Origin: Labedella phragmitis | Lineage (GTDB): Bacteria > Actinomycetota > Actinomycetes > Actinomycetales > Microbacteriaceae | Direction of reading: 5' to 3' | Length of the DNA: 64,000 nucleotides | Assembly (NCBI RefSeq): GCF_004078635.1 | Contig: NZ_RZNB01000002.1 | Location: 186,001 to 250,000 of the forward strand | In this document: positions 1-64,000 of the stretch, piece by piece | Numbering within the stretch: the stretch's first letter is position 1 | How the letters are laid out: each line of letters begins with the position of its first letter | Notes under the pieces: generated by a model | Told to the model about the DNA's origin: nothing | The model's input: only the letters and a program-made list of their open reading frames with translations | Databases searched by the model: none | Position numbers and translations under genes: made by a program

Positions 1-2
1 AC

Positions 3-314
3 GCGTGTCGCCTCCCCGACGACTGGGTGGCGGTCGAGAGAGCGCACTCGGCCGTGCACCGCGCCATCGTCGACGCCGCGGACAGTACGCGGATCTCGGA
101 GGCGTATCGCTCGCTCGACGGGGAGCTGCAGGTGTTCCTCCTGCACCTCCGACCCCGGCTCGACGCCGAGGTGCTCGCGGCGGATCACCACGACTATGTC
201 GACGAGCTCCGCACCGTAGGGCCGGCCGCCGTGCGCGAACACCTCGACCGGTCCACGGCGCTCATGACCGCCGCCCTGTCACCGCCCGGCGCCGGGGATC
301 GCCGTAGCGGGTGA
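3..314 (+). CDS. GntR-family regulator, C-terminal part (partial)
   Basis: The reading frame is open from the left edge of the window to a TGA at 312-314, so the N-terminal winged-helix domain lies outside. What remains (about 103 residues) looks like the end of an FCD-type ligand-binding domain: a helix with H-x-x-I (AHSAVHRAIVDAA), a middle helix, and the closing pattern H-x-x-Y-V-D-E-L followed by an REHLDRS helix. FCD GntR proteins usually repress catabolic or transport genes in response to a small carboxylate. Neither the ligand nor the target can be read from this fragment. Family assignment is inference from the C-terminal helix pattern. Confidence 0.6.
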   Translation, partial: ACRLPDDWVAVERAHSAVHRAIVDAADSTRISEAYRSLDGELQVFLLHLRPRLDAEVLAADHHDYVDELRTVGPAAVREHLDRSTALMTAALSPPGAGDRRSG

Positions 315-322
315 TCCGTCGG

Positions 323-574
323 TCAGTGCGCGCCGGTGTCGTGAGGGAGATTGAGGTCGTCCGGGTCGACGTCGACGTCGCCGACGTCATCCGGTCCGCC
401 CGTCCCGGGAACGACGGTGATGTCGTCACGCGAGATGTCGCCGTCGATCGAGTCGGGGACCGGGTCCACTTGCTTCTCGTGGGTCTCGGTGTCGCTCGCG
501 GGGCTGTAGCTCATGTCCCTCGCGGTCTGGCGCTCGTCGTCCAGTCCGTCAGGGGCGTTCGATTCAGTCGTCAT
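323..574 (-). CDS. small acidic hypothetical protein
   Basis: An 83-residue protein, very rich in Asp (runs such as DDVGDVDVDPDD) and lacking cysteine, transmembrane segments or any domain I recognise. It starts at an ATG whose upstream side faces the RlmA-like gene, so the two are divergent across about 94 bases, and it converges on the GntR gene with an 8-base gap. The composition suggests an intrinsically disordered cytoplasmic protein. Codon use looks like that of its neighbours. The opposite strand is also open here, but that frame is arginine-rich shadow sequence. No function is assigned. Confidence 0.55.
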   Translation of the reverse strand: MTTESNAPDGLDDERQTARDMSYSPASDTETHEKQVDPVPDSIDGDISRDDITVVPGTGGPDDVGDVDVDPDDLNLPHDTGAH

Positions 575-668
575 GCCGCGAGACTACGAGCGCACGGAGT
601 CCCGTCGCACCCCCTTGCCAGCACGACGGGCGGTGCTACCGGGCGCTTCCCCGTACGATCGGAGGACC

Positions 669-1553
669 ATGGAACGGCGTGCCGGAGGACTCGACCTCGT
701 CGTCGACGTCCTCGCGTGTCCCGTGTGCGGCGAGGGGCTCGCGATCGAAGACACGACGGTCCGGTGCGTCAACGGGCACGCCTTCGACATCGCGAGGCAG
801 GGCTACGTCTCGCTCACGAGCGGTCGGGCGACCGCCGGTGACACCCCCGCGATGATCGAGGCCCGCGAACGCTTCCTCGGCGCCGGGCACTATGACGCGA
901 TCGTCGACGCCGTCGTCGCGGCGGTCCCCGTCGACGCGCGGGGAGTGGCGGTCGACGTCGGCGGGGGGACCGGCTACCACCTCTCCCGCGTGCTCGAGGA
1001 GAGGGAAAACCTCCTGGGCCTCGTCCTCGACACGTCGAAGCCCGCGATCCGGCGCGCCGCCCGAGCCCATCGAAGAATGGCGGCCGCCGTGGCTGACGCA
1101 TGGTCGGGGCTCCCGCTGCGGTCGGGGAGTGTTCCCCTCGTCCTCAGCATCTTCGCGCCGCGGAATGCGGTCGAGTCGGCGCGGATCCTCGCTCCCGGTG
1201 GATCTCTCGTCGTCGTGACGCCGACCGGCCGGCATCTCGCCGAACTCGTCGGAGCCGTCGGGCTCGTCTCGGTCGACGAACGCAAGGAGGAACGGCTCGC
1301 ACGGCAGCTCGCGGGCTTCCGGCTCGAGCGCCGGACGTCCGTCGAGTACCCCGTCTCACTCGACCGGCGCGCCGCCGTCGACGACGTCCTCATGGGACCG
1401 ACGGGCCACCATGCCGACGAAGCACGCATCGCGGAGGCCATCGCTGCCCTCGCCGACCCCGTCACGACGACGGTCTCGGTCACCGTCTCGGTCTTCCGGC
1501 CGGTCCTCGATGACGGCCACGACGTGGAGACCGACGTCGGCGGTCCGCGCTAA
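669..1553 (+). CDS. RlmA-like 23S rRNA (guanine-N1)-methyltransferase
   Basis: A 294-residue SAM-dependent methyltransferase. The N-terminus carries a zinc-ribbon of the RlmA/TlrB family, with Cys17, Cys20, Cys33 and His37 (CPVCGEGL ... C-x3-H), followed by the family-typical stretch FDIARQGYVSLT. The SAM-binding motif VDVGGGTGYH lies near residue 95. Family members methylate N1 of a guanine in helix 35 of 23S rRNA; actinobacterial RlmA-II/TlrB forms can affect macrolide sensitivity, and which guanine is used here cannot be told. The ATG at 669 is chosen because GGAGGA sits just upstream and the zinc motif then starts at the usual distance; an open frame upstream to 513 is not conserved in character. 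Confidence 0.82.
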   Translation: MERRAGGLDLVVDVLACPVCGEGLAIEDTTVRCVNGHAFDIARQGYVSLTSGRATAGDTPAMIEARERFLGAGHYDAIVDAVVAAVPVDARGVAVDVGGGTGYHLSRVLEERENLLGLVLDTSKPAIRRAARAHRRMAAAVADAWSGLPLRSGSVPLVLSIFAPRNAVESARILAPGGSLVVVTPTGRHLAELVGAVGLVSVDERKEERLARQLAGFRLERRTSVEYPVSLDRRAAVDDVLMGPTGHHADEARIAEAIAALADPVTTTVSVTVSVFRPVLDDGHDVETDVGGPR

Positions 1554-1590
1554 CGTCTGCTGAGGACGAGCGGACGGAGCGGGAGGCGCC

Positions 1591-2691
1591 ATGGGAGCAT
1601 TCGACGAGTTCATCGGTCGTGAGACCGTCGCCGAACTGCGTGGAGTCCTCACCGCGGTACGGCCCGATCGACCGTGGTCCGCGCTCGGGGCCGTGCATGG
1701 ATCGCTTCCCGGCCATGCCCTGAAGGCGCGCAGTGATCTGGTGGCGACGGCTCTCGTCGACGACCTCGACGGCGAATACGTGACGGCCGCCGCCGTGTTC
1801 CGCGCCGCTCTCGGCGATCCGGGGTTCCGCGGCTGGACCATCTGGCCGGTCACGGAGAGCGCGGTGACGCTCGCCCTCGCCGACGGCTCTGTCGCGGCTT
1901 TCGACGACGCCCTCGCGCTCCTCTCGGAACTGACGCACCGCCTCACGGCGGAGTTCGCCATCCGGCGGCTCCTCGCGGCCGACCTCGACCGCTCTCTCGA
2001 GGCCGTCGTCTCGTGGGCGACGAGCGCGGACGAGCACGTCCGCCGACTCGCGAGCGAGGGCACGCGTCCCTACTTGCCGTGGGCCGTCCGTGTCCCCGCC
2101 CTCCTGCCGCGATCGCGGGATCTGGTGCCCGTGCTCGACCGTCTCCGCGACGACGAGAGCGAATACGTCCGTCGCTCCGTCGCGAACCACCTCAACGACG
2201 TCTCACGGCACGACCCGGATCTCGTCGTCGAGGTCGCGCGCCGATGGTCGGCCGACGTCGACGCGCCGCGCACTCGCGCCTGGGTCGTCCGGCACGCGTT
2301 GCGGTCGCTCGTCAAGAAGGGGGATCCCGGGGCGCTCGAGGTCCTCGGGTTCCGGCCGCACGCCGTGTCGTTGTCGAAGCCCGCCGTGTCGGCTCCCGTC
2401 GTCGTGCCGGGAGCTGCAACGTTCTCCTTCGACGTGCGCAACGACGGCGACGAGGAGGCGCGTCTCGTCGTCGATTACGTCGTCCACTACCGGAAGGCGA
2501 ACGGCTCGACGTCGCCCAAGGTCTTCAAGCTCACGACCGTGACCCTCGCGGCGGGGGAGTCGCGGTCGTTCCGCGCCGTGCACGCATTCCGACCGCTCAC
2601 GACGCGGACCCACTACGCCGGCGAGCACTCCGTGCAGTCGCAGGTCAACGGCGTCCGCTCCGAGGCGACGCCGTTCGACGTCGAACTCTGA
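1591..2691 (+). CDS. AlkC-like DNA alkylation repair protein with C-terminal Ig-like domain
   Basis: A 366-residue protein. Residues about 1-255 are helical repeats in the style of HEAT-like DNA glycosylases (AlkC/AlkD superfamily), with pieces such as RRLASEGTRPYLPWA and YVRRSVANHLNDVSR. Residues about 265-366 change to a beta-rich pattern (FSFDVRNDGDEEARLVVDYVVHY) that reads as an Ig-like fold. AlkC proteins of the alpha subgroup are known to combine a HEAT-like domain with an Ig-like domain that contacts DNA and excise 3-methyladenine/3-methylcytosine. The start has a good ribosome site (GGGAGG). The stop lies inside the first copy of a 90-bp tandem repeat shared with the converging mvaS gene. 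Confidence 0.75.
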   Translation: MGAFDEFIGRETVAELRGVLTAVRPDRPWSALGAVHGSLPGHALKARSDLVATALVDDLDGEYVTAAAVFRAALGDPGFRGWTIWPVTESAVTLALADGSVAAFDDALALLSELTHRLTAEFAIRRLLAADLDRSLEAVVSWATSADEHVRRLASEGTRPYLPWAVRVPALLPRSRDLVPVLDRLRDDESEYVRRSVANHLNDVSRHDPDLVVEVARRWSADVDAPRTRAWVVRHALRSLVKKGDPGALEVLGFRPHAVSLSKPAVSAPVVVPGAATFSFDVRNDGDEEARLVVDYVVHYRKANGSTSPKVFKLTTVTLAAGESRSFRAVHAFRPLTTRTHYAGEHSVQSQVNGVRSEATPFDVEL

Positions 2692-2865
2692 GCCGCGCCC
2701 GGTCGAGCCGGACGGTGCGAGTCAGAGCGCTGTCGTCGCGGTGTCCGTCGAAACCGCCGGGGAGGCTCCGACCGCCTCTGAGCCGCGCCCGGTCGAGCCG
2801 GACGGTGCGAGTCAGAGCGCGGTCGTCGCGGTGTCCGTCGAAACCGCCGGGGAGGCTCCGACCGC
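2686..2865. repeat. 90-bp tandem direct repeat, two copies
   Basis: Copy 1 is 2686-2775 and copy 2 is 2776-2865; they align over 90 bases with one difference (T at 2731, G at 2821). Copy 2 contains the real 3' end of mvaS (17 codons and its stop) and copy 1 a fossil of that end; conversely copy 1 contains the real last codon and stop of the alkC-like gene and copy 2 a fossil of them. This is a tandem duplication of the junction between two convergent genes, seen directly in the sequence. Confidence 0.95.
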
Positions 2866-4056
2866 GGAGGCGTCGGCGGGGGCCGAGACCTGGGCGACGG
2901 TCTCGTAGATGCGCTTGTGATCCCGGATGGCGGCGAGCCGGAACGGTCCCGTCGTCTCGGGCGCGATGTCGTGATCCCCTCCGACGAGTCCCTCGGGGTG
3001 GTCGTGAAGCCGGACGTACGTGGAGTGGTCGATCTCCCGGCGACGCTGGATCTGCTCGCGGTGGCGAGAGGTCCGGAGCATCTCGCGGTAGCCGGGCTGA
3101 ACGACGCCGGCGAAGAGCTCGGCGACGGAACCCGAACCGTAGCTGAAGAAGCCGACGCGTGCGCCGCTCAGATCGTCAGCGGCGTTCTCGAGAAGCGACA
3201 ACAGCCCGATGTAGACGGAGGCCGTGTACGTGTTGCCGATCTGGCGGTTGTAGTCGAGCGTGTTGGCGATCTGCGCGTCGGCCGCGTCGTTCGACAGCTC
3301 GCCCGAGTGCTTCGCGAGGGTGCGGTGGGCCTTGACAGCGAGGCGCGTGAAGGGCTGGTGGTAGCAGAACCGGTCGAACGAGGCGAGCTCGTGGCCGCCC
3401 TGCTCGCGGTAGTCGTCCCACGCCGCGCGGAGCGCCTCCATGTACACGGACACGGAGTACTTGCCGTCGACGAGGGCGGTGCTGCGGTAGTTCGGGCGCC
3501 AGAAGTCCATGACGTCGGCGGTGTGCAGTCCCGAGACGGGTTCGATCGCGAGCACCGCGGGGTTGGCGCTCACGAGCATCGCGACGGCGCCGGCGCCCTG
3601 TGTCGGCTCGCCCGACGAGTCACGGTCGTAGCGCGCGACGTCTGAGGCGATGACGAGCACCTTCTGCTCGGGACGGCGTGCGACGAGCGCGACGGCCATC
3701 TGCAGCGCCGCCGTGGCGCTGTAGCAGGCCTGCTTGAGTTCGATCACGCGGCAGCGGGAGTCGAGCCCCAGGAGGTGGTGGACGTAGACACCGGCGGCCT
3801 TCGACTGGTCGATGCCGCTCTCGGTGGCGAACAGCACGGTGCGGATGGCCGAGAGGTCCTGGCCCTCGAGCACGGGCTGCGCTGCGGTCGCGGCCATCGT
3901 GACGATGTCCTCGTCCGCGGCGGGCACGCTCATGAGCTCCTGGCCGATACCGACGTGGAACTTGCCGACCTCGACGCCCGTCGCCTCGGCGAGGGTCGCG
4001 AGCGGGAGCACGTATTCGGAGGTGGCGAAGGAGATGTTCTCGATGCCGAGCTGCAT
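2812..4056 (-). CDS. mvaS: hydroxymethylglutaryl-CoA synthase
   Basis: A 414-residue enzyme that condenses acetyl-CoA with acetoacetyl-CoA to HMG-CoA, the first committed step of the mevalonate route to isoprenoids. With the ATG at 4056 (MQLGIENISF), the catalytic residues fall at Glu79 (ATESG), Cys111 (KQACYSATAAL) and His233 (CYHQPF), the numbering of well-studied bacterial MvaS; an open frame up to 4272 adds a non-conserved arginine-rich stretch and is rejected. It follows the HMG-CoA reductase gene on the same strand after 212 bases, so the two probably work together, though the gap allows a separate promoter. The C-terminal 17 codons lie in the tandem repeat. Confidence 0.93.
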   Translation of the reverse strand: MQLGIENISFATSEYVLPLATLAEATGVEVGKFHVGIGQELMSVPAADEDIVTMAATAAQPVLEGQDLSAIRTVLFATESGIDQSKAAGVYVHHLLGLDSRCRVIELKQACYSATAALQMAVALVARRPEQKVLVIASDVARYDRDSSGEPTQGAGAVAMLVSANPAVLAIEPVSGLHTADVMDFWRPNYRSTALVDGKYSVSVYMEALRAAWDDYREQGGHELASFDRFCYHQPFTRLAVKAHRTLAKHSGELSNDAADAQIANTLDYNRQIGNTYTASVYIGLLSLLENAADDLSGARVGFFSYGSGSVAELFAGVVQPGYREMLRTSRHREQIQRRREIDHSTYVRLHDHPEGLVGGDHDIAPETTGPFRLAAIRDHKRIYETVAQVSAPADASAVGASPAVSTDTATTAL

Positions 4057-4268
4057 GTGAGGCGTCCGGTTTCTCTCAGGATGTCGGCGGCCGATCGGGC
4101 CGTCGAACGACGTGGATGCCGGCTTCGCTGCCGAGCGCTGGGCGGGATCGCACCGGGAGGATCGCTGTGTGATCGCTCTCGCTCCACCTTCCAGTTTATC
4201 CGTGGAGGCTGAGCGGAGGGTGGGTCCCGGTGCCGATTCCGTTCCGATGGATGTTCGTCGGGACGGGG

Positions 4269-5321
4269 TCAAGCGGATTGCCGGGATCGCTCCATCTGCA
4301 GGTGCGATTGCATGAGTTCACCGGGGTTCGTCTGCGCGGCCATGAGCGACAACTCGCCGCACAGCACCGCCGCGGCGCACAGCACGGCGAGCCGTCGCGC
4401 GTTCTCGCCGGGCTCGCGGTCCTGGCGGCAGCCCAGCCGCGTGAGGTTCTCCTCGACGAAGTCGAGGCCCTTGCCGTTGCCCACCGATCCCACGATGAGG
4501 TTCGGCAGCGAGCACGAGAAGTAGAGGTCGCCGTCGCGGACCTCCGCGTGCGTGATGCCTTGCGAGCCCTCGACGATGTTGGCGGCGTCCTGCCCGGTCG
4601 CGAGGTAGAAGCCGAGGAGCATGTTCGCGTAGTGCGCGTTGCCGCTGCGGAGACCACCGGCGAGCATCGTGCCGATGAGGTTCTTCCGCACGTTGAGGTC
4701 GACGATCGCCTCGGGGGTCGTCCGGAGCCAGCGCGTCACGATCGCGCGGGGGATGAGGATCTCGGTGACGACGTTCTTGCCGCGACCGAGGATGCCGTTG
4801 ACGGCCGTCGCCTTCTTGTCCGAGCAGTAGTTACCCGAGATCGAGCCGTACCGGACGCCCGAGACGTGCTCGAGCACGTAGTCCATGAGCTTGTCCGACG
4901 CCTGGGTCACCATGTTGTGGCCGGACGCGTCGCCCGTCGAGAACTCGAATCGGACGAACAGGAGGTTTCCGGCGATCTGGTGGTGCATGTCGATGAGTCG
5001 TGCGAAACGGCTCGTGGTGGCGACGACCTCGCGGAGCTCGTGCTCGTGCGAGCGCAGGTAGGCCATCGCGTTCACTGCTGCGAGCGCGTCGTCGGCCTCG
5101 AGCAGGATCGAACGCGCCATGCGCTCATCGACCAGGGTCGCGACGATGCCGGACTCGACGAGCGTCGAGATCTTCGCGCCGCGCCCGACGGAGGGCCAGA
5201 GCGGCGACTCGTAGGTCGCGAGCGGGATCTCCTGGCTGCCCGTCATGACGTTGCCGGAGATCTTGACGGGCCCGACCCATTGCATGGGGACGGGGGCTGT
5301 GGACGTTTCGCGTGTGCTCAT
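4269..5321 (-). CDS. mvaA: hydroxymethylglutaryl-CoA reductase, class I-like
   Basis: A 350-residue enzyme reducing HMG-CoA to mevalonate. Visible class I-like signatures: the TYESPLW segment with candidate catalytic Glu38, the cofactor motif DASGHNMVT (131-139), GNYCSDKKATAVN with the catalytic Lys (169/170), Asp245 in TGQDAANIV, GSVGNGKG (279-286), and His340 in MQSH near the C-terminus. The NYC-x-DKK segment matches the eukaryotic/archaeal (class I) consensus better than class II. The usual ENVIG-type N-terminal motif is absent because the protein begins just before VGPVKI, making it shorter than the normal catalytic domain. It precedes mvaS in the same direction. Confidence 0.9.
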   Translation of the reverse strand: MSTRETSTAPVPMQWVGPVKISGNVMTGSQEIPLATYESPLWPSVGRGAKISTLVESGIVATLVDERMARSILLEADDALAAVNAMAYLRSHEHELREVVATTSRFARLIDMHHQIAGNLLFVRFEFSTGDASGHNMVTQASDKLMDYVLEHVSGVRYGSISGNYCSDKKATAVNGILGRGKNVVTEILIPRAIVTRWLRTTPEAIVDLNVRKNLIGTMLAGGLRSGNAHYANMLLGFYLATGQDAANIVEGSQGITHAEVRDGDLYFSCSLPNLIVGSVGNGKGLDFVEENLTRLGCRQDREPGENARRLAVLCAAAVLCGELSLMAAQTNPGELMQSHLQMERSRQSA

Positions 5322-5370
5322 GGTGGCTCCAGTCTAGGAACGGTCGCGGTGAGCCGGTCCGCTCGCGGTC

Positions 5371-5841
5371 CTAGAGCTTCGCGAGCTGCTCGCGGATGAG
5401 CGAGGCGCTGCGGAACGTCGCGCCGACGAGGGCGACGTGCTTCCACTTGATGAGCCCGTCGGATCCGACGAGGAAGACGGAGCGTCGCAGCCCGAGGCCC
5501 GGGAGCTTGATCCCGTAGGCGTCGACGACGCGGCCGTCCGGGTCCGAGAGGAGCGGGAGCGTGACCTCCTCCTTGATGGCGAACGTCTCGTGGCTCGCGA
5601 GGTCCTGGAGCCCGATCGCCCACACCTCGGCGCCGAGCTTCGAGAAGTCGGCGAGCTTCTCGCTGTACGAGCACAGCTGGGCGGTGCACGTCGCCGACTC
5701 GTCCGCCGGGTAGAAGGCGAGCACGACCGGGTGCCCCCGCTGCTCGGAGAGCGTATAGGTCTTCCTCCGGGCGTAACCGTCCTTGACCTGGACCCCCTGG
5801 AGGGAGAAGTCCGGCGCAACGGCACCTTCGTGGATCGACAT
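5371..5841 (-). CDS. bcp: BCP-type peroxiredoxin
   Basis: A 156-residue thioredoxin-fold peroxiredoxin that reduces hydroperoxides using thiols. The segment YPADESATCTAQLC holds the peroxidatic Cys52 and a resolving Cys57 five residues later, the arrangement of atypical 2-Cys BCP/PrxQ proteins, although the usual TPGCT is ATCT here. APDF at residues 9-12 is the normal opening. The ATG at 5841 begins two bases after the ohr stop, so ohr and this gene form an operon and are probably induced together. Other possibility: a related AhpE-like peroxidase; the second cysteine favours BCP. Confidence 0.88.
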   Translation of the reverse strand: MSIHEGAVAPDFSLQGVQVKDGYARRKTYTLSEQRGHPVVLAFYPADESATCTAQLCSYSEKLADFSKLGAEVWAIGLQDLASHETFAIKEEVTLPLLSDPDGRVVDAYGIKLPGLGLRRSVFLVGSDGLIKWKHVALVGATFRSASLIREQLAKL

Positions 5842-5843
5842 GG

Positions 5844-6269
5844 TCAGACGATGTCGATCTCGATGGCGACGGGGATGTTGCCGCGCGTCGCGTGCGTGTA
5901 CGGGCATACGGCGTCGGCCGCGTCGACGACGGCTTTCGCCTGCTCCTCGGTGACGCCCGTGAGTTCGACGTGGAGGGTCACGGACAGACCGAAGCCGCCG
6001 TCCTCGCGGGGACCGATGCCGACGTCGGCCGTCACGGCCGAGTCCTTCGTCGAGACGCCGTGCTCCCCGGCCACCGACTTGAGGGCCGAGTGGAAGCACG
6101 CAGAGAACCCGGCGGCGAAGAGCTGCTCGGGATTCGTCGCGCCACCGCGGCCGCCCATCTCCGCGGGCGTGGCGAGATCCGCTTCGAGGATTCCGTCGCT
6201 CGATCGGACGTGCCCGTTGCGGCCGTCTCCCGTGCTCGTCGCCGATGCGGTGTACACGGCCTGCGCCAT
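5844..6269 (-). CDS. ohr: organic hydroperoxide resistance protein Ohr
   Basis: A 141-residue OsmC/Ohr-family thiol peroxidase with the two reactive cysteines, Cys58 in FSACFHSAL and Cys122 in CPYTHATRGN, plus the TNPEQLFAAG segment typical of Ohr. Ohr reduces lipid and organic hydroperoxides, usually via lipoylated proteins. The start at 6269 has a strong ribosome site (AGGAG). It is the first gene of an ohr-bcp operon, divergent from a TetR gene, with an inverted repeat between them. Ohr genes are more often paired with a MarR-type OhrR; here no MarR gene is seen. Confidence 0.95.
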   Translation of the reverse strand: MAQAVYTASATSTGDGRNGHVRSSDGILEADLATPAEMGGRGGATNPEQLFAAGFSACFHSALKSVAGEHGVSTKDSAVTADVGIGPREDGGFGLSVTLHVELTGVTEEQAKAVVDAADAVCPYTHATRGNIPVAIEIDIV

Positions 6270-6300
6270 GGGCTTCTCCTCATGTAGGGTAACTAGTACG

Positions 6301-6314
6301 TCTACATCAGTAGA
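6301..6314. promoter_or_regulatory. inverted repeat between ohr and tetR (candidate operator)
   Basis: TCTAC-ATCA-GTAGA, perfect 5-base arms, lies 32-45 bases upstream of the ohr start and about 80 before the TetR start. A palindromic ACTAGT is close by at 6292-6297. The position suits a TetR operator controlling both directions; that link is inference. Confidence 0.5.
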
Positions 6315-6394
6315 TCACTCATCGCGGCGGTATGCAAACGGCGCCGCGCCCGTCCTCGGGACGGTGTCCGTCCACCAGGCAGAGGGGAGTCGCG

Positions 6395-6967
6395 ATGACG
6401 ATGACCGTCGAGAGGACCGCCTCTCCGGCACGACGTCGAATCCTCGATTCCGCCTCGTCCCTGTTCTACACCCTGGGCGTCCGCTCGGTGAGCGCCGACA
6501 GGGTCATCGCGGAATCGGGCGTCTCGAAGGTCACCTTCTATCGCCATTTCCCCACCAAGGACGACCTCGTCGTCGCGTACCTCGACGAGCAGTCGGAGCG
6601 CGAGCGTGCGGCCTTCCTCGCCGCTCGCGAACGGCTCGACGACGACGGGTTGTGGCGGTGGTACGTCGAGAGCATCGTCGACGCCGGTTGCGCCCCCGGA
6701 TTCCGGGGATGTCCATTCGTCAACGCCGCGGCGGAGTACGCCGACGCGACGCACGACATGCGCGTCGCGGTGGCGCGGCATCGCGAGTGGGTGCAGGAGC
6801 GCCTCGCGGAGCTCGCCGTCCGTCACGGCGTGGCCGAGCCGAAGCGCGTCGCGCAGGAGATCCAGATGTTGCGCGACGGAGCGCTCGTCCTCGCGGCACT
6901 CGACGGGCGTACGGACACGATCGCGCCCGTCCTCGACGATGCGGGGCGGCGACTGCTCCGCTCGTGA
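6395..6967 (+). CDS. TetR/AcrR-family transcriptional regulator
   Basis: A 190-residue regulator. The N-terminal helix-turn-helix is clear at about residues 31-52 (VSADRVIAESGVSKVTFYRHF). The C-terminal ligand domain contains two cysteines, Cys99 and Cys105, in AGCAPGFRGCPFVNAAAEY; the GCPFVNAAAEY part is widespread in one TetR subgroup. The ATG at 6395 follows GAGGGGAG; an upstream ATG at 6332 would add 21 non-conserved residues. The gene is divergent from ohr-bcp, so it probably represses that operon and itself through the dyad at 6301-6314. The inducer is unknown; a peroxide or electrophile would fit the neighbours. Confidence 0.85.
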   Translation: MTMTVERTASPARRRILDSASSLFYTLGVRSVSADRVIAESGVSKVTFYRHFPTKDDLVVAYLDEQSERERAAFLAARERLDDDGLWRWYVESIVDAGCAPGFRGCPFVNAAAEYADATHDMRVAVARHREWVQERLAELAVRHGVAEPKRVAQEIQMLRDGALVLAALDGRTDTIAPVLDDAGRRLLRS

Positions 6968-7013
6968 TCCGAGGTCACCGTGCCCGCTCCGAGCGTTGCG
7001 AGCGGATCGAGAC

Positions 7014-7997
7014 CTAGGGAGCCGCCGGCTCGCCGTCAGCGTCGTCCGTGTTTCCCGGCGCCGCGTCGACGATCGCATCGTCTCCCTCGACGGGCTCGGC
7101 CGGGGGAACGACGGCGTCGGCGATCGCGGCGAGCACCGTCTCCGCCGTGACTTGCGATCCGGCGGGACTCGGGTGCAGCAGGTCGACCGTGAGGAGTGTC
7201 GCGACGTCCTCCCGAGCGAGGTACGCCTCGTGCACATCAATGCCGAGGACGAACGGCCTCTCGTCGAGCCAGGACCGGACGCCCTCGAGCACGGAGTCGT
7301 GCGCGGCTGCCCAGTCGTCGAACCGCGGGTTCTCGAGGAGCGTCCCGTAACCGACGGTCCCGGCCCAGCTCTGCTCCGTCCGGGTGAGGATGTCGCTGAA
7401 CTCCGGTCCGACGCGGTCGGGCCGCCGGACGTTGTTGAGGCCGTGGTTGAGGAAGAGGACGTCGGGCCGCTGGGGGACGAGTCGGTCGTAGTTCTCGAGC
7501 GAGTATGCGGCGGTCTTACCGCTCGCGGAACCGTTCCACACGACGATGGGGGCCCCGTCTCCGTCGCCGTTGACCGTGATCGGATCGGCGTACCGCGCGG
7601 TCTGCAGATTCCAGGGGTGCTCGACGAGCGGACGATCGAGTTCCTCCGCGAGCATCCGGAAGGCCCGGTCGACCCATTCGCCCTGCTCATTGCCCGTCGA
7701 GTCGCCGAGGACGACGACCACGAACTCCCGCTCGGGGTCGTCGATCCGCGTCCACGCCTCCTTGAAGGGGAGCAGATCCGTGTCGATGCTCTCCCGTTCC
7801 ACCACGACGTCGTGGCCGCTCGCGATCGTCGCCTCGTCGACCGGCGTGTACCCGCGTACGGCGACGGAGCCGAGGGTGACCCCGAGGACGGCGGCGAGCG
7901 AGACGAACCCGAGCACGAGCCGGGGGCGTGCGCGGCGCACCGAAGGTCGCGGGTCCGGCGACATGACGTCACCGGGCTCGGGAGAGGCCGGGTTCAT
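7014..7997 (-). CDS. membrane-anchored or secreted SGNH/GDSL hydrolase
   Basis: A 327-residue protein with a basic N-terminus and a hydrophobic segment at about residues 26-48 (uncleaved anchor or signal peptide), then an SGNH esterase domain. Block I is VVVLGDSTGN with the nucleophile Ser100; block III Asn is in NHGLNN; the catalytic Asp/His pair is in DLLHPSPAGSQ. The C-terminus ends in an acidic, Ala/Pro-rich tail. Such proteins deacylate extracellular glycans or lipids; the substrate here is unknown. It converges on the TetR gene across 46 bases and is divergent from pgsA. The second ATG (residue 12) could also be the start. Confidence 0.78.
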   Translation of the reverse strand: MNPASPEPGDVMSPDPRPSVRRARPRLVLGFVSLAAVLGVTLGSVAVRGYTPVDEATIASGHDVVVERESIDTDLLPFKEAWTRIDDPEREFVVVVLGDSTGNEQGEWVDRAFRMLAEELDRPLVEHPWNLQTARYADPITVNGDGDGAPIVVWNGSASGKTAAYSLENYDRLVPQRPDVLFLNHGLNNVRRPDRVGPEFSDILTRTEQSWAGTVGYGTLLENPRFDDWAAAHDSVLEGVRSWLDERPFVLGIDVHEAYLAREDVATLLTVDLLHPSPAGSQVTAETVLAAIADAVVPPAEPVEGDDAIVDAAPGNTDDADGEPAAP

Positions 7998-8136
7998 GGG
8001 TCAACAGTACGTCGGATTCCGCCGATCACGACGAGCGGATGTCGCACCATTTCGGGGGAGGCCGCCGCTCTCGACCGGCGCCCCGACGGCTGGGGAGGAC
8101 CTGCATCGCTCGACGCGATGTCGCTAGGATGTGCTG

Positions 8137-8754
8137 ATGGCGCCACCCGAGTCGCACGCCCCGAGCGACCGAATCCTGACGATCCCGAACGTCCTGAGCT
8201 TCCTGCGTCTCGCGCTCGTTCCGGTCTTCCTGCTCTTCCTCATCGGTGGACAGGACATCGCCGCTCTCGTCACGCTCGCCGTCTCGGGCTTCACCGACTT
8301 CCTCGACGGGTTTCTCGCCCGCCGTCTGAACCAGGTCACGCGCCTCGGGCAACTGCTCGATCCCGCGGCCGACCGTCTCTACATCATCGCCGCGGTGCTC
8401 GGGCTCGTCGTGCGGGAGCTCATCCCGCTCTGGTTCGTCGTCGCGATCCTCGCTCGAGACGTCCTCCTGCTCGTCGTGGCGCTCGTGCTCGCTCAGGCCG
8501 GGCACGGAGCGCTGCGTGTGAACATGGTGGGCAAGCTCGCGACGGCATGCCTCTTCGTCGGGCTGCCCGTCCTCATGCTCGCGGCCGCCGTCCCGGACAT
8601 CTCGGCTGTCGTGCAGCCGATCGGCAATGGTGTCGCCGTGTTCGGGGCCGTCCTGTACTGGGTCGCCGGGCTCGTCTACGTCCGGGACACCGTCCGGATC
8701 CGACGAGAAAGCCGCTCGGGCGGCGGCCCGACTTCCGATACGCTGGGTCCGTAG
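8137..8754 (+). CDS. pgsA: CDP-alcohol phosphatidyltransferase (PgsA-like)
   Basis: A 205-residue integral membrane enzyme. The CDP-alcohol transferase signature is complete: Asp57-Gly58-x2-Ala61-Arg62-x8-Gly71-x3-Asp75-x3-Asp79. Several hydrophobic helices follow. It transfers a phosphatidyl group from CDP-diacylglycerol to an alcohol, probably glycerol-3-phosphate (phosphatidylglycerophosphate synthase) or a cardiolipin synthase-type acceptor; the acceptor cannot be fixed from the motif. The ATG at 8137 is preferred to the in-frame GTG at 8131. The garA gene starts 10 bases downstream, so these and the MerR genes may be co-transcribed. Confidence 0.85.
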   Translation: MAPPESHAPSDRILTIPNVLSFLRLALVPVFLLFLIGGQDIAALVTLAVSGFTDFLDGFLARRLNQVTRLGQLLDPAADRLYIIAAVLGLVVRELIPLWFVVAILARDVLLLVVALVLAQAGHGALRVNMVGKLATACLFVGLPVLMLAAAVPDISAVVQPIGNGVAVFGAVLYWVAGLVYVRDTVRIRRESRSGGGPTSDTLGP

Positions 8755-8764
8755 GAGGTACACG

Positions 8765-9265
8765 GTGACGATTCCCGACGACAACAACCCGCCGACGGGT
8801 GCATTCACGCGAGCTCCCGCACCGGGACGGCCCGACAGGGCCGAGACGACGGTGGGCTACGGTGAAGAGTTCAGTCAGGCGCTCGGTGCCCTCGACTCCC
8901 ATGTCTCGGCCGAGGAGCAGGACGCCGTCGCGGCACTGCCCTCCGGCTCTGCCCTCCTCATCGTGCGCCGCGGTCCCAACTCCGGCGCGCGCTTCCTCCT
9001 CGACACGGGGGTGACGACGGCCGGGCGGCACCCGGACGCGGACATCTTCCTCGACGACGTCACGGTCTCCCGCCGTCACGCCGAGTTCGTGCGGACGGGC
9101 TCGACGTTCGAGATCCGCGACCTGAACTCGCTCAACGGCACGTACTTCGACGGAACCCGGATCGACTCGGCGCAGCTGCGCGACGGCGCGGAGGTGCAGA
9201 TCGGGAAGTTCCGGCTCACGTTCTTCGCGTCACGAGCGGATCTCGCCTCCGGCGCGGGGCGCTAA
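8765..9265 (+). CDS. garA: FHA-domain signalling protein GarA/OdhI
   Basis: A 166-residue protein. Near the N-terminus AETTVGYGEEF (Thr28-Thr29) matches the phosphorylatable ETT motif of GarA/OdhI. The FHA domain spans about residues 75-150, with GRHP, SRRHAEF and NSLNGTY, the residues that read phosphothreonine. In mycobacteria and corynebacteria the protein inhibits 2-oxoglutarate dehydrogenase and glutamate enzymes until phosphorylated by PknG/PknB, so it balances carbon and nitrogen flow. A PASTA kinase is encoded at 23.3-25.3 kb. GTG start after a good GGAGG site; the ftsR gene begins 3 bases after the stop. Confidence 0.93.
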   Translation: MTIPDDNNPPTGAFTRAPAPGRPDRAETTVGYGEEFSQALGALDSHVSAEEQDAVAALPSGSALLIVRRGPNSGARFLLDTGVTTAGRHPDADIFLDDVTVSRRHAEFVRTGSTFEIRDLNSLNGTYFDGTRIDSAQLRDGAEVQIGKFRLTFFASRADLASGAGR

Positions 9266-9268
9266 AGG

Positions 9269-9976
9269 GTGTCGGCACGTGCCGCGCGGAATCCGTCGGC
9301 ATCGTCGTCGGAGGCGCTCCTCAGCATCGGTCAGGTCCTCGCTCGACTGGCGAACGAGTTCCCCGAGCTGACCAATTCGAAGCTCCGTTTCCTCGAGGAG
9401 CAGGGTCTCGTCCGACCGTCGAGGACCCGTTCGGGTTATCGCAAGTTCTCGGCCGCCGATGTCGAACGCGTGCGCGTCGTCCTCTCGATGCAGCGCGACC
9501 ACTACCTTCCGCTCAAGGTCATCCGCACGTACCTCGCGGACCTCGACGCAGGGAAGGACCCGGCCGTGCCGGGATCGGGTGCGGGGGACGCGGTCCAGAG
9601 CATCATCCCGGTCGCTCGTCGACTCGGGCGCGACGACGTCATCGCCGAGGCGGGCGCGACGCCACACCTCTTCAGCGACGCGGTGTCCGCCTCGCTCATC
9701 GTGCCGGCGGAGTCGTACACCGACGACACCGTCCACGTGCTGAGGGCCCTCGTCGAACTGCAGCGCTCGGGCATCGAACCACGGCACCTGCGGGGGTTCC
9801 GGGCTGCGGCGGAGCGTGAGCTCGCGCTCATCGAGAGCGCGCTCATGCCGATCTCGAGGCGCGGTGACGCTGCCAGCCGTGCCAAGGCGCAAGAGCTATC
9901 GGGCGAGATCGCACGCCACTTCGAGACGGTGCGCGGGAGTCTCATCCGTCAGGCTCTCGGGCGTTTCTCGCTCTGA
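9269..9976 (+). CDS. ftsR: MerR-family regulator FtsR
   Basis: A 235-residue MerR-type regulator. The winged helix occupies about residues 17-85 (SIGQVLARL, TNSKLRFLEEQGLVRPSRTRSGYRKFS, DVERV). Its place directly after garA is that of Rv1828 in Mycobacterium and FtsR in Corynebacterium, the latter shown to control ftsZ expression. The ftsZ gene lies in the same window at 41.7 kb with a dyad in its promoter region. The GTG start three bases after the garA stop suggests translational coupling. No cysteine-rich metal site is present, so this is not a metal-sensing MerR. Confidence 0.88.
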   Translation: MSARAARNPSASSSEALLSIGQVLARLANEFPELTNSKLRFLEEQGLVRPSRTRSGYRKFSAADVERVRVVLSMQRDHYLPLKVIRTYLADLDAGKDPAVPGSGAGDAVQSIIPVARRLGRDDVIAEAGATPHLFSDAVSASLIVPAESYTDDTVHVLRALVELQRSGIEPRHLRGFRAAAERELALIESALMPISRRGDAASRAKAQELSGEIARHFETVRGSLIRQALGRFSL

Positions 9977-10199
9977 CCCGCGCCGACGAGGCGTGCGCCG
10001 GGAGCGACGCGGTCGTAGACTGGGCCGACCGAGTCTCCTCGAGATCGACGCCGACACGCCGACGCCGTCGAGCGAATGTCGGACGGGAAGCTCTCCGTGC
10101 TCGATAGCGTAGAGGGACACGCGAGGAACACGTCGCGTTCGGACCCGATCGGAGATCGGAACCGGCGCGATGCGCGACCTGACGGAGAAGGGCAATGAG

Positions 10200-10793
10200 A
10201 TGAGCGGACCCGGTGATACCGGTCTCACGGGACAGTCGGGCCCGACGGCTGCGACGCCCTCCTCGGGCCGATCGCAGGACCCTCGATACGAGCTCCTCTT
10301 CACCGACGGCCTCGCCGATCTCGATGACGAGGCGGGTTACCGGGGCGCGATCGCCGCGCGGGCGGCGGGCATCAGCTACCGCCAGCTCGACTACTGGGCG
10401 CGGACGGGACTCGTTGAGCCCACGGTCCGCGGTGCTGCGGGCTCCGGGTCGCAGCGGCTCTACGGCTTCCGCGACATCCTCGTCCTCAAGCTCGTCAAGC
10501 GCCTGCTCGACACCGGGATCTCGCTCCAGCAGATCCGCACGGCCGTCAACCAGCTGCGCGAGTCCGGGGTCAACGATCTCGCCCAGACGACCCTGATGTC
10601 CGATGGCGCGAGCGTCTACCTCTGCACGTCGAACGACGAGGTGATCGACCTCGTGAGCCGCGGCCAGGGAGTGTTCGGTATCGCCGTCGGCAAGGTCCTC
10701 CGCGAGGTCGAGACGACGCTCGTCGAATTCGAGCCGCAGGCTCTCGAGGCCGTCGACGAGCTCGCCGCTCGCCGCGCCGCCCGCTCCGCCTGA
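10200..10793 (+). CDS. MerR-family regulator (Rv1830-like)
   Basis: A 197-residue protein with a MerR winged helix at about residues 55-125 (SYRQLDYWARTGLVEPTVRGAAGSG, LYGFRDILVLKLVKRLLDTGISLQQIRTAV) and a C-terminal segment typical of the second MerR protein found beside garA-ftsR in Actinobacteria. The ATG at 10200 is chosen because GAGAAGGG stands upstream and the extra ten residues from 10170 are not conserved in character. In Mycobacterium a bifunctional nuclease gene (Rv1829) lies between the two MerR genes; here 223 non-coding bases stand in its place. Target genes are not known from this sequence. Confidence 0.85.
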   Translation: MSGPGDTGLTGQSGPTAATPSSGRSQDPRYELLFTDGLADLDDEAGYRGAIAARAAGISYRQLDYWARTGLVEPTVRGAAGSGSQRLYGFRDILVLKLVKRLLDTGISLQQIRTAVNQLRESGVNDLAQTTLMSDGASVYLCTSNDEVIDLVSRGQGVFGIAVGKVLREVETTLVEFEPQALEAVDELAARRAARSA

Positions 10794-10922
10794 CCCTCGG
10801 CTGATCGCGGTCCGTCTCGGAGGCTGGGCCGGCGCGCATGCTGCTGCCGACATGTCTCTGCGTCGCGGATGTGAGGTCGTCCTCGCACACGGTGCGGCGA
10901 CGAGCCCGCCATCTCAGCGGAA

Positions 10923-10946
10923 TGCGTCGCTCCATCCTGCGACGCA
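10923..10946. terminator. hairpin between convergent merR and parA genes
   Basis: TGCGTCGC, an 8-base loop, then GCGACGCA: perfect 8-bp stem in the 185-base gap between the stops of two convergent genes. No T-run follows. It probably helps transcription termination. Nothing else recognisable is in the gap. Confidence 0.4.
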
Positions 10947-10978
10947 GGCGCGCATGGGTCGGATGTACCGACGACGCG

Positions 10979-11800
10979 TCAGGCGTTCTTCGGAGCCGTG
11001 AGTTCGGCGTACTCGCCGACGCGCCCCGTGCGGAGGACCCGGTCGAGCAGGAGGTCGAAGTTCTTCGCCATCTCCTGGGCGCTCTCGCCCGGCCAGATGT
11101 GAACGGGCTTCGCCGCCCCCTGCGCCTGCTGCAGCGCGGTGCGCTCGGGAAGCTGCGGGGACAGGACGAGAGGACCGAACATGTCCCGCAGTTCCTTGAT
11201 GCGGAACTGGTGCTCGAGCGACTGGGCGCGAACGCGGTTGACGATGATGCCGAGCGGCTGCAGTCGCGGGGACAATCCGCGACGGATCTCCTCGATGGCA
11301 CGGAGCGCACGGTCGGCCGCCGCGACGGAGAAGAGGCCCGGCTCGGTCACGACGCTCACACGGTCGCTCGCGGCCCAGGCCGTGCGGGTGAGGGCGTTGA
11401 GCGACGGAGCGCAGTCGATGAGCACGAGGTCGTACTCGGACTCGACGTGCGCGAGTGCCTCCTCGAGCTTCCAGATGTCGCGGATCGACGGGTGCGGGCC
11501 GTCGAAGTTGATGGCCGACGGGCTTCCGATCATGACGTCGACGGTGCCCGCGTGGGTCTTGGTCCACCCGGAGGGGGTGATGGCCTGTCGGACCGTCTTC
11601 TCCTTGGGGGAGGCGAGGACATCGGCGACGCTCAAGCGACCGGACAGCGAGATGTCCATCCCCGTGGAGACGTCCGACTGGGGGTCGAGGTCGACGACGA
11701 GCGTGCGGATGCCCTTCGCGAATGCGGCGGAGGCCAGGCCGAGGCTGACCGTCGTCTTGCCGACGCCTCCCTTGAGGCTGCTCACGCTGAGTACATGCAC
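10979..11800 (-). CDS. orphan ParA-family ATPase
   Basis: A 273-residue ParA/Soj-type ATPase. The deviant Walker A ([10 protein letters not shown], residues 8-17) contains the signature lysine; VVDLDPQSD is the A' motif and LVLIDCAPS the Walker B. The GTG at 11800 places the P-loop at the usual distance from the start; the very long frame continuing upstream only mirrors pyc. No parB lies beside it, so it is an orphan ParA rather than the chromosome partition pair; similar orphans in Actinobacteria act in division-site or pole organisation, which is inference here. It is divergent from pyruvate carboxylase with an inverted repeat between them. Confidence 0.88.
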   Translation of the reverse strand: MHVLSVSSLKGGVGKTTVSLGLASAAFAKGIRTLVVDLDPQSDVSTGMDISLSGRLSVADVLASPKEKTVRQAITPSGWTKTHAGTVDVMIGSPSAINFDGPHPSIRDIWKLEEALAHVESEYDLVLIDCAPSLNALTRTAWAASDRVSVVTEPGLFSVAAADRALRAIEEIRRGLSPRLQPLGIIVNRVRAQSLEHQFRIKELRDMFGPLVLSPQLPERTALQQAQGAAKPVHIWPGESAQEMAKNFDLLLDRVLRTGRVGEYAELTAPKNA

Positions 11801-11820
11801 AATCAGATACGTTACCTTTA

Positions 11821-11845
11821 CAACGGTTGAGGAACCTAACCGTTG
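11821..11845. promoter_or_regulatory. inverted repeat between parA and pyc
   Basis: CAACGGTT, nine bases, AACCGTTG: perfect 8-base arms in the 78-base divergent promoter region, 21 bases upstream of the parA start and 34 before the pyc start. The position suits an operator acting on both genes. The binding protein is unknown. Confidence 0.55.
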
Positions 11846-11878
11846 CCTGTGCGCTCCTCTCCTCCCGAAAGGCCCTGC

Positions 11879-14800
11879 ATGTTCACGAAGATCCTGGTAG
11901 CCAACCGCGGGGAGATCGCCATCAGGGCGTTCCGCGCCGCATACGAGCTCGGTGCCCAGACTGTGGCCGTGTTCCCGTATGAGGACCGCAACTCGTTCCA
12001 TCGGCTCAAGGCCGACGAGGCCTACCAGATCGGCGAAGAGGGACACCCGGTCCGCGCCTACCTGTCCGTTGAGGAGATCATCCGCGTCGCGAAGGAGAGC
12101 GGCGCCGACGCGATCTACCCCGGCTACGGCTTCCTCTCGGAGAACCCGGACCTGGCCGAGCAGGCCGCCGCTGCGGGGATCACCTTCATCGGACCGCCGT
12201 CCCACGTCCTCGAGATGGCGGGCAACAAGGTGACCGCGAAGGAGCACGCGATCGCTGCGGGAGTCCCCGTCCTCCGGTCCACGCCGGCTTCCGCCGACGT
12301 CGACGAGCTCATCGCCGGTGCAGAGTCGGTCGGCTTCCCCCTCTTCGCCAAGGCCGTCGCGGGCGGTGGCGGTCGCGGCATGCGCCGTGTCGAGCGGATC
12401 GAGGATCTCGCCGACGCCCTGGCCGCAGCCATGCGCGAGGCCGATAGCGCGTTCGGCGACCCGCGCATGTTCCTGGAGCAGGCCGTCCTGCGTCCGCGCC
12501 ACATCGAGGTGCAGATCCTCGCCGACGCGACGGGCGAGACGGTCCACCTCTTCGAGCGCGACTGCTCGGTGCAGCGACGGAACCAGAAGGTCGTCGAGAT
12601 CGCGCCGGCCCCGAACATCTCCGACGAGCTCCGGAACGCGCTCCACCGCGACGCCGTCGCCTTTGCCCGGTCCATCGGCTACGTGAACGCCGGAACCGTC
12701 GAGTTCCTCGTCGACACCGTCGGTGAGCGGGCAGGCGAACACGTATTCATCGAGATGAACCCGCGCATCCAGGTCGAGCACACCGTCACGGAGGAAGTGA
12801 CGGACGTCGACCTCGTGCAGTCGCAGATGCGCATCGCCGCGGGGGAGTCGCTCGCCGACCTCGAGCTGCACCAGGAGAACATCCACTTGCGCGGCGCCGC
12901 GCTGCAGTGCCGCATCACCACGGAGGACCCGACCCAGGGCTTCCGCCCCGACACGGGGAAGATCTCGACGTACCGGTCTCCGGGCGGCGGCGGCATCCGG
13001 CTCGACGGCGGTACCGTCGCGTCGGGGGCGCAGATCAGCCCCCACTTCGACTCCATGCTCGCGAAGCTCACGTGCCGTGGTCGGGACTTCCCGTCGGCGG
13101 TCAACCGCGCACGCCGCGCCCTCGCCGAGTTCCGCATCCGCGGCGTCTCCACCAACATCCCGTTCCTCCAGGCGGTGCTCGATGACCCGTCGTTCGTCGT
13201 AGGCGACCTGTCGACGTCGTTCATCGAGGAGCGTCCCGAACTGCTCAAGGGGCGGGTCTCGAAGGACCGCGGGACGAAGATCATGTCCTGGCTCGCCGAC
13301 GTGACCGTCAACAAGCCCAATGGGGACCGCCCGGCCGCGGCCGATCCCCGCACCAAGTTGCCGCAGCTCGACCTCTCGGTCGAGGCGCCAGCCGGATCCC
13401 GCCAGCGTGTCCAGGAGCTCGGCCCCGAGGGCTTCGCCGCGGCGCTGCGTGCGCAGACGGCTCTCGCCGTCACCGACACCACCTTCCGCGACGCACACCA
13501 GTCCCTTCTCGCGACACGCGTCCGCACGAAGGAGCTCCTCGCAGCGGCACCGTACCTCGCCCGCATGACGCCGCAGCTGCTCTCGGTCGAGGCGTGGGGC
13601 GGCGCCACGTACGACGTCGCTCTCCGCTTCCTCGGCGAGGACCCGTGGGAGCGACTCGACTCGCTGCGATCGGCGCTGCCGAACGTCGCGATCCAGATGC
13701 TCCTCCGTGGACGCAACACGGTCGGTTACACGCCGTATCCCACGGAGGTGACGTCCGCCTTCATCGACGAGGCGGCGCGCTCCGGCATCGACATCTTCCG
13801 GATCTTCGACGCGCTCAACGACGTCGAACAGATGAGGCCGGCGATCGAGGCCGTACTCGAGACGGGCACAGCCGTCGCCGAGGTCGCCGTCTGCTACACG
13901 GGCGACCTCCTCGACCCGACCGAAGACCTCTATACGCTCGACTACTACCTGCGACTCGCCGAGCAGATCGTCGGAGCCGGCGCCCACATCCTCGCGATCA
14001 AGGACATGGCCGGACTGCTGCGCCCGGCGGCGGCCGCCACCCTCGTGTCGGCTCTCCGCAGCCGGTTCGACCTGCCGGTCCACGTGCACACGCACGACAC
14101 GGCAGGCGGCCAGCTCGCGACCCTCCTCGCCGCGAGCCAGGCCGGCGCCGACGCCGTCGACGTGGCGTCGGCCGCGATGTCGGGGACGACGAGCCAACCG
14201 TCGGAGTCGGCTCTCGTCGCCGCTCTCGCGCACACCGAGCGCGACACGGGACTCTCGCTCGAAGCGGTGAGCGACCTCGAACCCTACTGGGAAGCCGTCC
14301 GTGCGCTCTATCGTCCGTTCGAGTCCGGCCTGCCCGGCCCGACCGGTCGCGTCTACAAGCACGAGATCCCCGGCGGCCAGTTGTCGAACCTGCGGCAGCA
14401 GGCCATCGCGCTCGGCCTCGCCAACGACTTCGAGCTCATTGAGGACATGTACGCGGCCGCGAACAACATCCTCGGCCGTGTGCCGAAGGTGACGCCGTCG
14501 TCCAAGGTCGTCGGAGACCTCGCCCTGCACCTGGCCGCCGTCAAGGCGGACCCCGCCGACTTCGCCGAGAACCCGCAGAAGTACGACATCCCGGACTCGG
14601 TCGTCGGGTTCATGGCCGGCGAGCTCGGTGACCTCCCGGGCGGCTGGCCGGAGCCCTTCCGGTCGAAGGTCCTCGAGGGTCGGCACGTCGACATCTCCGT
14701 CACCCCCGTCGGCGAGGAAGACCTGCAGTCGCTACGCGAACAGGGCTCCGAGCGTCGATCGACCCTCAACCGACTCCTCTTCCCCGCCCCGACCAAGCAG

Positions 14801-15286
14801 TTCCTCGAGACGCGGGATCAGTACGGAGATCTGTCGGTGCTCGACACGGCCGACTACCTCTACGGACTCGAGAGCGGTCGCGAGCATGTCGTCGAGATCA
14901 GCAAGGGCGTCCGGCTGTACCTCGGTCTCGAAGCGATCGGCGAAGCCGACGACAAGGGGATGCGCACCGTCATGACGACGCTCAACGGTCAATTGCGGCC
15001 GTTGTCCGTTCGGGACCGCTCGATCAAGGTCGAGAGCAAGGCCGCGGAGAAGGCCGACAGCTCCCACCCCGGGCACGTCGCGGCGCCGTTCTCCGGTGTC
15101 GTGACGGTCAAGATCGAGGACGGCCAGTCTGTGTCCGCCGGCCAGGCCGTGGCCTCGATCGAGGCGATGAAGATGGAGGCGGCGATCACGTCGCCCGTCG
15201 ACGGCGTCGTGGAGCGCATCGCGATCGGAGCGACGCAGCAGGTGGAGGCCGGCGACCTCATCGTCGTCGTTCGCGCCGAGAGCTGA
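11879..15286 (+). CDS. pyc: pyruvate carboxylase
   Basis: A 1135-residue biotin enzyme that carboxylates pyruvate to oxaloacetate with ATP and bicarbonate, refilling the TCA cycle. Domains in order: biotin carboxylase (about 1-450, beginning KILVANRGEIAIR, with the GGGGRGMR ATP loop and FIEMNPRIQVEHTVTEEV), carboxyltransferase (about 525-800, TDTTFRDAHQSLLATRVRT and the metal-binding region HVHTHDTAG), a linker/tetramerisation region, and the biotin carrier domain with Lys1098 in EAMKMEA. The length is normal for a single-chain enzyme. The ATG at 11879 has GAAAGG upstream; an upstream ATG at 11843 is rejected. Confidence 0.97.
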   Translation: MFTKILVANRGEIAIRAFRAAYELGAQTVAVFPYEDRNSFHRLKADEAYQIGEEGHPVRAYLSVEEIIRVAKESGADAIYPGYGFLSENPDLAEQAAAAGITFIGPPSHVLEMAGNKVTAKEHAIAAGVPVLRSTPASADVDELIAGAESVGFPLFAKAVAGGGGRGMRRVERIEDLADALAAAMREADSAFGDPRMFLEQAVLRPRHIEVQILADATGETVHLFERDCSVQRRNQKVVEIAPAPNISDELRNALHRDAVAFARSIGYVNAGTVEFLVDTVGERAGEHVFIEMNPRIQVEHTVTEEVTDVDLVQSQMRIAAGESLADLELHQENIHLRGAALQCRITTEDPTQGFRPDTGKISTYRSPGGGGIRLDGGTVASGAQISPHFDSMLAKLTCRGRDFPSAVNRARRALAEFRIRGVSTNIPFLQAVLDDPSFVVGDLSTSFIEERPELLKGRVSKDRGTKIMSWLADVTVNKPNGDRPAAADPRTKLPQLDLSVEAPAGSRQRVQELGPEGFAAALRAQTALAVTDTTFRDAHQSLLATRVRTKELLAAAPYLARMTPQLLSVEAWGGATYDVALRFLGEDPWERLDSLRSALPNVAIQMLLRGRNTVGYTPYPTEVTSAFIDEAARSGIDIFRIFDALNDVEQMRPAIEAVLETGTAVAEVAVCYTGDLLDPTEDLYTLDYYLRLAEQIVGAGAHILAIKDMAGLLRPAAAATLVSALRSRFDLPVHVHTHDTAGGQLATLLAASQAGADAVDVASAAMSGTTSQPSESALVAALAHTERDTGLSLEAVSDLEPYWEAVRALYRPFESGLPGPTGRVYKHEIPGGQLSNLRQQAIALGLANDFELIEDMYAAANNILGRVPKVTPSSKVVGDLALHLAAVKADPADFAENPQKYDIPDSVVGFMAGELGDLPGGWPEPFRSKVLEGRHVDISVTPVGEEDLQSLREQGSERRSTLNRLLFPAPTKQFLETRDQYGDLSVLDTADYLYGLESGREHVVEISKGVRLYLGLEAIGEADDKGMRTVMTTLNGQLRPLSVRDRSIKVESKAAEKADSSHPGHVAAPFSGVVTVKIEDGQSVSAGQAVASIEAMKMEAAITSPVDGVVERIAIGATQQVEAGDLIVVVRAES

Positions 15287-15323
15287 CCGCGGAGGAAGCC
15301 CGTCGGCGCACAGCTGACCGCTG

Positions 15324-15349
15324 CCGCCCGTTCGGGCGGTCACTACACT
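15324..15349 (+). promoter_or_regulatory. hairpin after pyc and -10-like box before the MinD-like gene
   Basis: CCGCCCG-TT-CGGGCGG (15324-15339) is a compact dyad in the 103-base gap after pyc; it may end pyc transcription. TACACT at 15344-15349 resembles an actinobacterial -10 box, about 40 bases before the GTG start of the next gene. No convincing -35 is seen. Confidence 0.35.
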
Positions 15350-15389
15350 GGATCGCGCCCGAAAGAGCACATCGAAAGGGGGCACTCCC

Positions 15390-17612
15390 GTGTCCGACAC
15401 ACCTCCGTCCCGTCCCGGCGGCCGACCCTCGTCCGTGAGGGCGAGACGCAGCGCGATCGACCACATCGCCGACCACGACACGCGCGAGTTGCCCGGACTG
15501 CTCGAGGAGTCGACGGTGGACGCCGCGTCCATCCCCCTGTCGACGTTCTCGATCGTGCCCCAGACGGCGCCGATCGGCGTCGACGAGGACCTCGTCGACG
15601 ACGGTGACGTCGTGGCCTCCGAAGTCGCTCCTGACGAAGCCGCGACGGCGACCCTCGACGAGGTGCGCACCCCCGTCACCGAGGCGGGTCGCGAGATGCC
15701 GGTCGTCGTCGCTACCGTCGACCCGACGCCGACGGGGCCCGCGGTCCGCCCGAGTGCGCCGAGCGCGGATCGGACCTCGCTCGTCGCCGGACCCGTGAGC
15801 ACCGAGCCGGTCGACGAGACGCCGGCAGGTGCCGGTTCGGATGTCGACGAACCGACCATTGCGAAGCCGGTGGCGCAGAAGGGTGGTCCGCGCACGCCGA
15901 CCGCCTCGACGCCCGCCGCGAGGAAGACTCGCGCCTCCTCGTCGACGTCATCGCGGAAGCCGGCATCGCAGAAGCCGGCCACGAAGACCCCGGAGTCGCA
16001 GAGGCCCGCTCCGCAGGGGTCGGCATCCGCCGCACCGTCACAGAAGCCGACACCTTCCACAGGGAAGGAGCGCGCGTCGGCCACGAGCGGCTCGCGCACG
16101 GCGGCGAGCACGAACACGACTGCCGTCGCGTCGAGCGGAGCCGAGCAGGCCCCGACGGGTTCGACCGCCCGTGAGAAGAACTCCGCCCGGACGACGACGC
16201 CGCGGAAGAAGCCGGCAGCCAAGCGCACGCCGCCGGTTACACGACCGGGGACTGCGGCGAAGCCGAAGAGCGAAACCGGTGCCGTGCCGACCATCGACGC
16301 CGAGCCGCCCGTAGCGATCGGCGGAGCATCCGGCGAGGACACACTCACCGGGGGCGCACCGCGTCCCGACGTCCCCGAGGGTGCGGCCGCCGAGCCGCGC
16401 TTGACGCTCGCCGATCCTGCGGTCGTCGTCGATCTCCCGCCCGCAGAACAGCAGGAGGTCCCGGAGGAGGAACTCGCCGTCGCGATCGAGGAGGCGCCCG
16501 TGACTCCTGAGCGCCTCGAGCCCCGCACGAGTTCCGTCCCCGTCATCGCCGAGCCGGTGCCGGCTGCCGAACGGGACGAGTCGATCGAGGAGCCTCAGGG
16601 TGCCCCCGCCTTCACCGGGATGAGCGTCGCGCGGGCCCTCGCCGGTGCTCCCGAATCGTCGTCGATGCTGACGGCCGAGCGCCTGCTCGACGACCGACGC
16701 GACACACGGCGCGTCCCTGAAGGGTTCTGGCAGAAGCTGCTCTACGACGTCTCCGGGCATCGTATCCGCGCGAAGGACTCCCGCGCGGCCCGCGAACGGA
16801 ACGCGCTCACCGCACGCATCGCGAAACCGCTGAGCGGCAGCGCACGATTCGTCCCCGTCCTCACCCGCAAGGGCGGCGTCGGCAAGACGACCGTGACGAC
16901 GCTCCTCGGGATGGCTCTCGCCGACGCCCGGGACGACCGCGTCATCGCGATCGACGCCAATCCGGATCGAGGGACGCTCGCGGAACGGATCGCGCGGCGC
17001 AACGACCACACCGTCCGCGACCTGGTGCGCACGGCTTCAGCGGTCACCGGGTACACGGAATTCTCGAACCTCGTCTCACGCGATGCGACGCGCCTCGACG
17101 TGCTCGCCTCGGACACCGACCCCCACCTGTCGCAGGCGTTCGACGAGGACGACTACGACATCGTCGCCCGCCTGGCGTCGCAGTACTACTCGATCGTGTT
17201 GACCGACTGCGGCACGGGGATCGTGCACTCCGTGATGGGAGCGACTCTCCGCCATGCCGACTCGCTCGTGATCGTCTCGGGCACGAGCGTCGACGAAGCG
17301 CGCTCCGCAGCGGAGACGGTCTCGTGGCTCGAGGCCAACGGCTACCCCGAGCTCGCCGCGAGCGCGGTCGTCGTCATCAATTCCACGGCGCCGGGCACAC
17401 CGGCCGTGCGTCTCGACGAGATCGAGAAGCACTTCGAATCACGAGTGAGGAGCATCGTGCGCGTCCCGTTCGATCCCCAATTGGCGACCGGTGCGGCGAT
17501 CTCCTTCGCCGACCTGCGTCCCGACACCCGGAAGGCGGCGCGAGAGCTGTCCGCCCTCGTCGTCGAGGGTCTGCCGGCGCGGCGATCGACCCGGGAGCCG
17601 GCCGATGGCTGA
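15390..17612 (+). CDS. MinD/ParA-like ATPase with long disordered N-terminal region
   Basis: A 740-residue protein. About the first 440 residues are low complexity, rich in Pro, Ala, Thr, Ser and Glu, with lysine-rich stretches ([21 protein letters not shown]), so probably disordered. The C-terminal 260 residues form a P-loop ATPase: [20 protein letters not shown] (about 487-506), AIDANPDRG, and [13 protein letters not shown]. The ATPase resembles the MinD-like domain of actinobacterial proteins related to EspI of ESX secretion loci and other proline-rich MinD-like proteins, but no ESX gene is near. GTG start with AAAGGGGG. Its last 8 bases overlap the start of def. Function unknown; a role in cell-pole or envelope organisation would be inference. 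Confidence 0.8.
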
Positions 17613-18096
17613 GCGCGAGATCCGGATCTTCGGCGACCCGATCCTCAAGACGGCGTGCGAGCCCATCGGCGAGATCACCGACAAGGTGAGGGGCCTCGTC
17701 GAGGACCTGCTCGACTCCGTCGCTCTCCCCGGGCGGGCCGGCGTCGCCGCCAACCAGATCGGCGTCGGCCTGCGTGCCTTCAGCTACAACGTCGACGGCC
17801 AGATCGGCTACGTCATCAACCCGGTGCTCGTCGAGACGCGTGGGGAGCCCGAGCCGGTCGACGAGGGCTGCCTCTCCGTCCCGGGCCTCTGGTACCCCAC
17901 GGTGCGCTATCCCTTCGCGCGCGTCACGGGTGTCGATCTCGAGGGGAACGCGATCGAGGTCTCCGGCACCGGGGTACTCGCGCAGGCGCTCCAGCACGAG
18001 ACGGACCACCTCGACGGCACCCTCTACCTCGACCGCCTCGACAAGGAGAATCGTCGAGCCGCCATGAAAGAGGTTCGAGAGTCGTCCTGGTTCTGA
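17605..18096 (+). CDS. def: peptide deformylase
   Basis: A 163-residue metalloenzyme that removes the formyl group from nascent proteins. All three signatures are visible: motif 1 GVAANQIG (46-53), motif 2 EGCLSVPG with metal ligand Cys89, and motif 3 QHETDHLDG with His131, catalytic Glu132 and His135. The ATG at 17605 overlaps the upstream ATPase gene (ATGGCTGA), so translation is probably coupled. It converges on the acyl-CoA synthetase gene. Confidence 0.95.
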
Positions 18097-18106
18097 TACG
18101 GCGGAC

Positions 18107-18133
18107 CGGTGCGCCGGCCGAGGCCGCGCACCG
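18107..18133. terminator. hairpin between convergent def and acyl-CoA synthetase genes
   Basis: CGGTGCGC and GCGCACCG, separated by 11 bases, form an 8-bp stem in the 45-base gap between the two stops. There is no T-run. Probable bidirectional terminator. Confidence 0.45.
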
Positions 18134-18141
18134 AACGTCGG

Positions 18142-19968
18142 TCAGCCGACGGTCGTGAGGCCTTGCGTCGGCGGCGGGTTGAGGGCGTAGATGCCCTCGA
18201 TGTCGTCGGCGAAGTCCGACAAGATGACGTTCCGCTTGATGCTCATCTTCGGCGTGAGGTGCCCGGACGCCTCGGTGAACTCGATGGGCAGGACCACGAA
18301 CTTCCGAACGGACTCGGCTCGCGACACCTTCGCGTTCGCGGCGTCGATCGCGCGCTGGATCTCGGCGAGGACGGCGGGGTTCGTCGCCGCGTCGGCGAGC
18401 GATAAGTCGCGATCCTGGCCGTTGTTCTCGAGCCACGTCGGGAGCATCTCCGAGTCGAGCGTCACGAGGGCCGAGATGAAGGGCTTCTGGTCGCCCACGA
18501 CGACGACCTGGCCGACGACGGGGTTGGAGCGGATCGGATCCTCGAGTGCCGCAGGAGCGACGTTCTTGCCGCCGGCGGTGACGATGATCTCCTTCTTGCG
18601 GCCCGTGATCGTGAGGAAGCCCTCCGAGTCGAAGGAGCCGATGTCACCCGTCTTGAACCACTCTCCGTCGAACGCCGCGCTCGTCGCCTCGGGGTTCCTC
18701 CAGTACTCGCGGAAGACGTTGATGCCGGACACCTCGACCTCGCCGTCGTCCATGACGCGGATGCCGACGCCCGGGAGAGCGGGACCCACCGAGCCGATCT
18801 TCGACCGGTTCGCGAGGTTGACGCTCGCCGGCGCCGTCGTCTCGGTGAGGCCGTAACCCTCGAGGATGACGATCCCGAGGCTGTGGAAGAAGTGCCCCAG
18901 CCGTGGCCCGAGGGGCGCGGAACCCGAGACGGCGTACTCGACCCGCCCGCCCATCGCCGAACGGAGCTTGCTGTAGACGAGGCGGTTGAACAGGGCGAAC
19001 TTGACCCGCAGCGCGAGAGGCACGCTGCCGGTCTCCGCCGCCTTGCTGTGCTCGACGGCGACCTCGGCCGCCGCACGGAATATCTTTCCGCGCCCGCCGG
19101 CCTCGGCTTTCTGCTCGGCAGAGTTGTAGACCTTCTCGAACACGCGCGGCACGGCGAGGAGGAACGTCGGCTGGAAGGTCCCGAGCGAGGGGAGGAGCTG
19201 CTTCGTGTCCGGCTGGTGACCCGTCTTGACGCCGCCGTGCACCGCGAGGATCGAGATGAACCGGGCGAAGACGTGGGCTGTCGTGATGAACAGGAGCGTG
19301 GATGCGCCGGTGTGCACGACCTCGCTCATGGCGACCGCGGCGTTTCGGGAGAGCTCGACGAAGTTCGAGTGCGTCAGCACGCAACCCTTCGGCTTCCCCG
19401 TCGACCCCGACGTGTAGATGAGGGTCGCGATGTCGGTGCCGACCGCGATCGAGCGCCGTCGCTCGATCTCCTCGTCGGAGACGGCGGTGCCGGAAGCCGC
19501 GAGCTTGTCGAGGTCGCCGAGGTCGACCTGCCACACGGAGCGGACGTCGGGCAGGTCCCCGTGGACCTCGTCGAATCGGGCGAAGTGCTCCGCCGTCTCG
19601 ACGATCATCGCGATCGCCCCCGAGTCTGCGAGGTTCCAGTGGACCTGACTCGGCGCGCTCGTCTCGTAGACGGGCACGAGCACGGCTCCGGCGAACCACG
19701 TCGCGAAGTCGACGAGCGTCCACTCGTAACGCGTCTTGCACATGAAGCCGATCTTGTCGCCCGGCTCGATGCCGGCGGCGACGAGGCCCTTCGCGAGGGC
19801 GATCACCTGACGGTGGAACTCACGCGCGGACACGTCGACCCATCCACCATCGTGCGGAAGGGCGAAGAGCGCGGCGTCCGGAGTGGCCCGCACACGATCG
19901 ATGAGCAGGTCCGTCGCGTTCGCGTCGGGATCGGCCGGCACGACGGCCGGTACCACGAACTGTTCCAC
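18142..19968 (-). CDS. fadD: long-chain fatty acyl-CoA synthetase (AMP-forming)
   Basis: A 608-residue adenylate-forming enzyme that activates fatty acids to acyl-CoA. Motifs: the AMP-binding loop IYTSGSTGKPKG (184-195), GYGLTETTAP, the hinge region FKTGDIG, and GRKKEIIVTAGGKNVAP with the C-terminal lysine region. The length and the EGYGLTE/GGKNVAP forms match the FadD15/long-chain group. Its start faces glucokinase across 174 bases. It probably feeds exogenous or recycled fatty acids into lipid metabolism; chain-length preference cannot be read. Confidence 0.92.
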   Translation of the reverse strand: MEQFVVPAVVPADPDANATDLLIDRVRATPDAALFALPHDGGWVDVSAREFHRQVIALAKGLVAAGIEPGDKIGFMCKTRYEWTLVDFATWFAGAVLVPVYETSAPSQVHWNLADSGAIAMIVETAEHFARFDEVHGDLPDVRSVWQVDLGDLDKLAASGTAVSDEEIERRRSIAVGTDIATLIYTSGSTGKPKGCVLTHSNFVELSRNAAVAMSEVVHTGASTLLFITTAHVFARFISILAVHGGVKTGHQPDTKQLLPSLGTFQPTFLLAVPRVFEKVYNSAEQKAEAGGRGKIFRAAAEVAVEHSKAAETGSVPLALRVKFALFNRLVYSKLRSAMGGRVEYAVSGSAPLGPRLGHFFHSLGIVILEGYGLTETTAPASVNLANRSKIGSVGPALPGVGIRVMDDGEVEVSGINVFREYWRNPEATSAAFDGEWFKTGDIGSFDSEGFLTITGRKKEIIVTAGGKNVAPAALEDPIRSNPVVGQVVVVGDQKPFISALVTLDSEMLPTWLENNGQDRDLSLADAATNPAVLAEIQRAIDAANAKVSRAESVRKFVVLPIEFTEASGHLTPKMSIKRNVILSDFADDIEGIYALNPPPTQGLTTVG

Positions 19969-20142
19969 GTCAACTCCTTTGATGGCGCGAGAAAGATTGT
20001 CCCCCTACTCTAAGCGTTCGGGCGGGGAAGCACGTCGCGCCGGGCCGCCCTTCTCGCGCCCGTGCCGTCGGCGGCATACACTCGTTGAGGTCGTTCGCCC
20101 GAGAGAGGCGTCCCGACCTCGGCACTCAGGAGGTACACGCGC

Positions 20143-21105
20143 GTGCTCGCGATCGGAATCGACATCGGTGGCACCAAGATCGCCGGAGCCCTCGTCGACG
20201 AGGACGGCCAGATCCTCGCCGAGAAGCGCGTCCCCTCGCCCGCTTCGTCCGCGACCCTCATCGAGGACGCCGTCGTCGCCATGGTGCAGGAACTCGCGGT
20301 CGGTCATGACGTCGCGGGTGTGGGAGTCGCCGCCGCCGGCTTCATCGACGCCGCCCAGTCGACCGTCTATTACGCCCCGAACCTCAGCTGGCGGAACGAA
20401 CCCTTCGAGGCCAAGCTCACGGCCCGGCTCGGCCTCCCCGTCGTCATCGAGAACGACGCGAACGCGGCGGGCTGGGCGGAATTCCGCTTCGGAGCTGGCC
20501 GGCTCGTGAGCGACATGGTGGTCCTCACCATCGGAACGGGAGTCGGCGGGGCCATCGTCACGGGCGACGCCCTGTTCCGCGGCGGCTTCGGCGTCGGAGC
20601 CGAGATCGGGCACATGCGCGTCGTGCCCGGCGGACTCCCATGCGGATGCGGGCAGCGCGGCTGCATCGAGCAGTACGCGTCCGGTCGAGCCCTCTTGCGT
20701 TACGCCAACGAGCTCGCCGACGCCGGCGGCATCGGGCAGACGCTCGCTGCGCGTCGCGCTCACGCACCTCTCGACGGAGCGGTGCTCTCCGAACTCATCC
20801 TCGCGCAGGACGGCGGCGCTCTCGCGGCGCTCCGGCAGCTCGGGAGCTGGATCGGGCAGGCGAGTGCGAGCCTCGGAGCGATCCTCGACCCGCAGATCTT
20901 CGTGATCGGGGGAGGTGTCGCGCAGTCCGGGGACCTCCTGCTCGATCCCATCCGACAGGCATACATCGAGCACATTCCGGCCCGCGGGTATCACCCGGTG
21001 CCCGAGTTCGCCATCGCCGAGCTCGTCAACGATGCCGGCGTCGTAGGTGCGGCCGACCTCGCCCGCATCAGCGCCGAGCGCCGTGTCCGCGGCGCCCGGC
21101 TCTGA
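20143..21105 (+). CDS. glk: ROK-family glucokinase
   Basis: A 320-residue sugar kinase that phosphorylates glucose with ATP. It begins with the phosphate-binding motif GIDIGGTKIAGALV, has the sugar-binding ENDANAAGWAE and the GHMRV segment, and the ROK zinc motif C-G-C-G-x2-G-C-x-E (PCGCGQRGCIEQYASG). There is no N-terminal DNA-binding domain, so it is an enzyme rather than a ROK repressor. GTG start after GGAGG. plsC follows 24 bases later, an arrangement also common in other Actinobacteria. Confidence 0.93.
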   Translation: MLAIGIDIGGTKIAGALVDEDGQILAEKRVPSPASSATLIEDAVVAMVQELAVGHDVAGVGVAAAGFIDAAQSTVYYAPNLSWRNEPFEAKLTARLGLPVVIENDANAAGWAEFRFGAGRLVSDMVVLTIGTGVGGAIVTGDALFRGGFGVGAEIGHMRVVPGGLPCGCGQRGCIEQYASGRALLRYANELADAGGIGQTLAARRAHAPLDGAVLSELILAQDGGALAALRQLGSWIGQASASLGAILDPQIFVIGGGVAQSGDLLLDPIRQAYIEHIPARGYHPVPEFAIAELVNDAGVVGAADLARISAERRVRGARL

Positions 21106-21129
21106 GGCGAGACCGAGAAGAGGACGACA

Positions 21130-21819
21130 GTGTTCTACTGGTTCATGAAGCACATCGTCGCGGGCCCGCTGCTCAAAGCGCTGTTCCGACCGTGGGTGGT
21201 CGGCGCCGAGAACGTCCCGAAGACCGGCGGAGTGATCCTCGCGAGCAATCACCTCTCGGTCATCGACTCGATCTTCCTTCCCCTCTACCTCGACAGGCCG
21301 ATCTCCTTCCTCGCGAAGAGCGAATACTTCACCGGAACGGGGCTCAAGGGCTGGGCCACGCGGATGTTCATGCGCGCGACGGGGCAGCTTCCCATCGACC
21401 GCTCCGGAGGGAAGGCCTCCGAGGCGTCGCTCAATACGGGGCTCGGGGTGCTCGGCCGCGGTGAGTTGCTCGGCATCTATCCGGAGGGCACGCGTAGCCC
21501 CGACGCCCGCATGTATCGCGGCCGCACCGGCGTCGCGCGCATGGTGCTCGAAGCGGGAGTCCCGATCGTCCCGGTGGCCATGATCGACACCGAGAAGGTC
21601 ATGCCGATCGGCACACGGCTCCCGAAGATCCGCCGCCCGGGGATCATCATCGGCGAGCCCCTCGACTTCTCCCGCTTCGACGGACTCGAGGGCGATCGCT
21701 TCGTGTTGCGCTCCGTGACGGACGAACTCATGTACGAGCTCAACCGTCTCAGCGGGCAGGAGTACGTCGACGTCTACGCGACGACCATGAAGGGAAAGGC
21801 CCCCTCGGTTTCGAGATAG
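21130..21819 (+). CDS. plsC: 1-acyl-sn-glycerol-3-phosphate acyltransferase
   Basis: A 229-residue membrane-associated acyltransferase making phosphatidic acid from lysophosphatidic acid. The catalytic H-x4-D motif is SNHLSVID (His41, Asp46); the glycerophosphate-binding motif is YPEGTRS near residue 118; VPIVPVAMI is the third block. GTG start. It probably shares a transcript with glucokinase. Confidence 0.9.
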   Translation: MFYWFMKHIVAGPLLKALFRPWVVGAENVPKTGGVILASNHLSVIDSIFLPLYLDRPISFLAKSEYFTGTGLKGWATRMFMRATGQLPIDRSGGKASEASLNTGLGVLGRGELLGIYPEGTRSPDARMYRGRTGVARMVLEAGVPIVPVAMIDTEKVMPIGTRLPKIRRPGIIIGEPLDFSRFDGLEGDRFVLRSVTDELMYELNRLSGQEYVDVYATTMKGKAPSVSR

Positions 21820-21888
21820 TGTGGTGGGCCTACACCCATTCACTCGTGGGCACCGGTGTGCCCGCTCGACGATCAGGAAACAACTCTC

Positions 21889-23259
21889 GTGACCCAGCTG
21901 ACGGAACCAGTCGTGACGCCTGACGATTCTGTGATCGCCGGTCTCGACTATTGGCGTCAGCTTCCGATCAAGCAGCAACCGCAGTGGGACTCGTCGACCG
22001 AGGCCTCGGCGGCATCCGCCGAGATCGCGTCGCTTCCGCCCCTCGTCTTCGCCGGCGAGGTCGACATCCTGCGGGAACGCCTCGCCCGAGCCGCTCGCGG
22101 CGACGCCTTCCTCCTCCAGGGCGGCGATTGCGCCGAGACGTTCGCGGGTGCGACGGCCGAGCAGATCCGCAACAGGGTCAAGACGATCCTGCAGATGGCG
22201 GTTGTCCTCACCTACGGTGCGTCCATGCCCGTCGTGAAGATGGGTCGCATGGCCGGTCAGTTCGCGAAGCCGCGCTCGAGCGACACGGAGACGCGGGGCG
22301 GCGTGACGCTCCCGGCGTACCGCGGCGACATCGTCAACGGCTACGACTTCACCCCGGAATCGCGACGAGCCGACCCGTCGCGTCTCGTGAAGGGCTACCA
22401 CACGGCCGCCTCGACGCTCAATCTCATCCGTGCGTTCACGCAGGGCGGTTTCGCCGACCTCCGCGAGGTGCACTCGTGGAACAAGGGCTTCGCGGCGAAC
22501 CCGGCGAACCAGCGCTACGAGCAGCTCGCGAAAGACATCGACAAGGCGATCCGCTTCATGGAGGCGGCCGGTGCCGACTTCGACGAACTGAAGCGCGTCG
22601 AGTTCTACACGGCGCACGAAGGCCTGCTCATGGACTACGAGCGGCCGATGACGCGCATCGACTCGCGAACCGGGACGCCGTACAACACGTCGGCGCACTT
22701 CGTGTGGATCGGGGAGCGCACGCGCGAGCTCGACGGCGCTCACGTCGATTTCCTGTCCCGCGTCCGCAACCCGATCGGTGTCAAGCTCGGTCCGTCCACG
22801 ACGCCCGACGACATGCTCGCTCTCGTGGACAAGCTCGACCCCGACCGCGAGCCGGGCCGCTTGACCTTCATCACCCGCATGGGTGCCGGCAAGATCCGCG
22901 AGGCGCTGCCTCCGCTGCTCGAGGCCATCAAGGCCTCGGACGCGAGGCCGCTGTGGGTCACCGACCCGATGCACGGCAACGGGCTCACGACGCCGACGGG
23001 CTACAAGACGCGTCGTTTCGACGACGTCGTGGACGAGGTCAAGGGCTTCTTCGAGGCCCACCGCGCGGCGGGCACGCACCCGGGCGGTATCCACGTGGAG
23101 CTCACGGGAGACGATGTCACCGAGTGCCTCGGCGGCTCCGAGCACATCGACGAGGCGACCCTCGCGACGCGCTACGAGTCGCTGTGCGATCCGCGCCTGA
23201 ACCACATGCAGTCGCTCGAACTCGCGTTCCTGGTGGCGGAGGAACTCGCACAGGTCTGA
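21889..23259 (+). CDS. aroG: class II 3-deoxy-7-phosphoheptulonate synthase
   Basis: A 456-residue DAHP synthase, first enzyme of the shikimate pathway, joining phosphoenolpyruvate and erythrose-4-phosphate. Class II (plant/actinobacterial) signatures are clear: LLQGGDCAETF, GRMAGQFAKPRS, SWNKGF, and WVTDPMHGN. The GTG at 21889 is chosen (MTQLTEPVV) because AGGAAA stands upstream; the longer frame from 21856 adds 11 residues with no ribosome site. In Mycobacterium the homologous gene also lies beside pknL. A perfect hairpin follows the stop. Confidence 0.96.
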   Translation: MTQLTEPVVTPDDSVIAGLDYWRQLPIKQQPQWDSSTEASAASAEIASLPPLVFAGEVDILRERLARAARGDAFLLQGGDCAETFAGATAEQIRNRVKTILQMAVVLTYGASMPVVKMGRMAGQFAKPRSSDTETRGGVTLPAYRGDIVNGYDFTPESRRADPSRLVKGYHTAASTLNLIRAFTQGGFADLREVHSWNKGFAANPANQRYEQLAKDIDKAIRFMEAAGADFDELKRVEFYTAHEGLLMDYERPMTRIDSRTGTPYNTSAHFVWIGERTRELDGAHVDFLSRVRNPIGVKLGPSTTPDDMLALVDKLDPDREPGRLTFITRMGAGKIREALPPLLEAIKASDARPLWVTDPMHGNGLTTPTGYKTRRFDDVVDEVKGFFEAHRAAGTHPGGIHVELTGDDVTECLGGSEHIDEATLATRYESLCDPRLNHMQSLELAFLVAEELAQV

Positions 23260-23272
23260 TCCGACAGGCACG

Positions 23273-23313
23273 ATGATGACGCCCCCGCGAGTGGATCGCG
23301 GGGGCGTCATCAT
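23273..23313. terminator. bidirectional terminator between aroG and the kinase gene
   Basis: A perfect 18-bp stem (ATGATGACGCCCCCGCGA and its complement) with a 5-base loop GTGGA, located between the stops of the convergent aroG and pknL genes. The AT-rich base of the stem gives a short T-containing tail on both strands. Confidence 0.85.
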
Positions 23314-23344
23314 TCGTGCTCCGCGTCGCGGCCCGGAACCGCTC

Positions 23345-25264
23345 CTACAGGTTCGCGGCGATCGTGACGGTCGAGCCGCGTTTGATGAAGGTGCGGGCCT
23401 CGGCGTCCTGCGACACGATCGAGAAGACGTCCTCGGCCCAGAGGTTCTCCGGGACGACCGTCTCGAGTTCGACGATGAATCCGCGCTCCTCGAGAGCGGC
23501 CTTGGCGTCGGCGATCGTCAGTCCGACGACGTCCGGGACCTCGACGACGTCTGGACCCTTGGAGACCACGAGCGTGACCGTGTCGCCGGGGCGCAGGGGG
23601 CCTTCCGGAACGATGACGCGAATGACCTGACCCTTCTCGAAGTCGTCGCTGAACTCCTGCTGGTTGTCGTCGGCGACGTCGAGTCCGACGGACTCGAGAT
23701 CGTTCCGCGCCGTGCTCTGGCCCTGACCGACGACGTCGGGGACGCCGCCGACGGAGACGACGACATCGAGAGCAGCCCCTTGGAGGACGGACCCGGCCTC
23801 CTTCACGAAATCGGCGCCGTTCGCATCGGTCACACTCAGGACGACGTCCTTCGGGACGTCTCCGGAGTACTGTTCCGTCGGCTCGTTCACCGTCAGTCGA
23901 TTGGCTTCGGCGAACTCCCTGACCTCTGCGATGGTCTTGCCCTGCAGCATCCCGATCGAGACGGGCTGCCGCCCCTGCGAGACGTAGAGGGTGACGGTGC
24001 CGTTCTTGTCGATGAAGGTGCCGGGCTCCGGATCCGTCCGGGTCACGAGACCCTCGGTCACGTCGAAGCTGTACTCCTGCACTCCGGCGACCTCGAACCC
24101 GAGCTCCGTGAGGCGCTCGGTCGCGGCTTCCGGCTCCGCACCGGCGAGGTCGGGCACCTGGACCTGAGACCCGGGGCCGGACCCGAAGTACCAGCCGGTG
24201 CCGCCCGCCAGCCCGGCGAGGAGGAGCACCACGAGGAACAGTGCGAAGCCCTTCCGCCGACGTCGTGCCGTGCGCACGGTGAGGCGGGTCGCCTCGTCAT
24301 CGGAGGCGTCGGTCGATGCCGTCGTGGGGCTTGCGAGCACGTTCGTGAGCTCGGAACCGCCCGGCAGCGGCAGCGGAGGGAGGAACATCGTCGATTGCGT
24401 GCTCGTCGAGACGCTGAAGCCGAGCCTGCCCTCGATCTCGTGGAGACGCTCGAGCAGTTCGCCGGCGTTCGACGGGCGCTGCTCCGGGTCGCGCTCGGTG
24501 GCCCACAGCACGAGGTCGTCGAGCTCGTCGGGGACCTCGGGGTTGCGAGCGCTCGGACGAGGAACCGAATCGTTCGCGTGCTGGTAGGCGATCTGCATGG
24601 GCTGCTCGCCCTTGTACGGCTGCTCGCCCGTGAGCATCTCGTACATCATGATGCCGAGCGCGTAGATGTCGCTGCGCGTGTCGGCGATGCCGCGCGTCAC
24701 GAGCTCGGGGGAGAGGTATGCGATCGTTCCGAGGAGAGCCTGCCCCGTCGCGGTGTTGGCGCTCGCGGCGCGCGCGAGCCCGAAGTCGCTGATCTTGATG
24801 CGGCCGTCGTCGGCGAGCAGCACGTTCTCGGGTTTGACGTCGCGGTGGACGATCCCGGCCCGGTGCGCCGCGGCGAGGCCCGTGAGGACCGCGTCCATGA
24901 TGTCGACGACCTGTTGTGCGGAGAGCGTCCCACGCTCGGAGAGCAGCTCACGGAGCGTGATGCCGGGAAGGTACTCCATGACGAGGTAGGCCATGTCGCT
25001 GTCCTGGCCCTGATCGAAGACGCTCACGACGTGCGGGTTCGCGAGTCGGGCGGCGGAGCGCGCCTCCTGGACGAATCGGTTCTTGAAGGTCGAGTCGTCG
25101 GACAGGTGGCCGTGCATGATCTTGATCGCGACGCGGCGCTCGAGGCGCTGATCCGTGGCGAGATAGACCGTCGCCATCCCGCCCCTGGCGATGCGAGAGC
25201 GCACGAGGTATCGACCGTCGATGAGACGGCCGATCATCGGGTCGGTCTGCTGGCCAGTCGTCAC
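23345..25264 (-). CDS. pknL: Ser/Thr protein kinase with four PASTA domains (PknL type)
   Basis: A 639-residue membrane kinase. Kinase domain about 14-280: glycine loop IARGGMATVY, ATP Lys48 (VAIKI), catalytic HRDVKPEN (Asp142), DFG at 160-162, and an activation loop with Thr172/Thr174 before GTIAYLSPE. One transmembrane helix at about 339-361, then four PASTA repeats (about 366-639) that sense muropeptides or lipid II outside the cell. Gene order (aroG, kinase, Rv2175c-like protein, idsA-like gene) matches the pknL locus of Mycobacterium, so the symbol follows synteny, although the PASTA domains also resemble PknB. GTG start. Confidence 0.9.
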   Translation of the reverse strand: MTTGQQTDPMIGRLIDGRYLVRSRIARGGMATVYLATDQRLERRVAIKIMHGHLSDDSTFKNRFVQEARSAARLANPHVVSVFDQGQDSDMAYLVMEYLPGITLRELLSERGTLSAQQVVDIMDAVLTGLAAAHRAGIVHRDVKPENVLLADDGRIKISDFGLARAASANTATGQALLGTIAYLSPELVTRGIADTRSDIYALGIMMYEMLTGEQPYKGEQPMQIAYQHANDSVPRPSARNPEVPDELDDLVLWATERDPEQRPSNAGELLERLHEIEGRLGFSVSTSTQSTMFLPPLPLPGGSELTNVLASPTTASTDASDDEATRLTVRTARRRRKGFALFLVVLLLAGLAGGTGWYFGSGPGSQVQVPDLAGAEPEAATERLTELGFEVAGVQEYSFDVTEGLVTRTDPEPGTFIDKNGTVTLYVSQGRQPVSIGMLQGKTIAEVREFAEANRLTVNEPTEQYSGDVPKDVVLSVTDANGADFVKEAGSVLQGAALDVVVSVGGVPDVVGQGQSTARNDLESVGLDVADDNQQEFSDDFEKGQVIRVIVPEGPLRPGDTVTLVVSKGPDVVEVPDVVGLTIADAKAALEERGFIVELETVVPENLWAEDVFSIVSQDAEARTFIKRGSTVTIAANL

Positions 25265-25394
25265 AGTCAGATTCTAGGGAAGGGCGTCGCCGGGTCGCGG
25301 AAGGAACACGGGCAAACGGCGCATCCGACGCGATCGTCACTCGATCGTGAGCTTGATGCCGCCCCGGTGCGGGAGTCGACGCGGGTTGCCGCGT

Positions 25395-26399
25395 TCAGAG
25401 CTCGGCGAGCCAGGACCGCGCGGACTGCTCCCACTTCGCGTAGGCATCGGGATACGCGGAGATCTGGACCGCTTGTGCGGCTTCCGTCACCGACATGTCC
25501 CGCCATCCCGAGACGTCGAGGAGGCCGAGCGTCTTGCCGCGCACACCGACGAAGAACGCCGTGGACGAGTAGGTGGCGTCCTGGATCTGCTCGGGAGAAC
25601 CCCAGCCCTGGCTCGGGCGCTGCTGGAAAATGCCGAGGGAGTCGGCGTGACCGTGGTCGAGGTTGCGCAGTCCCGACTCCTGCATGGCGGCGGCGAGAGC
25701 CACGACGAGACCCTGTTCGTCCACGCCGAGCGACCGACCGACGGCGACGATGACAGCCGCGTTCGATCGCATCTCGGAGGTCAGGGGAGTCGTCTCGGCG
25801 GTCGGCGCCGGCGAGGGGACCGGTTCAGGGGCTGGAGCGGGAACGGGGGCCGCCGCTTCGCCCGGGATGGCGATCGTCTGTCCGGGGTAGATGATGCTCG
25901 ACCGGGTCAAGCCGTTCGTCTCGAGAATCGAGCTGACGGTCGTGCCGTGCTTCTTCGCGATCCCGATGAGCGTGTCGCCCGCGACCACCTCGTAGGCGCG
26001 CTCGGCGGGCTTCTCGGTCGGCGCGGGTGCCGGTGCCGGCGCGGGGCTCGACTCGGCCGCTCCGCCCAGGACGAGGGACTGCCCCGGATAGATCACCGAC
26101 GACCATTGGAGGCCGTTCGCCGTCAGCACCGCGGCGACCTCGAGCCCGAAGCGGCCAGCGATGGCCGAGACGGTATCCCCGGAGACGACGGTGTACGTGG
26201 CCGGCGCGCTGACCGCCGTCGGGACGATCGTCGTCGTCGGAGCGACGGTCGGCGGTGCCGGACGGGAGCGGTGCCCGCCGAGAGGCTCTGGAGATGTCCG
26301 AACGTCGGCGGTCGCGGCCGACGTCGGTTGCAGCGCTGCGGTGAGCGCGGCGACCACGGCGAGGGGAATCCCCATGGTGGTCCGGCGGATGACGGGCAT
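25395..26399 (-). CDS. secreted LysM protein with lysozyme-like C-terminal domain
   Basis: A 334-residue exported protein. A signal peptide (about 1-29, ending TSAATA) is followed by LysM 1 (about 68-112, YTVVSGDTVSAIA ... IYPGQSL), a Pro/Ala linker, LysM 2 (136-179), a second Pro/Ala linker, and a C-terminal domain with MQESGLRNL, GIFQQRPSQGWG and YPDAYAKWEQSA, which looks like a transglycosylase/lysozyme fold with Glu241 as the likely catalytic acid. It should bind and cut peptidoglycan. The ATG at 26399 follows GGGGGA. GTCACA repeats upstream suggest control by MtrA. Confidence 0.82.
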   Translation of the reverse strand: MPVIRRTTMGIPLAVVAALTAALQPTSAATADVRTSPEPLGGHRSRPAPPTVAPTTTIVPTAVSAPATYTVVSGDTVSAIAGRFGLEVAAVLTANGLQWSSVIYPGQSLVLGGAAESSPAPAPAPAPTEKPAERAYEVVAGDTLIGIAKKHGTTVSSILETNGLTRSSIIYPGQTIAIPGEAAAPVPAPAPEPVPSPAPTAETTPLTSEMRSNAAVIVAVGRSLGVDEQGLVVALAAAMQESGLRNLDHGHADSLGIFQQRPSQGWGSPEQIQDATYSSTAFFVGVRGKTLGLLDVSGWRDMSVTEAAQAVQISAYPDAYAKWEQSARSWLAEL

Positions 26400-26465
26400 C
26401 GTGTCCCCCAAAAGTAGGTCAAGAACGTGGCCACGGTGCCACACATGGAGAGGGGAGTCAACAGG

Positions 26466-26489
26466 TGTGACTGCTGTGACTGATGTGAT
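26466..26489 (-). promoter_or_regulatory. MtrA-like direct repeats upstream of the LysM gene
   Basis: Read on the minus strand, ATCACA, GTCACA and GTCACA occur at exact 9-base intervals (plus-strand 26484-26489, 26475-26480, 26466-26471), about 67-90 bases before the LysM gene start. Mycobacterial MtrA recognises repeats of the form GTCACAgcg and controls cell-wall hydrolase genes. The match to GTCACAGCA is close; binding is inference. Confidence 0.55.
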
Positions 26490-26574
26490 GAGGCGAGGAA
26501 AGAGGCCCACGATCGGCGGGCTCTCCTCGTCTGATGGAGTTGGCCCGCGCTCGGCGCCGTGGCAGACTCGTGCC

Positions 26575-26916
26575 GTGAACGATGTCTACTCCGCTCGTGA
26601 ATGGCTGACCGTTCCCGACGTCGCCGAGCGCCTCGGCCTCACGCCGAGCCGCGTGCGCCGACTGATCGAGGACCGTCACCTCGCGGCCATCCGTCGTGAC
26701 GGCGTCCTCCAGGTACCGAGCGTCTTCCTCGTCGGCGACGAGCCTCTCGGGGAACTTCGCGGAACGCTCACCGTGTTGAGCGACAACGGGTTCTCCGACG
26801 ACGAGGCCGTGCAGTGGCTCCTCGAGACGGAGGATGCGCTCGGCGCCGCTCCCATCGACGCCCTCCTCGCCGGACGCAAGGCCGAGGTCCGCCGCGTCGC
26901 CCAATCGCTCGCCTGA
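26575..26916 (+). CDS. Rv2175c-like DNA-binding protein (kinase substrate)
   Basis: A 113-residue protein with a helix-turn-helix at about residues 10-42 (LTVPDVAERLGLTPSRVRRLIEDRHL) and a C-terminal helical segment (FSDDEAVQWLLETED). It matches the Rv2175c family, a DNA-binding protein phosphorylated by PknL in Mycobacterium. The kinase gene is nearby, which supports the pairing. The GTG at 26575 is used; it lacks a clear ribosome site and may be leaderless. The gene is divergent from the LysM gene and converges on idsA. Confidence 0.85.
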   Translation: MNDVYSAREWLTVPDVAERLGLTPSRVRRLIEDRHLAAIRRDGVLQVPSVFLVGDEPLGELRGTLTVLSDNGFSDDEAVQWLLETEDALGAAPIDALLAGRKAEVRRVAQSLA

Positions 26917-26963
26917 CGTGCCGCGCCCGCGCCGGCGGGCCGAGGGTCAGGACGTCCGGGCGG

Positions 26964-28061
26964 TCAGGACTTCCTCACCGTGACGGCGGTCGCGAGGGTC
27001 CGGAGCGACGAGCGCGCCTCGTCGTCGATCGGGAGCCGCTCGAGGGCCGCGAGCGCCTCGTCGGTGTAGGAGCGGATGAGATCTTCTACGCGATCGAGCG
27101 CGCCGCACTCGCGCATGGTGGCCTGGAGCGATGCGACGGACGCCGCATCCAGATCCGGGTCCCCGAGCAGCTCGTCGACGAGACGCACCTGGGTCGCGGG
27201 GAGCGCCGCGCGCGTGAGTGCCACGAGCACGGTCCGCTTGCCCTCACGCAAGTCGTCACCGGATGGCTTCCCCGTCACGCTCGAGTCGCCGAACACGCCG
27301 AGCACGTCGTCCCGGAGCTGGAAGGCGATCCCGAGAGGCAGGCCGAAATCGCGCATGGCGCGGAGCTCATGGCCGCCGGCGCCTGCGAGGGAGGCCCCGA
27401 GTGCGAGCGGGGACTCGATGCTGTAGCCGGCGGACTTGAATCGGATGACGCGCCAGGCCGCCTCGAGCTGTTCGTCGTCCGTGCGCGTCACCCATGCCTG
27501 CTCCTCGAGGATGTCGAGGTACTGGCCCGCCGTCACCTCGCTGCGCATGCGGTTGAACTCGAGGCGCGCGACTCGGCCGGCCAGCGGGTCGGCGAGGGCG
27601 AGGACGGCCTCGTCGAGCAACTCGTCGCTCCAACCGAGCAGGAGGTCGCCGAGAAGGACGGCGGCCGACCGACCGAACGCGTCGGCGTCCCCGCACCAGG
27701 ATGATCGCGTGTGTCGGGATCGGAACAGGACGTGTGCGGCGGGCGCCCCCCTGCGCGTGTCGGAGTTGTCGATGATGTCGTCGTGGACCAGGGCCGCAGC
27801 GTGGAAGATCTCGAGCGCTGCGGCGGCGGAAACCACGGCGTCGACATCGGCAGGGCTCATCGCGACGTCGCCGCGGAAGGCCCGCCATCCCCACCAGCAG
27901 AAGAGTGCCCGGAAACGCTTGCCACCCCTGAGAAACTCCCGGGAAACCGCGGCGAAGCCGAGGGCGTCCGGGCCGAGCGGAGCGAGAATCGATGTACGGG
28001 AATCGAGGAAACGGTCGATCCGCTCTTGCACAAGTCCGGGCAGCCGTCCACTCTCGATCAC
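26964..28061 (-). CDS. idsA: polyprenyl diphosphate synthase (geranylgeranyl-type)
   Basis: A 365-residue trans-prenyltransferase that builds C15-C20 (or longer) isoprenoid diphosphates from IPP. The first aspartate-rich motif is LVHDDIIDNS (Asp94, 95, 98), and the second is LRDDVLGVFGD. GGKRFRALF at 47-55 is the IPP-binding arginine region. The position beside the Rv2175c-like gene corresponds to idsA2 of Mycobacterium. It would use the isoprenoid units made by the mevalonate enzymes encoded at 2.8-5.3 kb if those genes supply the pathway. GTG start. Confidence 0.92.
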   Translation of the reverse strand: MIESGRLPGLVQERIDRFLDSRTSILAPLGPDALGFAAVSREFLRGGKRFRALFCWWGWRAFRGDVAMSPADVDAVVSAAAALEIFHAAALVHDDIIDNSDTRRGAPAAHVLFRSRHTRSSWCGDADAFGRSAAVLLGDLLLGWSDELLDEAVLALADPLAGRVARLEFNRMRSEVTAGQYLDILEEQAWVTRTDDEQLEAAWRVIRFKSAGYSIESPLALGASLAGAGGHELRAMRDFGLPLGIAFQLRDDVLGVFGDSSVTGKPSGDDLREGKRTVLVALTRAALPATQVRLVDELLGDPDLDAASVASLQATMRECGALDRVEDLIRSYTDEALAALERLPIDDEARSSLRTLATAVTVRKS

Positions 28062-28139
28062 GTGCCTAGCCTAGCCACCGCTCGACGGATAGAATCTGAG
28101 GAACACCTCGGCGACGCCGTAGCTCAAAAGGGGAACATC

Positions 28140-28538
28140 ATGCCGCTGTCTGAACAGGAGCAACGCCTCCTCGACGAGATGGAGCGAAACCTCTACCGGA
28201 ACGACGCGGACTTCGTGTCGACGGTGGGTGGCAGATCGGGTAAGCCGAGCTACCGGGGCATCGCGATCGGCGTCCTCGTCGCTCTTCTCGGCGTCGTGGG
28301 CCTCGTCCTCGGTGTGATCCTCCGCGTCCCCGTCGTCGGCATCATCGGCTTCGCCGTCATGCTCGCGGGTGTCATGGTCGCGATCTCGCCGTCGAAGGGC
28401 GGCTCGAAGAACGTCCCGAGCGACGCGCGCGACATCTACTCCTCGCCCAGCCGCTCGACCGGGAAGACCTCGTCGACCGGGTTCATGGACAAGCTCAACT
28501 CGCGGTGGGAGCGCCGCCAGGACGACAGCAACGGCTGA
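28140..28538 (+). CDS. DUF3040 membrane protein
   Basis: A 132-residue protein with the DUF3040 opening MPLSEQEQRLLDEMERNLY, two adjacent transmembrane helices (about 41-61 and 64-83) and a polar Ser/Lys-rich C-terminal tail. DUF3040 proteins are widespread in Actinobacteria and have no established function. The ATG follows AAGGGG. A strong intrinsic terminator ends the unit, separating it from mraZ; it often sits at this position before the division cluster in Actinobacteria. Confidence 0.88.
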   Translation: MPLSEQEQRLLDEMERNLYRNDADFVSTVGGRSGKPSYRGIAIGVLVALLGVVGLVLGVILRVPVVGIIGFAVMLAGVMVAISPSKGGSKNVPSDARDIYSSPSRSTGKTSSTGFMDKLNSRWERRQDDSNG

Positions 28539-28577
28539 TCCCGGCGGGCACCGCCTGCCTCCACTTCTCTCCCTCTC

Positions 28578-28608
28578 GGGGTCGATCTTCGGATCGACCC
28601 CTTTTTTT
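28578..28608 (+). terminator. intrinsic terminator with UUCG tetraloop
   Basis: GGGGTCGATC, loop TTCG, GATCGACCCC, then seven T. A perfect 10-bp stem with a UUCG tetraloop and T-run, 40 bases after the DUF3040 stop. Confidence 0.95.
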
Positions 28609-28663
28609 GTGCCGTGAAGCACACTTGGGCGCGCCCGGGATGTGCCTGGGTCATCCCGATCCC

Positions 28664-28774
28664 TCCACACCCCTCCACCACCGACATCCCCGGTGTGACG
28701 CGGAACAAGACCCCCATATCGGGGCATCTGGCGTCTTTTTCGTAGGTTTGTGGATGGTTGTGGAGTAAAGTGGA
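28664..28774. promoter_or_regulatory. MraZ-type operator: 10-bp-spaced GTGGA boxes
   Basis: GTGGA occurs at 28750-28754, 28760-28764 and 28770-28774, exactly 10 bases apart, ending 39 bases before the mraZ start. On the opposite strand two more GTGGA boxes, also 10 bases apart, lie at 28664-28668 and 28674-28678. E. coli MraZ binds three TGGGN boxes separated by 5 bases, the same 10-base period. This is probably the autoregulatory site of the division cluster; the box variant TGGA and the upstream pair are inference. Confidence 0.65.
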
Positions 28775-28813
28775 GGCATTCAGAGATCGGCCGGATCTGA
28801 CAGGGGGTGCGCC

Positions 28814-29245
28814 ATGTTCCTCGGCACCTACGCCCCCAAGCTCGACGACAAAGGGCGCATCATCCTGCCGGCCAAGTTCCGGGACGAACTCGCAGGGGGT
28901 GTGGTCATGACTCGAGGGCAGGAGAACTGCATCTACGTGTTCAGCACGCGCGAGTTCGAAGCTCTTCACGAGAAGATCCGCCAGGCCCCCGTCACGAGCA
29001 AGCAAGCGCGCGACTACCTGCGTGTCTTCCTCTCGGGTGCCTCTGCCGAGACGCCCGACAAGCAGCACCGCGTGACCATCCCGGGTTCTCTGCGTTCCTA
29101 CGCATCCCTCGAGCGCGACCTCGTGGTGATCGGCGCGGGAACCCGCGCCGAGATCTGGGACGCTGCGGCGTGGGAGACCTACCTCGCCGAGCAGGAAGCG
29201 GCGTTCTCCGAAACGGCGGAGGAGGTGATCCCGGGCCTCTTCTAG
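28814..29245 (+). CDS. mraZ: transcriptional regulator MraZ
   Basis: A 143-residue protein of two AbrB-like SpoVT folds. The repeated D-x-K-G-R/D-K-Q-H-R signatures are visible as [15 protein letters not shown] (about 11-25) and [15 protein letters not shown] (about 78-92). MraZ forms ring-shaped oligomers and binds repeated boxes upstream of its own gene to control the dcw cluster. It is the first gene of the cluster, with GGGGG as ribosome site. Confidence 0.96.
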
Positions 29246-29343
29246 CACCTGTGGTCCGACTCCCAGCCGTCGGCCCTGACTCCACTTCCCCGGAGCCAGG
29301 TCAAACGGATGGGGATCAGATCCCAGGAGCACGGCCCGTCATC

Positions 29344-30297
29344 ATGGAAGCCCGCGACCTCCACACCCCCGTCCTCCTCGAGCGCTGCATCGAGCTCCTC
29401 GCTCCCGCCATCGGTTCAGGCCGTCGCATCGTCGTCGACGCGACCCTCGGCATGGGGGGCCACGCCGAGGCGATGCTCGAGCGATTCCCCGAGCTCCACC
29501 TCGTCGGCCTCGACCGGGACACGGACGCCCTCGCGATCGCGGGGGATCGGCTCGCCCGGTTCTCCGACCGGCTCGACCTCGTCCACACCGTCTACGACGG
29601 CATCGGAGACGCGATCGAGTCCCTCGGTCTCGACTCCGTCGACGGCATCCTGTTCGACCTCGGGGTCTCGTCGGTGCAGCTCGATCGCTCCGAGCGCGGA
29701 TTCGCGTACTCGCGGAACGCTCCGCTCGACATGCGCATGGACCAGACGTCGGGGCGTACGGCGGCCGACGTGATCGCCACGTACGACGAAGCGCAATTGC
29801 GCCGAATCTTCCACGTCTACGGCGAGGAACGGCTCGCGGCCCGGTATGCGCAGCGCATCGTACGGGAGCGCGAGGTCGCCCCGATCGAGACGTCCGAGCG
29901 GCTCGTCGCGATTCTGCAGGAAGCCACACCCGCAGCGCTGTCTCGTGCCGGTCATCCCGCGAAGCGCGTCTTCCAGGCGCTGCGCATCGAGGTCAACCGT
30001 GAGCTCAGCGTCCTCGAGAACGCGATCCCGGCGGCTCTCGACGCCGTCGCCATCGGCGGACGCATCGTCGTCATGTCGTACCAGTCGCTCGAGGACCGCA
30101 TCGTGAAGCGGTCGCTCCAGGCCGTCACGACCTCGACGGCCCCTCCCGGGCTTCCCGTGGAACTGCCGGAGCACCGGCCGGAGTTCCGCCTGCTCACTCG
30201 CGGCGCGGAAGTCGCGAGCGACGAAGAACGCGCTGCGAATCCGCGCGCGACACCGGTCCGGTTGCGGGCCGCCGAACGAACGAGGGGGAGATCATGA
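29344..30297 (+). CDS. rsmH: 16S rRNA (cytosine1402-N4)-methyltransferase
   Basis: A 317-residue SAM-dependent enzyme (MraW). The substrate-start motif [12 protein letters not shown] motif [41 protein letters not shown] and the C-terminal [12 protein letters not shown] are all present. The ATG at 29344 fits the conserved N-terminus; the open frame upstream is out of character. 98 bases separate it from mraZ and it overlaps ftsL by four bases (ATGA). Confidence 0.96.
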
Positions 30298-30863
30298 GCT
30301 CACCGGCGATTGCACGACCGACGATCGCTCCCGACCGGCGTCGCCCGGCGGTACGACCGCCTCTCACCGTGGTGCCGGCCCGCGAGGCCCGTAAGGCGCG
30401 CCCCAAGCTGGCCTACGCGCTCTGGACCGTCGGGGGAGTGGGAGCGATCCTCATCGCCCAGTTGCTCATGAGCGTGGCCTTGAGTCACGGTGCCTATGAG
30501 GTGTCGAGTCTCAAGACGCAGATCACGGAGCTCGGCTGGCAGAAGGAGTCCATCGGGGAGCAGCTCGAGACGCTCTCGTCGCCGCAGAACGTCGCCGCGG
30601 CGGCTCATGAACTCGGCATGGTCATCAACTCCTCGCCCGCATATCTGCGGCTCTCCGACGGTGCGGTGCTCGGTCAGCCGGGGCAAGCCGGAGACGCGTC
30701 GTCGATCCCGCTCGGGCCGGCCGACGTGGTCGGCAATTCGTCAGCCGACGCTCTCGCCGCCGACAACGCCCCCGTCGCGGAGGAGGATGGCGCGCCTGCC
30801 GAGGATGCCGCGCCGACGCCCGTAACCTTCGAGAACGGACTCCCCTCGCCGAAGACCCACTGA
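30294..30863 (+). CDS. ftsL: cell-division protein FtsL-like
   Basis: A 189-residue single-pass membrane protein: cytoplasmic N-terminus with many Arg/Pro (1-39), a transmembrane helix at about 40-64, a short coiled coil at about 66-96 ([20 protein letters not shown]), and an acidic Ala/Pro-rich tail. FtsL is poorly conserved in sequence; assignment rests on topology and position between rsmH and ftsI. It would form the FtsQLB-type complex that activates septal synthesis. The start overlaps the rsmH stop (ATGA). Confidence 0.8.
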
Positions 30864-30892
30864 GTCGCGCGACGGAATCGGAAGGAACACCA

Positions 30893-32671
30893 GTGCTCAA
30901 CCACTCCCGATCGAGCCGCCGTCGGATGGCCCTCGCGATCGTGTGCGTGCTCGCCGTCGTCGGAGCGTTCATCGTCCGACTCGTCGACATCCAGGTCGTG
31001 CAGGCCGACCAACTGCGCGCCGTCGCCGCGTCGAAGACCGCCGACCGGTCGACGGTCTACGGTGCCCGCGGCGAGATCGTCGACACGAACGGCAACGTCC
31101 TCGCGGGGAGCGTCACCCGCTACGACATCGTCCTCGACCCCCTCAACGCGAAACCCTTCAAGCGGACGGACGACGGGGGAGCGACGGCGACCGTGAGCGT
31201 CGAGCAGGCTGCCGCCGAGATCGGCGCCATCACGGGGGTCACGGGGGCGGACATCCTGAAGATCATCGCGGACGCTCTCGCCGTCAACCCGGAGTCGCGC
31301 TACGCCGTCGCGGCGAAGACCCTCGACGTCGACGACTTCCAGGCCGTGAGGGCACTGAAGATCCCGTGGGTCGGCTCGCAGAAGCACCCGGGACGCATCT
31401 ATCCGAACGGGGCCGTCGCCGGCAACGTCATCGGCTTCGTCGGATCTGACGGCACCCCGCTGCAGGGGCTCGAGCAGGCGCAGAACGATTGCCTCGCCTC
31501 GATCAACGGCACGCAGTCGTACAAGAAGGGCAAGGACGGCGTCGTCCTGCCCGGTACCACCCAGACGATCGTCGACGCCAAGAACGGGGGCACGCTCAAG
31601 CTCACGATCGACCGGGACCTGCAGTGGTTCGCCCAGCAGCGCATCGCCGAACAGGTCATCAAGACGGGGGGCGACTCCGGAACCGTGACGATCATGGACG
31701 CGAAGACCGGGAAGATCCGGGCCGTCGCGCAGTACCCCTCCGTCGACCCCGGCAACGTCGGCGGCGTCGACGAGTACTTCCGACAGGCGTTGTCGTTCAC
31801 CGCCCCGTTCGAGCCGGGTTCGACCTTCAAGGCACTCACCGCCGCGATGCTCCTCGATGCGGGGCTCGCGACGCCGGAGTCCAAGGTCGTCGCCGACGGG
31901 TGGTACTACCCCGACAACGGCGCGCGCATCAAGGACTCGTTCCCGCACGGCCCCATGAAGCTCACCCTCACGGGCGTCCTCGCAGAGTCCTCGAACACGG
32001 GGATCTCGCAGATGGGCGAGGCGCTCACGCCGCAGCAGCGCTACGACTACCTGAAGAAGTTCGGAATCGGTGACGTGACCGCCATCGGCTTCGACGCCGA
32101 GTCCGGCGGGATCCTCTCCCAGCCAGATGTGTGGGACAACCAGACCTACTACGCGACCATGTTCGGGCAGGGTCTCTCGGCGACGCCGATCCAGATCGCG
32201 AGCGCCTATCAGGCCCTCGCGAACGGCGGCGTGCAGGTGGCTCCCTCCCTCATCGAGGGCTGCGAGCACGACGACGGCACCGTGACCGATGTCCCGAGCA
32301 GCAGCGAGAACCGCGTCGTGTCCGAGCAGGCGGCCGACCAGGTGGTCCAGATGCTCGAGAGCGTCGTGACCGACGGCCACTTCGGTGACACCCTCGAGAT
32401 CCCGGGCTACCGGGTCGCGGCGAAGTCGGGAACGGCGGAGCAGGGAGACGGCTCCGGTGGGCTCAAGGACACCTACGTCGTATCGATGACGGGGATGGCC
32501 CCTGCGGAGGACCCCGAGTACGTCGTCTCGGTCCACATCTCGAACCCGACTAAGATCAGATCTTCGGCAGCCGCGGCTCCGACGTTCCAACAGATCATGA
32601 CTCAGGTGCTCAAGACGTACCGGATCGAACCGTCGACCGAACCGTCGCCCGACCTGCCGACGACCTACTGA
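30893..32671 (+). CDS. ftsI: septal peptidoglycan transpeptidase (PBP2b/FtsI)
   Basis: A 592-residue class B penicillin-binding protein. N-terminal anchor at about 12-30, a dimerisation domain, and a transpeptidase domain with the S-x-x-K motif STFK (Ser about 308), SSN (ESSNTG), and KSGT (about 511-514). There is no C-terminal PASTA repeat. It cross-links septal peptidoglycan with FtsW. GTG start with GAAGGA, 29 bases after ftsL. The next gene is murF, not murE. Confidence 0.95.
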   Translation: MLNHSRSSRRRMALAIVCVLAVVGAFIVRLVDIQVVQADQLRAVAASKTADRSTVYGARGEIVDTNGNVLAGSVTRYDIVLDPLNAKPFKRTDDGGATATVSVEQAAAEIGAITGVTGADILKIIADALAVNPESRYAVAAKTLDVDDFQAVRALKIPWVGSQKHPGRIYPNGAVAGNVIGFVGSDGTPLQGLEQAQNDCLASINGTQSYKKGKDGVVLPGTTQTIVDAKNGGTLKLTIDRDLQWFAQQRIAEQVIKTGGDSGTVTIMDAKTGKIRAVAQYPSVDPGNVGGVDEYFRQALSFTAPFEPGSTFKALTAAMLLDAGLATPESKVVADGWYYPDNGARIKDSFPHGPMKLTLTGVLAESSNTGISQMGEALTPQQRYDYLKKFGIGDVTAIGFDAESGGILSQPDVWDNQTYYATMFGQGLSATPIQIASAYQALANGGVQVAPSLIEGCEHDDGTVTDVPSSSENRVVSEQAADQVVQMLESVVTDGHFGDTLEIPGYRVAAKSGTAEQGDGSGGLKDTYVVSMTGMAPAEDPEYVVSVHISNPTKIRSSAAAAPTFQQIMTQVLKTYRIEPSTEPSPDLPTTY

Positions 32672-32717
32672 TGCTCCGCGCGAGGTCCGCTCGGAGCCGA
32701 TCGAGGAGGACCGACCG

Positions 32718-34130
32718 GTGATCAGCATGACCCTCGAGGAGATCGCGACCGTCCTCTCCGGACGACTCGTGGTGCGAGGCGACGGAGCGGTGACGGACGT
32801 GATCGACGGCTACGTCGAGACGGACTCACGGGAGATCGTCGATGGCGGCATCTTCGTGGCGAAGCCCGGGGAGACGACCGACGGGCACAACTTCGTCGGG
32901 ACCGCCCTGAGCCGCGGCGCACGGCTCGCCATCGTCGAACACGAGGTCGACGAGGAGATCAGCCAGGTCGTCGTCGCCGACGCCGTCGCCGCACTCGGCG
33001 CTCTCGCCGCCCACGTCGTCGCCTCGGTGCGCGCTCGCGGCGTCCTGCGCGTCGTGGGCATCACGGGGTCGAACGGCAAGACGACGACGAAGAACCTCCT
33101 CGCCGCCATCCTGTCGGCTCGCGGCGAGACCGTCGCGCCCAAGAACTCCTTCAACAACGCCGTCGGCGCCCCGACGACGATGCTGCGCGTCACGGAGGAC
33201 ACCGAGTACCTCGTCTCCGAGATGGGCGCGTCGAGCCGTGGCCAGATCGCGCGCCTCGTCGCGATGGCGACGCCCGACATCGGCGTCGTGCTGAAAGTCG
33301 GTCTCGCGCACGCGGGCGGCTTCGGCGGACTCGATCACACGTTCACGGAGAAGTCCGCGATGGTGACGACGCTTCCCGCGTCCGCCGTCGCCGTACTCAA
33401 CAGGGACGACGAGCGGGTCGCCGCCATGGCCGATCTGACGGCGGCGCGCGTCGTCTGGTTCGGGCTCGGCGAGAACGCACACGTTCGCGCGACGGACGTC
33501 GAGGCCGACCGCTCGGGAACGCGTTTCACCGTCACCGTCCCCTCCGGGGAGAGCAGGACCGTGCGTTTCAAGGTCCTCGGCGAGCACCACGTGTCGAATG
33601 CGCTGGCCGCTGCCGCGGTCGCGACGGAACTGGGCGTCCCGCTCGATTGCATCGTCGCGGGGCTCGAGTCGGTCACGCGGGCGGAGCGCTGGCGGATGGA
33701 GGTGCTCGGCGGACGCGACGACGTCACGATCATCAACGACGCCTACAACGCGAGCCCCGACTCCATGGCGGCCGCGCTCAAGACACTCGCCCTCGTGACG
33801 CCGCCGGACGGTCGCCGCGTCGCCGTGCTCGGCACGATGGCCGAGCTCGGCGAGTTCGCGGGCGAGGAGCACGACCGGATCGGTCTCCTCGCCGTGCGCT
33901 TGCGCGTCGACCGCCTCGTCGTCGTCGGTGCCGACGCGCGCCGGCTGCACATCTCGGCCATCAACGAGGGGTCGTGGGACGGTGAGTCGGTCTTCGTCGA
34001 AACGGCCGACGAGGCGTACGCGTACCTCGCGGACGAATTGCGCGCGGGCGACACCGTGCTCGTGAAGTCCTCCAACTCGGCGGGTCTCCGTCATCTCGGC
34101 GATCGACTGGGAGAATTGTTCTCGTGGTAG
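32718..34130 (+). CDS. murF: UDP-MurNAc-tripeptide D-alanyl-D-alanine ligase
   Basis: A 470-residue Mur ligase that adds D-Ala-D-Ala to the UDP-MurNAc-tripeptide. The ATP loop is [10 protein letters not shown] (about 115-124); [12 protein letters not shown] and [11 protein letters not shown] are MurF-specific signatures that distinguish it from MurE. It follows ftsI directly (46 bases), so the usual intervening murE is absent. Its last 7 bases overlap mraY (GTGGTAG). GTG start. Confidence 0.95.
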
Positions 34131-35215
34131 CACTCCTCACCGCCGGCGCCCTCGCGCTCGCATTCTCGCTCTTCCTCACTCCGCTCTTCATCCGGCTGTT
34201 CAAGCGGCTCGGTTGGGGCCAGTTCATCCGCGACGACGGCCCGCAATCGCATCACGCGAAGAAGGGCACCGCCACGATGGGCGGGATCATCATCATCCTC
34301 GGGGTGCTCTTCGGGTACTTCACGGCGATGCTCATCACGGGGGACCGCATCAGCACGGCCGCGCTCCTCGTGCTCGTCATGATGGTCGGGCTCGGAGCTG
34401 TCGGCTTCGTGGACGACTTCCTCAAGACACGCAAGCAGCGATCCCTCGGCCTGCGCGGCTGGGCGAAGGTGGTGGGGCAACTCATCGTCGCCGCGGCGTT
34501 CGGGGTCCTCGCGATCAGCTTCCCGAACCCCGAGGGAATCACGCCGGCGTCGACGGCCGTCTCGTTCGTGCGCGATCTTCCGCTCGACTTCCTGCTGCTC
34601 GGTCCCGTCATCGGCGTCGCCCTCTACCTCCTCTGGACGGCGCTCATCGTGACGGCCGCGTCGAACGGCGTGAACGTCACCGACGGTCTCGACGGGCTCG
34701 CGACGGGCGCATCGATCTTCGCGATCGGCTCCTACGTCGTCATCGGCTTCTGGCAGTACAACCAGTCGTGCTTCGGCGTCGTCAACGACGACGTCGCGTA
34801 CAAGTGCTACGACGTCGTCGATCCGCTGGGCCTCGCCATCGTCGCGGCCTCGATCGTCGGAGCCCTCATCGGCTTCCTCTGGTGGAACACGACCCCGGCC
34901 CAGATCTTCCTCGGCGACACCGGATCGCTCGCCCTCGGCGGTGCGATCGCCGCCCTCGCGATCCTCACCCACACCCAGCTCCTCCTCGTCTTCATCGGCG
35001 GCCTCTTCGTCATCGAGACGGGTTCCGTCATCGTGCAGCGCGCTTACTTCAAGGTGACGCACGGCAAGCGCATCTTCCTCATGTCGCCGATCCACCACCA
35101 CTTCGAGTTGAAGGGCTGGGCGGAGGTCACGGTCGTCGCGCGGTTCTGGATCATCGGAGGCCTTCTCGTCGCCGCGGGCGTCGGCACCTTCTACCTCGAG
35201 TGGATCCTCCGATGA
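34124..35215 (+). CDS. mraY: phospho-N-acetylmuramoyl-pentapeptide transferase
   Basis: A 363-residue polytopic enzyme that links the UDP-MurNAc-pentapeptide to undecaprenyl phosphate (lipid I). Signatures: [39 protein letters not shown] with the catalytic aspartates, [12 protein letters not shown] and [13 protein letters not shown]. The start overlaps murF and the end overlaps murD by four bases. Confidence 0.97.
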
Positions 35216-36750
35216 CCGATCCGGCGCAGCGAGACGAGCGGCTCGCGACGCTCACGAGCTGGCACGCCGACTGGTCGGGGCTCCGCGTCGCGGTCCTCGG
35301 TCTCGGGTCGACCGGCTTCTCGGTCGCCGACACCCTCGTGGAGCTGGGGGCCGAGGTCCTCGTCGTCACCGAGCACGCGGATCCCGACCGGAGCCGTCTC
35401 CTCGAGGTCATCGGCGCGAGACTCCTCCTCGGCGGAGGTGACGGCGCGCCGGAGGGACTCGAATCGTTCGCCCCCGACCTCGTCGTCGCGTCGCCCGGGT
35501 ACCCGCCCCACCACCCTCTCGTGCGGTGGGCCGAGGAGTCGGCTGTTCCCCTGTGGGGAGACATCGAGCTCGCGTGGCGGGTTCGCGACAAGACCGGTAG
35601 ACCCGCCGAGTGGGTGCTCGTCACGGGCACGAACGGGAAGACCACGACGGTCCAGCTCACCGCGTCCATGATCGTGACGGCCGGGCTCCGCGCGGCGCCG
35701 TGCGGCAACATCGGCGTGCCGGTGCTCGACGCCGTCCGGGACCCGGGCGGGTTCGACGTGTTCGTCGTCGAGCTCTCGAGTCATCAGCTGCATTACCTCG
35801 CCCGTCAGTCCACGCCCGAACCCGTGATGCCGCTCGCGAGCGTCTGCCTCAACCTCTCGGACGACCACCTCGAGTGGCACGGCTCGGCCGAGGCCTACCG
35901 CGACGCGAAGGCCGGGGTCTACGCGAACACACGTGTCGCTTGCGTCTACAACCGAGCGGACCTCGCGACGCGTCGAATGGTGGAGGAGGCCGACGTCGTG
36001 GAGGGTGCACGCGCCATCGGCTTCGGTCTCGACGTCCCGGGCCCGAGCGACCTCGGCATCGTCGACGGCATCCTCTGCGACCGTGCCTTCCTCGAGGACC
36101 GCTTCAGCAGCGCCCTCGAGCTCACCACGATCGATGCCCTCGCGGCCCGTGGGCTCGCAGCCCCCCATGTCGTGGCGAACATCCTCGCAGCGAGCGCTCT
36201 CGCACGCGCCGTGGGGGTGACTCCCGAACAGATCCGCGACACCCTCGACGGCTTCTCACTCGATCACCACCGCATCGAGACGGTCGCCGTCGCGGACGAT
36301 GTGACCTGGGTCGACGATTCCAAGGCGACGAACGCGCACGCCGCCGACGCTTCCCTCTCGGCCTACCGCTCCGTCGTGTGGATCGTGGGAGGGCTCCTCA
36401 AGGGCATCGACATCGCCGGGCTCGTCGAGAAGCACGCCGACCACGTGCGGACGGCGATCGTCATCGGCGAGGACCGGTCGGCGGTGCTCGCCGCGTTCGA
36501 GCGACACGCGCCACACGTCCCCGTCATCGAGGTGTCCGCCGCCGACACTGGAGAGGTGATGCCGCGGGCCGTCGAGGCGGCGAGCGGCGTCGCGGCCGCT
36601 GGAGACACCGTTCTCCTCGCTCCGGCAGCGGCTTCGATGGACCAGTTCACCGACTATGCGGAGCGCGGACGACTGTTCGCCGCCGCCGTCGACGATCTCG
36701 TGGGAGGAGAGGCCGATGAGCGCCCCACCACACCACCGACGACGGACTGA
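35212..36750 (+). CDS. murD: UDP-N-acetylmuramoylalanine--D-glutamate ligase
   Basis: A 512-residue Mur ligase adding D-Glu to UDP-MurNAc-L-Ala. Rossmann start [15 protein letters not shown] loop GTNGKTTT (about 137-144), [21 protein letters not shown] and [10 protein letters not shown] identify MurD. It is somewhat longer than usual, with about 20 extra residues at the start and a tail. ATGA overlap with mraY. The last 35 bases overlap the start of ftsW in another frame. Confidence 0.95.
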
Positions 36751-37978
36751 GGCGGAGCGACCGGCATCCGACCGAACCGGCCCCGGGCCGACGGCGGACT
36801 CCAGCCGTCCGGCGTCCGCCCGGATCTCGCTCGGCCGGCTCGCCCTCGCCGACTCGTCGAATTACCTGCTGCTCCTCGGGACGACGCTCTTCCTCGTCAT
36901 CTTCGGCCTCGTCATGGTCCTGTCGTCCTCCTCCATCGAATCGTGGACCGACGACAAGGGGTTCTTCGGCGGCTTCTGGAAGCAGGCGACGTACGCGATC
37001 ATCGGCGTGCCGCTCATGCTCGTCATGTCGAGGATGCCGTTGAGCTTCTGGAAGAGGATCGCGTGGCCCGCCATCCTCCTGGCGATGGCGCTCCAGGCCC
37101 TCGTGTTCTCTCCCCTCGGCATCGAGGACTACGGCAACCGGAACTGGATCAAGATCGGTTCGATCTCCGGTCAGCCGTCGGAATTCGTCAAACTCGCGCT
37201 CGTCGTGTGGCTGGCGTTCGTCCTCTCGCGGAAGCGCGAATTGCTGACGGACTGGAAGCACGCTCTCATCCCGGTCATCCCGGTCGGCGGCGTCGCGATC
37301 GGGTTGGTCTTCCTCGGGCGCGACCTCGGTACGGTCCTCATCCTCGCGTCGATCGTCTTCGCCGCGCTCTACTTCGCCGGCGTACGATGGCGGATCCTGC
37401 TTCCCGTCATGATCGTGTCCGGCGTCGCCGCGGCAGCGGCCGTCGCGACGAGCTCCAACCGGATGCGGCGCCTCATGAGCTTCCTGGACCCCACGTGCGC
37501 CGACTACGAAGGCGTGTGCTGGCAGCCGCTGCACGGGACGTGGGCCCTCGCGAACGGCGGCCTCTTCGGCGTGGGACTCGGGAACTCCGTCGAGAAGTGG
37601 GACTGGCTCCCCGCCGCCTCGAACGACTACATCTTCGCGATCGTGGGCGAGGAGCTCGGTCTCGTGGGAGCCGTCGTCCTCCTGCTCATGTTCGTCCTGC
37701 TCGCGGTCGCGCTGCTCCGCGTCATCCGCTCGTCGACGGACCCCTTCGTCCGCACGGCGACGGGTGCTGTGCTCATGTGGCTCATCGGGCAGGCCTTCGT
37801 CAACATCGGCGTCGTGCTGCGGGTGTTTCCCGTGCTCGGTGTGCCGTTGCCCTTCATCTCCGCCGGTGGCACGGCACTCATCACATCTCTCATGGCCGTC
37901 GGCGTCGTCTTGTCGTTCGCCCGTCATGAGGCGCGGCGGGCATCGCTCGTCCAGCAGGGAAGAGGAATTCTCCGATGA
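36716..37978 (+). CDS. ftsW: septal SEDS glycosyltransferase FtsW
   Basis: A 420-residue SEDS-family membrane enzyme that polymerises lipid II at the septum. After a polar N-terminus of about 45 residues, ten hydrophobic helices follow; GNRNWIKIGSISGQPSEFVKLALVVWLA and the C-terminal FISAGGTALIT are family signatures, and SNDYIFAIVGEELGLVG is also typical. The ATG at 36716 has GGAGAGG upstream and lies inside murD, giving a 35-base overlap. A later start would shorten the overlap but lacks a better site. Confidence 0.93.
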   Translation: MSAPPHHRRRTEAERPASDRTGPGPTADSSRPASARISLGRLALADSSNYLLLLGTTLFLVIFGLVMVLSSSSIESWTDDKGFFGGFWKQATYAIIGVPLMLVMSRMPLSFWKRIAWPAILLAMALQALVFSPLGIEDYGNRNWIKIGSISGQPSEFVKLALVVWLAFVLSRKRELLTDWKHALIPVIPVGGVAIGLVFLGRDLGTVLILASIVFAALYFAGVRWRILLPVMIVSGVAAAAAVATSSNRMRRLMSFLDPTCADYEGVCWQPLHGTWALANGGLFGVGLGNSVEKWDWLPAASNDYIFAIVGEELGLVGAVVLLLMFVLLAVALLRVIRSSTDPFVRTATGAVLMWLIGQAFVNIGVVLRVFPVLGVPLPFISAGGTALITSLMAVGVVLSFARHEARRASLVQQGRGILR

Positions 37979-39066
37979 CCACCTATCTCTTCGCCGGCGG
38001 CGGTACCGCCGGCCACGTGAACCCCCTTCTCGCGGTGGCGGACGCCCTCACGGCCCGCGACCCCGACGCGACGGTCATCGTCCTCGGAACCGCCGAGGGT
38101 CTCGAGGCCCGCCTCGTGCCGGCCCGCGGCTACGAGCTCGAGACCATCCCGAAGCTGCCTTTCCCTCGCCGCATCAACGGCGCGAGCCTCTCCTTCGGCC
38201 GACGCTTCCGCCGTGCCGTCGCCACGACGAGCGAGATCATCGCTCGCCGCGGCGTCGACGTCGTCGTCGGGTTCGGCGGCTATGCGGCCGCCCCCGCCTA
38301 CGTGGCCGCGCGCCGGGCGAAGCTCCCACTCATCATTCACGAGGCGAACGCCAAGCCGGGGCTCGCGAACCGCCTCGGTGTGCTGTACACGCGCTACGTC
38401 GGCGTCGCCTTCCACGGCACCAAGCTGCGGCACTCCCGGTTCGTCGGCATGCCGCTGCGTCGGGAGATCGAGTCGATCGAGCGCGACGCGGCCCGCGCGG
38501 AGGGCATCGAGTTCTTCGGACTCGACCCCGCGCGGAAGACGCTGCTCGTGACGGGAGGCTCCCTCGGGGCCCGTCGTCTCAACACGACGATCTCGGAGTC
38601 GGCGACCGACTTCATCGCGAGGGGGTGGCAGATCGTCCACATCGTCGGACGGTCGAGCGAATTCACGGATCCCGGCCTCGAGCACTACCACGTCGTCGAG
38701 TACTGCGATCGGATGGAGCTCGCCCTCGCCGTCGCGGACTTCGCCGTCTCGCGCGCCGGTGCCGCGACCGTGAGTGAGCTGAGCGCACTCGGAATCCCCG
38801 CCGTCTACGTCCCGTACCCGGTCGGGAACGGCGAACAGCGCTACAACGCGAGCGACTCGGTGCACGCCGGCGGATCGGTGCTCGTAGCCGACGCCGACTT
38901 CCAGCCGACGTGGGTAAGCTCTGTCCTGCTTCCCCTCCTCGATGACGACGTCCGCGTCCATGACATGGCCGTTCAGTCGCGTCACGCCGGCACCCTCGAC
39001 GGGAACGCTCGCATGCTCGACCTCATCGACGAGGCCTCCCGCGCCGTCCGTGCTCGGCGCCGCTAG
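37975..39066 (+). CDS. murG: UDP-GlcNAc:lipid I N-acetylglucosaminyltransferase
   Basis: A 363-residue GT28 glycosyltransferase making lipid II. The glycine-rich lipid-side motif [12 protein letters not shown] (6-17) and the nucleotide-sugar motifs [11 protein letters not shown] and [24 protein letters not shown] are clear. ATGA overlap with ftsW. Confidence 0.97.
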
Positions 39067-39101
39067 GTCCCCTCGCATCCGTCATCAGAAAGAAGAACGT
39101 C

Positions 39102-40511
39102 GTGATCAAGCCTGACTTCTCGATCGAGATCCCCGACGACCTCGGCGCCGTCCATTTCGTGGGCATCGGCGGATCGGGCATGAGCGGCATCGCCAAGCTC
39201 TTCATCGAGTCCGGCGCGACCGTCACGGGTTCGGATTCGCGCGAGTCCGCGGCGACCGAGGCGATCCGCGACATCGGAGCCACCGTGTCGATCGGTCATG
39301 ACGCCGCCAACGTCGGCGACGCCGACACCCTCGTCGTCACGGGAGCCCTCTGGCCCGACAACCCCGAGTACCTCCTCGCGAAGGAGCGAGGCATCCCCGT
39401 GCTCCACCGCTCCCAGGCACTCGCGTGGCTCATCCGATCCCGTCGGCTCGTCTCGGTCGCGGGCGCGCACGGCAAGACGACCTCGACGGGCATGATCGTC
39501 ACGGCTCTCCTGGCTCTCGGCGCCGACCCGAGCTTCGTCAACGGCGGCGTCATCGAGAAGCTCGGCACGAGCTCCGCGTGGGGGGCCGACGAGCTCTTCG
39601 TCGTCGAGGCCGACGAATCCGACGGGTCGTTCCTGCTCTACGACACGGCGGTCGCCCTCATCACGAACGTCGACCCGGACCATCTGGACCACTACGGGTC
39701 GCTCGAGGCCTTCCAGCAGGCCTTCGTCGACTTCGCCGACGCCGCGAACGAACTCGTCGTGATCTCCTCGGACGACGCCGGCGCGGTCGCGGTGACCGAG
39801 CGCTTGTCGCACTCCCGCGTCGTGACGTTCGGGGAGTCCGAGAACGCCGACGTGCGCGTGCGCGACATCCTCACCGACGGTCCGGTCCGCTTCACGGTCG
39901 AGGCCGGGGGAGCGAGCTACGCCGGGTCGCTCGCCGTCCCGGGCCGCCACAACGCGATCAACGCCGCCGGGGCCTTCGCGGTCCTCACGGGTCTCGGCTT
40001 CGAGCCGCAAGCCGTCCTCGACGCGATCGGCGATTTCGGCGGGACGAAGCGTCGCTTCGAACTGCACGGGACGGTCGACGGAGTGAGCGTGTTCGACGAC
40101 TATGCCCACCACCCGACCGAGGTGGACGCGGCCCTGTCGGCGGCGCGCACAGTCGTCGGCGACGGCCGCATCATCGCCGTCCACCAGCCGCACCTCTACA
40201 GCCGCACGCGCTTGTTCGCACGGGAGTTCGCCGAGGTCCTCGAATCGCGCGCCGACCACACGATCGTGCTCGACGTCTACGGGGCACGCGAGGACCCGGA
40301 GCCGGGCGTCACGGGAGCCCTCGTCTCGGAGCGCTTCGCGGATGCGGGAAGCGTCGATTTCATCGCGGACTGGCAGGCCGCCGCCGATCGCGTCGCCGAG
40401 ATCGCCCAGCCCGGCGACTACGTCGTGACGCTCGGCTGCGGCGATGTCTACCGCATCGTCCCCCAGCTGCTCGGTTCTCTCGAGAAGGTGCACACCGGGA
40501 CGTCGCGGTGA
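39102..40511 (+). CDS. murC: UDP-N-acetylmuramate--L-alanine ligase
   Basis: A 469-residue Mur ligase that adds the first amino acid of the stem peptide. [14 protein letters not shown] (about 18-31) is the MurC Rossmann signature; the ATP loop is AHGKTTST (about 119-126); [10 protein letters not shown] and [10 protein letters not shown] follow. GTG start after AGAAAGAAG. The end overlaps ftsQ by four bases (GTGA). Confidence 0.96.
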
Positions 40512-41557
40512 AACGCCCCTCCGGGGTTCCCCGTCCGTCGTCGGAGCGACCCTCCAGACCGGCCGGGGCGCCGGAGCCTCATCCGGACCGTGACGAGCGG
40601 TCGGACGACGGCGGAGCACGTCGGCTTCTCGCGCGATTCGGATCGACGCCGTCCTCGACGCCCTCCTCGCCGGGCGACGCCACGACGGGCCCAGCGCCGA
40701 TCCCGTTGCCGGTTGCGGGGCCGGACTCGGCACCGGTGCCGTCCGATGCCCGGTCGACCGACGGTTCCGACCCGCTCGACCTCTCCGGTGGAGAGCGATT
40801 CGGCGTCTGGCGCGCAGCGCGAGCCCGTCGCCGCCGGGAGCGCGAGGAGGTGCGGCGGTTCACGGCCGTCTCGCGACGGCGTCGCATCACCTGGATCGCA
40901 TCGGTCGGTGGGGTCCTGACGCTCGCCGTCGCTTGCATCGCCGCCGCCTACACGCCGGTCATGGCGGTTCGCGAGATCCACGTCGAGGGCGCGCGGCTCG
41001 TGAGCTCGGATCTCATCGTGCGCGACCTCGACGGCGAGTTGGGCACGCCGCTTCCCCTGGTCGACCGGAGCGCGATCAAGGCCGCACTCGTGAAGTACCC
41101 GCTCATTCAGAGCTACTCGGTCGAATCGCGCCCGCCGAGCACTCTCGTCGTCCGCATCGTCGAGCGTCGTCCCGTCGGGGTCATCACCGACGGGGACGCC
41201 TTCGATCTCGTCGACGTCGCAGGCGTGGTGCTCACGTCGAGCCCCCGGCGTCCGGACGGTTACCCGCTCATCACGTTCGAGGGCGGCTCCGGATCCTCCG
41301 GTTTCGCGGCGGCGGCCGCCGTCGTCCGATCCCTGCCGACCGAGGTCCTCGCGACGGTCGACGAGGTGACCGCATCCACGGTCGACGACGTCACCCTGAC
41401 GCTGGCGGACAGCGGCGCGGTCGTCGCGTGGGGGAGTTCGGAGGACTCGGCCGCGAAGGCCGTCGCCCTTCAGACCCTCATGGCCGCCTATCCGCCGGAT
41501 GCGGTCGCCCGCTACGACGTGTCGAGCCCCGAGTCCGTCGTCGTCGACCCGCGCTAG
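40508..41557 (+). CDS. ftsQ: cell-division protein FtsQ
   Basis: A 349-residue single-pass protein. A long Pro/Ser-rich cytoplasmic region (about 1-125) ends in basic residues, followed by a transmembrane helix at about 127-149, a POTRA domain (about 152-222, [21 protein letters not shown]) and the FtsQ beta domain. GTG start overlapping the murC stop. It is the scaffold of the FtsQLB complex. The 176 bases after it hold the ftsZ promoter region. Confidence 0.92.
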
Positions 41558-41587
41558 TCCCGTCTCGACGCTCGAGCGACTCTTTGC

Positions 41588-41602
41588 GAGCGGATTCCGC
41601 TC
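41588..41602 (+). terminator. hairpin downstream of ftsQ
   Basis: GAGCGGA-T-TCCGCTC, two 7-base arms around a single T in the ftsQ-ftsZ gap. The tight palindrome may cruciform or act as a weak terminator/attenuator; there is no T-run after it. It could also be a protein site. Confidence 0.35.
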
Positions 41603-41686
41603 CGCATCTCGCGACACGCTGTGGCGCGTCCGAGTGGTGCGCGCATCCGCCCCTAACGTCTGAATCAGGAAATGCATACTGAGCAT

Positions 41687-41717
41687 AACTTTAACCCTGA
41701 ACCTGAGGTTGAAAGTT
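41687..41717. promoter_or_regulatory. dyad in the ftsZ upstream region (candidate FtsR site)
   Basis: AACTTTAACC and GGTTGAAAGTT are near-perfect inverted arms (one extra G) around a 10-base centre, and a smaller perfect palindrome AACCT-G-AGGTT lies at 41700-41710. The element ends 16 bases before the ftsZ GTG, close to an AT-rich -10-like sequence. MerR-type regulators bind dyads of this kind, and FtsR is encoded at 9.3 kb; the link is inference. Confidence 0.5.
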
Positions 41718-41733
41718 CTCACCGGAGGCGGAC

Positions 41734-42945
41734 GTGACGACAAACCAGAACTACCTTGCAGTGATCAAGGTCGTCGGTATCGGCGGTGGCGGAGTGAACG
41801 CCGTCAACCGCATGATCGAGATCGGGCTCCGCGGAGTCGAGTTCATCGCGATCAATACCGACGCGCAAGCGCTCTTGATGAGCGATGCCGACGTCAAGCT
41901 CGACGTCGGTCGTGATCTCACGCGCGGGCTCGGCGCCGGCGCGGATCCCGAAGTGGGCCGTCGCGCCGCTGAGGACCACGCCGAGGAGATCGAGGAGGCC
42001 CTCGCGGGCGCCGACATGGTCTTCGTCACGGCCGGGGAGGGTGGCGGAACGGGAACGGGAGGCGCGCCCGTCGTCGCGCGCATCGCGAAGTCCATCGGCG
42101 CCCTCACGATCGGTGTCGTCACGAAGCCCTTCGGCTTCGAGGGCCGGCGCCGTCAGGGGCAGGCCGAAGCGGGCGTCGCTCGACTGAAGGAAGAGGTCGA
42201 CACCCTCATCGTGGTGCCGAACGACCGCCTCCTGGAGATCAGCGACCGCGGTATCAGCATGCTCGAGGCCTTCGCCACGGCCGACCAGGTCCTCCTCGCC
42301 GGTGTGCAGGGCATCACCGACCTCATCACGACTCCGGGTCTCATCAACCTGGACTTCGCCGACGTCAAGTCGGTCATGCAGGGAGCGGGATCGGCGCTCA
42401 TGGGCATCGGCTCCTCCCGCGGTGCGGATCGAGCGATCAAGGCGGCGGAGCTCGCCGTCGCGTCACCGCTCCTCGAGGCGAGCATCGAAGGTGCGCACGG
42501 TGTCCTGCTCTCCATCCAGGGTGGATCCAACCTCGGCATCTTCGAGATCAACGATGCCGCGCGACTCGTCCAGGAGGCCGTGCACCCCGAGGCGAACATC
42601 ATCTTCGGAGCGGTCATCGACGACACCCTCGGCGACGAGGTCCGTGTCACTGTCATCGCCGCCGGATTCGACGGCGGCGAACCGCCGACCCGCGCCCTCG
42701 AGGGGGCCGCGGCTTCCGGGATCCTCACCTCGGGTGGCGTCATGACGGCCGTGGAGCCCGAGAAGGCCTCGTCGACGCCCGCCCCGTCGACATCGTCGGC
42801 TCCGGTCGCGTCGACCCCCGAGCCGCAGCGCGAGCCGGAGCGTCCGTCGACCGGCGCGTACGAGCGCGTCCACGTCTCCACCCCGGGGAACGACGCCGCC
42901 TTCGCCGACGAGGACGAGCTCGACATCCCCGACTTTCTGAAGTAG
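41734..42945 (+). CDS. ftsZ: cell-division GTPase FtsZ
   Basis: A 403-residue tubulin homologue forming the Z ring. The GTP tubulin signature GGGTGTGG is at 103-110, preceded by [14 protein letters not shown] (15-28), and [11 protein letters not shown] carries the T7 loop. After the core (about 1-325) a flexible Ser/Pro/Glu linker leads to the conserved C-terminal peptide [10 protein letters not shown], which binds SepF and FtsW partners. GTG start with GGAGGCGG. The ylmE gene begins 4 bases after the stop. Confidence 0.98.
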
Positions 42946-42949
42946 GAGG

Positions 42950-43624
42950 ATGTCCGGGATCGACGAGCGCGTCGCGGCCGTTCGGGAGCAGGTCTCCCGG
43001 GCGGCCGCGCGCGCTGGCCGCGCCGTCGAGGAGATCACGACGATCGCGGTCACCAAGTTCCACCCGGCGAGCCTCGTATCGGATCTGTATGCGGCCGGGA
43101 TCCGCGACGTCGGGGAGAATCGCCACCAGGAGGCCGAGGCCAAGGCGGCGGAGCTCACGGGCCTCGACGATCTGACCTGGCACTTCGTCGGCCAGCTCCA
43201 GTCGAAGAAGGCGCGACGTGTCGCACGCTACGCGAGGGTGGTGCACTCCGTTGACAGGGACTCCGTCGTCGACGCGCTCGACAGCGCGGACCTCCCGGTC
43301 GGGTGCTTCGTCCAAGTCGCCCTGAGTTCCGACGAACACCGGGGAGGGGTGTCCGTCGACGACGTCGAGCGCCTCGCCGAACGGGTCGTCGCCTCGCGGC
43401 ACCTCTCCCTCCTCGGTGTCATGGCGGTCGCGCCGTTGGGGGAGGAGCCCCGAGCCGCCTTCGCCCGGCTGCGCACCGTCTCCGAGCGCATCACGACGAT
43501 CGAGCCGTCGGCGTCGTCCATCTCGGCCGGCATGAGCGGCGATTTCGCCGAAGCGATCCTCGAAGGCGCGACACACCTGCGAATCGGAACCGCAATCACG
43601 GGCAATCGACCCGCGACACCCTAA
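42950..43624 (+). CDS. ylmE: PLP homeostasis protein YggS/YlmE
   Basis: A 224-residue single-domain PLP-binding protein of the alanine racemase barrel fold. The PLP lysine is in IAVTKFHPAS, and GENRHQEAEAK, WHFVGQLQSKKA and SAGMSGDFAEAI are family signatures. It keeps free pyridoxal phosphate in balance. The AGTAGGAGG ribosome site overlaps the ftsZ end. Its place between ftsZ and sepF is conserved in Gram-positive bacteria. Confidence 0.93.
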   Translation: MSGIDERVAAVREQVSRAAARAGRAVEEITTIAVTKFHPASLVSDLYAAGIRDVGENRHQEAEAKAAELTGLDDLTWHFVGQLQSKKARRVARYARVVHSVDRDSVVDALDSADLPVGCFVQVALSSDEHRGGVSVDDVERLAERVVASRHLSLLGVMAVAPLGEEPRAAFARLRTVSERITTIEPSASSISAGMSGDFAEAILEGATHLRIGTAITGNRPATP

Positions 43625-43660
43625 CCTCGAAGAGGAAGCAACCGCACGACGGAGGTACTG

Positions 43661-44143
43661 ATGTCAAACCCGCTGAAGAAGACGATGGTCTACCTCGGAC
43701 TCGCCGACGAGGAGCTCGACTACGACGAGCCCGCCGCCGAGCAGAAGCCCGCGAACGAGACCCCTCGCCCCCAGCAGCACCAGGCCCCGGAGGTAAAGGC
43801 TCCCGTGACTCCTCTCCGTAAGGCCCCGGCTCCCGTGCGTCAGCCGGCCCCGAGCGAGCTCAACGAGATCCTCACCGTGCACCCCAAGCAGTATCGGGAT
43901 GCCCAGGTCATCGCCGAGAGCTTCCGTGACGGCGTCCCCGTCATCATCAACCTCTCCCAGATGAGCGACGCCGACGCGCGTCGCCTCATCGATTTCGCGA
44001 GCGGTCTCTCGCAGGGCCTCTACGGCAAGATCGAGCGCGTGACGAACAAGGTCTTCCTGCTCTCGCCGTCCCACGTCTCGATCTCGGGCGACCAGGACGT
44101 GCAGCCGGCCGAGACCGACGCCACCTTCTTCGCTCAGCGCTGA
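43661..44143 (+). CDS. sepF: FtsZ membrane anchor SepF
   Basis: A 160-residue protein. A short N-terminal amphipathic helix ([21 protein letters not shown]) for membrane binding, a Pro-rich linker, and the SepF core (about 65-150: [47 protein letters not shown]). In Actinobacteria, which lack FtsA and ZipA, SepF is the FtsZ tether. Good GGAGG site. Confidence 0.95.
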
Positions 44144-44150
44144 CGGCGGG

Positions 44151-44450
44151 GTGGGCACGATCATCCCCTTCATCGGGAACATCCTCTACGCCGCCCTGCT
44201 CATCTACCTGCTGGCCATGTGGGCGAGGTTCATCCTCGACCTCGTGCGGACGTTCAACCGCTCCTGGCGGCCGTCAGGAGTCGGGCTGGTCGCTGCTGAA
44301 GCGGTCTACGTCGTCACCGACCCGCCGATCCGGTTCTTCCGCCGGGTGCTTCCTCCGGTGCGTGTCGGCCGCGCTGCCCTCGACTTCGGTTGGACCCTGA
44401 CGATGCTCTGCGTCCTCGTCGCCATGATCCTGGTCGGTTTCCTCCGCTGA
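44151..44450 (+). CDS. YggT-family membrane protein
   Basis: A 99-residue protein with two hydrophobic helices (about 8-28 and 76-97) and the YggT signature TDPPIRFFRRVLPPVR between them. YggT proteins regularly sit between sepF and divIVA; their function is not firmly known, with links to osmotic tolerance and division. GTG start 8 bases after sepF. Confidence 0.9.
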   Translation: MGTIIPFIGNILYAALLIYLLAMWARFILDLVRTFNRSWRPSGVGLVAAEAVYVVTDPPIRFFRRVLPPVRVGRAALDFGWTLTMLCVLVAMILVGFLR

Positions 44451-44572
44451 CCCTTGGCCCCTGTATTCTGGAGTCGACCGCACGCCACGCGGCCCTGCGC
44501 GGCGTCGAGCCGTGTCAGGGTTTGCTACCGTTGCAAGGTCATTCCGATCGAAACAAGTGAAGGTGGTACGCC

Positions 44573-45190
44573 ATGGCGCTCACGCCCGAAGACGTCGTCA
44601 ACAAGCAGTTCCAGCAGACCAAGTTCCGCGAGGGCTACGACCAGGACGAGGTCGACGACTTCCTCGACGAGGTCGTCGTCGAACTGCGCCGCCTGATCCA
44701 GGAGAACCAGGACTTGCAGGAGCGCCTCTCGCAGGCGGAATCCGGTGCCCCGGTGTCCGCCCCCGCGGAGTCGACGTCCACGCCGGAGCCCGTCGCCGCT
44801 GCGCCGGTCGCCGAGCCCGTGCCCGCTCCCGTGCAGGCCACCCCGGTCCCCGACGAGTCGGAGAGTTCGAACAGCCTCCTCGTTCTCGCCCGTCGCCTCC
44901 ACGATGAGCACGTCCGTGAGGGCGCCGAGAAGCGCGACCAGCTCATCGCCGAGGGCAACGCCACCGCCGCGCGGGTCGTGGCCGAGGCCGAGGCGAAGCA
45001 GCAGGAGGAGCTCCAGAAGCTCAACGAGCAGCGTTCGGTTCTCGAGCGCGAGATCGAAGAGCTCCGCACCTTCGAGCGTGAGTACCGCGAGCAGCTCAGG
45101 AGCTACATCGAGGGTCAGCTGCGCGACCTCGACAGCGGCGCTGCTGCGTCGACGGGCGGCATCGCCGCGACCGTCGGCGACAACCACTGA
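44573..45190 (+). CDS. divIVA: polar growth scaffold DivIVA/Wag31
   Basis: A 205-residue coiled-coil protein. The DivIVA lipid-binding head MALTPEDVVNKQFQQTKFR-x-GYDQDEVDDFLD (1-33) is followed by a coiled coil, a Pro/Ala/Glu-rich spacer (about 60-95) and a second long coiled coil (about 100-185). It marks curved membrane at the poles and directs peripheral cell-wall growth in Actinobacteria; Wag31 is a Ser/Thr kinase substrate in Mycobacterium. A TATTCT box in the 122-base upstream gap and GAAGGTGG before the ATG suggest its own promoter. Confidence 0.96.
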   Translation: MALTPEDVVNKQFQQTKFREGYDQDEVDDFLDEVVVELRRLIQENQDLQERLSQAESGAPVSAPAESTSTPEPVAAAPVAEPVPAPVQATPVPDESESSNSLLVLARRLHDEHVREGAEKRDQLIAEGNATAARVVAEAEAKQQEELQKLNEQRSVLEREIEELRTFEREYREQLRSYIEGQLRDLDSGAAASTGGIAATVGDNH

Positions 45191-45201
45191 CGCTTCGGGA
45201 C

Positions 45202-45858
45202 TTGACCACTCGATCGACCGACACAGCCACGCGGCGGACGCTTCTCGTCCTCGCCGTCGTGGCTGTGTCGGCGTTGGTGCTCGATCAGCTCTCGAAGTAC
45301 CTCGTCGTCTCCTCGATGACGGAGGGCGAGCGCATCCCCGTGCTCGGCGAGTTCCTCGTCCTGTTCTACGTCCGTAACCCCGGCGCGGCGTTCTCCTTCG
45401 CCGAGGGGGCCACGTGGATCTTCTCGCTCCTGGCTGCGGCCGTGAGCATCACGATCATCGTCCTGGCTCGACGGATCCGGTCGAAGCTCTGGGCCGTCGT
45501 GTTCGGACTCCTGCTCGGCGGCGTCCTCGGCAATCTGACCGATCGGCTCTTCCGCGAACCGTCCTTCGGTCTCGGGCACGTCGTCGACTTCATCTCGACC
45601 CCGTGGATGCTGCCGGCGATCTACAACGTCGCGGACATCGCAATCGTCGTGAGCATGGCGATCTTCATCCTGCTCACGATCCTCGGCGTCGGTATCGACG
45701 GCACGCGGGCCAAGAACTCCGACGACGCCGAGGTCGGGACCGGCAACGCCGACGACGTGACCGAGGGCGACGATGCCGCGAGCGACCGGCGTGATCGCAA
45801 TCCGGCCACGACGTCCGCGACCGATCCGAGCGTCGATCCCCAAGAGCCGAAGGCGTGA
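45202..45858 (+). CDS. lspA: lipoprotein signal peptidase
   Basis: A 218-residue aspartic membrane protease (SPase II) cleaving lipoprotein signal peptides. Four hydrophobic helices, [10 protein letters not shown], the GNLTDR segment, and the catalytic aspartates Asp129 (GHVVDF) and Asp145 (YNVADIAI) are present. The C-terminal 45 residues are a polar Asp/Thr-rich tail beyond the usual end. The TTG at 45202, 11 bases after divIVA, is the most likely start; no better start fits the N-terminal helix. The lipoprotein encoded at 54.0 kb would be one substrate. Confidence 0.9.
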
Positions 45859-45859
45859 C

Positions 45860-46783
45860 GTGAGCGAGTCCCGATCCCTCTTCGTCCCCGACGGTCTCGA
45901 GGGCAGCCGGGTCGATGCTGCGCTCGCGAAGATGCTGGGATTCTCGCGCAGCTTCGCGGCGGAGATCATCGAGGCTGGCGGCGTCTCCGTCGACGGCCGC
46001 GTCGCCGGGAAGTCGGACCGGTTGTCCGGAGGTGCCTGGATCGAGGTCGTCTGGCAGCCGCGCGCTGAAGCGACGATCGTGCCGATCGCCGTCGACGACC
46101 TCGGTATCGTGCACGACGACGACGACATCGTCGTCGTCGACAAGCCGGCCGGAGTCGCGGCACACCCGTCGGTCGGCTGGAACGGCCCCACCGTCCTCGG
46201 AGCCCTCGCAGCGGCCGGTTTCCGCATCTCCACCTCCGGTGCTGCCGAACGTGCGGGGGTCGTGCACCGCCTCGACGTCGGGACGAGCGGCCTCATGGTC
46301 GTCGCGAAATCCGAGCGCGCCTACACCGAATTGAAGCGGGCCTTCCACGACCGCGAGGTGAACAAGATCTACCACGCCCTCGTGCAGGGCCACCCCGATC
46401 CCTTCGCGGGCACGATCGACGCGCCGATCGGCCGTCATCCGAAATCCGACTGGAAGTTCGCCGTCACCGCGGCGGGCAAGCCGTCCGTGACGCACTACGA
46501 GACCCTCGAGGCCTTCCGGAGCGCGACGCTCCTCGAGATCCATCTCGAGACCGGCAGGACCCACCAGATCCGGGTCCACATGGCTGCGCAGCGCCACCCC
46601 TGCGTCGGCGACCCGCTGTACGGCGCCGACCCGTCGTTGTCGGAGCGGCTCGGTCTCACACGGCAGTGGTTGCATGCGGTCCGGCTCGGATTCGTCCACC
46701 CCGGCACCGGCGAACCGGTCGAGTTCAGCTCTCCGTACCCGACGGACCTGCAGCACGCACTCGATGTCGTGGGTTCCGATTAG
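45860..46783 (+). CDS. rluD: RluA-family 23S rRNA pseudouridine synthase
   Basis: A 307-residue pseudouridine synthase. An N-terminal S4 domain (about 14-70) is followed by the catalytic domain with Asp139 in [15 protein letters not shown] and [17 protein letters not shown]. The position after lspA is conserved. GTG start one base after the lspA stop. The exact uridines cannot be told; RluD-type is the closest by general form. Confidence 0.9.
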
Positions 46784-46819
46784 CCTGGCATTCCTCACGC
46801 ACTTTAGTTCGGAGAACCC

Positions 46820-49800
46820 GTGACTCGAACCTCTGACTCCTTCGTCCACTTGCACGTGCACAGTGAGTACTCGATGCTCGACGGCGCCGCTCGCGTCAAA
46901 CCGCTCATCGAGGCGGCCGTCACCGAGGGCATGCCGGCAGTTGCGATCACCGACCACGGCAACGTCTTCGGCGCGTTCGACTTCTGGAAGACGGCGACCG
47001 ACGCCGGTATCAAACCGATCATCGGCACGGAGGCGTACCTCACCCCGGGCACGCACCGCACCGATCGCACACGCGTGCGCTGGGGCGACGGGGGAGGAGA
47101 CGACGTCTCGGGCTCGGGCGCCTACACTCACATGACCCTGCTCGCGGAGAACACCGAGGGCATGCACAACCTCTTCCGGTTGTCCTCGAAGGCCTCCATC
47201 GAGGGGTACTACTTCAAGCCCCGCATGGACCGCGAACTGCTCTCGACCTACTCGTCCGGTCTCATCGCCACGACGGGCTGCCCGAGCGGTGAGGTGCAGA
47301 CCCGGCTCCGGCTCGGTCAGTACGAGGCGGCGCGCGACGCCGCAGCGGATTTCCGCGACATCTTCGGCGCCGAGAACTTCTTCTGCGAGATCATGGACCA
47401 CGGGCTCGGCATCGAGCGCCGCATCATGACCGATCTGCTCCGGCTGGCCAAGGAACTCTCCCTCCCGCTCGTCGCCACGAACGACCTTCACTACACCCAC
47501 GCCCACGACGCCACGTCGCACGCTGCCCTGCTCTGCGTCCAGTCCGGCTCGACGCTCGACGATCCCAATCGGTTCAAGTTCGATGCCGACGAGTTCTACC
47601 TCAAGTCGGCGGCCGAGATGCGGCAGATCTTCCGCGACCACCCCGATGCGTGCGACAACACCCTCGCGATCGCGGAACGCTGCGATGTGAAGTTCAACAC
47701 GAGCGCGAACTACATGCCCCGCTTCCCCGTCCCCGAGGGCGAGACGGAGGAGTCCTGGTTCGTGAAGGAGGTCGACCGCGGGCTCGACGTGCGCTACCCG
47801 GACGGCGTGCCCGCCGAGGTCCGGGCGCAGGCGACCTACGAGGTCGGCGTCATCACGCAGATGGGATTCCCCGGCTACTTCCTCGTCGTCGCCGACTTCA
47901 TCAACTGGTCGAAGAACAACGGCATCCGCGTCGGTCCCGGGCGCGGATCCGGAGCCGGCTCGATGGCGGCGTACGCGATGCGCATCACCGATCTCGACCC
48001 CCTGCGCCACGGCCTCATCTTCGAGCGCTTCCTCAACCCGGATCGGGTCTCGATGCCCGACTTCGACGTCGACTTCGACGAGCGTCGTCGCGGCGAGGTC
48101 ATCAAATACGTCACCGAGAAGTACGGCGACGAGCGCGTCGCCCAGATCGTCACGTACGGCACCATCAAGGCGAAGCAGGCCCTCAAGGACTCCTCGCGCG
48201 TGCTCGGCTTCCCGTTCGGCATGGGCGAGAAGCTCACGAAGGCGATGCCGCCGGCCGTCATGGGCAAGGACATCCCGCTCACGGGCATCTTCGATCGTGA
48301 CCACCCCCGGTACAAGGAGGCCGCCGACATCCGGGCGGTGGTCGAGAGCGACCCGGAGGCGAAGACCGTCTTCGACACCGCTCTGGGGCTCGAGAACCTC
48401 AAGCGCCAGTGGGGTGTGCACGCGGCCGGCGTGATCATGTCGTCCGACCCGCTCATCGACATCATCCCCATCATGAAGCGCGAGCAGGACGGCCAGATCG
48501 TCACGCAGTTCGACTATCCCGCATGTGAGTCCCTCGGGCTCATCAAGATGGACTTCCTGGGGCTGCGCAACCTCACGATCATCGACGACGCGCTCGACAA
48601 CATCGAGGCGAACCGCGGTTTCCGCCCCGTCCTCGAAGACCTCGAGCTCGACGACCCCGAGGCCTACGCGTTGCTCGCCCGTGGGGACACCCTCGGCGTC
48701 TTCCAGCTCGACGGCGGCCCCATGCGGTCGCTCCTGCGCCTCATGAAGCCCGACAACTTCGAGGACATCTCCGCCGTCATCGCGCTCTACCGTCCCGGGC
48801 CCATGGGTGCGAACTCGCACATCAACTACGCGCTCCGCAAGAACGGTCAGCAGCCGATCACCCCGATCCACCCGCAGCTCGCGGAGCCGCTCGAGGAGAT
48901 CCTGTCCACGTCGTACGGCCTCATCATCTATCAGGAGCAGGTGATGGCGATCGCGCAGAAGGTCGCCGGCTTCTCGCTCGGACAGGCCGACATTCTCCGT
49001 CGAGCCATGGGCAAGAAGAAGAAGTCTGAGCTCGACAAGCAGTTCGAGGGATTCTCCGGCGGCATGCGCGCGAACGGCTACTCGGACGATGCCGTCAAGA
49101 TGCTGTGGGACATCCTGCTTCCGTTCTCCGACTACGCCTTCAACAAGGCGCACTCGGCGGCCTACGGCGTCTTGAGCTACTGGACCGCGTACCTAAAGGC
49201 GCACTACCGCGCCGAGTACATGGCGGCTCTCCTCACGTCCGTCGGCGACTCGAAGGACAAGATGGCGATGTACCTCAACGAGTGTCGTCGCATGGGGATC
49301 AACGTCCTGCCTCCGGACGTCAACGAGTCGATCGGCTTCTTCACGGCCGTGGGTGAGGACATCCGCTTCGGACTCGGCGCGGTCCGGAACGTCGGAAGCA
49401 ACGTCGTCGACGGCATCCGGCAGGCGCGCGAGGCGAAGGGGCGCTTCGAGAGTTTCCACGACTTCCTTCGCAAGGTCCCGCTGCCCGCCGCCAACAAGCG
49501 CACGATCGAGTCGCTCATCAAGGCCGGGGCTTTCGATACTCTCGGCGCCACCCGGCGTGCCCTCGTCGAGGTGCACGAATCGGCCGTCGAATCGGCGGTC
49601 AAGATCAAGCGAGACGAGGAGAACGGCAACATCGGGTTCGACTTCGACTCATTGTTCGAGGAGGTCGGCGTCACGCCCGAATCGCACGTGCCGTCCCGCC
49701 CCGAGTGGTCGAAGCGCGACAAGCTCGCCTTCGAGCGCGAGATGCTCGGCCTGTACGTCTCCGACCACCCTCTCGCCGGGCTCGAGGCACAACTCGCGAA

Positions 49801-50341
49801 GCACTACTCGACGACCATCACCGACCTCACGTCGTCCGAGCACACGCAAGACGGCGATCAGGTGACGATCGCGGGACTCGTCACGAGCGTGCAGCACCGC
49901 GTCGCCAAGGCCTCCGGCAACCAGTACGGCATCATCACGGTCGAGGACTTCAGCGGCGAGATCTCCGTGATGTTCATGGGGAAGGCGTACCAGGAGTTCT
50001 CGCCGTCGCTCGTCGGCGACTCGATCGTCGTGGTCCGCGGGCGCGTGAGCATGCGTGACGACGGCATGAATCTTCACGCGTACAGCCTCATGGCGCCGGA
50101 CCTCGGTCAAGCCGACGCGTCCGGACCGCTTCACCTGAGCGTGCCGGACTTCCGAGCCACGACCGACACGATCACCGAGCTCGGCGTCATCCTCGACCGG
50201 CACCGTGGCGACACCGAGGTGCGACTGAAACTCATCAAGGGAGACGCGGCTCGCGTGTTCGAGGTGCCGTATCCGGTCTCGGTGACGGCGGATCTCTACG
50301 GCGAACTCAAGTCCCTGCTCGGACCGAACTGCTTGAGTTGA
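46820..50341 (+). CDS. dnaE: DNA polymerase III alpha subunit
   Basis: A 1173-residue replicative polymerase of the DnaE1 type. Domains: PHP (from HVHSEYSMLDGA), the polymerase palm with PDFDVDFDERRRGEV and NGIRVGPGRGSGAGSM, YQEQVMAIA, the tandem helix-hairpin-helix region, and a C-terminal OB fold (VTIAGLVTSVQHR). No exonuclease domain is inserted, as expected for DnaE. GTG start. It ends the long plus-strand run and is followed by a hairpin. Confidence 0.97.
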   Translation: MTRTSDSFVHLHVHSEYSMLDGAARVKPLIEAAVTEGMPAVAITDHGNVFGAFDFWKTATDAGIKPIIGTEAYLTPGTHRTDRTRVRWGDGGGDDVSGSGAYTHMTLLAENTEGMHNLFRLSSKASIEGYYFKPRMDRELLSTYSSGLIATTGCPSGEVQTRLRLGQYEAARDAAADFRDIFGAENFFCEIMDHGLGIERRIMTDLLRLAKELSLPLVATNDLHYTHAHDATSHAALLCVQSGSTLDDPNRFKFDADEFYLKSAAEMRQIFRDHPDACDNTLAIAERCDVKFNTSANYMPRFPVPEGETEESWFVKEVDRGLDVRYPDGVPAEVRAQATYEVGVITQMGFPGYFLVVADFINWSKNNGIRVGPGRGSGAGSMAAYAMRITDLDPLRHGLIFERFLNPDRVSMPDFDVDFDERRRGEVIKYVTEKYGDERVAQIVTYGTIKAKQALKDSSRVLGFPFGMGEKLTKAMPPAVMGKDIPLTGIFDRDHPRYKEAADIRAVVESDPEAKTVFDTALGLENLKRQWGVHAAGVIMSSDPLIDIIPIMKREQDGQIVTQFDYPACESLGLIKMDFLGLRNLTIIDDALDNIEANRGFRPVLEDLELDDPEAYALLARGDTLGVFQLDGGPMRSLLRLMKPDNFEDISAVIALYRPGPMGANSHINYALRKNGQQPITPIHPQLAEPLEEILSTSYGLIIYQEQVMAIAQKVAGFSLGQADILRRAMGKKKKSELDKQFEGFSGGMRANGYSDDAVKMLWDILLPFSDYAFNKAHSAAYGVLSYWTAYLKAHYRAEYMAALLTSVGDSKDKMAMYLNECRRMGINVLPPDVNESIGFFTAVGEDIRFGLGAVRNVGSNVVDGIRQAREAKGRFESFHDFLRKVPLPAANKRTIESLIKAGAFDTLGATRRALVEVHESAVESAVKIKRDEENGNIGFDFDSLFEEVGVTPESHVPSRPEWSKRDKLAFEREMLGLYVSDHPLAGLEAQLAKHYSTTITDLTSSEHTQDGDQVTIAGLVTSVQHRVAKASGNQYGIITVEDFSGEISVMFMGKAYQEFSPSLVGDSIVVVRGRVSMRDDGMNLHAYSLMAPDLGQADASGPLHLSVPDFRATTDTITELGVILDRHRGDTEVRLKLIKGDAARVFEVPYPVSVTADLYGELKSLLGPNCLS

Positions 50342-50403
50342 CGGCTCGACCGAGCGTCGGTCGACCTGCGGAGCGCGGACCGACCGGACGGGACGACCGC
50401 CGG

Positions 50404-50444
50404 CGAACGGGGCCGTGGCGATCATGCCGCCGCGACCCCGTTCG
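50404..50444. terminator. bidirectional hairpin between dnaE and the LEA-like operon
   Basis: CGAACGGGG and CCCCGTTCG form a perfect 9-bp outer stem, with further pairing (GGC/GCC) inside, in the 118-base gap between convergent genes. TCTCTCGT follows. Confidence 0.65.
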
Positions 50445-50459
50445 TCTCTCGTACGTCGA

Positions 50460-51122
50460 TCAGCTCGTCGCGTCTCCCTGGACGGCGTGACGGGCGCTCT
50501 GCGCCTCGTCCTTGACGTCGGACGTGGCACTCTGGGCCTCGTCCTTCACCGTCTGCGCCGCGTCGGTCGCCTCGCCCTTGACCGTCTGGGCGGCGTCGGT
50601 CGCGTCGTCCTTCACAGCGTTCACGGCGTCCATCGCGGGATCCTTGAGGTTGGCAGCAACCTCCTTGCCGAGGGACTGCGCACCCTCGACGAGAGGCTGA
50701 GCGGCATCCTTCACGTCGGCCGCGAGCTCCTTCTCCTTCTCGCTCGCGGGGACGAGCGAGGAGACGAGGAGCCCGACTCCGAAGGCGATCAGACCGACCG
50801 CGAGGGGGCTGCCCTGCGCCGTCGAGACCGCCTTGTGCGGGAGATCTCCGGCGGACGAGCCGAGGGAAGACGCGTGACCCGAAACGGAGTCCTTCGCGCC
50901 GTGCGCAGCATCCGAGACGGAGCCCTTGACGTCGGAAGCGACCCCGAAGACGCGGTCCTTGACGGAGCTGATGGCGCCCTTGGCCTTCGCCTTCTCGCGG
51001 TCGACGATCTTCGACGGCGTCACTTTGTCGGCGAGAGCGTCGACATCGCTTCCGAGCGAGCTGCGTGTGCGCTCGATCTCCGCGCGGATGGCGTCCGGGT
51101 TCTGGGAGGAGGTGTCAGTCAT
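50460..51122 (-). CDS. DUF3618 protein with LEA-like 11-residue repeats
   Basis: A 220-residue protein. The DUF3618 opening is IRAEIERTRSSLGSDVDALADKV (about 11-33). A hydrophobic helix lies at about 108-126 (LAVGLIAFGVGLLVSSLV). The C-terminal 60 residues consist of 11-residue amphipathic repeats such as EATDAAQTVKD and EAQSATSDVKD, like those of group 3 late-embryogenesis-abundant proteins. It is the third gene of the operon, its ATG overlapping the holin-like gene stop (ATGA). Role inferred: membrane or protein protection under drying, salt or freezing stress. Confidence 0.85.
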   Translation of the reverse strand: MTDTSSQNPDAIRAEIERTRSSLGSDVDALADKVTPSKIVDREKAKAKGAISSVKDRVFGVASDVKGSVSDAAHGAKDSVSGHASSLGSSAGDLPHKAVSTAQGSPLAVGLIAFGVGLLVSSLVPASEKEKELAADVKDAAQPLVEGAQSLGKEVAANLKDPAMDAVNAVKDDATDAAQTVKGEATDAAQTVKDEAQSATSDVKDEAQSARHAVQGDATS

Positions 51123-51538
51123 CGGTTTTCCTCGTTCTTCTTGAGTGTTTCTGGAATCTTCTTGACGGAGTCGACGGTGCGGGGCATGCCCTGCACCTCC
51201 TTCATCGCCTTGCGGCCCGACGCGAACAGGATCGCGCCGATGATGGCCCAGATGACGGCCACGACGACAGCGGACCACCCGTTGTCGATGAGGTGGCCGA
51301 GTCCCCACCACAGCGCGACGGAGAGGAAGAAGACGGCCATGAGGCCGGCGTACCCGGCGGCTCCCATGAGCCCGGCTCCCTTACCCGCGCGAGATGCGGA
51401 CTGCTTCAATTCGGCTTTCGCGAGCTCGACCTCCTGCCGGAACAGGGTCGAGATGTCACGTGAGACCTCCGAGAGCAGATCACCGAGCGAGGTGTTCGCC
51501 GCCTTCTGCTCGGAGGGAGTGGTGGACGGATCGGTCAT
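51119..51538 (-). CDS. phage-holin-superfamily (DUF1469-type) membrane protein
   Basis: A 139-residue protein with an N-terminal amphipathic region (LGDLLSEVSRDISTLFRQEVELAKAELKQSASRAGKGAG) and two transmembrane helices at about 57-80 and 89-109. This is the actinobacterial holin_3_6/DUF1469 form, which despite the name is chromosomal and not tied to phage lysis. It lies between two LEA-like genes: 2 bases after the first and overlapping the third, so all three form one operon. Confidence 0.85.
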   Translation of the reverse strand: MTDPSTTPSEQKAANTSLGDLLSEVSRDISTLFRQEVELAKAELKQSASRAGKGAGLMGAAGYAGLMAVFFLSVALWWGLGHLIDNGWSAVVVAVIWAIIGAILFASGRKAMKEVQGMPRTVDSVKKIPETLKKNEENR

Positions 51539-51540
51539 GA

Positions 51541-52398
51541 TCAGTACGCTCCGCCGGCCGGGTTGCCCGCGCCGGTGCCCGGAGTCCCGTAGACGGGCGC
51601 ACCCGCGACGCCGCCGACCGAGTCGGTCGAGGTGGGGGGAGTGTAGGACGTCGGCGTCGCGTGGGCCGTCGTCGCCGTCGCGTCGTAGCCCGGCGTGGCG
51701 GTCGAGGCGTCCGGTGTCGACGAGCTCGACGTGGCCCCATCGGCGGCCGAATCCTTCGCCTCGCTCACGAGGCTGCGCGTCAAGCGACCCGCGAGGACTC
51801 CGGCCACGGCGGCGACGGCGATGAACGTGCCGGGCTTCCGGCGCGCGTAGTTCTTGACCTCCTCGAGGAGCGACCCCGGGTCGCGGTCCTCGAGCCACGT
51901 GGCGACGCCGCTCGCTCGCGAGGCGGCCTGCGAGACGAGGTCGGCGGCGATGCCGGGCTCGGTCGACGAATCGGCCATGCCGCGCAGCTCGTCGCTCAGG
52001 GCGTGAAGGCCGCTTGCGACCTTCTCCTGCTGGGCGCCCGCCTGCTCCGTGAGCTGCGCGCGCGTCTCGTGGACGAGGTCCTTGGCCTGGCGCTTCGCGG
52101 TCGAGGCGACGTGGCCGGCCTCCTCCTTCGCCGTCGAGGCGACTCCCTTCGCGGAGTCGGCTGCCGTGCCCCCGACGTTCTTCGCCGCGTCGGCTGCGGA
52201 GCCGCCGACGTTCTTGGCCTGCTCCTTCGCGGTGTCGGTCATGCTGCCCCCCGTGGAGGACGAGGAGTCCGAGCCCGTGTCATGGCTCGTTCCGGTGACA
52301 GGCGGCGCACCGACGACGGGCGGAACCGGGGTGGACGGAATGCCCGTCGACCCCGAGCCGCCCACGGGGTACGGCTCGGACGGATAGTTGTCAGTCAT
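51541..52398 (-). CDS. LEA-like repeat protein with membrane helix
   Basis: A 285-residue protein, first gene of the operon. N-terminal Pro/Gly/Ser-rich region (1-50); five 11-residue repeats (about 56-115, for example KNVGGSAADAA, KNVGGTAADSA, KGVASTAKEEA); a helical section; a hydrophobic helix at about 194-210 (GTFIAVAAVAGVLAGRL); and a Ser/Thr/Pro-rich tail. Repeats of this period and composition are typical of LEA-like stress proteins. The ATG at 52398 has GAGAGGGA upstream. No enzyme motif is seen. Confidence 0.8.
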   Translation of the reverse strand: MTDNYPSEPYPVGGSGSTGIPSTPVPPVVGAPPVTGTSHDTGSDSSSSTGGSMTDTAKEQAKNVGGSAADAAKNVGGTAADSAKGVASTAKEEAGHVASTAKRQAKDLVHETRAQLTEQAGAQQEKVASGLHALSDELRGMADSSTEPGIAADLVSQAASRASGVATWLEDRDPGSLLEEVKNYARRKPGTFIAVAAVAGVLAGRLTRSLVSEAKDSAADGATSSSSTPDASTATPGYDATATTAHATPTSYTPPTSTDSVGGVAGAPVYGTPGTGAGNPAGGAY

Positions 52399-52569
52399 GG
52401 CGAATCCCTCTCGATATTCCGATGAGTAGGTTCGCTCGACGCAGCGAGCGACCTCTGTCGAGTTTTCGCTCTCTCGACGACCTGCGACAAGCACTCGCAA
52501 AGTGACCCGTTTGGGGCTATATTCGTGCGCCCGCGTGATATTCGGGGATGGCGACGGGTTGTGGCCGTG

Positions 52570-53364
52570 CTAGAAGGGCCGCATGAGGCGCTCGAGGAAA
52601 CGCCGGGTGCGCTCCTCGCGGGGGGCCGTGAAGATCCGCTCGGGTGCTCCGCGCTCGAGGACGACGCCGTCGTCGAGGAAGAGCACCTCGTCCGCGACGT
52701 CGCGCGCGAAGGCCAGCTCGTGTGTCACGACGGCCATCGTCCAGCCCTCGTCCGCGAGGTCCTTCATGACGGACAGGACGTCCCCGACCAACTCGGGGTC
52801 GAGTGCCGACGTCGGCTCGTCGAACAGCAGGAGGCGGGGGCGGAGCGCGAGCGCTCTCACGATACCGACGCGCTGCTGCTGGCCGCCAGAGAGCTCCGAG
52901 GGGTAAGCGTCGCGTCGGGCATCGAGTCCGACGCGCTCGAGCAGCGAGCGGGCCTCGGCGATCACCTCTTCGCGCGGACGCCGCTGCACGCGCATGGGCC
53001 CCTCGATGACGTTCTGCATGACCGTGAGGTGCGGGAACAGGTTGTGCTGCTGGAAGACCATCGCCGAGAGGTCGCGGAGCCGGTTCCGCGTCGCGTCATC
53101 CACCGGTCCCGAGAAGTCGATGTCGAGGCCGGCTCCCGGTGCGCGCACGACGCCGCCGTCCGGCCGCTCGAGCCCGTTGAGGGAGCGCAGCACGGTCGTC
53201 TTGCCGGAACCCGACGGGCCGATCAGACACACGACCCGGCCCGCCCGCAGTGTGAGGTCCACCGACGTGAGGACCGCCGTCGACCCGAAGGACTTCGCGA
53301 GCCCCGTGACGTCGAGGACCGTCTCGGCCTCGGACGGCGGGGGAGTGATCGGATCAGGCGACAT
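52570..53364 (-). CDS. polar amino-acid ABC transporter, ATP-binding protein
   Basis: A 264-residue ATPase. Walker A GPSGSGKTT (49-57), signature LSGGQQQRVGIVRALAL, Walker B LLLFDEPTSALDPE, and the H-loop VVTHELAFARDVAD. The form is that of the GlnQ/HisP family. Its start overlaps the permease gene by 11 bases. Third gene of a binding protein-permease-ATPase operon. Confidence 0.93.
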   Translation of the reverse strand: MSPDPITPPPSEAETVLDVTGLAKSFGSTAVLTSVDLTLRAGRVVCLIGPSGSGKTTVLRSLNGLERPDGGVVRAPGAGLDIDFSGPVDDATRNRLRDLSAMVFQQHNLFPHLTVMQNVIEGPMRVQRRPREEVIAEARSLLERVGLDARRDAYPSELSGGQQQRVGIVRALALRPRLLLFDEPTSALDPELVGDVLSVMKDLADEGWTMAVVTHELAFARDVADEVLFLDDGVVLERGAPERIFTAPREERTRRFLERLMRPF

Positions 53365-54010
53365 GGCGTTCGAGCCTCCGTTCGAGGGTGCCCTGCCCCG
53401 CGGACAGCACGAGGCAGATCACCCAGTACAGGACCGCGGCCTCGATGTAGAGGAGCAGGAACTCGTTGGAGAACGCGGCGATCTGCTGCGCCTTCCGGAA
53501 CATCTCGGTGACGAGGATGAGAGAGGTGAGCGCCGTGTCCTTGACGAGACTGATGAACGTGTTCGACAGCGGGGGGACGGACACGCGTGCCGCCTGCGGC
53601 AGGATGATCCGTCGGAGCGCGAGCCAGCGAGGCATGCCGATCGTGTAGGCGGCCTCCCACTGGCCGCGCGGGATCGACAGGATCGCGGCGCGGATGATCT
53701 CCGCAGCGTAGCCGCCCACGTTGAGCGAGAGGACGATGATCGCGCTCGGCCAGGAGGGGATCGTGACGCCGACGGACGGCAGCCCGAAGAACACGACGTA
53801 GAGCTGCACGATGAGCGGTGTACCCCGGATGACGGAGATGTAGAACCGGGCGATCCCCGACAGCCACCACCGGGGTGACAGCCGTGCGAGGGCGGCGAGC
53901 AGCGCGACGGCCAGCCCCAGCACGAACGATACGAGCGCGAGGGGGATCGTGCCGGTGACCGCACCCTGGATGAGAGGCCAGAGCGACGAGAGGATGAGTT
54001 CCACGTCCAT
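53354..54010 (-). CDS. polar amino-acid ABC transporter, permease
   Basis: A 218-residue membrane protein of the HisMQ family with five hydrophobic helices. The EAA loop (EAAYTIGMPRWLALRRIILPQAARVSVPPLSNTFI) that contacts the ATPase is well preserved, and YISVIRGTPLIVQLYVVFFGLP is typical. Only one permease gene is present, so it probably works as a homodimer. It follows the binding protein by 29 bases. Confidence 0.93.
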   Translation of the reverse strand: MDVELILSSLWPLIQGAVTGTIPLALVSFVLGLAVALLAALARLSPRWWLSGIARFYISVIRGTPLIVQLYVVFFGLPSVGVTIPSWPSAIIVLSLNVGGYAAEIIRAAILSIPRGQWEAAYTIGMPRWLALRRIILPQAARVSVPPLSNTFISLVKDTALTSLILVTEMFRKAQQIAAFSNEFLLLYIEAAVLYWVICLVLSAGQGTLERRLERHVA

Positions 54011-54039
54011 CGAGAGCCTCCCTCCGATCGCGATTTGCC

Positions 54040-54882
54040 CTACTCGCTCACGTCCTCCCCGAAGTACTTCTCCGAGATCTCCGCCAGCGTACCCTCAGCC
54101 CGAAGATCGGCGAGGGCCTCGTCGACGGCCTCGACGAGGTCGTCGCTGCCCTTACGGAACGCGAAGGCGTTCTTCGAGGCGTCGTCGGTCTCGTCGACGA
54201 TCTTGAGGCCCGTCTCGCCGCCCCTCGTCTGCTCGTAGTCGAGGAACGTGAGCTCGTCGTTGACGGTCGCGTCCACGCGGCCCTGACGGAGCAGTTCCGC
54301 CGCTTGCGCCCACCCTTCGACGGCCTCGACGGAGGCGCCGTAGCTCTCCGCGACCTCGAACCAGTTGCTCGTGAGCGATTGCGCCGACGTCCGTCCCTCG
54401 AGGTCCTCGAGGGACGTGATGTCCGTCGTGTCCTCCGCTACGACGAGCACGCCGGGGGAGACCGTGTACGGCGTGCTGAAGTCGTAGTCCTCGAGGCGTT
54501 CCTCATTGATCGAGACCTGATTGGCGATGACGTCGAAGCGCCCGGCGTCGAGACCGCCGAAGATGCCGTCCCACTGGGTCTCCTCGAACTCGACGTCGAC
54601 GCCGAGTTCGTCGGCAACGGCCGTGATGACCTCGATGTCGTAGCCCGTGAGATCGCCGGAACCGCCCTCGTGGAAGGAGAACGGTCGGTAGGTCCCTTCG
54701 GTTCCGACGATGAGGACCCCCGCGTCCTGGACCTCCGCGAGGGTCAGCCCGCCCACCTCCGGCGATGCGGATGAGCCGGCACCCGAGCCGCCGGACGAGC
54801 ACGCGGAGAGCGCTGCCGCTGTGATGAGGACGGCCGACGCGACGACGGAGCGACGGAGAGGGGTTCGCGAGGTGCTGGACAT
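54040..54882 (-). CDS. ABC transporter substrate-binding lipoprotein (family 3)
   Basis: A 280-residue lipoprotein. The signal peptide ends in the lipobox LSAC with Cys28, which LspA would process. The mature part has the family 3 fold: VGTEGTYRPFSFHEGGSGDLTGYDIEVITAVADELG, WDGIFGGLDAGRFDVIANQVSI. The closest style is cystine/polar amino-acid binding proteins, but the ligand cannot be fixed. The ATG at 54882 gives a normal signal peptide; the upstream frame is not conserved. Confidence 0.92.
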   Translation of the reverse strand: MSSTSRTPLRRSVVASAVLITAAALSACSSGGSGAGSSASPEVGGLTLAEVQDAGVLIVGTEGTYRPFSFHEGGSGDLTGYDIEVITAVADELGVDVEFEETQWDGIFGGLDAGRFDVIANQVSINEERLEDYDFSTPYTVSPGVLVVAEDTTDITSLEDLEGRTSAQSLTSNWFEVAESYGASVEAVEGWAQAAELLRQGRVDATVNDELTFLDYEQTRGGETGLKIVDETDDASKNAFAFRKGSDDLVEAVDEALADLRAEGTLAEISEKYFGEDVSE

Positions 54883-55211
54883 GACGTTCCTTCGGTGTGA
54901 CGGGGCCGGGAGGACGCGGGTTCGCGGCGCTCTCGGACGAGCGGATCGGGGGTGACCACGACTGATGAATGCTAGGCCAGGAAGCGCTTCGGTCCGACAT
55001 CGTGTGACCGATCGTGACGCCGACGGCGCCGACGTCATGGTCGAGGGTCGCACGCGGGGACGTGACGAACGACACGGGTGGTGTTCCTCAGGATCGTGCG
55101 GCATAATCAACGGTGTCGGTGGTGTCGTGTATACCACCGCCGCCAACCGAATAGCACCGCTCATCCACACCTGGTCGTAGGGGAAGACGTATCAGGATGA
55201 TGGAGGATGAA
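54883..55211. promoter_or_regulatory. 329-base divergent promoter region (binding protein / DUF3145)
   Basis: No gene is seen here. CATAAT at 55102-55107 is a good -10 box for the DUF3145 gene. CGGTGGT, nine bases, ACCACCG (55117-55123 and 55133-55139) is a perfect 7-base dyad just downstream. GGAGG at 55202-55206 is the DUF3145 ribosome site. Toward the transporter, AAGGA precedes the ATG. Confidence 0.5.
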
Positions 55212-55715
55212 ATGGTGGCATCTGCTGCACGAGGGATGATCTTCATCCACTCGTCACCACGCGCGCTCTGCCCGCACGTCGAGTGGGCGGCCGGGCGCGC
55301 CCTCGGTCGCGCCGTGAACTTCTCGTGGACCGAGCAGCCGGTCCTCGCGGGCTCGCAGCGCGCGGAGTTCTACTGGGACGGGCAGCAGGGGATGGGCGCG
55401 GCGATCGCGTCATCGCTTCGCGGGTGGGAGCACCTCCGCTTCGAGGTGACCGAGGATCCGAGTCCCGGGTCGGACGGCGGCCGATGGCTGCACACTCCCG
55501 ACCTCGGCATCTTCTACGCGCAGACGGACAGCGCCGGCAACGTCGTCGTGCCAGAGGACCGGATCCGCTACGCGATGGACGTCGCGGGGTCCGACCCCGT
55601 CGAACTCCAGCGCGAACTGCGCGTCGCCCTGGGCCAGGCCTGGGACGACGAGCTCGAGGCGTTCCGGCACGCGAGCGACGACTCGTCGGTCATCTGGCTG
55701 CATAAGGTCGGCTGA
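55212..55715 (+). CDS. DUF3145 protein
   Basis: A 167-residue soluble protein of the actinobacterial DUF3145 family, recognised by FIHSSPRALCPHVEWAAGRALG near its start and WLHTPDLGIFYAQTD and ENRIRYAM-like (PEDRIRYAMD) segments. The function is unknown; the gene accompanies the fabDHPF cluster in many Actinobacteria. The ATG at 55212 is chosen because GGAGG stands 5 bases upstream; an earlier ATG at 55197 would add five residues. Confidence 0.85.
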   Translation: MVASAARGMIFIHSSPRALCPHVEWAAGRALGRAVNFSWTEQPVLAGSQRAEFYWDGQQGMGAAIASSLRGWEHLRFEVTEDPSPGSDGGRWLHTPDLGIFYAQTDSAGNVVVPEDRIRYAMDVAGSDPVELQRELRVALGQAWDDELEAFRHASDDSSVIWLHKVG

Positions 55716-55812
55716 CCGCCCCACAGACCCGGTCGTCGCCCTGGCGTGGACCGTGACCGTCGGACGGCTTCCCGGCGGCACGAGTGGCGAAACGACGACG
55801 ATCGAGAAACGA

Positions 55813-55850
55813 GAGAACCCCCGGCGGAAGGCTTCCCGCCGGGGGTTCTC
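55813..55850. terminator. bidirectional terminator between DUF3145 gene and fabF
   Basis: A perfect 15-bp stem (GAGAACCCCCGGCGG and complement) with an 8-base loop, 12 bases beyond the fabF stop on its side. It sits between convergent genes. Confidence 0.85.
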
Positions 55851-55861
55851 CGCGTCCTGCG

Positions 55862-57106
55862 TCAGCCGGCGAAGGTGCGGAACGCCGCGACGGCATTGTG
55901 CCCGCCGAAGCCGAACGAGTTGCTGATCGCGATGTGCTCGCCGGTACCGAGATCACGCGGCGACGTGACGACGTCGAGGGGGATCTCCGGGTCCGGGTTC
56001 TCGAGGTTGATCGTCGGCGGGATCGTGTTCTCGTGCAGCGTCTTCACGACGAAGAGCGCCTCGATCGCGCCGGCCCCGCCGAGGAGGTGGCCCGTCGACG
56101 CCTTCGTGGCGGTGACGGGGATCCCCTCGAGGCGGTCGCCGAAAACCCTCTTGAGGGCGTTGTACTCGGCGATGTCGCCGACGGGGGTCGACGTCGCGTG
56201 GGCGTTGATGTGCGCGACCTCGTCGAGGCCGTAGCCGCTGTTCTCGACGGCGGCTCGCATGGCGCGGGCCGCCGCGGACCCTTCCGGATCCGGAGCAGTG
56301 ATGTGGTACGCGTCGCTCGTCACGGCGCCGCCGAGGAGCTCGGCGTAGATGCGGGCGCCGCGCGCCTCGGCGTGTTCGAGCGTCTCCACGACGAGCGCCG
56401 CCGCGCCCTCGCCGAGGACGAAACCGTCGCGGTCGACGTCGTAGGGACGTGAGGCGGTCGCGGGGTCGTCGTTGCGCTTCGAGAGCGCCTGCATGGCGGC
56501 GAAGGACGCGAGGGGCAGCGGGTGGATCGCCGCCTCCGAGCCACCGGCGACGACGATGTCGGCGAGACCTGCCTGCAGGTGGTCGTACGCGTTGGCGATC
56601 GACTCGGTGCTCGAGGCGCACGCGGACACGACGGTCCGCTCGCCGCCACGGGCGCCGAGATCCATGCCGATCGCCGCGGCCGGTCCGTTCGGCATGAGCA
56701 TAGGGACGGTCATGGGCAGGACGCGGCGGGGGCCGCGCTCGCGCAGCGTGTCCCACGCGTCGAGCAGGGTCCAGACGCCGCCGATGCCGGTGGCCCAGTC
56801 GACGAGGAGCCGCTCGGGGTCGACCTCCGGCGTTCCGGCGTCGGCCCAGGCTTCACGCGCCGCGATGAGCGCGAATTGGCTCGAGGGGTCGAGTCTCTTG
56901 GTCTCCTGCCGCGCGAGGACGTCGACGGCGGGGACGGTCGCTTGCGCCGCGAACGTGATGGGAAGCGACAGTTCCTCGACCCAAGGCTGCTCGAGCGGCC
57001 GGGCGCCGGAAGCACCCGAGAGGAGGTTCTCCCACGACTCCGTGGCGGTGCCTCCGATCGGCGACGTCGCGCCGATCCCGGTGATGACGATTCTCTTCGT
57101 GGTCAT
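55862..57106 (-). CDS. fabF: 3-oxoacyl-ACP synthase II
   Basis: A 414-residue elongating ketosynthase. Catalytic triad: Cys163 in VVSACASSTES, His in INAHATSTPVGD and His in TGHLLGGAGAIEA. It adds two-carbon units from malonyl-ACP during fatty-acid synthesis. The ATG at 57106 has AAGGAG upstream. Last gene of the aceE-fasR-fabD-fabH-acpP-fabF run, 155 bases after acpP. Confidence 0.95.
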   Translation of the reverse strand: MTTKRIVITGIGATSPIGGTATESWENLLSGASGARPLEQPWVEELSLPITFAAQATVPAVDVLARQETKRLDPSSQFALIAAREAWADAGTPEVDPERLLVDWATGIGGVWTLLDAWDTLRERGPRRVLPMTVPMLMPNGPAAAIGMDLGARGGERTVVSACASSTESIANAYDHLQAGLADIVVAGGSEAAIHPLPLASFAAMQALSKRNDDPATASRPYDVDRDGFVLGEGAAALVVETLEHAEARGARIYAELLGGAVTSDAYHITAPDPEGSAAARAMRAAVENSGYGLDEVAHINAHATSTPVGDIAEYNALKRVFGDRLEGIPVTATKASTGHLLGGAGAIEALFVVKTLHENTIPPTINLENPDPEIPLDVVTSPRDLGTGEHIAISNSFGFGGHNAVAAFRTFAG

Positions 57107-57261
57107 GACGACAACTCCTTCTTCGGTCACGGTCCGTTCGCGGTTCCGCGACGGTGGTGCCCGGGGCGACCGTCAGACCGCCGGTGCGCCGACAGGATCA
57201 CCCTGTCGGCGCACTCTCGCGGTGCTCCGGGTACTACCGGGAGGAGGGACGATCGTCCCGC

Positions 57262-57510
57262 TCAGCCCTGCGCCTTGACGATGAAGTCGACGGCGTCGCC
57301 GACCGTCTTGAGGTTCTTGACCTCTTCGTCGGGGATCTTCACGTCGAACTTCTCCTCGGCGTTGACGACGATCGTCATCATCGAGATGGAGTCGATGTCC
57401 AGGTCGTCCGTGAACGACTTGTCCAGCTCGACGGTGTCGGCGGCGATCCCGGTTTCGTCGTTGACGAGCTCGGCGAGGCCGGCGAGGACTTCTTCGGTGG
57501 ACAGTGCCAT
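57262..57510 (-). CDS. acpP: acyl carrier protein
   Basis: An 82-residue acidic four-helix protein. Ser41 in DLDIDSISMM is the phosphopantetheine site (DSI instead of the usual DSL). It carries the growing acyl chain between FabD, FabH and FabF. GAGAAAC precedes the ATG; it follows fabH by 83 bases. Confidence 0.95.
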   Translation of the reverse strand: MALSTEEVLAGLAELVNDETGIAADTVELDKSFTDDLDIDSISMMTIVVNAEEKFDVKIPDEEVKNLKTVGDAVDFIVKAQG

Positions 57511-57593
57511 GGTGGGTTTCTCCTTGAGTGTCGTATGACCGCGAAACAGTCTATGGGGGTGGGTGCGCCGCCGTCGCGCGGCGGCGCGGGGGA

Positions 57594-58598
57594 TCAGGGG
57601 AGGACGACGACCTGTGCGCCGAAGACGAGCCCGGCACCGAAGCCGATCTGCAGCGCGAGACCGCCGCTCAACTCGGGGTGCTCCTCGAGCAACCGGTGCG
57701 TCGCGAGAGGGATGGACGCGGCCGACGTGTTTCCGGTGGTCGCGATGTCGCGGGCGATCTCGACGTGCTCAGGCAGCTTCAGCTGCTTGGCGAACTCGTC
57801 GATGATCCGCATGTTGGCCTGGTGCGGGATGAAGGCCGCGAGGTCGTCCGCCGTGATGCCGGCGGCGTCGATGGCCTGCTGTGCGACCTTCGCCATCTCC
57901 CAGACGGCCCAGCGGAACACCGTCGGGCCCTCTTGACGAAGCGTCGGCCAGACGGCCTTGCCGTCGCGATAGTCGACGAGCGTCCCGCTCATGCTGACCG
58001 CATCGGCCTTCGAGCCGTCCGAACCCCATACGGTGCCCGAGATGCCGGGGAAGTCGCTCGGGCCGATGACCGCGGCGCCCGCGCCGTCGCCGAGGAGGAA
58101 CGAGATGCTGCGATCGGTCGGGTCGACGATGTCGGAGAGCTTCTCCGCGCCGATCACGAGCGCGTAATGAGCGCTGCCGGCCCGGATGAGCGCGTCGGCC
58201 TGTGCGACCGCGTAGGCGTACCCCGCGCACGCGGCGTTGAGGTCGTAGGCCGCGGCGGGGTTTGCGCCGACGCGGTCGGCGACGACGGCCGAGATCGACG
58301 GCGACTGGATGATGTTGCTGATGGTCGCGACGAGCACGAGGTCGATGTCGGCGGGGTCGACTCCGGAGCGTTCGATCGCCTCGCGGGACGCCTCGGTCGC
58401 GAGATCGACGGCGCTGATGTCGGCCGACGCGCGCGTACGGGTGATGATGCCGGTGCGCTGACGAATCCACTCGTCCGACGAGTTGATGGGGCCGACGAGG
58501 TCGTCGTTCGGGACGACCCGGTCACCACGAGCCGCGCCCATGGCGAGGATCCGGGTGAACTGGGCGCCCGTCGACTGACGGAGAACTGGGCGTGTCAT
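57594..58598 (-). CDS. fabH: 3-oxoacyl-ACP synthase III
   Basis: A 334-residue initiating ketosynthase that condenses an acyl-CoA primer with malonyl-ACP. Cys124 (NAACAGYAYA), His in PHQANMRI and Asn in GNTSAASIP make the catalytic triad. FabH primer choice sets the branched-chain pattern of actinobacterial lipids. ATG at 58598, 16 bases after fabD. Confidence 0.95.
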   Translation of the reverse strand: MTRPVLRQSTGAQFTRILAMGAARGDRVVPNDDLVGPINSSDEWIRQRTGIITRTRASADISAVDLATEASREAIERSGVDPADIDLVLVATISNIIQSPSISAVVADRVGANPAAAYDLNAACAGYAYAVAQADALIRAGSAHYALVIGAEKLSDIVDPTDRSISFLLGDGAGAAVIGPSDFPGISGTVWGSDGSKADAVSMSGTLVDYRDGKAVWPTLRQEGPTVFRWAVWEMAKVAQQAIDAAGITADDLAAFIPHQANMRIIDEFAKQLKLPEHVEIARDIATTGNTSAASIPLATHRLLEEHPELSGGLALQIGFGAGLVFGAQVVVLP

Positions 58599-58614
58599 GG
58601 TGTCCTTCGGTGTC

Positions 58615-59529
58615 TCAGGCTGCGATGAGGTCCACGGCGGCCTGCAGGTCGTCGGGTGTCTTGACGGCGACGGTCGGGACTCCTTTGAGCCCGCGTCGTG
58701 CGAGGCCCGTGAGGGCACCGGCCGGTGCGACCTCGATGAGCCCCGTGACGTCGGCGTCTGTGAACGCCGCCATGCACGCGTCCCACCGCACGGGGGAGGC
58801 GACCTGGGTGACGAGGAGGTCGAGGAAGCGGGCGCCGCTCTCGACGCGGGACCCGTCGTTGTTGGTCCAGAGAGGCATCGTCGGGTCGGACGCCGTCACG
58901 TCGGCGACGACGCCGGCCAGATCGGTGCGAGCGCTCTCCATGAAACGCGTGTGGAAGGCGCCGGCCACCTGGAGCGGGATGACGCGCGTTCCGCGAGGCG
59001 GCTCCGCGGCGAAGGTCGCGAGATCGTCGAGCCGACCGGCGAGGACGATCTGGCCGCCGCCGTTGTAGTTCGCGGGGAAGAGGCCCGCGGCCTCTGCCGC
59101 CGCCTCGACGTCGGAGGACTCGCCACCGAGGACGGCGCTCATGCCCGTCGCCTCCTCGCCCGCAGCCCTGGCCATGGCGAGAGCACGTGCACGGACGAGC
59201 CGGAGCGCCGAGGCGTCGTCGAGGACGCCAGAGATCGCCGCGGCAGTGAATTCCCCGACGGAATGACCGGCGACACCGCCCACTCCCGCGAGAGCACCTC
59301 GCGCCGACAGTGCGTGAGCCGTGACGAGACCGGCGGCGACGATGAGCGGCTGGGCTATCGCGGTGTCACGGATGGTGTCGGCGTCGGACTCGGTGCCGTG
59401 TCGAACGATGTCGATGCCGGCCGCTTCCGAGTACTCGCCGAGGAGCTCGGGGATCCCGTCGAGGTCGAGCCAGGGACCGAGGAAACCGGGGGTCTGTGAA
59501 CCCTGTCCAGGGCACGCGAGGATGATCAC
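58615..59529 (-). CDS. fabD: malonyl-CoA:ACP transacylase
   Basis: A 304-residue transacylase loading malonyl groups onto ACP. It opens with LACPGQGSQTPGFL; the nucleophile is Ser90 in GHSVGE; the catalytic His is in GAFHTRFM. The GTG at 59529 gives the usual N-terminus. The 91-base gap from fasR is the likely site of FasR binding. Confidence 0.94.
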   Translation of the reverse strand: MIILACPGQGSQTPGFLGPWLDLDGIPELLGEYSEAAGIDIVRHGTESDADTIRDTAIAQPLIVAAGLVTAHALSARGALAGVGGVAGHSVGEFTAAAISGVLDDASALRLVRARALAMARAAGEEATGMSAVLGGESSDVEAAAEAAGLFPANYNGGGQIVLAGRLDDLATFAAEPPRGTRVIPLQVAGAFHTRFMESARTDLAGVVADVTASDPTMPLWTNNDGSRVESGARFLDLLVTQVASPVRWDACMAAFTDADVTGLIEVAPAGALTGLARRGLKGVPTVAVKTPDDLQAAVDLIAA

Positions 59530-59620
59530 CTGAACAGTCTGCCAACACACGGGGGCATCGTGCTGTCGACATGCCACGAACATTCACCTTGAGCGTTGGT
59601 GGTGTCGCACAAGCTGGACG
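59530..59620 (-). promoter_or_regulatory. fasR-fabD gap, probable fab operon promoter
   Basis: A 91-base gap that contains the perfect palindrome TGTCGACA (59564-59571) flanked by GGCAT and ATGCC. In Streptomyces FasR binds the fabD promoter; the equivalent site here would lie in this gap. No clear -10/-35 pair is visible. Confidence 0.35.
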
Positions 59621-60823
59621 TCATCCGCCCCGGCGCGAGGACCGGCCGTCCTGATCGGCGATCGACCCGAGAATGAGGGCCGACTGCAGGATGAGCGACT
59701 CCCGGGCCCCCGTCGCGTCCCAGCCGATGACCTCGGAGATGCGCTTCAGGCGGTACCGCACGGTGTTGGGGTGCACGAACAGCTCGCGAGCGGTGGCTTC
59801 GAGGGACCGCCCGCTGTCGAGGTAGCTCCACAACGTCGTCGCGAGCTCCGCGGAGTGGGCCATGAGAGGACGGTAGATGCGTTCGACGAGCGTCGCTCGC
59901 GCGAGAGGATCGCCCGCGAGAGCCCGTTCGGGGAGCAGATCGTCTGCCGCGACGGGTCGGGGCGCATGCCGCCACGAGCGCGCGACGGCGAACCCGGCGA
60001 GAGCAGCACGGGCGCTGCGGGAAGCGTCGACGAGACTCTGCACCTCATGACCGAGCACGAGGTGACCCGGGCCGAACCCGGGCTCGAGTCCCGCCGCGAT
60101 CTCCAGGAAGGACAGGACCGGTGGAACCGCCGAGCCGTCCTCCGGGTCCTCCACTCGCGGTTCGGCCCGTCCGATCACGAGCACGAGCCGTTTGCCCTGC
60201 ACGCCGATGAGCACATCCGCGGCCATGTGGCGAGCCGTGCGGCGGAGCTGGTCGACGTCGAGCAGGGGAGGCGTCGTGCCGACGAGCACGGCGACCTCGC
60301 CGTGACCGTGCCACCCGAGCGCTGCGATCCGACTGGGGAGCTCGTCGTCGGTCTCACCGGTGAGGATCGAGTCGACGACGAGGGCCTCCAGGCGCGCGTC
60401 CCACAGGCCCCGGGCCTCGGCTGCTCGCGCGTACACGTCGGCGGCCGCGAAGGCGATCTCGCGCGAGTAGAGCAGGATCGCTTCGCGAAGGTCCTCGCCA
60501 CGGCCGGCAACGCGTTCCTCGACGACCTCCACGGTCACGCGGATGAGCTGCAGCGTCTGCGTGAGGCTCACCGATCGGAGGAGTTCGCGAGGAGCCGCGC
60601 CGAAGACGTCCGCTGCGATCCACGGCGTCGCGCGCGGGTCGTCGTACCACGCGATGAACGAGCTGATTCCCGCCTGGGCGACGAGGCCGACGGCCGATCG
60701 TCGCCCAGGAGGCATGTCCGCGTACCACGGCAGTGTGTCCTCGAGGCGACCGAGGGTCACCGTCGCGAGCTCACCGGAGATCCTGCGCAACCACGCGAGG
60801 GTCTCGACCTTGGTCCTGGGCAC
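59621..60823 (-). CDS. fasR: fatty-acid synthesis regulator FasR
   Basis: A 400-residue PucR/CdaR-type regulator with a C-terminal helix-turn-helix at about residues 350-378 (SLEATARELFVHPNTVRYRLKRISEVIG). The gene directly upstream of fabD is FasR in Streptomyces and Mycobacterium (Rv2242), an activator of the fab genes that senses long-chain acyl-CoA. The GTG at 60823 (PRTKVETLAWL) is the best start: 14 bases after the aceE stop; the long frame upstream is shadow of aceE. Coupling to aceE places pyruvate dehydrogenase and fatty-acid control on one transcript. Confidence 0.9.
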   Translation of the reverse strand: MPRTKVETLAWLRRISGELATVTLGRLEDTLPWYADMPPGRRSAVGLVAQAGISSFIAWYDDPRATPWIAADVFGAAPRELLRSVSLTQTLQLIRVTVEVVEERVAGRGEDLREAILLYSREIAFAAADVYARAAEARGLWDARLEALVVDSILTGETDDELPSRIAALGWHGHGEVAVLVGTTPPLLDVDQLRRTARHMAADVLIGVQGKRLVLVIGRAEPRVEDPEDGSAVPPVLSFLEIAAGLEPGFGPGHLVLGHEVQSLVDASRSARAALAGFAVARSWRHAPRPVAADDLLPERALAGDPLARATLVERIYRPLMAHSAELATTLWSYLDSGRSLEATARELFVHPNTVRYRLKRISEVIGWDATGARESLILQSALILGSIADQDGRSSRRGG

Positions 60824-60837
60824 GGAGGACGGGAGCG

Positions 60838-63564
60838 TCAGGACTCGCCGCCGGCGTTGCCGGTGGTTCCCGCCGTGACGTCGTGCAGGTTGTACTTGTC
60901 GATCGCCTGCGAGGCGAGCGACGCGTCGACCGCGCCTTGCGCCGCGAGTCGCTCGAGCACCTTCACGACGACGGACGGACCGTCGATCTTGAAGTAGCGA
61001 CGGGCCGCCGCACGCGTGTCCGAGAAGCCGAAGCCGTCGGCGCCGAGCGTCGCGAAGTCGTTCGGCACGAACTGACGGATCTGGTCGGGAACCGCGTGCA
61101 TGTAGTCCGTGACCGCGACGACGGGACCTTCGGCGCCTTCGAGCTTCGTCTGCAGGTACGGGACCCGCTTCTCCGACTCCGGGTAGAGGAAGTTGTGCTC
61201 GTCGGCGGCGAGACCGTCGCGACGCAACTCGGACCAGGAGGTGACGGACCAGACGTCGGCCGACACGCCCCAGTCCTGCTCGAGCAGGTGCTGCGCCTCG
61301 ATCGCCCACGGCACCGAGACGCCGGAGGCGAAGATCTGCGCCTTCGGTCCGTCGTGCTCCGAGGTCTTGATGCGGTGGATGCCCTTGACGATGCCGTCAA
61401 CGTCCACGTTCTCCGGCTCGGCAGGGTGGACGATCGGCTCGTTGTACACCGTGAGGTAGTACATGACGTTCGGGTCGGAGTGCTCTCCGCCGTACATGCG
61501 CTCGAGGCCCGCACGCACGATGTGACCGATCTCGTAGCCGTACGCCGGGTCGTAGGTCACGACCGCGGGGTTCGTCGACGCGAGGAGCGGCGAGTGCCCG
61601 TCGGCGTGCTGGAGTCCCTCGCCGGTGAGCGTCGTGCGACCGGCGGTCGCACCGATGACGAAACCGCGCGCCATCTGGTCGCCGGCGGCCCAGAGGGCGT
61701 CGCCCGTTCGCTGGAATCCGAACATCGAGTAGAAGACGTACACGGGGATGAGTGCTTCGCCTTGCGTGGAGTACGTCGTACCGAGGTTCGTGAAGGCGGC
61801 GAGGGCGCCGGCCTCGTTGATGCCGACGTGCACGATCTGGCCCTGCGGGCTCTCCTTGTAGGCGAGCAGCAGCTCCCGGTCGACCGAGGTGTAGTGCTGG
61901 CCGTTCGGGTTGTAGATCTTCGCCGACGGGAAGAACGCGTCCATACCGAAGGTGCGCGCCTCGTCCGGGATGATCGGGACGATGCGGTGGCCGAAGTCCT
62001 TCGATCGCAGCAGGTCCTTCAGCAGTCGGACGAACGCCATGGTCGTGGCGATCTCCTGCGTTCCGGAGCCCTTCTTGCTGATCGCGTAGGCGGAGTCGTC
62101 CGGCAGGTTCAGCTGCGTGTACTTGCTGCGACGCTCGGGTAGGTACCCGCCGAGCGCGCGGCGACGCTCGTGCAGGTACTGGATCGCCTCGTCGTCCTCT
62201 CCCGGGTGGAAGTACGGCGGGAGGTACGGGTTCTCCTCGAGCTTCTCGTCCGTGATCGGGATGTGCATCGCGTCGCGGAAGGTCTTGAGGTTGTCGAGCG
62301 TCATCTTCTTCATCTGGTGGGTCGCGTTGCGACCCTCGAAGCTCGGGCCGAGGCCGTAGCCCTTGACCGTCTTCGCCAAGATGACCGTCGGCTGGCCCGT
62401 GTGCTCGGCCGCCGCCTTGAAGGCCGCGTACACCTTGCGGTAGTCGTGTCCGCCGCGCTTGAGGTTCCAGATTTGGTCGTCGGAGTAGTCCTCGACGAGC
62501 TTGAGTGCCCGCTCGTCCTTGCCGAAGAAGTGCTCGCGGATGAACGCGCCGCTCTCCGCCTTGTACGTCTGGTAGTCGCCGTCGGGCGTCTGGTTCATGA
62601 TGTTGAGGAGGGCGCCCTCGGTGTCACGGGCGAGAAGGTCGTCCCACTCGCGGCCCCAGACGACCTTGATGACGTTCCAGCCGGCGCCCCGGAAGAAGCT
62701 CTCGAGCTCCTGGATGATCTTGCCGTTACCGCGGACGGGGCCGTCGAGGCGCTGAAGGTTGCAGTTGATGACGAAGTTGAGGTTGTCGAGCCCCTCGTTC
62801 GCCGCCACCTGGAGTTGACCGCGGCTCTCGACCTCGTCCATTTCGCCGTCGCCGAGGAAAGCCCAGACCTGCTGGTCCGATGCGTCCTTGATTCCGCGGT
62901 TGGTGAGGTACTTGTTGGCGTGCGCCTGGTAGATCGCGTTGATCGGCCCGAGACCCATCGACACGGTCGGGAACTGCCAGAAGGACGGCATGAGGCGCGG
63001 GTGCGGGTACGAGGAGAGCCCGCCGGCCTGGTGCGACTTCTCCTGGCGGAAGCCGTCGAGCTGCTCCGTCGAGAGGCGACCTTCGAGGTAGGCGCGCGCA
63101 TAGGTTCCGGGGGAGGCGTGGCCCTGGATGAAGATCTGGTCGCCGCCGCCCGGGTGGTCCTGACCGCGGAAGAAGTGGTTGAAGCCCACCTCGTAGAGCG
63201 CGGCGGAGGACGCGTAGGTCGAGATGTGACCGCCGACACCGATCCCGGGCCGCTGAGCGCGGTGCACCGTCATCGCGGCGTTCCACCGGATCCAGGCGCG
63301 ATACTTGCGCTCGAGCTCCTCGTCACCGGGGAAGGCCGCCTCGTTCTCCGGGGCGATCGTGTTGATGTAGTCGGTGGTGGGAACCATCGGCACGCCGAGG
63401 TGGAGTTCCTTCGACTGCTTCAGGAGGCTCAGCATGATCTCGCGAGCGCGGCCGCTGCCGCGTGCTTCGACGAGTGCTGAAAGCGACTCCTGCCATTCGG
63501 CCGTCTCTTCCGGATCGGAATCGCTGTGGCCTACCGAGTACGGGTCCTGATCGTGAACAGTCAC
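60838..63564 (-). CDS. aceE: pyruvate dehydrogenase E1 component (homodimeric)
   Basis: A 908-residue thiamine-diphosphate enzyme that decarboxylates pyruvate and acetylates E2. The TPP motif [43 protein letters not shown] and [11 protein letters not shown] are typical of the single-chain AceE form. The GTG at 63564 (TVHDQDPYS) has AAAGG upstream; the frame to 63639 is rejected. It is divergent from ahpE. Supplies acetyl-CoA for the fatty-acid genes that follow. Confidence 0.96.
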
Positions 63565-63781
63565 CGTCGACCTTTCTGTGTGGGGCAGATCGTGCCGGGT
63601 TGAGCGGGCTGACCCGCCGTACGGCGCCGCCCGCATCATGGGGGCGCGCCCTTCGCTTCCAGCCTACCCAGTCGTGCGCGGCTGCGCGTCACGCACCATC
63701 CGCGTCCTGCGGGGTTAGGATGGCTGACCGAGCCCGCCAGCGTCCGCGACGGGAACGCGCCGCTTCTGAAAGACGAGGACA
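63565..63781. other. divergent aceE/ahpE intergenic region
   Basis: 217 bases without a gene. No dyad or promoter pair stands out. GAAAGACGAGGAC just before 63782 is the ahpE ribosome site. Confidence 0.4.
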
Positions 63782-64000
63782 ATGGCACTCGAGAACGACA
63801 CGAGGGCTCCCGACTTCGAACTCCTCGACCAGTACGGGGAGTCGGTCCGCCTCTCCTCGTTCCGTGGGAAGCGGACCGTCGCGGTCGTCTTCGTGCCGTT
63901 GGCGTTCTCGGGCATCTGCACGAACGAGATGTGCGCCCTGAGCGAGAACCTCGAGATGTTCGCCGACGCCGGGGTCGAACTCCTTGCCATCTCCGTCGAC
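63782..64000 (+). CDS. ahpE: AhpE-type peroxiredoxin, N-terminal part (partial)
   Basis: The first 73 residues of a peroxiredoxin that runs off the window. ALENDTRAPDFELLDQYG and FVPLAFSGICTNEMC match the AhpE group, with the peroxidatic Cys46 in P-L-A-F-S-G-I-C. A second cysteine (Cys51) five residues later is not typical of the 1-Cys mycobacterial AhpE and could resolve the disulfide. ahpE also lies beside aceE in Mycobacterium. Confidence 0.88.
   Translation, partial: MALENDTRAPDFELLDQYGESVRLSSFRGKRTVAVVFVPLAFSGICTNEMCALSENLEMFADAGVELLAISVD

What the first reader, a model, noticed from the sequence alone, without database searches (positions are those of the whole stretch)
15390..17612. 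740-residue MinD-like ATPase with a 440-residue disordered front
The C-terminal ATPase resembles those of EspI-like proteins but no ESX genes are nearby; it is translationally coupled to def and follows pyc. The long Lys/Pro/Ala/Thr-rich region may bind polar scaffold, membrane or nucleic acid. The function is undescribed as far as I can judge.
Basis: partly seen in the sequence, partly recalled or inferred. Interest (0 to 1): 0.5.

Follow-up and report, generated by a model that had tools for sequence, protein, structure and literature searches.

The report
ESX-free MinD-like ATPase, conserved pyc-def gene
This gene makes a well-conserved, probably ATP-driven switch protein with a long, probably floppy front; it sits between two housekeeping genes in many members of one bacterial family, occurs without the secretion system that its cousin EspI belongs to, and what it controls is still unknown.

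Summary
The ORF is real: 15390-17612 (+), 740 aa, overlapping def by 8 nt and following pyc. Residues 486-727 form a predicted ParA/MinD-type ATPase with an intact KGGVGKTT loop, after a conserved helical linker (421-485). The ~420-residue front is mostly low-complexity but carries a short acidic-hydrophobic motif (342-377) shared with other genera. Its Lys-rich block (about 155-300) was seen in this genus only (4 of 4 rows; 0 of 93 others combine high Lys with high net charge).

The nearest named genus is Labedella (Microbacteriaceae). At E 1e-60, 196 of 299 family genomes match (61 of 85 genera; four matches may be paralogues), including 23 listed genomes of at most 1.5 Mb. In 14 of 17 examined gene-negative genomes with pyc, def directly follows pyc: a removable cassette.

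It is not EspI proper: no EccB or EccD in the genome, no EspI N-terminal domain, no link between presence and EccC, and a separate pyc-linked clade (100/99). EspI looks like one ESX-adapted branch of a wider actinobacterial family.

Most likely it is an orphan ParA/MinD positioning or regulatory switch whose front recruits an unknown partner. Activity, location and partner are inferred, not shown. It is a new subfamily of a known kind.

The parts
15390..17612 (+). CDS, 740 aa: low-complexity front + helical linker + ParA/MinD-type ATPase
15375..15382 (+). AAAGGGGG, likely ribosome-binding site
   Evidence: sequence, (inference)
15390..15680 (+). N-terminal tip, residues 1-97, conserved within the genus (basic first 22 residues, then acidic)
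15852..16289 (+). Lys/Pro/Ala/Thr-rich low-complexity block, residues ~155-300, seen in this genus only
16413..16520 (+). conserved acidic-hydrophobic short motif, residues 342-377
   Evidence: profile built without this genus scores 35.7 bits here
16650..16844 (+). helical linker, residues 421-485 ([18 protein letters not shown]), conserved
16845..17570 (+). ATPase domain, residues 486-727
   Evidence: Pfam CbiA/AAA_31; predicted fold
16869..16892 (+). deviant Walker A KGGVGKTT, residues 494-501
16944..16967 (+). Walker A' region IAIDANPD, residues 519-526
   Evidence: the label is recalled
17199..17219 (+). Walker B region LTDCGTG, residues 604-610
   Evidence: the label is recalled
17605..18096 (+). 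def, peptide deformylase, 8-nt overlap with the ATPase gene
11843..15286 (+). pyc, pyruvate carboxylase, upstream neighbour
10979..11821 (-). ParA-like gene, divergent from pyc (start approximate)

Best explanation
It is a free-standing (orphan) ParA/MinD-type ATPase of a subfamily that sits between pyc and def in Microbacteriaceae, related to but distinct from EspI. Shown here by sequence: the gene, its conserved order, the intact ATP-binding loops, the conserved linker and short acidic motif, the rapid change of the rest of the front, and its occurrence independent of ESX/T7SS genes; the ParA/MinD fold is predicted. Inferred: it cycles between an ATP-bound dimer and a released monomer. The front works as a flexible arm whose short motif holds a partner or cargo, while the ATPase core and linker bind a surface and release it on hydrolysis. 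The result is spatial positioning or on/off control of something cytoplasmic or at the envelope. In this genus the added Lys-rich block may give extra electrostatic attachment to nucleoid or anionic lipid. Placement between pyc and def probably gives steady housekeeping expression rather than a shared pathway.
For: Fold and loops: best PDB matches are ParA-family 3ea0 (Z 26.1, 234 residues, rmsd 2.7), MinD, FleN and Soj; 243 of 410 modelled residues have pLDDT 90 or more, mostly in the ATPase. ATPase and linker are strongly conserved over 102 rows, some near-duplicates, with many columns at 90% or more around the nucleotide site. Within the genus the front is 43-61% identical over aligned positions against 80-91% for linker plus ATPase. 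Gene order: def downstream in 80 of 80 named loci, 78 of them within 250 nt and two at 1.4-1.5 kb; pyc upstream in 78 of 80, the other two contigs starting too close. Present in 23 listed genomes of at most 1.5 Mb, 19 of them at least 90% complete, which argues for a useful core function. The acidic motif is found by a profile in 79 of 105 fronts against 1 of 105 shuffled. Independence from T7SS: EccC-like matches in 16 of 23 carriers and 10 of 13 non-carriers, Fisher p 0.72. Orphan A/D ATPases with unknown partners, and charged disordered partner peptides, are an accepted picture (PMC10241942, passages seen).
Against: No partner, cargo, location or ATPase activity was tested. The motif is missed by the profile in 26 of 105 fronts (among them the Microbacterium, Cryobacterium and Schumannella rows printed), and 56 sequences among the hits were the profile's own seeds; independent are the 5 rows of this genus and some others. 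103 of 299 family genomes have no match at E 1e-60, so the function is dispensable. One orthologue (G035) has lost the Walker A lysine (KGGVGQTT) yet keeps the gene order. No conserved C-terminal extension that could be a MinD-type membrane helix is seen in the alignments.
Confidence: 0.55

Rival explanations
1. It is an EspI working with a type VII secretion system: an ATP-sensing brake on the genome's EccC/WXG100 locus, only displaced from it.
For: Shared architecture (Pro/Ala-rich front, W..LLY linker, KGGVGK ATPase). The genome has one EccC-like frame (1496 aa, 347 bits, below the 509-bit cut-off) and three WXG100-like matches, one below cut-off, at C1:833-844 kb. EspI lowers ESX-1 secretion at low ATP (a 2014 paper as cited in PMC11302016; passages seen).
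Against: No EccB or EccD match. No EspI N-terminal domain NF047907 here, while the ESX-linked L230 scores 49.9 bits; but L232 and L233, also ESX-linked, lack it too, so it marks ESX-1 EspI rather than every ESX-linked copy. Carrier G016 has only one, FtsK-like, EccC match. No association with EccC (p 0.72). Holding pyc-linked and ESX-linked copies together as one clade is rejected (AU p 3e-5; group named after an earlier quick tree, and two long rows were kept).
Confidence: 0.1
2. It is a regulator tied to its operon: it senses ATP or interacts with pyruvate carboxylase or deformylase.
For: pyc-X-def order held across the loci examined, and pyc-X in one genome of another family (G040, L123).
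Against: 14 of 17 gene-negative genomes keep pyc and def adjacent without it. Relatives of the ATPase elsewhere sit beside unrelated genes (cytochrome c maturation, his genes, ESX).
Confidence: 0.1
3. It is a positioning ATPase for a known surface machine: flagella (FlhG-like) or Tad pili (TadZ-like).
For: FleN/FlhG and the ParA-family 3ea0 are among the best fold matches.
Against: No flagellin in the 4 genomes of the genus; flagellin over cut-off in 8 of 23 carriers and 2 of 13 non-carriers. 3 of 23 carriers lack TadE, which 54 of 59 genomes have, so that test is weak.
Confidence: 0.05
4. In this genus the front is a nucleoid-binding tail (histone-H1-like Lys/Pro/Ala repeats), making it a DNA-bound scaffold ATPase.
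For: An 80-residue window of net charge +13 to +18 in all 4 genus rows; a 15-nt repeat encoding SKPAA-like units in G001. A basic disordered N-terminal region of mycobacterial FtsK modulates interactions and binds anionic lipid (PMC13277299, abstract seen). The likeness to histone H1 tails is recalled.
Against: None of 93 rows outside the genus has the same block: three reach net +6 without Lys richness, one (L040) reaches 8 Lys at net +2. The front is net negative overall even here. Slippage of a short repeat needs no function.
Confidence: 0.15

Closest known systems
EspI (Rv3876; gene number recalled) of mycobacterial ESX-1
   Same: Low-complexity front, W..LLY linker, MinD-type KGGVGK ATPase with a DANPD/DADPD motif, judged on ESX-linked copies such as L230
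   Different: No EccB/EccD in the genome, no NF047907 N-terminal domain, separate clade, pyc-def context
ccs/res-linked EspI-like ATPase in family f22 (L229, L235; recalled as the Rv0530 type, a name that comes from no call)
   Same: Not ESX-linked in the stretch read; 48-49% identity to the nearest of the family queries
   Different: Sits near CcsA/ResB (L229) or ResB and a CcdA-like gene (L235); only 141 and 74 residues before the KGG loop, without the acidic motif by eye
MinD / FlhG-FleN / Soj ParA / ParA-family 3ea0
   Same: Fold and nucleotide loops
   Different: About 15-22% identity; far below NCBIfam cut-offs (36.6 of 212.9 bits for bacterial MinD, 39.9 of 180 for ParA partition); this front and linker were not matched in the structures found

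Membership tests
EspI (ESX-1) | encoded with ESX core genes (eccB, eccD) | tested here: not met
   No EccB or EccD match in the genome
EspI (ESX-1) | N-terminal domain NF047907 | tested here: not met
   No hit at E 0.01 in this protein or in 10 orthologue frames. Positive control L230: 49.9 bits; but ESX-linked L232 and L233 lack it too, and L238 was scanned without its N-terminus
EspI (ESX-1) | groups with ESX-linked copies in a tree | tested here: not met
   pyc-linked clade 100/99; pyc+ESX as one clade rejected, AU p 3e-5, group named after an earlier quick tree; ESX-linked L130 and L231 were not in the tree
EspI (ESX-1) | controls ESX secretion by ATP level | not testable with these tools
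   -
ParA/MinD (A/D) ATPases | deviant Walker A xKGGxxK[T/S] | tested here: met
   KGGVGKTT at residues 494-501; pattern as given in PMC10241942 (passage)
ParA/MinD (A/D) ATPases | ParA/MinD fold | tested here: met
   Predicted model: Z 26.1 to 3ea0, 24-25 to MinD, FleN and Soj
ParA/MinD (A/D) ATPases | ATP-sandwich dimer, matrix binding, partner stimulation | not testable with these tools
   -
MinD proper (TIGR01968) | score over curated cut-off | tested here: not met
   36.6 bits against 212.9
ParA partition ATPase (NF041546) | score over curated cut-off | tested here: not met
   39.9 bits against 180
FlhG (flagellar) | occurs with flagella | tested here: not met
   No flagellin in the 4 genomes of the genus; 8 of 23 carriers have it

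The most novel reading that the evidence does not exclude
A broad actinobacterial class of ESX-independent ParA/MinD ATPases, not described in the held library as far as my searches show, in which a partner-like disordered arm with its own binding motif is fused in cis to the ATPase, so that one polypeptide is both motor and cargo adaptor. EspI would then be one branch recruited (perhaps more than once) to type VII secretion, and Labedella would have added a histone-like tail that changes the surface it binds.
Probability: 0.22. Interest if true: 0.65.

Novelty: new member of a known kind. Interest (0 to 1): 0.4.

Why it matters
In the papers seen here EspI appears only as an ESX-1 accessory protein. 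The wider family shows a similar architecture in a non-ESX, housekeeping setting across much of a bacterial family, kept even in small genomes. That suggests the ancestral job may be something other than secretion. The natural presence/absence cassette between pyc and def gives a convenient genetic test of what an orphan ParA/MinD ATPase does in these actinobacteria.

Tried and rejected
A displaced EspI was considered and rejected on EccB/EccD absence, NF047907 absence, EccC co-occurrence and the tree. The idea that residues 40-80 and 342-377 are a duplicated motif was tested with a profile and not supported: one copy was found. The idea of a basic N-terminal tip across genera was tested: net positive in only 36 of 97 rows, with start codons guessed by a script, so not a family rule. 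FlhG and TadZ co-occurrence gave nothing. Antisense ORFs of 113-604 aa over the gene were taken for spurious frames of GC-rich DNA; they were not tested one by one. The fold search says little about parts outside residues 153-402 of the model. Full-length modelling was uninformative. Eight paper searches found no description; I saw their listings only, and the library lacks most subscription journals. The 2014 EspI paper is not held; it was seen only as cited in PMC11302016. Four of the 196 matches (G133, G239, G281, G307; E 1e-67 to 1e-70) score far below the rest and may be paralogues; without them the count is 192 genomes and probably 59 genera. Gene order was checked only in the loci, not in all 196.

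Full report
What is there. The window lies in a 3.52-Mb genome (18 contigs) at C2:186001-250000. The nearest named locus is Labedella endophytica (82% over the ATPase part), so it is a member of the Microbacteriaceae. The ORF 15390-17612 (+) codes for 740 residues. It follows pyc (11843-15286) and overlaps def (17605-18096; PF01327) by 8 nt. A ParA-like gene runs the other way just before pyc, and further up lie FHA and MerR genes.

Anatomy. Pfam finds the general CbiA/AAA_31 nucleotide-binding domain over cut-off, and NCBIfam gives only hits far below cut-off: ParA partition 39.9 of 180 bits, bacterial MinD 36.6 of 212.9. AlphaFold2 on 54 aligned relatives, residues 331-740, gave mean pLDDT 81.7, with the ATPase mostly above 90, a helical linker from about residue 421, and residues 331-417 low. 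The best solved structures are ParA-family 3ea0, MinD, FleN/FlhG and Soj. The nucleotide loops are intact: KGGVGKTT 494-501, IAIDANPD 519-526, LTDCGTG 604-610. Over 102 rows (some near-duplicates) the linker and ATPase are strongly conserved around these loops.

The front. Within the genus the front is 43-61% identical over aligned positions while linker plus ATPase is 80-91%. Its first ~97 residues are conserved within the genus. A short acidic-hydrophobic motif at 342-377 is shared with other genera: a profile built from 56 sequences outside the genus scores 35.7 bits here and hits 79 of 105 fronts against 1 of 105 shuffled ones; the seeds are among the hits, and 26 fronts are missed. A stricter regular expression hits 59 of 105, against 0.125 on average for shuffled fronts. 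The Lys-rich block was seen in this genus only: all 4 rows have 8 or more Lys and an 80-residue window of net +13 to +18. Of the 93 others, one (L040) reaches 8 Lys but with net charge +2, and three reach net charge +6 without the Lys. In G001 it holds a 15-nt repeat encoding SKPAA-like units. Past its first 22 residues the front is net positive in only 3 of 97 rows, and net negative overall in this genus too (starts guessed). So I read the front as an arm with small conserved patches and a fast-changing spacer. The lack of structure itself was not proven: the charge-hydropathy score is on the disordered side only for 150-300 and slightly on the ordered side for the whole front, and the full-length model was poor everywhere.

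Distribution and gene order. In 299 family genomes a match at E 1e-60 is found in 196, in 61 of 85 genera. Four of these (G133, G239, G281, G307) score only 1e-67 to 1e-70 and may be paralogues. Listed open frames run from 336 to 1757 aa. Carriers include 23 listed genomes of 1.5 Mb or less, 19 of them at least 90% complete. In 80 named loci def is found downstream in 80: 8 overlap, 69 have gaps of 0-100 nt, 1 of 101-250 nt, and 2 of 1.4-1.5 kb. pyc lies upstream in 78; the two others are cut by the contig end. The ParA-like gene (over 300 bits) is in 75 of 80. Of 20 gene-negative genomes examined (of 103), 17 have pyc, and in 14 of these def follows pyc with a gap of -4 to 182 nt. A pyc tree of 39 rows needs 8 gains or losses for absence (7-10 in bootstraps; well-supported branches force only 2), against 12.9 for shuffled labels. 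A genome of another family (G040) also has parA/pyc/this gene, without def in the stretch read, which favours old presence with repeated loss. Overlap with def is thus the exception, so translational coupling is not the conserved feature.

Relation to EspI and type VII secretion. The own genome has no EccB and no EccD match. It has one EccC-like frame (347 bits, cut-off 509) and three WXG100-like matches, one below cut-off, at C1:833-844 kb, with a fourth elsewhere, and no homologue of this ATPase beside them. Among 36 family genomes EccB is in 2 of 23 carriers and 3 of 13 non-carriers. EccC-like matches (E below 1e-80) are in 16 of 23 carriers and 10 of 13 non-carriers, p 0.72. The EspI N-terminal domain NF047907 is absent here and in 10 orthologue frames. 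It is present in ESX-linked L230 (49.9 bits) but not in ESX-linked L232 and L233, so it separates this protein from ESX-1 EspI, not from every ESX-linked copy. In the wider class 121 of 246 genomes have a homologue at E 1e-25 or better. Some of the copies I looked at sit near EccC, EccB, EccA or WXG100 genes (L130, L230-L234, L238, L243), others near cytochrome c maturation or other genes. The 23 pyc-linked copies in the tree form one clade (100/99). The 6 ESX-linked copies in it fall in several places (at least 3 changes forced), and a clade of pyc-linked plus ESX-linked copies is rejected (AU p 3e-5; group named after an earlier quick tree). EspI is therefore best read as one ESX-adapted form of a larger family, and this protein as another, ESX-free form. 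Rooting is by midpoint, so the direction of change is not proven.

How it most likely works. ParA/MinD ATPases dimerise on ATP, bind nucleoid or membrane, and are released by a partner that links them to cargo; many are orphans whose partner is unknown, and partner contact often uses a charged disordered N-terminus (PMC10241942, passages). I infer the same cycle here, with the arm and its 342-377 motif as the cargo or partner link and the conserved linker plus ATPase as the switch. In EspI the disordered regions are also Pro-rich and conserved in composition rather than sequence, and the protein lowers ESX-1 secretion at low ATP (PMC11302016, passages), so an ATP-sensing regulatory role is the main alternative. 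A basic disordered N-terminal region of mycobacterial FtsK changes its confinement and binds anionic lipids (PMC13277299, abstract), which shows how the genus-specific Lys block could matter. Flagella and Tad pili do not track the gene. None of ATP hydrolysis, dimerisation, location, partner or phenotype was tested.

Verdict. This is a conserved, ESX-free subfamily of a known kind of ATPase, of moderate interest because natural loss between two housekeeping genes makes its role testable.

Noticed in passing
L142 / L193 (G035): Orthologue with KGGVGQTT: the Walker A lysine is Gln, yet gene order pyc-X-def is kept; possibly an inactive or ATP-independent form.
   Followed up: partly
L239:8534-10825 and L124:7467-10256: EspI-like ATPase in one frame behind a front that looks multi-membrane-spanning; the L239 front holds HELGHA (metalloprotease-like by eye; no Pfam hit for the front).
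   Followed up: partly
L229, L235: EspI-like ATPase near cytochrome c maturation genes (CcsA and ResB; ResB and CcdA-like).
   Followed up: partly
G000:C1:833000-844200: T7SS-like locus: EccC-like 1496-aa frame and three WXG100-like matches (one below cut-off) in a genome without EccB or EccD matches.
   Followed up: no
L006:800-1140 (G001): 15-nt repeat (15 copies reported in register) encoding SKPAA-like units in the front of the orthologue.
   Followed up: no
L132, L133, L134, L135: Distant homologues (about 30%) share neighbours with each other; in L132 one of these is a TraG-type conjugation protein, so they may lie in conjugative elements.
   Followed up: partly
window 11750-11900: The stretch upstream of the likely parA start, into the 5' end of pyc, goes on aligning in tblastn between relatives; it may be a conserved shared promoter or a mis-set start.
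   Followed up: no
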